Source: Patescibacteria group bacterium (lineage in GTDB: Bacteria > Patescibacteriota > Patescibacteriia > UBA2196). From it: DNA of 33,805 nt. Within the stretch, counting starts at the first letter, position 1. Each line of letters opens with the position of its first letter. The notes under the pieces are model-generated. The model made no database searches and was not told where the DNA came from. It saw only the letters and a program-made list of their open reading frames with translations. The stretch is taken from contig JAQTPI010000007.1 in NCBI GenBank assembly GCA_028748975.1, forward strand, positions 1 to 33,805, given 5' to 3'. The translations under genes and the position numbers were made by a program. Below, in pieces: positions 1 through 33,805 of this stretch.

Positions 1-494
1 ACCAAAGATCCTTTCGGATACAAGGTTGTCAAGGCCGCGCCAATCGTATAGGTCGGCGGAGCGAAGAAAGCATCGGCCAAATCCAAAATCTGTTTATTCC
101 AGGTGGAGCCGAATAAATCGACTGCCACCGCTTCAGATGGAACATGTCTCAAAACACCACCCGGTTCCACGGCATAAACCTTGGGATCGGTAGTGATTTT
201 GACTAACTTGGTGCCCGGGCGGAAAGTAACATTGCCGCCGATGGAATAGGAATACATTTCCGTGTCGGAAATTGTCACGACGCCGGAAAAGTCCGCATAC
301 CAAGTATTGTAGGTGGGTTGGTTCGGGAAAACATAGCGTTTGGAATCGGCACCGAGGTAGTACACCGCCGGATTGCCAGCCATCTTAATAAGAGAGCCAG
401 CGGAAGCGGCATGAACCTGCATCGGAGCGACAACTCCGCCTAGCGCCCAGACAACCATCGCCACAATCATTGTTACATTAAAAACTTTTTTCAT
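1..494 (-). CDS. Secreted/surface protein, N-terminal part (C-terminus outside window)
   Basis: ATG (cat 492-494) on minus strand, open to window edge: MKKVFNVTMIVAMVVWALGGVVAPMQVHAASAGSLIKMAGNPAVYYLGADSKRYVFPN...; signal peptide and repeats of the V-Y-L/D-SKRY-F type common in surface proteins. Confidence 0.7.
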   Translation of the reverse strand, partial: MKKVFNVTMIVAMVVWALGGVVAPMQVHAASAGSLIKMAGNPAVYYLGADSKRYVFPNQPTYNTWYADFSGVVTISDTEMYSYSIGGNVTFRPGTKLVKITTDPKVYAVEPGGVLRHVPSEAVAVDLFGSTWNKQILDLADAFFAPPTYTIGAALTTLYPKGSL

Positions 495-516
495 ATTTAT
501 TTTGAACCTTTTCTAA

Positions 517-578
517 TCTTTAATTGCGGCTCATTTCTGTTTCTATAGCGAACAGAAATAAGTAGTGGCAATTAAAGA
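517..578 (-). promoter_or_regulatory. Nested stem-loop in 5' leader of the 1-494 gene
   Basis: TCTTTAATTGC(517-527)/GCAATTAAAGA(568-578) outer 11 bp; ATTTCTGTT(533-541)/AACAGAAAT(551-559) inner 9 bp. Confidence 0.6.
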
Positions 579-721
579 AGTTTTTTTGAACAAGTCCTTT
601 CCATAATTATATGGAATCGACCTTTATCAAAGTCCTGTCCTTAATTTCTGTTTCCAAAAATGAAAACAAAAATAAAGAACAGAACTGAACTTGCCGTTTA
701 TGTTAATTAATTTTTAAGTAA

Positions 722-916
722 TGTCATCCCGAGTCCCGAATACTCGGGACGAGGGATCTCGTAGTGGTTTGTCGTTCCCGCCAGCCTCGCCAGTTAGGCA
801 GGCGAACGCGGGAATTCACGTCGTCGTCTTTTTTTCTGGATCCCCGTTTTCACGAGGATAACATACGACGAGATCCTTCCTCCTCCGACATCACGTCGGA
901 GTCGTCAGGATGACAA
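722..916. repeat. Family A hairpin-rich interspersed repeat
   Basis: gtcatcccgag...gagggatctcgtag ... ctggatccccg...acgagatccttc-ctccgacatcacgtcggag-tcgtcaggatgac. Confidence 0.85.
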
Positions 917-921
917 CCAGT

Positions 922-2031
922 TTATTTTATCTCTACTTTAAACTCTTCTTTTGATTGTTCTTCTTGACTATTAAGCCAATCATTCAAAATTATGTCTCCA
1001 CTAGCTGTGCTGTTTTCCATCTGTCCTGTCTGAACCGTAGTTGAAGGCGTGCTGGTTGGAATGTTAATTTCCACGCTTTCACCTTCCACAATTCCGCCAT
1101 TAATTTTAATATCCAAACCATTAATAATTTCATTCGCTTCCTGTAATTTCAACCAAGCCACGCTTAGATTTTCTTCTGCCAAAAATCTTTTGGCTTCTTT
1201 TAATAATTCTTTTGCCATGGCCAAATTTTCCTGGTCTCCCCGGCTTAGCGGTTCCAATTTATTCGCTTTTTCTAAAATTTGATTAAGCTGCGCTGTTATT
1301 TTTTCCACCATTGCTTCTTTAGAAAAATCAACCACACCGGCCTGGTATTGATCCACGTAGGTGGATAAAATTACAAACTTAACTTCTTCCGTTTTAGCCA
1401 AAACGTTCTTTAAATTATTTTTATCACTCACTATTGGTAATTCTCTTTCAATCGCCGCCACCCGCGCGTCCACGTCTTTGGCCACCGCCGCCAATTTCAC
1501 CGCGTCCTTTTCTTCGTTTTTTATTTTATTAAATTGTTCTTTAACATTATCAAGTTCGTTGGCTAACTGTTGCGAAACCACCGCGCCCAGCAGATCTTTA
1601 TTCGGCCCTTCGGCCACGCTCATCAATTGTTTCAGTTCCGCCGCGCGTTTCTGGGCAATTTCCATGCTGGCTTTCGCCCGCGCTTCATCCGAAAACGCCA
1701 CAAAATAGCGCAAGCGCTCCGCCCCGATTTTCACATTATATAAAGGATTGCCAGGCAAAGCATTTTTGGAAGCATTAACCGTGGCAAAAGAAGTAATTAA
1801 AAATAAAGCCATGACTAAACTGAAACTGGCCACCGGGCGCAAGGTCAAATTCGCCGGCACAAAAGTATCGGCCAGCCGCAGCCAGAAAGGAACTCTTTGC
1901 GGATTAGTGGCTGATTTTTCATTTTCCAGGCGCGCCAAAATAGAATCCTTAAGGGCTTCTTTTTTCACCGGGCTAAATTCAATTCTTCGTCCGGTTTCTT
2001 TCATTAAATTAAGTAATTCTTTGTCGGTCAT
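922..2031 (-). CDS. DUF5667-domain membrane protein (putative anti-sigma-like partner)
   Basis: 369 aa ORF; TM segment followed by PGNPLYNVKIGAERLRYFVAFSDEARAKASMEIAQKRAAELKQL; directly downstream of an ECF sigma gene. Confidence 0.75.
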   Translation of the reverse strand: MTDKELLNLMKETGRRIEFSPVKKEALKDSILARLENEKSATNPQRVPFWLRLADTFVPANLTLRPVASFSLVMALFLITSFATVNASKNALPGNPLYNVKIGAERLRYFVAFSDEARAKASMEIAQKRAAELKQLMSVAEGPNKDLLGAVVSQQLANELDNVKEQFNKIKNEEKDAVKLAAVAKDVDARVAAIERELPIVSDKNNLKNVLAKTEEVKFVILSTYVDQYQAGVVDFSKEAMVEKITAQLNQILEKANKLEPLSRGDQENLAMAKELLKEAKRFLAEENLSVAWLKLQEANEIINGLDIKINGGIVEGESVEINIPTSTPSTTVQTGQMENSTASGDIILNDWLNSQEEQSKEEFKVEIK

Positions 2032-2040
2032 AATAGCTAC

Positions 2041-2127
2041 TTGTCATCCCGAATCCGCCAGCAGGCGGTGAGGGATCTTGTCGTAATTTTATATTTTACA
2101 AGTTACAAGTTACGGATTACGAATTTA
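2041..2127. repeat. Family A repeat (2041-2085) plus AATTACG-type short dispersed repeat (2096-2127)
   Basis: tgtcatcccgaatccgccagcaggcggtgagggatcttgtcg; acaagttacaagttacggattacgaat. Confidence 0.75.
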
Positions 2128-2166
2128 TTTTTATTCGCTGCTAGGCGCGCCGTCATTATTCGTTTT

Positions 2167-2727
2167 TCATTTTTCATTATTCATTTTCTCTTTCATTTGT
2201 TTGAGAGCTCGGTGGAGCAAAACGCGCGTCGTGCCCACATCTTTTTCAATAATCTCGGCAATTTCTTTATGGGAAAGTTCATCAATGAAACGCATCTCTA
2301 AAATTTCTCGGTACAGTTCATTTTCCAAACCCTCCATTTCTTTTTTAATCTTTTGGATGTCGGCTTGTAAATCCAGTTCGCCGTCCGGCACCAACGCCAA
2401 TTTTGATTCTTCCTGAATTGTTATCTCGCCCAACTCCACCAGTCTTTTTTCTCTTTCTCTTTCGCCGAAATAATTGGCTACTTTATTTTTTGCTATTTTA
2501 TAAACTAAAGCTTTTAAGTTTTCCACCTGTTTTTGTCTACCATCACTTAAATAGTCCCACAGGTCCAAAAATACTTCTTGAAGTAAATCATCACATTCTG
2601 CTGTGGGAGCCCTAAAATACAAAAAACGATGAATCCGTTCGGCGTATTCATCATAAATTTCTTCAAAAGCGTTTCGATCCTGTTTGCGAATTCTGCCAAT
2701 GAGTATTTGTTCCTTAATCTTCAACAT
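2167..2727 (-). CDS. RNA polymerase sigma-70 family (ECF) factor
   Basis: 186 aa; AFEEIYDEYAERIHRFLYFR...DDLLQEVFLDLW (sigma2) and ILEMRFIDELSHKEIAEIIEKDVGTTRVLLHRALKQMK (sigma4). Confidence 0.9.
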   Translation of the reverse strand: MLKIKEQILIGRIRKQDRNAFEEIYDEYAERIHRFLYFRAPTAECDDLLQEVFLDLWDYLSDGRQKQVENLKALVYKIAKNKVANYFGEREREKRLVELGEITIQEESKLALVPDGELDLQADIQKIKKEMEGLENELYREILEMRFIDELSHKEIAEIIEKDVGTTRVLLHRALKQMKEKMNNEK

Positions 2728-2774
2728 ATAAGGGAGAAAAACCTAAAAAACGTTACACTTGACACAGATATAAA

Positions 2775-2803
2775 AGTATAGCAAAAAATAATTGATTTGA
2801 CAA
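2775..2803 (-). promoter_or_regulatory. Minus-strand promoter of sigma gene: TTGTCA-N17-TGC-TATACT
   Basis: -35 RC at 2798-2803, -10 RC at 2775-2780, extended -10 TGC. Confidence 0.65.
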
Positions 2804-2825
2804 GCCCTTTGCGTAGGAATACACT
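2797..2825 (+). promoter_or_regulatory. Plus-strand promoter TTGACA-N17-TACACT overlapping the divergent -35
   Basis: TTGACA 2797-2802; TACACT 2820-2825. Confidence 0.65.
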
Positions 2826-2830
2826 ATATT

Positions 2831-2850
2831 TGTCCAGACCTGTGTAGACA
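2831..2850. promoter_or_regulatory. Operator-like imperfect palindrome TGTCCAGACCTGTGTAGACA
   Basis: Shares half-site GTGTAGACA with palindrome at 2939-2960; lies at predicted +1 of the plus promoter. Confidence 0.5.
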
Positions 2851-2860
2851 ATTGGTTTAG

Positions 2861-2911
2861 TTCATCCCGAACGGCCTCATAGGGAAGTCGGGAGCCGAGG
2901 GATCTCGCTGT
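2861..2911. repeat. Family A repeat
   Basis: ttcatcccgaacggcctcatagggaagtcgggagccgagggatctcgct. Confidence 0.7.
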
Positions 2912-2938
2912 ACTTATAAACACCCAAAAACACCAAAA

Positions 2939-2960
2939 ATGTCTACACTAGTGTAGACAT
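2939..2960. promoter_or_regulatory. 22-bp perfect palindrome ATGTCTACACTAGTGTAGACAT
   Basis: Perfect self-complementarity; related to site at 2831-2850. Confidence 0.6.
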
Positions 2961-2970
2961 AAACACAAAT

Positions 2971-3075
2971 GTTAAAGGTCAAATTTCAAATGTCAAATCA
3001 ATATCAAAATCCAAAGCTCAAAATAATTGGCGCGAAGCGCCAATCCTTTGACATTTGACATTTGGATTTTATCAT
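2971..3075. repeat. CAAATGT-type short dispersed repeat with central hairpin
   Basis: aaatttcaaatgtcaaatcaatatcaaaatcc...attggcgcgaagcgccaat...tttgacatttgacatttggatttt. Confidence 0.7.
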
Positions 3076-3138
3076 TTAAAATAATATTATCTTTGGCTTT
3101 CCTGCTTATAAAAACTACGTTATTTTACAGAACTTACT

Positions 3139-3417
3139 ATGTCAATTATAAGAGTCTCCCCTTCCCAAGCTGCCCAGCTTTTCGGCGTTAATGAACGCTC
3201 AATTCGGCGCGCTTTAAAATCAGGGGATCTAAGATATATTGTAGTTCAAGGACGCTATAAAATCAACTTTGAGGACCTGGTAAAATGGTCCCAGCACCTG
3301 CCTTCGCGCGAGGAAAAACGGGACACCGCCGGCATTGGCCAGTTTGTGGAAAAGTGGCGCATCAAAAACCCCAAATTCTCCCCTTCGGAAAAAGTTGTGG
3401 ATAACTCCCAGAAATAA
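3139..3417 (+). CDS. Helix-turn-helix (excisionase/MerR-like) DNA-binding protein
   Basis: VSPSQAAQLFGVNERSIRRALKSGDLRYIVVQGRYKINFEDLVKW. Confidence 0.75.
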   Translation: MSIIRVSPSQAAQLFGVNERSIRRALKSGDLRYIVVQGRYKINFEDLVKWSQHLPSREEKRDTAGIGQFVEKWRIKNPKFSPSEKVVDNSQK

Positions 3418-3418
3418 A

Positions 3419-3447
3419 TTGACAAAAAATAAAATTTGCTCTAATAT
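3419..3447 (+). promoter_or_regulatory. Promoter TTGACA-N17-TAATAT
   Basis: TTGACA 3419-3424; TAATAT 3442-3447; upstream of 3512 CDS. Confidence 0.6.
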
Positions 3448-3511
3448 AAAAATTGGAAACGAAATCAAAAGACATAACCCCAATATTTACAACTTTATGC
3501 AGGGAGGTAAT

Positions 3512-3946
3512 ATGAAAATCTATTTTGCCGCATCAATTCGTGGTGGTAGGGACGATGTAGAACTTTATCAAAAAATTATTGAATATCTAAAAAAATATGG
3601 GGAAGTTCTCACCGAACATGTGGGAGATAAAAAACTTGCCATTGCCGGCGAAGGTGGTCTCACCGATAGACAGATCCACGCCAGGGATGATAATTGGCTA
3701 ATGAAATCCGATATTCTTATATCGGAAGTTTCCACACCATCAATTGGTATTGGTTATGAAATTAGAGGAGCTGTTGACAACAAAAAACCCATCCTATGTT
3801 TATACCGCCCGCAAGAAGGCAAAAAACTTTCCGCTATGATCAACGGCTCGCCTGCCATCAAAGTTGTTGAATATAAAAATTTTGACGAAATTAGAGCAGC
3901 AATTGACGCTTTTTTCTCTTCTCTGGAATTTAGGGTCGCATTATAA
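3512..3946 (+). CDS. Nucleoside 2-deoxyribosyltransferase / DNPH1(Rcl)-like nucleotide N-hydrolase
   Basis: MKIYFAASIRGGRDDVELYQKIIEYLKKYGEVLTEHVGD...DISEVSTPSIGIGYEIRGA-type motif; SD agggaggt; ORF-track start 3335 is upstream of the promoter, so 3512 preferred. Confidence 0.8.
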   Translation: MKIYFAASIRGGRDDVELYQKIIEYLKKYGEVLTEHVGDKKLAIAGEGGLTDRQIHARDDNWLMKSDILISEVSTPSIGIGYEIRGAVDNKKPILCLYRPQEGKKLSAMINGSPAIKVVEYKNFDEIRAAIDAFFSSLEFRVAL

Positions 3947-3957
3947 ATTCAATTTTC

Positions 3958-3990
3958 CGCCCGGGTCACTCGGGCGGACTTTTTTATTTT
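3958..3990 (+). terminator. Intrinsic terminator
   Basis: ccgcccg-ggtcact-cgggcgg followed by acttttttatttttt. Confidence 0.85.
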
Positions 3991-4007
3991 TTCTAATCTA
4001 AAATCGA

Positions 4008-4041
4008 TCTTAAAATAAAGATAATCATCTTTATTTTAAGA
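4008..4041. repeat. Inverted repeat, 15-bp arms, 4-nt loop
   Basis: cttaaaataaagat-aatc-atctttattttaag with one extra t/a pair. Confidence 0.85.
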
Positions 4042-4063
4042 CAATTTTTTATCCCTGTTTTCT

Positions 4064-4101
4064 ATCCATACATCAATCACGATCGTGATTGATGTATGGA
4101 T
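4064..4101. repeat. 38-bp perfect palindrome
   Basis: atccatacatcaatcacgatcgtgattgatgtatggat. Confidence 0.95.
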
Positions 4102-4138
4102 TACTATTTAAAACAAACTATCAAATATTAAATAAAAA

Positions 4139-4167
4139 AACGATCCCGAAAACTCGGGATCGTTTTG
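4139..4167 (-). terminator. Terminator of ABC transporter gene (possibly bidirectional)
   Basis: aaacgatcccga-aaac-tcgggatcgttttgtttt. Confidence 0.85.
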
Positions 4168-4182
4168 TTTTCATTTTTATTA

Positions 4183-5910
4183 TTAAAATTTCTGTTCTTT
4201 ATATAACTTGGCGTAAACTCCGCCTTGGGCCACCAATTCCTCGTGTTTCCCCTGCTCCACCAATTGTCCCTTGTCAAACACCAAAATTTTGTCCGCATGG
4301 ACAATTGTGGACAGCCGGTGGGCGATGACGAAAGTGGTGCGCCCGGCAATCAAACGTTTCAAGGCCTCCTGAACTAATCTTTCAGAAATAGAGTCTAACG
4401 CCGATGTTGCTTCATCTAGAATTAAAATCTTGGGATTTCTTAAAATCGCCCGCGCAATCGCGATTCTCTGCTTTTGCCCGGTGGAAAGCTTAATTCCCCG
4501 CTCACCCACTTTTTGATTAATCTTTTTAGGAAATTTATTAACGAACTCCCAAGCATTAGCCGCTTCCAGTGCTTTAATAATTTCTTCTTCGCTGGCATTT
4601 TTCTTGGCGTAAAGCAAGTTGTTCTTCAGGGTATCATTAAAAAGAGAAATTTCCTGTGAAACCAAGGCGATCTGGGAACGCAAAAAAATCAAATCCAATT
4701 CATTAATATTCATTCCGTCTAAAAAAATCTTACCAGTCTTCAGTTCGTAATAGCGCGAAATCAAACTTAACAAGGTTGTTTTACCAGTACCCGACTCGCC
4801 GACCAGTGCCACCATCTGTCCCGCTTCGGCCTTAAAACTGATGCCACGCAAAACATTTTTTAAATTATCGCCATAACCAAAACTAATATTTTTAAACTCA
4901 ATCTGACCCTTTACTTCCTTTATTTTTTTACCCTTGCCGTATAGTTCTTTTTCAATTTCCAATAATTTCACGGCCCGACCAACCGTCACCAAACCCTGTT
5001 CAATTTGACGATAATTACCAGATAACTGGTTAAATGGCCGGAAAGCCAAATTAACATAGCCAATAAAACTTACCAATAACCCGGCCGTAATCTCTTTCTG
5101 TATCAAAAAATATAAAGCCAAGCCAAAAACAATAACAAATCCCAAACCTTGAATATTGTTCTGCCAAGCATCCATGCTGCGAAAGCCGAGCCAAAGTTTT
5201 TTTAATGGCTTGGTTATTCGTTCCAAGTTATAAACAGTATTTTTTCTTTCCTCTTCCTCTTTGACACACGCCTTAACAGTATCAATATTACGAACAGCAT
5301 CATGCATGTCGCCCCAAATTACTTCCCAAAATTTGCTTACACGCCGTCGGGCTTTAACAATTGGTTTGACTTTTTTTATAGTTACAATCGTATAAAAAAC
5401 AAAAATCAATGTTAAAAGCAGTGCCAAGCGCCATTCGGCAATAAAAATTAAAACTAAAACAACAATCGCCGACAAAAATGCCGGCAAAACAAAAAATATA
5501 GTATCACCAACTGTCTGCCACAAAAAACCGGCACTTTGGCTAATCTTCTGCAATTGCTCGCCCGATCTCTTTTCTTTATGAAAAGAAATTGGTAACTGTA
5601 AATAATGTGCGTAGATATCAACCAAAAAACTTTTATGAACCTCAAAGCCCAGAAAAGAACTTTGATAATCCACAAAACGACCAATCCAGTTGGAAAATAA
5701 TACAAATAAAAACCAGAGGCCGAGAATCCAGGCAACCAAACCCAAATCTACATTTGGTTGAGTCGCTATATCCACCAGTCGGCCATAAAATTTGGGAATA
5801 AAAGCAGAGATAACAGAAGCTGTGGTAATTAAAAAAATACAAAACCAAGTAAGTTTTTTGTGCGGCTCCAAATACTGCCAGACTAATTTGATAAAGTCAG
5901 TAATTTTCAT
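4183..5910 (-). CDS. ABC transporter, fused permease-ATPase (exporter)
   Basis: Walker A GESGTGKTTLL, signature LSTGQKQRIAIARAI, Walker B ILILDEATSALD; start MKITDFI with SD gaggag; ORF track begins at 5982. Confidence 0.92.
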   Translation of the reverse strand: MKITDFIKLVWQYLEPHKKLTWFCIFLITTASVISAFIPKFYGRLVDIATQPNVDLGLVAWILGLWFLFVLFSNWIGRFVDYQSSFLGFEVHKSFLVDIYAHYLQLPISFHKEKRSGEQLQKISQSAGFLWQTVGDTIFFVLPAFLSAIVVLVLIFIAEWRLALLLTLIFVFYTIVTIKKVKPIVKARRRVSKFWEVIWGDMHDAVRNIDTVKACVKEEEERKNTVYNLERITKPLKKLWLGFRSMDAWQNNIQGLGFVIVFGLALYFLIQKEITAGLLVSFIGYVNLAFRPFNQLSGNYRQIEQGLVTVGRAVKLLEIEKELYGKGKKIKEVKGQIEFKNISFGYGDNLKNVLRGISFKAEAGQMVALVGESGTGKTTLLSLISRYYELKTGKIFLDGMNINELDLIFLRSQIALVSQEISLFNDTLKNNLLYAKKNASEEEIIKALEAANAWEFVNKFPKKINQKVGERGIKLSTGQKQRIAIARAILRNPKILILDEATSALDSISERLVQEALKRLIAGRTTFVIAHRLSTIVHADKILVFDKGQLVEQGKHEELVAQGGVYAKLYKEQKF

Positions 5911-6047
5911 ACTTTTTCTCCTCTGTGTTTGATTGTTAAAAATTGAAATTTTGATTTTAACATATAAATTTATTACTGTCAAAAACCCCCTTAAATGGAG
6001 GTTTTTGATTGGCTGACACTATATAAGTGTCTTTTTTTGGATTTTCG

Positions 6048-6971
6048 TTACACTATCAGCAACTTTCCCAGTCCCTCCACAAAATGCGCTTTGAGCAAAA
6101 ACATAGTAATGCCGAGCGCGATCACCACCAGTGCGTGCAAAATAATCGGCTTATGCTGAATTTCTACCCGAATAAAAATAGTCAAAAGCAAATTAATGAT
6201 GACAAAAATCGTCAGCACCAAAAAGAATTTGTAAGAATACTGCAAAAATTTATACAACCACCCGCCTTTTTCTCCCTCGGTCAAAGTTACCTCTTGTTGT
6301 CCGGCTTCCGGCGTGAGTTTAACTTCTCCGCCCGCCTGCTGCTCCGGCACTATTACTTCCGAGGCCGACGGCTTAAACGTCTCTTCGCCCGCCACTGCCA
6401 CATAGCGCTTGCCAAAAAGCTGGACTACGATAGTTGTTTCCTGCCCATTAATTTTCCCCACGGCCACGGCTACGCCGATGTCTTCATAATTTTTGGAAAC
6501 GATATTATCGCGGTGTGTCGGCGATTTCAGCCAGGCGTCCATGGCTTCTTCCGCTTCGGAAAAATTCATGGCCAAATTTTCGCCGGCAAAAGTATATTCA
6601 TAACCCGCGGTTTGGAACCAATGCCACGGCGTCACTTTTTGTGGTGAGGTATGCGCAAAATAATTATTTTTTATCATGTCATTGGCCTTGAGCGCCGCGG
6701 CCTGGCTTAAAAGATCATTAGTTTTAAGTATATTCAAATTTTCTTCCGCCCGCACCTGATTAGTTAATTCAATAATTCTATTAGTTGTAATGGTGGAAAA
6801 TTCCGCCGGCGTGGGATAGGCACCGATTAATAAAAAAGTTGTCACCGCTTTCACCGCGATCAAAGCCATTGAATAAAACAAAAGCGACCGATGCCGAATC
6901 GCATGCGGTTTCCAGCCATTTTCCCGATGCGGAATGAAGATTAGATGTGGTTTGCGGATTAAACGATGCAT
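6048..6971 (-). CDS. CAP/SCP (YkwD-like) domain membrane protein
   Basis: IIELTNQVRAEENLNILKTNDLLSQAAALKANDMIKNNYFAHTSP...GENLA...AWLKSPTHRDNIVSKNYEDIGVAV; C-terminal TM helices. Confidence 0.88.
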   Translation of the reverse strand: MHRLIRKPHLIFIPHRENGWKPHAIRHRSLLFYSMALIAVKAVTTFLLIGAYPTPAEFSTITTNRIIELTNQVRAEENLNILKTNDLLSQAAALKANDMIKNNYFAHTSPQKVTPWHWFQTAGYEYTFAGENLAMNFSEAEEAMDAWLKSPTHRDNIVSKNYEDIGVAVAVGKINGQETTIVVQLFGKRYVAVAGEETFKPSASEVIVPEQQAGGEVKLTPEAGQQEVTLTEGEKGGWLYKFLQYSYKFFLVLTIFVIINLLLTIFIRVEIQHKPIILHALVVIALGITMFLLKAHFVEGLGKLLIV

Positions 6972-6989
6972 TTTTATATTTTTAATAGT

Positions 6990-8366
6990 TTATCTAAACA
7001 AATTCTCTCTTATTTTTTCACTATAAAATTCTTTGGAAATCTCGTCACAAAACGGCCTACCCTTATATGACAACCGGATTACTTCGTTGTCTTCTTCAAC
7101 AAGACCTAGACTTTTTATCTTTTTCCAAACATCTTTAAAAACATCTTTGGGTTTTTTACCAAATCTTGATATAAATAATTTTTTACTTATTCCGGCCTTT
7201 AAACCAAGTACCAATAATCTCCGCATTAAATTAACTTTTGACAACTTTATACCTTTATAAATTGGTAAAATACTTTTATTGATTGCTTCTAAATATTCTG
7301 ACACTGTTAAATAATTAAAATACTGAAAATCGTTTATGAAAGAATATCCGGAAACGCCCAATGCCAGCTGTCTTCCAAGTTCACTCCATTTACTAATTTG
7401 CTGTTTATAAATATACTTCAGTTCTTTTGTAAACCAATAAACCGGTTTTTGAGAATATCCCAATTTATCAAAAAACTCGGTTGCCATTATGTGCATAAGC
7501 ACAACATCTTCTCGGTTTGGGAATCTTTGCCTTTCCTTTTGATATAGTTGATAAATTGCCGTAGTCTGCTTAATGGAAAGTGGGTAACAAGTTACGGAAG
7601 CTGGTGCCAATTTTCCAATTTTTTCCAAATCTTTTTGCCAAACTTCCAATGTTTGGTCTGGTAATCCTGGAATTAAATCGATATTGATATTTTCAAACCC
7701 AACTCTTTTTGCTATCTTATATGCTTCAATTGCTTGTTTTGAATTATATCTACGTCTTAATACTTTTAAAATATCATCATTAAAGGTTTGAAACCCCATG
7801 CTTAATCTATTAACATTATTTTTCAGAAGCACTTTTAATTTTTCTTTACCATCTTTTGCAAGTATTGTTTCCGGACTTGCTTCAACCGTTATTTCTGCGT
7901 CGGTTTTTATTGTAAATTTTGATTGTAATAAACTAAAAATTCTATTAAGTTGTCCGACCGACAAACAGGTTGGTGTTCCACCACCAAGATAAACTGTGTT
8001 TAGTTTTGTATCATTAAATTTACCAGACTTTAATAAGAGGTTAATTTCAGTTTCAACCGTATCTAGATATTTGTCCATAAAACCCTCCGACTGATTTACC
8101 AAACTGACATAAGCGCAATACAAACACTTCCCTGTACAAAATGGCAAGTGCAAATAAAGTGCAATTTCTCCCAAAACTTTTTTACTATTTGGCGAATATA
8201 TTTTTGACGGTTTAATATATGGCAAGGCAGACAACGGAGGATAAGTCACGATGTGATGACTATGGGAAGAAATTTTTACATCCTCTCTTTCAATCCCAGC
8301 CTTCTGTAATTCTGGAATATTCAACCTATCAAAAATTTCTTTTGACTTTTTTATTAAATTTTTCAT
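6990..8366 (-). CDS. HemN/HemW-like radical SAM protein (coproporphyrinogen III oxidase family)
   Basis: YLHLPFCTGKCLYCAY (CX3CX2C), VYLGGGTPTCLS, GFQTFNDDILKVLRR, NINIDLIPGLPDQT. Confidence 0.88.
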   Translation of the reverse strand: MKNLIKKSKEIFDRLNIPELQKAGIEREDVKISSHSHHIVTYPPLSALPYIKPSKIYSPNSKKVLGEIALYLHLPFCTGKCLYCAYVSLVNQSEGFMDKYLDTVETEINLLLKSGKFNDTKLNTVYLGGGTPTCLSVGQLNRIFSLLQSKFTIKTDAEITVEASPETILAKDGKEKLKVLLKNNVNRLSMGFQTFNDDILKVLRRRYNSKQAIEAYKIAKRVGFENINIDLIPGLPDQTLEVWQKDLEKIGKLAPASVTCYPLSIKQTTAIYQLYQKERQRFPNREDVVLMHIMATEFFDKLGYSQKPVYWFTKELKYIYKQQISKWSELGRQLALGVSGYSFINDFQYFNYLTVSEYLEAINKSILPIYKGIKLSKVNLMRRLLVLGLKAGISKKLFISRFGKKPKDVFKDVWKKIKSLGLVEEDNEVIRLSYKGRPFCDEISKEFYSEKIRENLFR

Positions 8367-8376
8367 ACAATTATTT

Positions 8377-8457
8377 TCTGGATTCCCTTCGCCAGCTGGC
8401 GAATCGCGGGAACGACAAACGGCTACGAGATTCTTCGCTATCGCTCAGAATGACACT
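8377..8457. repeat. Family A repeat
   Basis: ctggattcccttcgccagctggcgaatcgcgggaacgacaaacggctacgagattcttcgctatcgctcagaatgac. Confidence 0.75.
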
Positions 8458-8465
8458 CGCCTATA

Positions 8466-9719
8466 TTAAAAACTCACCGTCACTATTTTTTCTTCTTCGC
8501 TGCCCTGCCTCAAAATCGTCAAATTCGCGCTCTCGCCGATTTTGTAATTTTGGATCAAACGCGCCAAAGTGTCAACCCCATTAACCTCGCTCTCGCCCAC
8601 TTTTAAAATCACATCATTAGCTAAAATTTTGGCCTTGGCCGCGGCCGACCCCGCCACCACTTCGGTAACTAAAGCGCCGTTTTCCAAAGGCAGCACCTCT
8701 CCGCCTTTTTTAATTTTAATGCTGCCGCCAATCAGCTGGCTTAAATCCAAATAACGCGTACCAAGCGCCGGCCGTTCAACTTTATTTTTATTCGCCAACA
8801 CTTGCTCCATGGCTCTTTTAAAATCAATGCCGGAAACAACCAGAGGCGCGCCGTCTTTGTTTATTAAAATTCCCGCCACCTCGCCCGCCAAATTAATCAC
8901 CGGACTGCCCCCATAATTTTTTTCTAAATTAATATCTAAAACCATAAAACTGGATAATTGGCTTGTCCCCTTAACCAGGGTTTGGGTGGTCGCGTTATTT
9001 TGCCAATTATTAGCCAGAATTCGCGCCACTTTAAACTTTAAGTCACCGCCAAAATCATCAAAAAGAATCACTTTGTCGCCAGCCAAGACATCTTTGAAAT
9101 CCACCAAAGGTAAGGTGCTTAAATTTTTACCGTTGGTTTTTAGAAAAACCACTCCGCTATAATCATCAAAAATTATTTTTTCCACCGGCAAAATTTGCCG
9201 ATCGCCAGTCACTACCACGTAAGCACTGCCGGCGTCAGCAATGGCGCCGCTCTGTGTCACAATCCAGCCATCATTGGTCAAAACTAAACCACCGCCAAGT
9301 TTTTCGCCTGGCAAATAGACATTATTCAGTAATTTATCCGAAGTTATTTTTTTCTTAAACACGGAGACCACCGCGTTTTTTACTTTTTCATTAACTTTGG
9401 CCAGCCGCTCATCTTCCAAAATGTTAACTTGATCGCGTTGTTCAATTTTGAATTGCTGGCTGGGCAATAAATTATCCAAACTAATTTTCAGCGGTGAAAA
9501 AATTCCGGAAAAGAAAAGCAAGGCGCCAATAATTCCGCCAATTAAGCCAAAGACAGCGCCGGCCACGAGGCCAATCACCAAAGTCCGGCTGCGGGTTAAG
9601 GGCCGTCGAAATTCCTGACTATCATTGTTTTCTCCGTAAATCTCTTTAATATCACCTTTGTTTTCTCTTTGCCTCTCTTCGATCTCGCCGATTTTTTTGG
9701 TTTGAAAAGTTTTGGACAT
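8466..9719 (-). CDS. HtrA/DegP-like trypsin-fold + PDZ membrane protein, apparently catalytically dead
   Basis: TM at about residues 47-72; GGGLVLTNDGWIVTQSGAI, FDDYSGVVFLK, DINLEKNYGGSPVINLAGEVAGI; C-terminal PDZ ALVTEVVAGSAAAKAKILANDVILKVGESEV. Confidence 0.8.
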   Translation of the reverse strand: MSKTFQTKKIGEIEERQRENKGDIKEIYGENNDSQEFRRPLTRSRTLVIGLVAGAVFGLIGGIIGALLFFSGIFSPLKISLDNLLPSQQFKIEQRDQVNILEDERLAKVNEKVKNAVVSVFKKKITSDKLLNNVYLPGEKLGGGLVLTNDGWIVTQSGAIADAGSAYVVVTGDRQILPVEKIIFDDYSGVVFLKTNGKNLSTLPLVDFKDVLAGDKVILFDDFGGDLKFKVARILANNWQNNATTQTLVKGTSQLSSFMVLDINLEKNYGGSPVINLAGEVAGILINKDGAPLVVSGIDFKRAMEQVLANKNKVERPALGTRYLDLSQLIGGSIKIKKGGEVLPLENGALVTEVVAGSAAAKAKILANDVILKVGESEVNGVDTLARLIQNYKIGESANLTILRQGSEEEKIVTVSF

Positions 9720-9836
9720 AGTAAAATAAATTAAAATATAAATATCAAAAAATAAATTATTTAGGATGGTTATTGCGATTCCATTAATGCGAGCTTGGCG
9801 GAGCGTTAGTTGTGTGTGGTTAGTGACTGCCGCTTC

Positions 9837-10001
9837 AAAAAAGTTTTAAAACAAAATAGAGTTGAGTCGGAGCGGTTCGTCCCGCAGGACGAAAAGTCCG
9901 CTTCTGTCTGACGAAGTTCCGCGAGGCTTGAACACAAGCCGAGCGGGACGAGGAGTTAACGGACTTAGCGACGACGAAACCTATTTTGTTAAAACTTTTT
10001 T
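9837..10001. other. 165-bp structured element bounded by 21-23 bp inverted repeats; possible ncRNA or non-autonomous element
   Basis: aaaaaagttttaaaacaaaatag (9837-9859) / ctattttgttaaaactttttt (9981-10001); internal hairpins ttcgtcc-cgca-ggacgaa, aagtccg...cggactt, ggcttg-aaca-caagcc. Confidence 0.5.
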
Positions 10002-10019
10002 GCTGGCGGCGCTTTTTGG

Positions 10020-10044
10020 CGCCACCTTTTACTAAAAAAGGTGG
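10020..10044 (-). terminator. Hairpin downstream of 10052-10816 gene
   Basis: gccacctttt-actaa-aaaaggtggc. Confidence 0.6.
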
Positions 10045-10051
10045 CAGAAAA

Positions 10052-10816
10052 CTACGTCCACCGCGCCGTCACCAAAAGCAAAACCCAAAGCAAGCCGCCC
10101 ACCAATGTCGGCCAAAAAACAGCTTTAGTATTGGCGGTCTTCCCAATTACGTGCCGGCTTAAATCTGCCACCAAATAATAAAAAGTTGAAAACAATAATG
10201 CCTTTAAATAAAAATTAAATGGCAGCCAGCTTAAAATAACAAAAATTTCCACCATCAAAAACATGGCCATAATCATATACCACTTATTCTTTCTAATTTC
10301 AATCTTCGCCGCCACTAAAAAAATAGCAAAACACGCCCCGGTCACTATTACCGCCAAAATTAAAGCCGACCACAAAGCCATATTCATGAAAACCATCAAA
10401 CCAAAAATGGCCAACGCTAAAAGAAGCATCGTCAAAAGATTCATGGAACTGCTCAAATTCTCCAAACTGTAAGCTTTATATTTTTCCGGTCGGTATAAAA
10501 ATCTGAAAAGATATTCTTGGTGCAAAGCCAAAGCCAAAGTCGTGGCAATAATTAGAACTTGTTTAATGACATTATTTTCCAGAAAAACCAAGCTAGCGAT
10601 CAGCACAACTTCCAATAAAAAATATTTTAAAATAAAACGACTGATAGCTTTAAAGCCTAAAGATTTTTGGGCCACCAGCCCTGCTAAAAATAAAATCAAA
10701 AAAACTAAAATCGGCGCCAACCAAAAAATCAGTGTTGGTTTTTTAATCAAAATTTCCAACACGCTGATGTTTAAGATTATTATAAGATATGGTGAAAAAC
10801 GTTTGAGTAGAAACAT
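10052..10816 (-). CDS. Polytopic membrane protein of unknown function
   Basis: 254 aa, about 7-8 hydrophobic segments, no recognised motif. Confidence 0.7.
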   Translation of the reverse strand: MFLLKRFSPYLIIILNISVLEILIKKPTLIFWLAPILVFLILFLAGLVAQKSLGFKAISRFILKYFLLEVVLIASLVFLENNVIKQVLIIATTLALALHQEYLFRFLYRPEKYKAYSLENLSSSMNLLTMLLLALAIFGLMVFMNMALWSALILAVIVTGACFAIFLVAAKIEIRKNKWYMIMAMFLMVEIFVILSWLPFNFYLKALLFSTFYYLVADLSRHVIGKTANTKAVFWPTLVGGLLWVLLLVTARWT

Positions 10817-10830
10817 ACTCTTTTTAGTCT

Positions 10831-11012
10831 ATCCTGAGGCCGATATCACATCGGCCGAAGGATCCCGTGACCAAAGTAATGAGTAATAAAGATATGAAAG
10901 AATAAAAATATAAAAGGATTTGAAATTTTAGATTTTAATTCAGGATTTATGGTCCGCCCAAAATTCATCTGGGGTCCTTCGTCCTCCGACGCGATGTCGG
11001 AGTCCTCAGGAC
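10831..11012. repeat. Split family A repeat (10831-10868 and 10970-11012) around AT-rich filler
   Basis: cctgaggccgatatcacatcggccgaaggatcccgt ... ggtccttcgtcctccgacgcgatgtcggagtcctcaggac. Confidence 0.7.
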
Positions 11013-11024
11013 AGGCTAAAACTT

Positions 11025-11492
11025 CTACTTCAGCCACTCATTCTCTCCCATTATTTTTTTTAATTCTTTACTGGATTTATCCAAAAGTCCCTGCCCTTCG
11101 TCCTTCATCTCTTGGCCAATTAATTGCCAGCCGCGCTCGGCATCAGACAGTGCCAAAACCAACTCCAATTGAATTGCTTTTTCTTCCTTGGTTAAAGTCA
11201 ATTTCAGTAATTCCCCGATAGTGGACGCGGCATTAGCCGCTTTAGCATCATAATTCGTGTTTCCAATTTTTACATCTTGCTCTAAATAATTTTTTATAAC
11301 TTCCTTGGCCCGGCTACGATAATCGCTTTGTACTTGGACTAAATCAACTTTCTGGTCGCTTCCGCTTACCCACGGCAAAATTATTTTACCGCCACGTTTA
11401 ATGACAATGGCTGAAATAATCGCCGTCGCCATAAAAACCACGGCCAAAACCCCGATCACAATAATTATTTTTTTAAAATCATTTGGTTTCAT
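11025..11492 (-). CDS. Hypothetical protein with N-terminal TM anchor
   Basis: 155 aa, KKIIIVIGVLAVVFMATAIISAIVI followed by helical soluble region. Confidence 0.65.
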   Translation of the reverse strand: MKPNDFKKIIIVIGVLAVVFMATAIISAIVIKRGGKIILPWVSGSDQKVDLVQVQSDYRSRAKEVIKNYLEQDVKIGNTNYDAKAANAASTIGELLKLTLTKEEKAIQLELVLALSDAERGWQLIGQEMKDEGQGLLDKSSKELKKIMGENEWLK

Positions 11493-11518
11493 ATATTTAT
11501 TTAAGATTAAAACAAAAA

Positions 11519-11566
11519 ATTTTCGCGTAAATTCGCGTTATCTTTCGCGTAAATTCGCTTCTAAAT
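11519..11566. repeat. AATTCGC-type short dispersed repeat
   Basis: tttcgcgtaaattcgcgttatctttcgcgtaaattcgcttctaaattt. Confidence 0.75.
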
Positions 11567-11571
11567 TTAAT

Positions 11572-11730
11572 TTACTCCCAAAACTTCTTATTCTTCTTAA
11601 ACATCATCGACAATCCCAAAATCACAATGACGGCTGGCCAGAGGATGCCCCAGACCGAAGCCGTGAGAATGCCGAAGTTGCGCAGAAGAAAAAGAACGCC
11701 GAGGATGACGAGCAAGAGTCCAAAAAACAT
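11572..11730 (-). CDS. 52-aa small membrane protein, LiaI/LiaF-type (DUF5668-like)
   Basis: Translated by hand: MFFGLLLVILGVLFLLRNFGILTASVWGILWPAVIVILGLSMMFKKNKKFWE*; absent from the supplied ORF track, whose shortest listed ORF is 60 aa. Confidence 0.75.
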   Translation of the reverse strand: MFFGLLLVILGVLFLLRNFGILTASVWGILWPAVIVILGLSMMFKKNKKFWE

Positions 11731-11745
11731 AGGGTTCTATTGTAG

Positions 11746-11845
11746 TTTATCTTGAGCGAGGCCGATAATAATCGGCCGAGTCGAAAGATCTCGTCCGAGA
11801 TCCCTCGGCTCTAAACGACTCTAAAGGCCGCTCGAGATAAACTTT
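11746..11845. repeat. Family A repeat variant
   Basis: agtttatcttgagcgaggccgataataatcggccgagtcgaaagatctcgt...cgagataaact. Confidence 0.75.
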
Positions 11846-11855
11846 AAAAATTAAT

Positions 11856-12200
11856 TTATAAAACTAAAATCAAAACCACTACCGCCAAAAATATCATGAG
11901 TAATGTCAAAATTGTCGCCGTCAGTGTCGCAATTGCCTCACGTAATTTTTTTTCCATCAAAAGCCACATGGGCCGGCCAAAAACCAGAGTCGCTGAAATC
12001 AAAGCGCTCAAAACAAAAAACAGCAAAAACAACAAAAAACCGGGCATAAAAACGCCAGTGCCGTCGCGTCCGGAAACTAACTGATTCAAGCCATTCATGG
12101 CCAAAGTGACCAAACCAATATAACACGCCTCTGCCACGCCCGCGGCGATGCCCCATCTTAAGGTTTCCTTGGATGAATTCTCACGATGAAAAATGGACAT
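11856..12200 (-). CDS. Small polytopic membrane protein, unknown
   Basis: 114 aa with 3-4 hydrophobic segments. Confidence 0.65.
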   Translation of the reverse strand: MSIFHRENSSKETLRWGIAAGVAEACYIGLVTLAMNGLNQLVSGRDGTGVFMPGFLLFLLFFVLSALISATLVFGRPMWLLMEKKLREAIATLTATILTLLMIFLAVVVLILVL

Positions 12201-12260
12201 AAATTTAAATTTCCTTTCTGCCTTTATTATACCATATTATATCGAGTAATAAAAATCTGG

Positions 12261-12306
12261 GCCAATTCGCATAATTCGCCAGTAATTCGCATTAATTAGC
12301 ATTCCG
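12261..12306. repeat. AATTCGC-type short dispersed repeat running into queH stop
   Basis: ccaattcgcataattcgccagtaattcgcattaattagcattcc. Confidence 0.75.
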
Positions 12307-12834
12307 TATGGAAAACTGGCAGCCGCAATAATTCTGTCTGTAAAAATTATTAGCCCGGGAAATCTCGCAAGAACATTTAAAGCCGTTATTTTCTTTCCAA
12401 TCCGCCACTAAAAACGGCACGCTGATTTTTTCACCCACTTCTTTGCCAATGGCATTAATAGTAGCTGAATTTTTATGGGGCGAAATAGTAAGAGTGGAAC
12501 CAAAAAAATCAAAATTATTTTCTTTGGCTTTTTGCGCAGTCTTTTCTAGACGGTACCGAAAACATACTTCGCACCTCTTTTTGCCCTCTGGCTCGTTTTC
12601 CAAACCTTTAATTATTTTCGACCATTCTTCCGGTTGATATTCATCTTCCCAAAATTCTATTTTATTTTCAGTACAATATTTCTTAATCTCATTTTTGCGC
12701 TTTTCATATTCTTCCCTCGGATAAATATTATCATTAGTGAAAAAAACAGCGACCGTATAGCCCTGTTTTTGCAATTGTTCCATCACATACGCCCCGCATG
12801 GCGCGCAGCAAGTGTGGAGAAGAATTCGTTTCAT
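12292..12834 (-). CDS. queH: Epoxyqueuosine reductase QueH
   Basis: LLHTCCAPCGAYV, KRCEVCFRYRLEKTA, STLTISPHKN, NNFYRQNYCGC. Confidence 0.9.
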   Translation of the reverse strand: MKRILLHTCCAPCGAYVMEQLQKQGYTVAVFFTNDNIYPREEYEKRKNEIKKYCTENKIEFWEDEYQPEEWSKIIKGLENEPEGKKRCEVCFRYRLEKTAQKAKENNFDFFGSTLTISPHKNSATINAIGKEVGEKISVPFLVADWKENNGFKCSCEISRANNFYRQNYCGCQFSIRNAN

Positions 12835-12845
12835 AAGTCAGTCGG

Positions 12846-13005
12846 TTGTCATCCCGAGCGTAGCGAGGGATCTTGTTTTTGTGTCATCCCGTGCCGAGAC
12901 ACGGGATCCAGGAACCTTTTTTCTGGATTCCGGGTCAAGCCCGGAATGACAAACGACTACGAGATCCTTCGTCGTCCCGTGTTCGGGACTCCTCAGGATG
13001 ACATT
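12846..13005. repeat. Family A repeat (multi-hairpin)
   Basis: gtcatcccgagcgtagcgagggatctt ... gtcatcccgtgccgagacacgggatccagg ... ctggattccgggtcaagcccggaatgac ... gagatccttcgtcgtcccgtgttcgggactcctcaggatgac. Confidence 0.85.
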
Positions 13006-13352
13006 TGTTTGAAGAAACCAATAATTCCAAAAATGCTCCCCACCCCATCAACACCCCAATCAATTAAACTTGCCTGCCGGCCAACCACAAACCTCTGGTG
13101 CCACTCGTCGCTTGCGGCATAGAACAGGCAAAAAAGAAAAGCAAAAATAAAGCTGGCCACGCCCTTTTTACCAAACAATCGCGCCACCAAATAGCCCAGC
13201 ACAAAAAACTGCGCCGCGTGCGCCGTCCAGCTGAAAATCTCCGGCTCTTTGGGATAATTGGTGCCCGGAAAACTGGACAGAACATAAATTACCGCCAGCC
13301 AAATTAGAACCGGCAAAACCTTTGAGAAAAAGAAGGAAAATTTGGTTTTCAT
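12993..13352 (-). CDS. VanZ-like family protein
   Basis: PVLIWLAVIYVLSSFPG...AHAAQFFVLGYLVARLF...FYAASDEWHQRFVVGRQASLIDWGVDGVGSIFG; start MKTKFSFF preferred. Confidence 0.85.
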   Translation of the reverse strand: MKTKFSFFFSKVLPVLIWLAVIYVLSSFPGTNYPKEPEIFSWTAHAAQFFVLGYLVARLFGKKGVASFIFAFLFCLFYAASDEWHQRFVVGRQASLIDWGVDGVGSIFGIIGFFKQMSS

Positions 13353-13383
13353 ATTAATTCTATTGTAGCACAATTTATTATTC

Positions 13384-13412
13384 TTGACAAAATTTTGTCT
13401 TTGCGCTACAAT
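13384..13412 (+). promoter_or_regulatory. Promoter TTGACA-N17-TACAAT
   Basis: TTGACA 13384-13389, TACAAT 13407-13412. Confidence 0.75.
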
Positions 13413-13452
13413 AACACTACAATTAAATCAACATCAAAAAAAGGAGGAAGAA

Positions 13453-13701
13453 ATGCTGAAAGTTGTAGAAACCAAAGATACACTCATTAGAATCATAGAT
13501 GGCCGGGGTCATCAAATTGTTGTGGAGAGTTGTTCTGACGGAATTATAGTCAAAAATAATTCTCATGATCCCTGTCTCTATGCCTTTAAAAGTGCAGGCG
13601 GACTAAATCAATCAGTGCTTTTGTTAAAAGGGCCAGAGCAACTTTTTGACTGGCAAAACTTTGAACTGGTTACTACCATCAATAATAGGGTACCAGATTA
13701 A
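13453..13701 (+). CDS. Orphan 82-aa protein
   Basis: SD aaggaggaag; MLKVVETKDTLIRIIDGRGHQIVVESCSDG...; ORF-track start (13384) lies in promoter. Confidence 0.75.
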   Translation: MLKVVETKDTLIRIIDGRGHQIVVESCSDGIIVKNNSHDPCLYAFKSAGGLNQSVLLLKGPEQLFDWQNFELVTTINNRVPD

Positions 13702-13706
13702 TCCTT

Positions 13707-13741
13707 AGCGGCTGCCAGCAACCACTGCCAGCCGCTTTTTT
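13707..13741 (+). terminator. Intrinsic terminator
   Basis: agcggctg...cagccgctttttt. Confidence 0.85.
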
Positions 13742-13790
13742 CTTGCCAAAATCTTTTTTCTTTGCTATAATTTATTAAGATAAAAATTAC

Positions 13791-13866
13791 GCGCCGTTAG
13801 CTCAGTTGGTAGAGCAACAGCCTTTTAAGCTGATGGTCACAGGTTCGAATCCTGTACGGCGCACCA
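13791..13866 (+). tRNA. tRNA-Lys (anticodon TTT), CCA encoded
   Basis: gcgccgt/acggcgc acceptor, ctcagttggtagag D arm, cttttaa anticodon loop, ggttcgaatcc T loop, acca. Confidence 0.97.
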
Positions 13867-13873
13867 ACTATTT

Positions 13874-13902
13874 TACCGCTACTTGTTGGCGGTTTTTTTG
13901 TT
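13874..13902 (+). terminator. tRNA terminator
   Basis: accgc-tacttgttg-gcggttttttt. Confidence 0.7.
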
Positions 13903-13991
13903 TGTGTATAACCCCGTTGATAACTTGTGCAAAATTAAGGGTTGCGAGCAGACGCGTATATTGGTAAGATGAAGGTAGCCAAAAAATATTA

Positions 13992-14115
13992 CGTCATTCC
14001 GAGCGAAGCGATGGAATCTTTACGGTAAAGATCCCATCGGCCTGATTGCTATCAGACCTCGGGATGACGGACAAACGAGATCCCTCTCCGCCTGCTGGCG
14101 GATCGGGATGACAAA
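13992..14115. repeat. Family A repeat abutting dnaB start
   Basis: gtcattccgagcgaagcgatggaatct...ggcctgattgctatcagacctcgggatgac...gagatccctctccgcctgctggcggatcgggatgac. Confidence 0.8.
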
Positions 14116-14122
14116 CACGCTC

Positions 14123-15523
14123 ATGCCCGAATTAAATACTTCTAATTTAGAAAAAATTCCACCGCAAAACATTGAAGCCGAACAATCAGTTTTGGGCTGT
14201 CTTTTAATTGAACAGGAAGCCATCACCAAAATCGCCGATCTTTTGAAAGCCGATGATTTTTACAAAACCGACCACCAAAAAATTTATGAAGCTGTGACGG
14301 ATTTGTACGAAAAACGCCAACCCATTGATATTTTAAGCGTCACCGCCCGTTTGGAAGAAAAAAAACAATTGGAAACCGTCGGCGGCCGAAGTTATCTCAC
14401 CTCGCTCGCCAACATCGTCGCCACCGCTTCCCATGTTTTTTCCTACGCCCAAATCGTCCAAAAAAAAGCCACACTCCGCCGTTTGATTAACGCTGCCACG
14501 GAAATTGTGCAAATGGGTTTTAAAGAAGAAGCCGAAGATGTCACCCGCACTCTGGATCGCGCTGAAAGCCGGCTCTTTGGCGTCTCCCAGCAATTTTTAA
14601 AACAAAAATTCACGCCCATGAAAGATTTATTAGCCGATGCTTTTGAACGCATTGATGAACTGCACCGTGAATCCGGCAAACTGCGCGGCGTCCCCTCTGG
14701 CTTTAAAGATTTGGATAATAAACTGGCTGGTTTGCAAAAATCCGATTTGATAATTCTTGCTGCCCGTCCGTCCATGGGTAAAACCTCTTTGGCTTTGGAC
14801 ATCTGCCGCCAGGTCGCGCTTTATCAAAAAATTCCCGTCGGCATCTTTTCCTTGGAAATGAGTAAAGAACAATTGGTGGAGCGCATGCTTTGCGCCGAAT
14901 CCGGGGTTGATTCTTGGAAATTGCGCACCGGCCGGCTTTCTGACAAAGAAGAAATGGGTGAATCGGATTTTTCCCGTCTCGGCCACGCCATGGGCGAACT
15001 GGCTGAAGCCCCGATTTTTATTGATGACTCCCCCACCGGTTCCATTATGGAAATCCGCACCAAGGCCCGCCGCCTGCAAGCCGAAAAAGGTTTAGGTATG
15101 ATTATGATTGATTATTTGCAACTCATGGAAGGCGGGGCTGACAGCACCGTAGACAACCGCGTGCAGGTTGTTTCCGAAATCTCCCGCGGTTTAAAATCCA
15201 TCGCGCGTGAATTAAATATTCCGGTCTTAGCGCTTTCACAGTTAAGCCGCCAGGTGGAGTCCCGCCCCACTGCCATTCCCAAACTCGCTGACTTGCGCGA
15301 ATCCGGATCAATTGAACAAGATGCTGATGTGGTGCTTTTCATCTATCGTGAAAAAATGTATAAAAAAGATACGCCCCGCGGCAACATCACCGATATTTAT
15401 ATTGCCAAACACAGAAACGGTCCGACCGGCATGGTGGAATTATATTTTGACGAACAGCGCACCAGTTTTAAAAATTTGGAAAAGAAAATGGAAGGCCTGC
15501 AGCCTCCGGCGGAGTTCTATTAA
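14123..15523 (+). CDS. dnaB: Replicative DNA helicase DnaB
   Basis: PQNIEAEQSVLGCLL; LIILAARPSMGKTSLALDI; GMIMIDYLQLM; LADLRESGSIEQDADVV; start MPELNTSN preferred because 14108 is inside the repeat. Confidence 0.93.
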   Translation: MPELNTSNLEKIPPQNIEAEQSVLGCLLIEQEAITKIADLLKADDFYKTDHQKIYEAVTDLYEKRQPIDILSVTARLEEKKQLETVGGRSYLTSLANIVATASHVFSYAQIVQKKATLRRLINAATEIVQMGFKEEAEDVTRTLDRAESRLFGVSQQFLKQKFTPMKDLLADAFERIDELHRESGKLRGVPSGFKDLDNKLAGLQKSDLIILAARPSMGKTSLALDICRQVALYQKIPVGIFSLEMSKEQLVERMLCAESGVDSWKLRTGRLSDKEEMGESDFSRLGHAMGELAEAPIFIDDSPTGSIMEIRTKARRLQAEKGLGMIMIDYLQLMEGGADSTVDNRVQVVSEISRGLKSIARELNIPVLALSQLSRQVESRPTAIPKLADLRESGSIEQDADVVLFIYREKMYKKDTPRGNITDIYIAKHRNGPTGMVELYFDEQRTSFKNLEKKMEGLQPPAEFY

Positions 15524-15526
15524 AAT

Positions 15527-15700
15527 AATTACCTCCCCCAACCCCCTCCTTATAAAGGAGGGGAGCTCGTCGCAAGCTCTCCCCCTTGATAAGGGGGAGT
15601 CCTCCGACATTGTGTCGGAGGGAGGGGGTCAGTGATTCGCTCGGCGCATTCGCTATCTCCTCCTTAAGAAAGAGGAGAAGTAAAGGAGGTTAACTCGCCG
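15527..15700. repeat. Family B hairpin repeat
   Basis: ccctccttataaaggagggg...tcccccttgataagggggagtcctccgacattgtgtcggagggaggggg...aactcgccgatagg. Confidence 0.8.
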
Positions 15701-15747
15701 ATAGGCTAATCTGATGGCACCCAGAAAATAATTTTTTGACAAATAAA

Positions 15748-15778
15748 AAACGGGGTAATGATTTTACCCCGTTAGCTA
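15748..15778 (-). terminator. Terminator of 15796-16191 gene
   Basis: aacggggtaa-tgat-tttaccccgtt. Confidence 0.8.
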
Positions 15779-15795
15779 ACGTGGCGGTGTTTCTT

Positions 15796-16191
15796 TTAAA
15801 AAGATTCGTTGCTCCCATCAAAATCCCAATTTTGGATAATATCTTTAATTAATGGAAGGACCGACTCCGCCCCTTTATCAATCCATATAATCTTATTGCG
15901 AGGAATTAATGCGCTGAGAATAATGATTTTTGTCCTGTTTAACCATTTTCTTTTTAGAGCAATCCCGAAAGCTTCTGCGGTTTTCTCCATACCGCGTGAA
16001 AAAAAGATAACAGCGTCAAAGGAAGCATCTGCCTTAAGCACTTTTTCTAATGCTTCTTTGGCCGTATCAATAATTTCTACTTCCATTTTCGCTTCCCTTA
16101 AATCTTCTTGATAGATTTTAATCATTTTATCATTCTCTCCCTCTTTTACCTCTCCCCAACTCCCCTCTCGGACCAAAATAATTTTTGACAT
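15796..16191 (-). CDS. Orphan 131-aa protein, degenerate receiver-like fold possible
   Basis: MSKIILVREGSWGEVKEGENDKMIKIYQED...FDAVIFFSRG...KIIILSALIP...; SD aaggaggg; promoter TTGACA-N16-TGC-TACGAT (RC, 16257-16284). Confidence 0.65.
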   Translation of the reverse strand: MSKIILVREGSWGEVKEGENDKMIKIYQEDLREAKMEVEIIDTAKEALEKVLKADASFDAVIFFSRGMEKTAEAFGIALKRKWLNRTKIIILSALIPRNKIIWIDKGAESVLPLIKDIIQNWDFDGSNESF

Positions 16192-16288
16192 TTTTCCCTC
16201 CTTTTTTGGCCTCTTTGGTTGTTTGTTATAGGTTAAAAATGAACTATAATAACTTAATCGTAGCACTTCTAATTTTTCTGTCAACTTC

Positions 16289-16897
16289 ATGCCCCTCCCT
16301 TCAAACATCAACCAACTCATCGCCCATTTTGCTTCCCTGCCGGGCCTTGGCCAAAAAACCGCCGAACGGCTGGTTTTTTATTTATTAAAACAAGACCGCG
16401 CTGTCCTGAAAAATTTTGCCGAGTCTATGCTCGGCATTCTTGACCGCGTTGGTCACTGCGCCGTTTGCGGTCAATTTTCCGAAGAAAAACTCTGCCCCAT
16501 CTGCGCCAATCCCCGCCGCGACCATTCGGTTATTTGCGTAATAGCGGAAGAAATGGACATCTCCGCTTTGGAAAAAGCCGGCGAATTCAAAGGGCTCTAT
16601 CACGTGCTTGGTAATGTCCTAAGCCCGACCGAAGGAATTACACCGGACCGCTTGAATATAAAAAATTTATTAGCAAGAATTACCGCTACGCCAGCAACGG
16701 TCAAAGAAATAATTCTGGCGCTCAACCCCACGATTGAAGGCGAAACAACTTGTTTGTATTTAACCAAACTTATTAAAAATTCCGCGCCGCAAATTAAAAT
16801 TACCAAACTGGCGCGCGGACTCCCGCAGGGCGGCGATCTGGAATACGCCGACGAAATCACTTTAGCCAACGCCTTCCGCGGCCGGACTGTGGTTTAA
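16289..16897 (+). CDS. recR: Recombination protein RecR
   Basis: LIAHFASLPGLGQKTAERLVFYLL; CAVCGQFSEEKLCPICANPRRD; Toprim ICVIAEEMDISALEK; ALNPTIEGETTCLYL. Confidence 0.96.
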   Translation: MPLPSNINQLIAHFASLPGLGQKTAERLVFYLLKQDRAVLKNFAESMLGILDRVGHCAVCGQFSEEKLCPICANPRRDHSVICVIAEEMDISALEKAGEFKGLYHVLGNVLSPTEGITPDRLNIKNLLARITATPATVKEIILALNPTIEGETTCLYLTKLIKNSAPQIKITKLARGLPQGGDLEYADEITLANAFRGRTVV

Positions 16898-16907
16898 TTT
16901 TTCAATA

Positions 16908-17036
16908 GTTTATTCCGAGCGAGGCCGATAGCAATCGGCCGAGTCGAGGAATCTCGTAGTCGTCTGTCATCCCGTGCCGTGACACGGGATCCAGAAAAAA
17001 TATTCATGGATTCAGGCTCTCGGGCCGGAATGACAA
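16908..17036. repeat. Family A repeat
   Basis: tattccgagcgaggccgatagcaatcggccgagtcgaggaatctcgtag...gtcatcccgtgccgtgacacgggatccag...gggccggaatgac. Confidence 0.8.
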
Positions 17037-17072
17037 ACAAAAAAACCCCGCCATTTGACAGGGATTTTTGTT

Positions 17073-17612
17073 TTATCTGCCTATAATTCTTCGTACTTTG
17101 TCCAAAATACCTTTTCCCTCGGGATTGTCTATTATTTTTTCCTTCTTCTCTTCTGCTCTCCAACCTTCTGGCCCACGTTTCAACTGACTAAAATCAGCCC
17201 ACTTTTCCTTTCCATTAAAAACATTTTTTAATAATACTTGACTTTCTTCCCCAATTACATCAACTATTTCATAAATTCCCTTATCTTCTCTGACATCTTT
17301 AAAAACTGCTGTTTTGCCTTTTACTATCCAATTATCGTCAATTTTTTCTTTTTTTTCTTTCTTATCACTCTTTTTTTCCGCGTCAATTTTTTCCACAATT
17401 TCATCTTCTATTAAACCATCATCACCAATCTCATCAACCACCATTGCTTTTCTTTCTTTTTTTTCTGGATCGTTTTTAACAACTCTTTCATCATCGTCTA
17501 AATGATCTGGCCAAGGATACATCTCTTTATCTATTCGCGGATCTGGTGGGGCTTCTCTTTGTTTTAATTTTGGTTTCTTTTCTAAAATTTCAAATCCCAT
17601 ATATTTTCTCAT
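17073..17612 (-). CDS. Highly charged hypothetical protein
   Basis: 179 aa, K/E/D-rich middle; start may be internal MGFEILEKK. Confidence 0.65.
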   Translation of the reverse strand: MRKYMGFEILEKKPKLKQREAPPDPRIDKEMYPWPDHLDDDERVVKNDPEKKERKAMVVDEIGDDGLIEDEIVEKIDAEKKSDKKEKKEKIDDNWIVKGKTAVFKDVREDKGIYEIVDVIGEESQVLLKNVFNGKEKWADFSQLKRGPEGWRAEEKKEKIIDNPEGKGILDKVRRIIGR

Positions 17613-17616
17613 CTAA

Positions 17617-17642
17617 AAATCCCGACGAAAAATCGGGACTTT
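17617..17642 (-). terminator. rplU terminator
   Basis: aaatcccgacgaaaaatcgggactttt. Confidence 0.8.
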
Positions 17643-17649
17643 TAATTAG

Positions 17650-17967
17650 TTAAATTTTTTCAATCTTCACCTTGGTAAACGGTTGACGGTGGCCATAGAC
17701 TTTGTGATGGCGAGTTTTGGATTTATAGTGCACCACGTTAACTTTTTTCGCCCGGCCCTGCTCCAAAATCTCGGCTTCAGCCTTGGCTCCAGCCACTTCC
17801 GGATTGCCAATTTTCATTTCCGCGCCGCTGTCTTCAGCCACCAATAAAATTTTATCAAAAGTAAAATTTTTACCCGCTTCGGCTGCCAGTTTTTCCACTT
17901 TCAAGGTATCGCCGGCTTTAACCAGGTATTGTTTGCCACCGGTCTTAATAACTGCGATTTTTGCCAT
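17650..17967 (-). CDS. rplU: 50S ribosomal protein L21
   Basis: MAKIAVIKTGGKQYLVKAGDTLKVEKL...VHYKSKTRHHKVYGHRQPFTKVKIEKI. Confidence 0.96.
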   Translation of the reverse strand: MAKIAVIKTGGKQYLVKAGDTLKVEKLAAEAGKNFTFDKILLVAEDSGAEMKIGNPEVAGAKAEAEILEQGRAKKVNVVHYKSKTRHHKVYGHRQPFTKVKIEKI

Positions 17968-18050
17968 ATTTTTATATTCTTACCGCCTTCAGGCGAGGTT
18001 AATAATAAATCTATTTTAGCGCATCCCAGGTTTTGTGTCAAATTGAAAAA

Positions 18051-18120
18051 GTAATTCGTAATTTGTAATCAGTAATTAGTAAATAGGCTGTTACAAATTA
18101 CAAATTACTAATTACTAGTC
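18051..18120. repeat. AATTACG/AATTAGT-type short dispersed repeat, partly palindromic
   Basis: gtaattcgtaatttgtaatcagtaattagtaaataggctgttacaaattacaaattactaattactag; ends at the TAG stop of the next gene. Confidence 0.75.
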
Positions 18121-18567
18121 TCTAATTTCTACCTTTGTGCCTGCTTTTATCCCATATTTCTCACACAATCCCGAATTTATCTCCAGAACATAATTCACCT
18201 CACTCGGCGACAAAATCCGTGAAATATATCCATCTTCATCCAAAACTGGCACTTTTTCAGCGCACCCCGCTACCAAACCATCTTTAATCCAAACAATATC
18301 CAATGGAATTCTCATCTCTTTCATCCAAAACGAACGGATATTATAATCATCATAAACAAAAAGCATGCCCGAATTTTCCGCCAAATCCTCCCGTCCTGAA
18401 AGTCCCTGGCTCCACTTGGCCGGCGTATCCGCAATTTCCACCGCAAATTCCTGCCCGCCCAAGCGCACCGTCTTTTCACCCAAAATCACGCCGTCATGTT
18501 TGGCGCAGGCGGAAAGCAGGAATATAAAAATACAAAAAAATAAAAATATAAAAATAGTTTTTTTCAT
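18115..18567 (-). CDS. DUF192 family lipoprotein
   Basis: lipobox LLSAC; RLGGQEFAVEIADTPAKWSQGLSGREDLAENSGMLFVYDDYNIRSFWMKEMRIPLDIVWI. Confidence 0.9.
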   Translation of the reverse strand: MKKTIFIFLFFCIFIFLLSACAKHDGVILGEKTVRLGGQEFAVEIADTPAKWSQGLSGREDLAENSGMLFVYDDYNIRSFWMKEMRIPLDIVWIKDGLVAGCAEKVPVLDEDGYISRILSPSEVNYVLEINSGLCEKYGIKAGTKVEIRD

Positions 18568-18587
18568 AATGAGATTCGCCGCCCATT

Positions 18588-18712
18588 ATCCCCTCCTTTC
18601 GAAGGAGGGGTGGCCAATAGCAATCGGCCAGGGTGGTTGTTATCGCTACATTACAACCCCTCCCTCCGACTGCTGTCGGAGACCTCCCCTTCGAAAGGGG
18701 AGGATAAACGAC
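18588..18712. repeat. Family B hairpin repeat
   Basis: cccctcctttcgaaggaggggtggccaatagcaatcggccaggg...ctccgactgctgtcggagacctccccttcgaaaggggagg. Confidence 0.8.
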
Positions 18713-18715
18713 TGT

Positions 18716-18743
18716 TTGACAAAGTTTCTAGGATTGCTATAAT
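18716..18743 (+). promoter_or_regulatory. Promoter TTGACA-N16-TATAAT, extended -10
   Basis: TTGACA 18716-18721, TGC-TATAAT ending 18743. Confidence 0.8.
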
Positions 18744-18800
18744 GGAATCATGGTTCCTTGGGCAATTTCGCCCGAACAATCAATCAAGAAGGAGGAGGTC

Positions 18801-19352
18801 GTGAACAATTTTTTCTGGTTTCTATTAAGTACTATTGTTTTTTCTGGAATTTGGTATTTAATCAAAAAACCAAAAGGCAAAAAACTTTTGAAATCAGTCG
18901 TTATTATCTCTTTATTGAGTGTTCCCTACAATATTAACAATACCATTATAACGCCTCTTGGTAGTGGACAAGGGAAAAATATCTTTTCCTTGTTCTCTCT
19001 TTACCAAAGAGCTGATAAAACAAGCTATTCTATGCTTGGCGGAATTTATCAACGCTCAAATGAATGCTCGTTCGCAATTTTTAATCTATTTGGATATCAA
19101 AAAGCTGACAGCGGCGACGTAGGAACTGTGTTTGGTCTACCTGCATATCAAGAGGCAAGTAACGATGCTGAAACTTTTATTGGTCTGGTTGGTTATCAAA
19201 AAGCTGGCTCCAACGCGAAAGTTGACTGTGGTTTAATCGGTTATCAAAGTGCTGGTAAAAGTGTAAAAACAGACATTAGTTTGGCTATTTATCAAACGAT
19301 ACCCGGAAAAACAAGATGGTTTGGAATATTCTCGGGGTTAAAAAAAGATTAA
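18801..19352 (+). CDS. Orphan membrane-anchored YQ-repeat protein (GTG start)
   Basis: SD ggaggagg then GTG; TM then about 7 units such as GYQKADSGDVGTVFGLPAYQEASNDAETFIGLVGYQKAGSNAKVDCGLIGYQSAG. Confidence 0.75.
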   Translation: MNNFFWFLLSTIVFSGIWYLIKKPKGKKLLKSVVIISLLSVPYNINNTIITPLGSGQGKNIFSLFSLYQRADKTSYSMLGGIYQRSNECSFAIFNLFGYQKADSGDVGTVFGLPAYQEASNDAETFIGLVGYQKAGSNAKVDCGLIGYQSAGKSVKTDISLAIYQTIPGKTRWFGIFSGLKKD

Positions 19353-19367
19353 ATGTCTATCATTTAT

Positions 19368-19401
19368 AATCCTGGCTCAGTATAAGTCAGGATTTTTTTA
19401 T
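19368..19401 (+). terminator. Intrinsic terminator
   Basis: aatcctg-gctcagtataagt-caggattttttta. Confidence 0.8.
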
Positions 19402-19432
19402 TTCTGATTTCTAATTTCTGTTTTCTGATTTT
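19401..19432. repeat. GAAATCAG-type short dispersed repeat containing the stop of the 19411 gene
   Basis: tttctgatttctaatttctgttttctgatt. Confidence 0.75.
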
Positions 19433-20508
19433 TTTCTCCCCATCAAAACCACCCCTCCCACAACCAGAATCATCACCGCGAGTAATATAACAAGTGCCAC
19501 TACCTTACCGCTGCTTTGCAAAAACAAAGAACTCAATCCAAACACCAGCGCCAAAAAATATAAAATCAAAACCGCTTGGCGCTGGGTTAAACCGGCGTCA
19601 AGCAGGCGGAAATGAAGATGCCCGCGGTCGCCCTCATAAACATGCCGGCCGGAAAACACTCGCCGTAAAATCACCAACACCACATCTAAAATCGGCAGCC
19701 CCATAATCAAAAGAGCTGTGGCGATTTTCCCGCCGGAAATGATAGAAAGGCACCCCAGCATAAATCCCACAAAAGTCGCTCCGCCCTCGCCCAAAAAAAT
19801 CTTGGCCGGATGAAAATTAAATTTTAAAAATCCCAAAAGCGCCCCGGCCAGAAGCAAACACAAAACCGAAGTTCCGCTCATTGGCACGTCCCAAAAAAGT
19901 GAAACGATAAAAAGAATAATTGCGCCAATAGCGCCAATGCCGGAGACCAGTCCGTCCAGTCCATCCAAAAATTTTGTAGTGTAAATCATGCCGAGTATCC
20001 AAAAAAAAGAAAACAGCGCGCCAAAAGAAATCACTTTCAAATCCAGCCAGTTGAAATAAAAAAGCGCGCGGCCAAACGGACCCGTGCCGGCCACAAATGG
20101 ATTGGTAATATATTTCACCGCCACCCCAAAAATTACTACCACAATTGTCGCCGCCACTGGAAATAAAAACGACTGCCAAGGTTTTAATTTATATTTATCA
20201 TCAAGCCAACCGCCAATCATCAACAAACAACCACCAATTAACAACCCGGCAATTTGTAAATTTTTTAATACGCCGTCATTGAGCCAACCAGCCAGCCACG
20301 CAATTAAAAGTCCTGCCAAAAACGCCCCAAAAACCGCTACTCCGCCAAGAAGCGGCACCGGTTCTTTTTGAATCTTCCGCGCGTCATTTGGCACGTCCAA
20401 AATGCCAAATTTGATCGCCATTTTTCTCACTTTCGGCGTCAAAAAAATGGCTAAGGTTAGCGGAAAAATGAACGAAAAAGCGTAAATTAATAGTTTTCCA
20501 CTTGACAT
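19411..20508 (-). CDS. MraY/WecA family glycosyl-1-phosphate transferase
   Basis: PLLGGVAVFGAFLAG; GGWLDDKYKL; TKFLDGLDGLVSGIGAI; NFHPAKIFLGEGGATFVGFML; VYEGDRGHLHFRLLDAGLTQRQAV. Confidence 0.92.
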   Translation of the reverse strand: MSSGKLLIYAFSFIFPLTLAIFLTPKVRKMAIKFGILDVPNDARKIQKEPVPLLGGVAVFGAFLAGLLIAWLAGWLNDGVLKNLQIAGLLIGGCLLMIGGWLDDKYKLKPWQSFLFPVAATIVVVIFGVAVKYITNPFVAGTGPFGRALFYFNWLDLKVISFGALFSFFWILGMIYTTKFLDGLDGLVSGIGAIGAIILFIVSLFWDVPMSGTSVLCLLLAGALLGFLKFNFHPAKIFLGEGGATFVGFMLGCLSIISGGKIATALLIMGLPILDVVLVILRRVFSGRHVYEGDRGHLHFRLLDAGLTQRQAVLILYFLALVFGLSSLFLQSSGKVVALVILLAVMILVVGGVVLMGRKKSENRN

Positions 20509-20530
20509 AAAAATTTAATTATGATATACT
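20502..20530 (+). promoter_or_regulatory. Promoter TTGACA-N17-TATACT, extended -10 (TGA)
   Basis: -35 overlaps the start codon of the divergent 19411-20508 gene. Confidence 0.75.
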
Positions 20531-20616
20531 CCAATTGCTGGAAGGAACCTTAACAACCAAACCCACTCACCGACCGCGGGACCACTCGCGGCGGAAAGAA
20601 GAAAGGGGAAAGCATC

Positions 20617-21210
20617 ATGTCAGTAAGAATCATTCTGAACAACAAAACCATTCTGCAAGCGGGTGTTCACATGTGCGACGAAGGTCTGCATAACTTTTTT
20701 AAGAACATCCGTATTGACTTCTCTGGCGGTGAAATTTTCTGGAATGATAGCGATGATATTCTTTTATGCGCTGTGCCAGCTGCATTAAAAGAATTTGCTA
20801 TCGGTTTCAGCTCTTACAACTTGATAGTGAAACCCCCGGGCTCTATGAGACGTATTTGCGGGATCTATCAATACAAATCCGCCACGGCTACGGTTGATGA
20901 CAATCCAAATTCCGTAGCCGAATCTTTAAAAATTTGGGGCAGCAATCTCGCAGACGGACAGGAACTTTTCCGCCTGATCCGCGCGGGAAAAATCTGGCCG
21001 GTTGATAACTGGGAAAAAGAGCAAAAACCAAACATTCAGACGCTCCGGGTTCGACTGTCACAGAACTTCTACAACCTCCGGCAGGGAACGGCCCAAAAGA
21101 TCCAATCAACTCAGGTCAGAATGCGGAACATTCGGCAAAACATTCGTCGCCAAGTTTCCACCCAAACCAGTCGCTTGGGCAACTCAATCCGCCACTTGAT
21201 CAAAAAGTAA
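20617..21210 (+). CDS. Orphan 197-aa protein with basic helical C-terminus
   Basis: SD aaagggg; MSVRIILNNKTILQAGVHMCDEG...; C-term TQVRMRNIRQNIRRQVSTQTSRLGNSIRHLIKK. Confidence 0.75.
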   Translation: MSVRIILNNKTILQAGVHMCDEGLHNFFKNIRIDFSGGEIFWNDSDDILLCAVPAALKEFAIGFSSYNLIVKPPGSMRRICGIYQYKSATATVDDNPNSVAESLKIWGSNLADGQELFRLIRAGKIWPVDNWEKEQKPNIQTLRVRLSQNFYNLRQGTAQKIQSTQVRMRNIRQNIRRQVSTQTSRLGNSIRHLIKK

Positions 21211-21235
21211 CACAACAATCAACGCCTTCCAGCAG

Positions 21236-21262
21236 CCCTCGTACTTGTACGAGGGTTTTTTA
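21236..21262 (+). terminator. Intrinsic terminator
   Basis: ccctcgtac-tt-gtacgagggttttttattt. Confidence 0.85.
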
Positions 21263-21275
21263 TTTGTCATTTTCT

Positions 21276-21425
21276 ATCCCCTCCTTAACAAGGAGGGGCC
21301 AGGGGGAGGTAATTTCGCCAATAGGCGAATATAATCCTCAATTAATTTTATGCACCTATCGGCGAATTGACCCCCTCCGGTCCCGAGTTCTCGGGACCGA
21401 CTCCCCCTTATTAAGGGGGAGATAA
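21276..21425. repeat. Family B repeat overlapping ruvX 3' end
   Basis: RC matches 31563-31695: ttatctcccccttaa.aaggggg...agggggtcaattcgccg.tagg.gcataaaat...gattatattcgcctat.ggcgaa..tacctcccc...cccctcctt.ttaaggagggg. Confidence 0.9.
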
Positions 21426-21838
21426 CTATTCTGCCGATCCAAAAATCCCTGCAACAAAATCTGCGCGGAAAGTTCGTCAATGTTGCGCGCGTTCTTGTTC
21501 TCCAAATGTCCCGCCGCCACCGTGGTCAATCTTTCATCTTCCGTCTCCACCGGAATTTTCAAATTCTCCTGTAAATTTTTTACAAACCCCCAAACCTCTT
21601 TGGTTTTTTCCGTATCCCTGCCCGAAAGTCCAAGCGGCATCCCCACCACCACCGTCTCCACTTTTTCCAATTCACAAATCTTTTTTATGTCTTCAATAAC
21701 TTTATCAATCGTCTGTTGTTTATTGCTAGTTGTTGGCTGTTGGTTGATTGTCGCATACGCAAACGCAATTCTGCCCTCGTCATCCGAGAGAGCCAAGCCG
21801 ATATTTTTAGTGCCATAGTCAATAGATAGTGCTTTCAT
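21356..21838 (-). CDS. ruvX: Holliday junction resolvase RuvX (YqgF)
   Basis: MKALSIDYGTKNIGLALSDDEG; VETVVVGMPLGLSG; TEDERLTTVAA; NIDELSAQILLQGFLD; last about 24 aa repeat-encoded. Confidence 0.9.
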   Translation of the reverse strand: MKALSIDYGTKNIGLALSDDEGRIAFAYATINQQPTTSNKQQTIDKVIEDIKKICELEKVETVVVGMPLGLSGRDTEKTKEVWGFVKNLQENLKIPVETEDERLTTVAAGHLENKNARNIDELSAQILLQGFLDRQNSYLPLNKGESVPRTRDRRGSIRR

Positions 21839-21845
21839 ATTTTGT

Positions 21846-22006
21846 GGTTGTCATCCCGAGCGATAGCGAGGGATCTCGTAGCTGTTTTGTCATTCCCTTG
21901 AAAAAGGGAATCCACGCCGTCGTTTTCTGGATCCCCGCTTTCGCGGGGATGACATACGACGAGATCCTTCCTCCCCCGACTGCTGTCGGGGTCGTCAGGA
22001 TGACAT
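21846..22006. repeat. Family A repeat (complete-looking copy)
   Basis: gtcatcccgagcgatagcgagggatctcgtag...gtcattcccttgaaaaagggaatccacg...ctggatccccgctttcgcggggatgac...gagatccttcctcccccgactgctgtcggggtcgtcaggatgac. Confidence 0.88.
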
Positions 22007-22010
22007 TACA

Positions 22011-23099
22011 CTAAACTTTCTTCAAAAACGCTTCTACTAATTCCTCCAACTCCCCATTCAAAACTTTCTCCACCTCCACCGTCTCGTAGCCCGTGCGATG
22101 ATCTTTCACCATTTTATATGGTTGCAGCACATAAGAAATCGCCTGATTACCCCAAACCGCTTCGGTAAATTCTCCGCGTAATTTTTTCTTTTCCTCTTCT
22201 TCTTTGGTATCATAATACTGTTTTAAGCGACTTAAAAGCACGCGCATGGCCGTTTGTTTGTTTTGCATCTGCGAACGCTCATTTTGGCAGGTGACAATAA
22301 TGCCGGTCGGTTTATGGCGAATTCTGACCGCCGAATCCGTGGTATTAACGGACTGCCCACCGTGTCCACTGGAGCGAAAAACATCAATTTCCAAATCATC
22401 ATCTTTAATTTCAATCTCACCCGCTTCTTCAAACATTGGCAAAACTTCCACCAAAGCAAAAGAAGTGTGGCGCATTTTTTCGGCGTCAAATGGCGAAATG
22501 CGCACCAGTCGGTGCACTCCGGCTTCGCTTTTTAAATAGCCAAAAGCGTGCGGTCCCGCCACTTCAAAAATGGAAGATTTGATTCCCGCCTCGTTGCCCA
22601 TCTGCCGATCCAAAATTGTAACTTTAAATTTTTTCTTCTCAGCGTAGCGAAAAAGCATCCGCTCCAGCATCTCGGCCCAATCCTGTGCGTCCGTGCCGCC
22701 AGTGCCGGCATGCACCGCCACCACCGCGTTTTTGTTGTCATGTGGCCCATTCATCATGGCGTCAAATTCAATCGCGCTGAATTTATTTTTCAACTCTTCA
22801 TATTTCTTTTCAATTTCTTCCGCCAATTCATTATTACCTTCCGCTTCCGACTCCAAGGCCAACGCCAATTCATCCGCCGTTTCTTTTTTCAATAATTCCA
22901 TTTCTTCCACTTCTTTGCTTAAATTACTGGCTTCGGCGGCAATTTTGCCGGCACGTTCATTATCAGCCCAAAAATTTGGATTACTCATTTCCTCTTGCAA
23001 TTCCAAAATTTTCTGCTTCTTTTGCGGTAAGTTCAAAACCACCGCCACTTCCGCGATTTTGACTTGTAATTCTTTAATTTTTTCAATCAAGTCGTTCAT
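22011..23099 (-). CDS. prfB: Peptide chain release factor 2 (RF2), no in-frame stop/frameshift
   Basis: HAGTGGTDAQDWAEML; LVRISPFDAEKMRHTSFA (SPF); RSSGHGGQSVNTTDSAVRI; SD aaaggag. Confidence 0.95.
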   Translation of the reverse strand: MNDLIEKIKELQVKIAEVAVVLNLPQKKQKILELQEEMSNPNFWADNERAGKIAAEASNLSKEVEEMELLKKETADELALALESEAEGNNELAEEIEKKYEELKNKFSAIEFDAMMNGPHDNKNAVVAVHAGTGGTDAQDWAEMLERMLFRYAEKKKFKVTILDRQMGNEAGIKSSIFEVAGPHAFGYLKSEAGVHRLVRISPFDAEKMRHTSFALVEVLPMFEEAGEIEIKDDDLEIDVFRSSGHGGQSVNTTDSAVRIRHKPTGIIVTCQNERSQMQNKQTAMRVLLSRLKQYYDTKEEEEKKKLRGEFTEAVWGNQAISYVLQPYKMVKDHRTGYETVEVEKVLNGELEELVEAFLKKV

Positions 23100-23142
23100 A
23101 TTTCTCCTTTATTCTATCATTTTAAGCCCTAAAACACAAAAA

Positions 23143-23166
23143 CCGCCCTTTTCCGGCGGTTTTATA
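23143..23166 (-). terminator. Terminator of 23179-23490 gene
   Basis: aaaccgccc-tttt-ccggcggtttt. Confidence 0.75.
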
Positions 23167-23178
23167 AATTTTTATTTT

Positions 23179-23490
23179 TTATTTCTTATACATCTCCAGC
23201 AACTGGTTCAAATTCAAATTATTATCTTTCAATAAATTATTAAGTTTATCACCGGCAGCGCCGGAAACACTGGAACCAGAATTTAAAAATTCTTTATATG
23301 GTGCCAAAATATTTTCAAGCATCGGTGGCAGATAAATTATGGCTAAAATAATTGGAATCGCAATCAAAAGAAAATAAACAAAAGAAATCACTCGGCCCCA
23401 CAAAATATAACGCCGGGTGCGTTCGGTTGATTTATAAATCTTCCAAAGCAACTCTTCGTTGGATAAATTTTCAGGTTTTTTAGAAAACAT
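23179..23490 (-). CDS. Small single-TM hypothetical protein
   Basis: 103 aa; ILWGRVISFVYFLLIAIPIILAIIYL TM. Confidence 0.65.
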   Translation of the reverse strand: MFSKKPENLSNEELLWKIYKSTERTRRYILWGRVISFVYFLLIAIPIILAIIYLPPMLENILAPYKEFLNSGSSVSGAAGDKLNNLLKDNNLNLNQLLEMYKK

Positions 23491-23495
23491 AGATT

Positions 23496-23655
23496 AAGTT
23501 TCCCCGCCTTCGTTCCTTAATAATCCTTTAACACTCCGGCGGGTAAACTTCCTATTCTTGTCTGCGGACAAGATATAATAAATTCTATTTTTTAAAAAAC
23601 AGGAGCCTGTCCGCCGGAGCGTTCAATGGGACGCTTCGGAGCGGAGGCGGACAAA
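23496..23655. promoter_or_regulatory. Structured leader / hairpin cluster upstream of 23179-23490
   Basis: aagtttccccgcc/ggcgggtaaactt (23496-23508/23538-23550), cttgtc-tgcg-gacaag, tgtccgcc...ggcggaca. Confidence 0.45.
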
Positions 23656-23657
23656 AA

Positions 23658-24245
23658 TTAATAATCAATTCCTTTTATAGCTTGAATTCCTTTTTTATAA
23701 GGATGCTTAATTTCCTTCATCTCCGTCACCAAATCTGTCAGTCTATATAATTCCTTGGGGCAGCCGCGGCCGGTCAAAACCAAAAACATTTTGTCCCGCG
23801 CCAACCGCGCCTGCTTTATTAATTTAATTATATCACTTAATTTAATCAGTCCCAAACCATAAGCCACAAAAATCTCATCTAAAATTACAACCTGGTATTT
23901 TCCGGATTTAATTTTCTGCTCTGCAAATTCCAATCCCGTGACTATAATTTGTTTTTCTTGATTTCTAATTTCTAATTTCTGATTTCTATTTGTCAGTCCT
24001 CGCCCAAAACACCTCACCTCCAATTTCGGCAAAATTTTCTTCAAACCCACCTCCCCCGACCCACTCTCCGATTTAATAAATTGTATTATTATAACTTTCA
24101 TTCCATCTCGCATCGCCCTTAGTGCCAAACCCAAAGAAGCCGAGGTTTTACCTTTGCCATTGCCGGTGTAAATCAAAATTAAATTGTCCGCTTGACCACC
24201 ACACCAAAATTTTTGGTGTAGTTGTTGACAAAGTTTTTTTGGCAT
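23658..24245 (-). CDS. cobO: Cob(I)yrinic acid a,c-diamide / cob(I)alamin adenosyltransferase (CobO/BtuR family)
   Basis: LILIYTGNGKGKTSASLGLALRAMRDGMKVIIIQFIK; VVILDEIFVAYGLGLI; FLVLTGRGCPKELYRLTDLVTEMKEIKHPYKKGIQAIKGIDY. Confidence 0.92.
   Translation of the reverse strand: MPKKLCQQLHQKFWCGGQADNLILIYTGNGKGKTSASLGLALRAMRDGMKVIIIQFIKSESGSGEVGLKKILPKLEVRCFGRGLTNRNQKLEIRNQEKQIIVTGLEFAEQKIKSGKYQVVILDEIFVAYGLGLIKLSDIIKLIKQARLARDKMFLVLTGRGCPKELYRLTDLVTEMKEIKHPYKKGIQAIKGIDY
23957..23990. repeat. GAAATTA/GAAATCA-type short dispersed repeat inside cobO
   Basis: cttgatttctaatttctaatttctgatttctatt, encodes NRNQKLEIRNQEK. Confidence 0.75.
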
Positions 24246-24253
24246 GCTATACT
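24225..24253 (+). promoter_or_regulatory. Promoter TTGACA-N17-TATACT, extended -10 (TGC)
   Basis: cobO start codon (24243-24245) lies within the spacer of this divergent promoter. Confidence 0.8.
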
Positions 24254-24394
24254 TGTTTTAAATGATATAAAAATTCATTTTTGGCTCATTTTAACTTAAA
24301 AAGAATGGGATGAAAGGAGGCAAAACAGACAAAATAATATTTTTTGTCTTTCCTGTGTATCATCATCAGAAACCAAAAAAAGGAGAAAATTTCC

Positions 24395-24946
24395 ATGATT
24401 TGGATCATTATCTGTCTCATCTTTGCCTTCATAGCCTTTCTTGCGGCTGTGCCAATGCACTTTTACTGCAAAAAATATATAAACGATTATAAGGGCGAAG
24501 GCTGGCCCGGATTCGCGGTGGTTATGAGTGTCTTTGCTGGTTTGTGGCTATTCTGTTTAGCCATTAACACTATCGCGTCCTACAGTATACAAGTCAGTGA
24601 TTATTATGACCTGAAAAAAATCGACAAAATGGAAGTTATGTATCAGGAAAAAGCCGAAGCTCTGACCACCCAGTTCGCCAGTTACCTGGCAGTGTCCTAT
24701 CCCCAGCACGAAAAGACGATTTTCGCCCAAATCAGCCCTGAAAAAGTCAGCGCCTATGCCGCCGCCTATCCGGCCATAAAAAGCTCGGAAACAATAATGG
24801 CGCTTGTCGGCGAAATCAGCAAGCTTCAGGCCGACCGCTACCAACAAAAAGCAGATCGAATACAAAAACAGCGTAACATTGATTATCGGATGCGAAGCCC
24901 TTGGACCATCAACAGCATCATCCGACATTATCAGCCTCCAAAGTAA
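24395..24946 (+). CDS. Orphan membrane protein, 183 aa
   Basis: SD aaaggag; MIWIIICLIFAFIAFLAAVPMHFYCKKYINDYKGEGWPGFAVVMSVFAGLWLFCLAINTIASY... Confidence 0.75.
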   Translation: MIWIIICLIFAFIAFLAAVPMHFYCKKYINDYKGEGWPGFAVVMSVFAGLWLFCLAINTIASYSIQVSDYYDLKKIDKMEVMYQEKAEALTTQFASYLAVSYPQHEKTIFAQISPEKVSAYAAAYPAIKSSETIMALVGEISKLQADRYQQKADRIQKQRNIDYRMRSPWTINSIIRHYQPPK

Positions 24947-24969
24947 TAGCCTTTGGAAGGACCAATGCA

Positions 24970-25005
24970 GTCCCAACCACACCAGCGCGGTTGGGGCTTT
25001 TTTAT
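24970..25005 (+). terminator. Intrinsic terminator
   Basis: agtcccaacc-acaccagcgc-ggttggggcttttttatttt. Confidence 0.85.
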
Positions 25006-25072
25006 TTTCCTAAAAATCAACCAGGCGCGGGCCAAAACCCACGCCCGCAAGAAAATATTAACTTTTTATAAC

Positions 25073-25222
25073 CACCCCGCCTCTCCGCCAGCTGGCGGAT
25101 CGGCACCCCTTTTGAAAAGGGGGGATGACGGACGTCATTCGCATAATTCGCACCTAAATTCGCATTAAATTCGCGAAAAAACTATTGAGATCCCTCGGCT
25201 CGCTCCGCTCGCTCGGGATAAA
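25073..25222. repeat. Composite: family B remnant (25073-25130), AATTCGC-type repeat (25136-25177), family A arm (25186-25222)
   Basis: ctccgccagctggcggatcggcaccccttttgaaaaggggggatgac; cattcgcataattcgcacctaaattcgcattaaattcgcg; gagatccctcggctcgctccgctcgctcgggataaact. Confidence 0.75.
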
Positions 25223-25241
25223 CTATCAAATCACAAATCAA

Positions 25242-27608
25242 TTATCCAAGACTACACTTCCCCCATCCGCACACCGGGCAAGTCATGCACCCCTCTTTAA
25301 TTTCCATTTTCTGCCCGCACTCTGGGCATTTTTCCTCTTTTAGTTGTTTATTCGCTGATAGAATATTTTTTTCATCTCCCTGATTTCCGTTTTCTAATTT
25401 CTGATTATTCGCGAGTAAATCCATCAAATTAGGCTGGCCCGCTTTGGCCGCTAATTTTTCAAAATCACCCTTGCGCACCACTTCCTTTCTAATGCCGTGA
25501 TCGCCCTCGGGCATCTGGCGCGGAGTGGTCTTTTCTCCAGCCGAACCCACATTTAAAACCTGTAAATCACGCGAACCGTCGCGATAGATGGTAATGCCCT
25601 TGCAACCCAAATCAAAGGCCAGCATATAAACATTTCTCACGTCTTCCATGGTGGCGGAATTGGGGAAATTAACTGTCTTGGATACGGCATTATCAGTGTG
25701 GTCCTGAAACGCCGCCTGCATTTTTACGTGCCATTCCGGGTCAATCTCATGAGAAGTCACAAAAACTTCCTGCCATTTTTCTGGAATGCCCACCACACCG
25801 TGCGCTGAACCATGGCGCGCCACTTGGCGCATCAATTCCTCGCTGTAAAAACTCTCGCGCTTGGCTACTTCCAAAAACAAAGGATTGACTTCAATCAATT
25901 CATCACCGGCATCTAAGATATTTTTTCTGGTGTAACAGACGGCAAAAAGCGGTTCAATGCCGGAAGAACAGTTGGAAATGATGGAGATGGTTCCAGTTGG
26001 CGCAATAGTTGTGACCGTAGCGTTGCGCAATTTATAATCCGTATTTTTTTTGTTGTCAAAAATTGAACCGGTAAAGCCCGGAAAAACTCCGCGCACCGCC
26101 GCCAAATCTTCCGAAGCGCGGTGGCCTTTTTCATTAATAAATTTCATGACTTTGTCCGCCAGTTTCAAGGCTTTTTCAGAATTATAAGGAATTTCTAATC
26201 TAATCAGCATGTCGGCCCAGCCCATCACTCCCAGGCCAATCTTTCTTGTTTTTTCCACCATTTCTTCAATTTGCGGCAAGGGATAACGATTCATATCAAT
26301 CACATTATCCAAAAAATGCACTGCCGTTCGCGTAACTTTTTCCAATTTTTCCCAATCCACTTCCCGTTTCCCGTCTTCTTCTTTTAACATTTTGGCCAAA
26401 TTGATACTGCCTAAATTACAGGATTCAAAAGGCAAAAGCGGCTGTTCTCCGCAAGGATTCGTGGATTCAATCTCGCCGAGCTGCGGCGTGGGGTTGAAAG
26501 CATTAATGCGATCAATAAAAATGATGCCCGGGTCGCCATTTTTCCAGGCATTGGTCACAATTAAATCAAAAACCATTTTGGCGGAAAGACGGCCGGATAC
26601 CTCTTTATTGCGCGGATTAACCAATTCATATTCATCGTCTTTGGCCAAAGCTTTCATAAATTTGTCCGTCACCGCGACCGAGATATTAAAATTATTTAAA
26701 GAAGTCATGTCTTCTTTACAAGCGATGAATTTCAAAATATCCGGATGGTCCACCCGCATAATTCCCATATTGGCTCCACGCCTCGTGCCGCCCTGTTTCA
26801 CCTGTTCGGTCGCGGCGTTAAAAACTTTCATGAAAGAAATCGGACCGGAAGCAATACCACCGGTGGATTTAACCCGATCATTTTCCGGACGCAATCTGGA
26901 AAAAGAAAAACCAGTGCCGCCGCCCGACTGATGAATTAAAGCCGTCCATTTGACTGCGTCAAAAATTCCGGTCATATCGTCTTCCACCGGCAAAACAAAA
27001 CAAGCGGAAAGTTGCTGCAAATCACGGCCAGCGTTCATTAAAGTCGGCGAATTGGGCACAAATTCCATTCTGGCCATCACTTCATAAAACTCCGCCGCTG
27101 TCTTTTCCACATCCACATTTTGATGATATAAATTTTTGTAGGTTTCATCAGCCAAAGCGATGTTCATTGCCACGCGCTTAAACATGTCAGTTGGTGTTTC
27201 AATCACTTCTCCGGTTTCATCTTTTAATAAATAACGCTTTTTTAGGACCACCAATGAGTTTTGGGCAATATCAGAAACTTCCATCACCTCGGTTAAGGGC
27301 TGGCGCATTAAGCGCAATTCTTTATGCCGCTGGCGGTAGATCATATAGGCCCGTGCGGTCTTGGTAAATCCGTTTTGAATCATGATTTCCACTACCACAT
27401 CCTGTATTTCCTCCACCCCGGGGATGGTGTGCCCGTCATATTTGTCAAAAAGAGCGCGATTAACTGCCAAGGCCACCTTTTTGACGTCCTTATCTGTCAT
27501 TTCTTCCACATCAGAGGCGGCTTTAGCAATCACCACCTCAATTCTTCCCTCATCAAAGGGTACAATCCGGCCATCGCGCTTTCTGATTTGTTCAATCTGC
27601 TTGGACAT
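25242..27608 (-). CDS. nrdJ: Adenosylcobalamin-dependent (class II) ribonucleoside-diphosphate reductase
   Basis: N-terminal ATP cone; [78 protein letters not shown]-terminal [25 protein letters not shown]; start MSKQIEQ preferred. Confidence 0.93.
25381..25408. repeat. GAAATCAG-type short dispersed repeat in frame in nrdJ
   Basis: tgatttccgttttctaatttctgattat encodes NQKLENGNQ between catalytic domain and Zn ribbon. Confidence 0.7.
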
Positions 27609-27818
27609 AAGGATAAGTAAATGAAAAAACTCCCAAATTTCGCGTGGAGTTTTCCACAATGGCTAAAAATTTTTTAAATTCTACTTACATTATAACACAC
27701 CCAAAACCAAACCCAAACCGTCTCCGAAAGTCCCGTCAAGAGCAGTCAATTTTTGGTCTTTTTTGGTGGAAAACTTGATAGAAATTTAAAAAAAATGTCA
27801 AATTTTTTGAAAAAATAA

Positions 27819-27858
27819 ATTCTGTAAATACCTCACGATCGTGAGGTATTTACAGAAT
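27819..27858. repeat. 40-bp perfect palindrome
   Basis: attctgtaaatacctcacgatcgtgaggtatttacagaat. Confidence 0.95.
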
Positions 27859-27874
27859 ATTTTTATAATTTTAT

Positions 27875-27912
27875 TATCTAGTAAAATTCACAGTCGACGA
27901 AATTACTAGATA
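27875..27912. repeat. Inverted repeat, 10-bp arms, 18-nt loop
   Basis: tatctagtaa-aattcacagtcgacgaaa-ttactagata. Confidence 0.8.
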
Positions 27913-27939
27913 TAAAAAAATAAAAAATATTAAATTTTT

Positions 27940-27981
27940 AAAATTATACAAAACGCGCGGTCGTCCGTTTTGTATAATTTT
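27940..27981. repeat. Inverted repeat, 16-bp arms, GC-rich 10-nt loop
   Basis: aaaattatacaaaacg-cgcggtcgtc-cgttttgtataatttt. Confidence 0.9.
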
Positions 27982-28023
27982 TATTTTAATAAAAAATAAA
28001 AATATAGCCTTTAAAAACAGTGC

Positions 28024-28052
28024 TTGACATAAAAATTTAGCTATGCTACCCT
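28024..28052 (+). promoter_or_regulatory. Promoter TTGACA-N17-TACCCT, extended -10 (TGC)
   Basis: cttgacataaaaattta identical to the 20502 promoter. Confidence 0.7.
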
Positions 28053-28109
28053 GTTAATAGATGCCGCGGAAACGCCCGGCACAATTCAAAACGCAAAAAG
28101 GAGGAACAA

Positions 28110-28652
28110 ATGGAACCCGTTAAAAAAATTCTGGTCACCATCCTGGCTCTGGTGGCAATCACTTTGCCGGTTTTGGCCCAAAACAACATCCAGCGAGTAA
28201 GCGACAATGACAAAAAACTCGTCGCTCTCTATGCAGAATTTTTCACCAAAAACAGACCTCCTGAAATTAATCCTGAAAGGATCGATAGTACTTTTGCTCC
28301 CTACCTTACCACTCACCCCGAAACCGACGCAATCGAACCCAACTGGCGCTATGCGTCCCTTTACGAATGCGGTTTTCCCGGAGCAGACGATTTGCTTCAG
28401 CGTGAGCTCGTCTATATCTGGAACCGTGGGTCTGGCGTGAAAGTTCACGGTCTGGCATTAATCTACCCCTTCGGCGGCGAAAGGGAATTGATCAACGACT
28501 TCAACATCCTGAAGGTTCAGTACAAAAACTTGCGATTCTATTATAAATCATTTGTCTATCATGGACAAAACTACTTGCGGGTCGGCATAACCACCGAAGC
28601 CGCCAAAGACAAAGTGGCTCACAAAATCATCGGCCAACACATCATGTATTGA
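28110..28652 (+). CDS. Orphan secreted protein, 180 aa
   Basis: SD aaaaggagg; signal peptide MEPVKKILVTILALVAITLPVLAQ; ends TGA. Confidence 0.78.
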   Translation: MEPVKKILVTILALVAITLPVLAQNNIQRVSDNDKKLVALYAEFFTKNRPPEINPERIDSTFAPYLTTHPETDAIEPNWRYASLYECGFPGADDLLQRELVYIWNRGSGVKVHGLALIYPFGGERELINDFNILKVQYKNLRFYYKSFVYHGQNYLRVGITTEAAKDKVAHKIIGQHIMY

Positions 28653-28659
28653 TTTCTCC

Positions 28660-28703
28660 AACCCCTCGCGATTAACATTTTTGTCGTGAGGGGGTTTTTA
28701 TTT
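28660..28703 (+). terminator. Intrinsic terminator
   Basis: aacccctcgcga...tcgtgagggggttttta. Confidence 0.8.
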
Positions 28704-28712
28704 CTAAAATCA

Positions 28713-28738
28713 AAAAGCGGGCTTGACCCGCTTTTTAA
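28713..28738 (-). terminator. ftsZ terminator
   Basis: aaaagcggg-cttga-cccgctttttaaa. Confidence 0.8.
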
Positions 28739-28750
28739 ATAAATATTTAT

Positions 28751-29941
28751 TTACATCATCTTCCTTCTGATAAATGCCGGGATATCCAATTCATCTCCGC
28801 CTTCTTCCTGTTTTTTAATTTCTTTGGCCGCTTTCAAATCTTCGCGCTCTCTTTCAATCCGCTGGGGAATGTGTTCTTTCTTATGCGGCGGCGGCGCAAT
28901 CGGCGGAATGAAATCCAAGGCCGGCGTGGGTTGATATTTCGGTTCCGGCGCTTTGCCGCCCGTGCCAAAACCCGTCGCAATCACCGTTACACGCAACTCA
29001 TCTTTAATGTCGTCGTCAATTACCGCGCCAAAAATAATCTTGGCATTCGGATCAGCGGATGAAGTGATAATTCTCGCCGCCTCATTGACTTCGTGCATAC
29101 CCAAATTCTTGGAACCGGTAATAGTAAACAAAATTCCTTTAGCGCCATCAATGGAAAGTTCTAATAATGGTGAATCAATGGCCGCTTTAGCCGCCTCCAC
29201 TGCCCTGTTTTCACCAGTGGCTGAACCAATACCCATCAAAGCCGAACCAGCATCCGCCATGATGGCTTTGACATCGGCAAAGTCCACATTAATCAAACCT
29301 GGCACTGTAATTAATTCCGCGATGCCTTTAACACCCTGTTTTAAAACATCATCCACAATACCAAAAGCTTCCAAGAGCGTGGTTCTTTTATCAATAATTT
29401 GTAAGATCCGGTCATTGGGAATGGTGATGATAGTATCAACTTTTTGCGCCAATTCATCCAGACTTCTCTCGGCAATCATTTTTCTCTGCGCACCCTCAAA
29501 AGAAAATGGTTTGGTCACGACCGCGACCGTCAAGGCACCTACTTCCTGCGCCACTTGCGCCACAATCGGTGAAGCCCCAGAACCAGTACCGCCACCCAGT
29601 CCGCAAGTAATGAAAACCATATCCGCGCCCTTGAGCATTTCGCGAATCTCATCCACCGATTCTTCCGCCGCTTCCCGGCCCAAATCCGGATTCATGCCAG
29701 CGCCTAATCCGCGAGTTATCTCTTTGCCAATATAAACTTTGTGTTTGGCCAAATTATGATGCAGGGCTTGCGCGTCAGTGTTAATCGCCACAAACTCCAC
29801 GCCTTTAATGCGGTCAGTCTGCATTCTATTGATGGCGGAATTGCCCGAACCGCCCACGCCCACCACCTTAATTTTGGCAAACGTTTCCACGTCCGGCTTA
29901 ATTTCCCGCGACTTGTTTTTAGTGTTAGTTATTGGATACAT
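28751..29941 (-). CDS. ftsZ: Cell division protein FtsZ
   Basis: IKVVGVGGSGNSAINRM; FITCGLGGGTGSGASPIVAQVA; NVDFADVKAIM; C-terminal peptide LDIPAFIRRK. Confidence 0.97.
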   Translation of the reverse strand: MYPITNTKNKSREIKPDVETFAKIKVVGVGGSGNSAINRMQTDRIKGVEFVAINTDAQALHHNLAKHKVYIGKEITRGLGAGMNPDLGREAAEESVDEIREMLKGADMVFITCGLGGGTGSGASPIVAQVAQEVGALTVAVVTKPFSFEGAQRKMIAERSLDELAQKVDTIITIPNDRILQIIDKRTTLLEAFGIVDDVLKQGVKGIAELITVPGLINVDFADVKAIMADAGSALMGIGSATGENRAVEAAKAAIDSPLLELSIDGAKGILFTITGSKNLGMHEVNEAARIITSSADPNAKIIFGAVIDDDIKDELRVTVIATGFGTGGKAPEPKYQPTPALDFIPPIAPPPHKKEHIPQRIEREREDLKAAKEIKKQEEGGDELDIPAFIRRKMM

Positions 29942-30086
29942 ATTTTTTTGCGTTTTACGTTTTACGGCGTCGCCACTTGTATCGTTTTACGGTTTGGTTA
30001 GACGTAAAACCTTTAACGACTGCCGATACGCGCCGCGAGGCCGTATAACGACTACCAAAAATTAATACTTATATCTTAGCACTCCC

Positions 30087-31370
30087 CTAAAATTTGGCAA
30101 GTAACTTCTTGAACACATTTTTTACTCGGCTCGCGGCCGCACCCACGCTTTTAATTGGCAATCTTTTGGCCGCGCTCATTTCCCCGCCGGATTTTTGTTT
30201 TTCCAATTCATAGCCCCAGAGCGCCAAACCTAAAGCGGTGGTAAAAGATAAATCATTAACCTTATCAATGGCAGTGTGTAAATTTTGCGGCAAGCCCAAG
30301 GAGGCCGGCAGACGGAATTCTTTTTTTGCCACTTCCACAATTCCCGGCAGTTTTGCTCCGCCACCGGTCAAAACTACGCCGGCTGGCAAAAGTCCCGAGC
30401 GGTCGATGGCGATCAATCTTTTATCAATCATTTCAAAAATTTCCTGTAAGCGTGCTTCAATAATTTCCGCCACATAGCGCAAAGAAATCCGGCCTTCTTC
30501 TTTTTCATCAAATTCCGCCAAATCAATTTCTTCTTTTTTGCCAAAAGTTGCGGGGTTGGCCTGGCCATATTCCAATTTTATATTTTCCGCCGTGTCCAAA
30601 GAAGTCCGGAGGCCAATCGCGATGTCGTTCGTGATATGCGCCGAGCCTACGGGCAAAACACCGGTCGTGACAATATCACCCTCTTCAAAAACAGCGAAAG
30701 AAGTGGTGGAATGTCCCAAATTAACCAAGACTACGCCCAATTCTTTCTGGCGCTTGGTCAAACACGCCTCCGCATCAGCCAAAACTGCTAAAATTAGGTC
30801 TTCAATCGCCAAACCCGTTCGAAAGACGGTTTTGGTTAAATTTTTAACTTGCGCCGAAAGTCCTTGAATAATTTGCGTTTCCACCTCCAACCTGACACCG
30901 GTCATGCCCAGAGGATCTTTGATGTTATTTTGAGAATCAACGGCAAAAAGTTTGGGAATGACGTGCAGAATTTCATAATTAGGCGGCGTGGCAATGGCTT
31001 GTGAAGCATTGACCGCGCGTTCAATATCATCTTCGCGGATTTCTCCGCCCGGCCGCGAAACCGCCACCACTCCGCGCGAAGCCATGGTCACAATGTGCGC
31101 GCCGGAAATTCCCACATAGGCCCGCTCCAAATCAAAACCAATTATTCTTTCCAATTGTTCCAAAGCTGAAGAAATGGCAGAAACGGCGTCCTCAATGGAA
31201 ACAATGGTTCCTTTGGACAATCCTTCCGAGGGCACTTCCACCGCGCCCACAACATAAAAACTTCCGTTTTGCGGATTGAGTTGTCCAGCCACCAATCTGA
31301 CATGCGAGGTACCAATGTCTAATCCTAACAATATTTTTTCTTTGGTTTTTATAAACTTATCTAAAAACAT
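30087..31370 (-). CDS. ftsA: Cell division protein FtsA
   Basis: ILLGLDIGTSHVRLVAGQL; AYVGISGAHIVTMASRGVVAVSRPGGEI; LVNLGHSTTSFAVFEEGDI; GVVLTGGGAKLPGIVEVAK. Confidence 0.95.
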   Translation of the reverse strand: MFLDKFIKTKEKILLGLDIGTSHVRLVAGQLNPQNGSFYVVGAVEVPSEGLSKGTIVSIEDAVSAISSALEQLERIIGFDLERAYVGISGAHIVTMASRGVVAVSRPGGEIREDDIERAVNASQAIATPPNYEILHVIPKLFAVDSQNNIKDPLGMTGVRLEVETQIIQGLSAQVKNLTKTVFRTGLAIEDLILAVLADAEACLTKRQKELGVVLVNLGHSTTSFAVFEEGDIVTTGVLPVGSAHITNDIAIGLRTSLDTAENIKLEYGQANPATFGKKEEIDLAEFDEKEEGRISLRYVAEIIEARLQEIFEMIDKRLIAIDRSGLLPAGVVLTGGGAKLPGIVEVAKKEFRLPASLGLPQNLHTAIDKVNDLSFTTALGLALWGYELEKQKSGGEMSAAKRLPIKSVGAAASRVKNVFKKLLAKF

Positions 31371-31495
31371 AGTATTTTTATTTTTATTACCTTCGTTTAC
31401 CTTTATCCACAGCTAAAACAGATACCTATATTATATAACATTTTTGTCAGCAGGACAAAATGCGGTGAACACAAAAAGTGTTCACGCCAAAGCGC

Positions 31496-31695
31496 TTGTC
31501 ATCCCGAGCGCTAGCCCGCTTCGACCGCGAAGCGAGGCGAGCGAGGGATCTCGTCGCCGTCGTTATCTCCCCCTTAACAAGGGGGGAAGCAGAGGGGGTC
31601 AATTCGCCGCTAGGCGCATAAAATTTATTCTTTTGATTATATTCGCCTATCGGCGAACTTACCTCCCCGCGCCCCTCCTTCTTAAGGAGGGGATA
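31496..31695. repeat. Contiguous family A (31496-31556) and family B (31563-31695) repeats
   Basis: gtcatcccgagcgctagc...gcgagggatctcgtcg + ttatctcccccttaacaagggggg...cccctccttcttaaggaggggataa. Confidence 0.88.
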
Positions 31696-31707
31696 ACGCA
31701 CAATTTT

Positions 31708-32865
31708 TTATTCATTTACCTGTGGTAACGGATTCTCAAAAAAATCAAAACTTTTTACAAAAGCGCTAAAGCTGGTGGAAAAGTAAGCCGTTACCGGATA
31801 GCCCATATTGTAATTAATTAGATAAATTTTTCCGGCATTTAAAACATAAAATGAACTGCCGGAAACCACGGCTGGTTTGCCACCAATCTGTGTTTGCTGA
31901 ATTTCATTTGGTTGGATTGTTGGATTCATTTGTAAATACCATTCTTCAATATCCGTAATATTATTTTCATTTTCCAATACCTGAACTTGAAAAAACTGGC
32001 CCGTGGAGGTGGCGGTAAAAGTCACCCCGCTTTTATCTTCGTTTACCGCCGTGGTAAATTCACGCGGGTATAACACACTAAAACCATTTTCCTTGTCCAG
32101 AAAGCTATTGGCCAAATTTGACGCTGACAGGCGCGCGGAATTACCTTTCAGAGGGCTGTATAAATTGGCTATTTCCAAGCCATCAGGATAACCATCGCCA
32201 TCAGTGTCTGCCACGCTCTTGTCTGTACCCCAAATTTTTTCTTCTTCATCGGTTAAACCGTCATTATCAATGTCCGGTGCCGCCACTACTTCTTCTAATG
32301 GCGGATTTTCTTCTTCTATTGGTGGGGTGGTGGTGGCTTCATTATTTGGCGCGGCCACCGCGGTCAGACATTTTTCCACCACTTTCATTTCGCCGGTTGC
32401 CAGATCTTGTTCATTAATATTTTGCAATTGGCATTTGTTAATATTGGCCAAAATTCGGCACTGGTCGGCGCTGCAAGCCTCACAATTTGTATCTGAACAT
32501 TCAACCGTTTCTTGTTTCTGCTCCGTTGCCGGCTGATTAACTGTTTGGTTTTGATTTTGCCCTGATGGTTGATTGATAATCACATTATTGTTTTCTGTTT
32601 TTTGATTTATGCTTTTGACAAAAAACCAGGCCGCCGCTCCCAAAACCAAAACAAAAACCAACGCCACCGCGATGCCGATAATGACATTTCTTTTTAAACC
32701 GCCAAGCCCAGTTCCGCCAGCCACCGCTCCGCCAGCTGTCAAGACTCTGCCTTTAGTCAAATAATTCAAAAACTTCTCCGGCATGGTGTGGATTTTAACT
32801 TCTCCCAGCGGCTTTCTCTTTACTTCCGCTGTGGTTTCTTGGGCAATGGTTGATTGATCGGACAT
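31708..32865 (-). CDS. Single-TM protein with Cys-rich linker and TSP3-like Ca-binding repeats
   Basis: start MSDQSTIAQ; DIDNDGLTDEEEKIWGTDKSVADTDGDGYPDGLEI; CSDTNCEACSADQC. Confidence 0.78.
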   Translation of the reverse strand: MSDQSTIAQETTAEVKRKPLGEVKIHTMPEKFLNYLTKGRVLTAGGAVAGGTGLGGLKRNVIIGIAVALVFVLVLGAAAWFFVKSINQKTENNNVIINQPSGQNQNQTVNQPATEQKQETVECSDTNCEACSADQCRILANINKCQLQNINEQDLATGEMKVVEKCLTAVAAPNNEATTTPPIEEENPPLEEVVAAPDIDNDGLTDEEEKIWGTDKSVADTDGDGYPDGLEIANLYSPLKGNSARLSASNLANSFLDKENGFSVLYPREFTTAVNEDKSGVTFTATSTGQFFQVQVLENENNITDIEEWYLQMNPTIQPNEIQQTQIGGKPAVVSGSSFYVLNAGKIYLINYNMGYPVTAYFSTSFSAFVKSFDFFENPLPQVNE

Positions 32866-32883
32866 ATATTTATAAACAAATTT

Positions 32884-33025
32884 CCACAGATTGAGCACAG
32901 ATTTTCACAGATACACAGATTTATTTTTCTTGTCATCCCCGCGCAAGCGGGGATCCAGAAATCTGTGCCTATCTGTGTATTTGTGTGCTATCTGTTTTAT
33001 ATTTATATCTGTGCAAATCTGTTAT
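32884..33025. repeat. CACAGAT-type dispersed repeat flanking a family A core
   Basis: cacagattgagcacagattttcacagatacacagattt...gtcatccccgcgcaagcggggatccag...aaatctgtgcctatctgtgtatttgtgtgctatctg...atctgtgcaaatctg. Confidence 0.8.
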
Positions 33026-33804
33026 GGTGTTATTTTTCCCGCTCCCAGCGGATTATAGCCATTTTGCACTTCCACGCCATCAAGATAAGTATCGCCGTCA
33101 GTATCGGGATTTAAAGGATTTGTTTCCCATTTTTTCACTTCATCATAATCCGATAGTCCGTCAAAATCGCTGTCCACCCGGTTGGGATTAGTGCCCAGCT
33201 CCGCCTCTTCCGCATCCGTCAATCCATCGCCATCAGAATCAGTTGTTAAATCTGCCGTCGTGGTTGGAATAATCTGCTCTTCAGCTGGCAAAACAACCTC
33301 CTCTGTTGGTGTTGTTGTCTCATTATTTTCCTGATTCAAATTCTGCAAATTATCATTCAAATTCTGCAAAGAATTTTCCAAACTGCTGTCGGCCGGCGTA
33401 GTTTCTTTGGCAAAATATTTCCCATACGCCCACCAGCCCAAAAGTCCGATGGCAACAATTGCCAAAATTATAATAAGCGCGGTCAAAGCTTTATTGCCGC
33501 CGCGGCCACCGCTGCCGGCACCGGCACCGGGCATGGTCGCCATTAAAGATGGTCCTCTTGGCGCACTTGGCGCTGTTTGAATTATTGGCGCGCTTGGCTC
33601 TCTCATACCAGGCATGGCTATGGGATTAACAGGATTACTTGGCCGCTCCACACGCCCGCTGCCCAATTTTTCCGTATCGCCAAAAATATCTTCCGGTTCT
33701 CCGACTTTTTTAAAGGGATAGGCCTTGCCAGCGTTTAAATCCGGCAAATTTGGCGCGCTTGGTGGCGGCGGAGTGCCGCTACCCAAAGAAATTTGGTCAA
33801 ACAT
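33022..33804 (-). CDS. Paralogous TSP3-repeat single-TM protein with Pro/Gly-rich N-terminus
   Basis: DSDGDGLTDAEEAELGTNPNRVDSDFDGLSDYDEVKKWETNPLNPDTDGDTYLDGVEVQNGYNPLG; start at window edge. Confidence 0.75.
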   Translation of the reverse strand: MFDQISLGSGTPPPPSAPNLPDLNAGKAYPFKKVGEPEDIFGDTEKLGSGRVERPSNPVNPIAMPGMREPSAPIIQTAPSAPRGPSLMATMPGAGAGSGGRGGNKALTALIIILAIVAIGLLGWWAYGKYFAKETTPADSSLENSLQNLNDNLQNLNQENNETTTPTEEVVLPAEEQIIPTTTADLTTDSDGDGLTDAEEAELGTNPNRVDSDFDGLSDYDEVKKWETNPLNPDTDGDTYLDGVEVQNGYNPLGAGKITP

Positions 33805-33805
33805 A

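Follow-up and report, generated by a model that had tools for sequence, protein, structure and literature searches.

The perfect 40-bp palindrome at positions 27819-27858 of the window (the whole 33,805-nucleotide stretch analysed) is probably a solo, non-autonomous terminal palindrome of tiny mobile elements that are widespread in Patescibacteria and that, although REP/RAYT-like in their organization, seem to be based on a protein combining a winged helix with a Cas2-like domain. An earlier note had described this palindrome and the one at 4064-4101 as long and perfect, with a common 12-bp core and different self-complementary arms, which was confirmed; invisible to its reader was that such sites appear to belong to a mobile element with a gene of its own, either as its ends or as solo copies. 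The relevant units of the window, none of which has a strand assigned, are as follows:

27819..27858, focal solo terminal palindrome, perfect, 40 bp, with 20-bp arms of arm class A (attctgtaaatacc)
27833..27844, core TCACGATCGTGA of the focal palindrome, with the centre CGATCG
4064..4101, second solo palindrome, perfect, 38 bp, arm class B (atccatacatcaa)
4077..4088, core TCACGATCGTGA of the second palindrome, the same 12-mer as at 27833..27844
27940..27981, third palindrome-like unit, 16-bp arms with ATTATACAAAACG, a 10-nt middle and the centre GGTC
27875..27912, probable decayed palindrome, 38 bp, TATCTAGTAA - 18 nt - TTACTAGATA

Within the own genome of the window (G000; 904,313 bases, 98.9% complete), the core TCACGATCGTGA is present in 12 copies versus approximately 0.05 expected from base composition, and its reversed control in none, which contradicts the possibility, raised in the earlier note, that the 12-mer occurs at these two sites only and at chance frequency. 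All 12 copies form the centre of a palindrome whose arms, 10-24 bp long and usually perfect, fall into at least five classes; six of the sites flank three genes, and the other six, both window sites among them, are “solo”. The genome-wide palindrome count was keyed on this 12-mer only, so the invariance of the centre among the 12 sites holds by construction, which is not the case for the arms: in an ungapped alignment of these sites, 13 of the 20 arm pairs have changed on both sides, and the cells changed on both sides number 53, versus 17.4 upon shuffling and 7-11 in slid registers. The arms, that is, drift pairwise around a constant centre by compensatory changes, and such perfect symmetry in an otherwise free sequence suggests either selection on a hairpin or the copying of one arm from the other, with fold-back synthesis around the common core being a possible way of keeping it. 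The previously proposed family of sites recognized by centre and structure is, overall, partly supported: a family with a constant centre and compensatory arms does seem to exist, and its members may be recognized in this way (see below). The resemblance to the ParB site parS that had also been pointed out, however, leads nowhere, as both sequence and arms differ upon inspection, and the core sites are dispersed over several contigs rather than matching the parS consensus near an origin.

Folded as DNA hairpins, the focal and the second palindromes reach -16.8 kcal/mol (z -10.5 versus shuffles) and -16.3 kcal/mol (z -7.1), respectively. Class A arms are also seen at both ends of an element at G000:C8:2882-3552 and in solos at C1:16717 and C6:53797, and class B arms at C1:92519 and at one end of an element at C4:33512. 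Two more palindrome-like units of other arm classes follow right after the focal palindrome (27875-27981), making up a cluster of three. The distal one (27940-27981) has a second copy at G000:C2:34046, adjoining a one-mismatch core at C2:34020, and the unit between the two others (27875-27912), which overlaps a computed inverted repeat and folds more weakly than the focal and second palindromes (z -3), is a probable member of the family, judging by its length and position only. Similar palindrome doublets are found at G000:C2:34020-34107 and C12:10764-10851. The junction holding the cluster, at the start of a ribonucleotide reductase gene, spans approximately 1.1 kb, versus approximately 140 bp at the orthologous junction of the sister genus G002. 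Beside the cluster lies a 180-aa ORF (28110-28652) with a signal-peptide-like start and without a Pfam match, the DNA of which is missing from the G002 junction. Adjoining the palindrome at 4064, there is also a perfect hairpin with 15-bp arms (4008-4041; TCTTAAAATAAAGAT-AATC-ATCTTTATTTTAAGA), and at 32886-32995 and 2967-3077, between genes, short degenerate repeats (CACAGAT; TTTGACATTTGG) make up imperfect inverted repeats.

The palindromes that are not solo reveal what the solo ones have probably been derived from. Three palindrome pairs, 603-625 bp apart, each enclose one gene of approximately 176-190 codons, and a genome search brought the homologues of this gene in the own genome to five, the other two of which likewise lie between palindromes, having different arms around the CGATCG centre (e.g., TTTGTTCAACAAATACGTCGATCGACGTATTTGTTGAACAAA and TGTCTTCCAATCGGGACGATCGTCCCGATTGGAAGACA) and, at their second ends, palindromes that are imperfect but have the outer arms of the first. 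As these two have other arms, the gene-palindrome association (five out of five) is independent of the 12-mer used for the search, and in the elements examined, this gene is the only one to recur between palindromes. One of the elements (C4:33494-34141; L005 1483-2129) has its two ends in different arm classes, B and D, and a Cas2 domain 84% identical at the DNA level to that of the C8 element, both ends of which are class A, with the N-terminal part being diverged; judged from these similarities, it looks like a chimera.

Of 56 relatives, 14 have homologues of the gene, with as many as 10 in one genome. Of 380 evenly drawn Patescibacteria genomes, 122 have them; as many as 9 were scored in one genome of this survey, and several contain internal stops. 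The core TCACGATCGTGA is present in 10 of the 56 relatives, namely, in 7 of the 14 gene carriers versus 3 of the 42 others, and its reversed control in none. Palindromes scoring at least 12 were found at 50 of 153 gene ends (81 distinct genes), versus 5 of 233 ends of other ORFs from the same loci and 1 of 459 shuffles; a second set gave 20 of 60 gene ends phylum-wide and 30 of 39 in the genus g213, where control gene ends have them as well (18 of 191; solo copies or terminators). Of 24 comparisons within elements, 18 showed arms common to the two ends, versus 7 of 552 comparisons between elements (12 of 26 versus 0 of 650 in the second set). A full element (palindrome, one gene, palindrome) measures 593-900 bp (median 661), and a typical palindrome 38 bp (median), with CGATCG and CGGCCG, followed by CTATAG, being the commonest centres. 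For 28 of the 81 homologues, on the other hand, no palindrome scoring at least 9 was found at either end, and some homologues are syntenic between species (L078/L085/L087 and L075/L081/L090), which indicates vertical inheritance or decay for part of the family. A contig recorded as Verrucomicrobiota (L100; JAADHD010000137.1) encodes a longer homologue (258 aa) followed by a perfect 44-bp palindrome with the centre CGGCCG, representing either spread beyond Patescibacteria or mis-binning.

Evidence for mobility comes, among others, from one intergenic site of g213, located upstream of a gene whose translation reads like a cysteinyl-tRNA synthetase, which varies between species: full elements, each with different arms, occupy it in three species (G339, G418 and G331), a solo palindrome is found in G402 and G346, and G257 and G221 have no element there. 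This presence/absence at an orthologous site is seen at the resolution of the locus rather than of the base, the flanking DNA being approximately 66-77% identical. The three resident proteins are 48-52% identical and resemble one another no more than they resemble copies at other places in the genus, which argues against vertical descent of a single insertion; as far as sequence comparison can tell, the pattern suits a site where insertion or replacement has happened repeatedly. Solos elsewhere in G339 have the outer arm of its resident element (ATCGGAC) and inner bases that differ, yet are mostly self-complementary. In addition, approximately 700 bp of the element in L086 are shared with L088 and L093 at approximately 80% DNA identity, the flanks being unrelated to those of L086. 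The sister genera G001 and G002 have neither the core nor the gene; the earlier note had held absence from sister strains against its own reading, but such absence suits a mobile element better than an artefact. Target duplications were not seen (direct flank similarity of 3.75 within elements versus 3.70 between them), so the defining feature of a classical insertion sequence is missing, and the joined flanks of the elements examined have no long ORF across them, which makes the insertions intergenic. At the g213 site, L237 (G346:C59:12500-16500) also has a small GIY-YIG-nuclease-like ORF between ‘tgtcattgcgagcg...cgaagcaatc’ repeats. A phage or plasmid origin was rejected, as the protein had no match in phage or plasmid records, nor in viral contigs.

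The protein encoded by the element (170-200 aa) consists of an N-terminal winged helix and a C-terminal Cas2-like domain (Pfam PaaX_M). Three element proteins match PF20803 (PaaX_M, ‘Cas2-like domain’; E 1e-22, 1e-22 and 4e-9) with 36.8-80.4 bits versus a gathering cut-off of 24, and score just over the cut-off of TIGR01573 (NCBIfam cas2; 25-26 versus 24.5), the Pfam Cas2 cut-off being missed. An alignment of 35 homologues shows the retention of IFD..E, one Arg and one Ser, which are residues typical of Cas2, and the predicted structure (pLDDT 82, pTM 0.61) comprises an N-terminal winged helix and a C-terminal Cas2 fold, with E. coli PaaX (8a39, E 2.3e-5) being its best solved structural match, followed by Cas2 proteins. 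PADLOC returned weak Cas2 models only, and a defence system was therefore rejected. Neither Cas2 nor PaaX proteins are known to act as transposases.

Among the known systems, REP/RAYT (TnpA-REP) “REPtrons” (PMC8266576, PMC3733652) seem to work in a similar way: there, too, short palindromes are scattered over intergenic DNA, singly or in clusters, an element with one gene has at its two ends the palindromes that also exist as solos, and every gene has a palindrome class of its own. The element protein, however, has a winged helix and Cas2/PaaX_M instead of the Y1 HUH nuclease of RAYTs, and the palindromes differ in being perfectly two-fold, with a conserved centre and free arms; by inspection, no constant tetranucleotide comparable to the GTAG (or CGTC) tag was seen in the flanks. 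PaaX proteins (8a39) share the winged helix and the central Cas2-like domain, but are approximately 305 aa long versus approximately 180 aa, and the element proteins are multi-copy, palindrome-flanked and far below the curated cut-off of the PaaX regulator equivalog TIGR02277 (48 or 38 bits versus 264.55); judged from these scores, they belong to the PaaX_M domain family without being PaaX regulators. With CRISPR Cas2 and VapD they have in common the Cas2 fold and the conserved Asp, Arg and Ser, unlike CRISPR Cas2, however, they have a winged-helix domain, the loci read have no CRISPR context, and Cas1 was not found in the own genome, which speaks against CRISPR Cas2 membership in spite of the TIGR01573 score. 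Casposons, which use Cas1 and, as far as known ones are concerned, carry no Cas2 (PMC6452270), are mobile elements as well, with links to the CRISPR adaptation module, whereas the present element has a Cas2 relative and no Cas1 casposase. With neither Cas1 nor a Y1_Tnp (PF01797) match in the own genome, ownership by a RAYT or a casposon was rejected.

How such an element might move can be outlined as follows: a protein dimer would sit on the two-fold symmetric palindrome, probably extruded as a hairpin or cruciform; its winged helix would read the arms, which are specific to the element, and its Cas2 domain would be positioned at, or would cut, the conserved centre (CGATCG, CGGCCG or a related one). 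The element, or a single palindrome, would then be moved or copied into AT-rich intergenic DNA without target duplication. Over all pairs, arm similarity is practically uncorrelated with the similarity of either protein domain (rho 0.04); arms are mostly common only to elements with an N-terminal identity of approximately 0.55-0.7 or more, and the centre tends to follow C-terminal identity, a trend confounded by g213, so these trends give a weak hint at such a division of labour. That the winged-helix-Cas2 protein is itself the mobilizing nuclease, acting on hairpin or cruciform palindromes with its winged helix reading the arms and its Cas2 domain the centre, so that the elements would form a new class of transposable element in prokaryotes, is a proposition that we consider evenly balanced.

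Could the protein instead be an autoregulated PaaX-like transcription factor, with the palindromes serving as operators at its own promoter and at target genes? Both domains are common to PaaX regulators, and each gene does have a palindrome at its 5' end, but an equal palindrome is situated at the 3' end, solos also occur between convergent genes, away from promoters (e.g., 4064-4101), a genome can have as many as 9 or more diverged copies, each with its own arms, and presence/absence at one orthologous site would be hard to reconcile with operators, all of which makes this explanation unlikely. Also quite unlikely is that the palindromes are self-mobile or moved by another transposase, the Cas2-like gene being a passenger or a domesticated partner: solo and flanking palindromes are equally numerous in the own genome, and some gene copies are syntenic and may be domesticated, yet arms match the flanked gene rather than the genome, the elements examined have no other recurring gene, and Y1, the only transposase class searched for, is absent from the own genome.

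It seems very improbable that the palindromes are transcription terminators, or RNA hairpins that the Cas2-like protein might cut, acting as an RNase within a toxin-like module. With its T-rich flanks, 27819-27858 does score as a terminator on either strand, and Cas2 belongs to the VapD interferase family (PMC6452270), but the focal solo is located between divergent genes, the one at 4064 lies behind two ordinary terminator-like hairpins (3958-3985 and 4134-4169), and a terminator has no need for matching arms at both gene ends or for a constant centre; the tRNA was the sole Rfam match, so a known RNA family was rejected as well. An assembly or fold-back artefact, finally, can practically be dismissed: chimeric fold-back reads can produce perfect palindromes, but not plausibly the same intergenic anatomy, with both ends and compensatory differences between copies, in dozens of independent genomes.

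The reading favoured here, a REP/RAYT-like mobile element with a winged-helix-Cas2 protein, would concern a family that is provisionally taken as unrecorded so far: a literature search that did not extend to preprints and most subscription journals found nothing on palindromes with PaaX or Cas2-like genes. Genomes of Patescibacteria are very reduced, and yet approximately one third of those sampled have the gene, often in multiple copies. If the Cas2-like protein does move the element, it would represent a kind of transposase distinct from the DDE, HUH, tyrosine/serine recombinase and Cas1 classes, and would tie palindromic repeats to a Cas2 fold in a context other than CRISPR. According to a review on how CRISPR originated, an ancestral casposon with a Cas2 homologue might yet turn up (PMC6452270); the present element is not a casposon, but it renders the question of Cas2 in mobile DNA testable and, if the reading is true, would provide a Cas1-independent mobile-element setting for a Cas2 relative, as sought by models of the origin of CRISPR adaptation.
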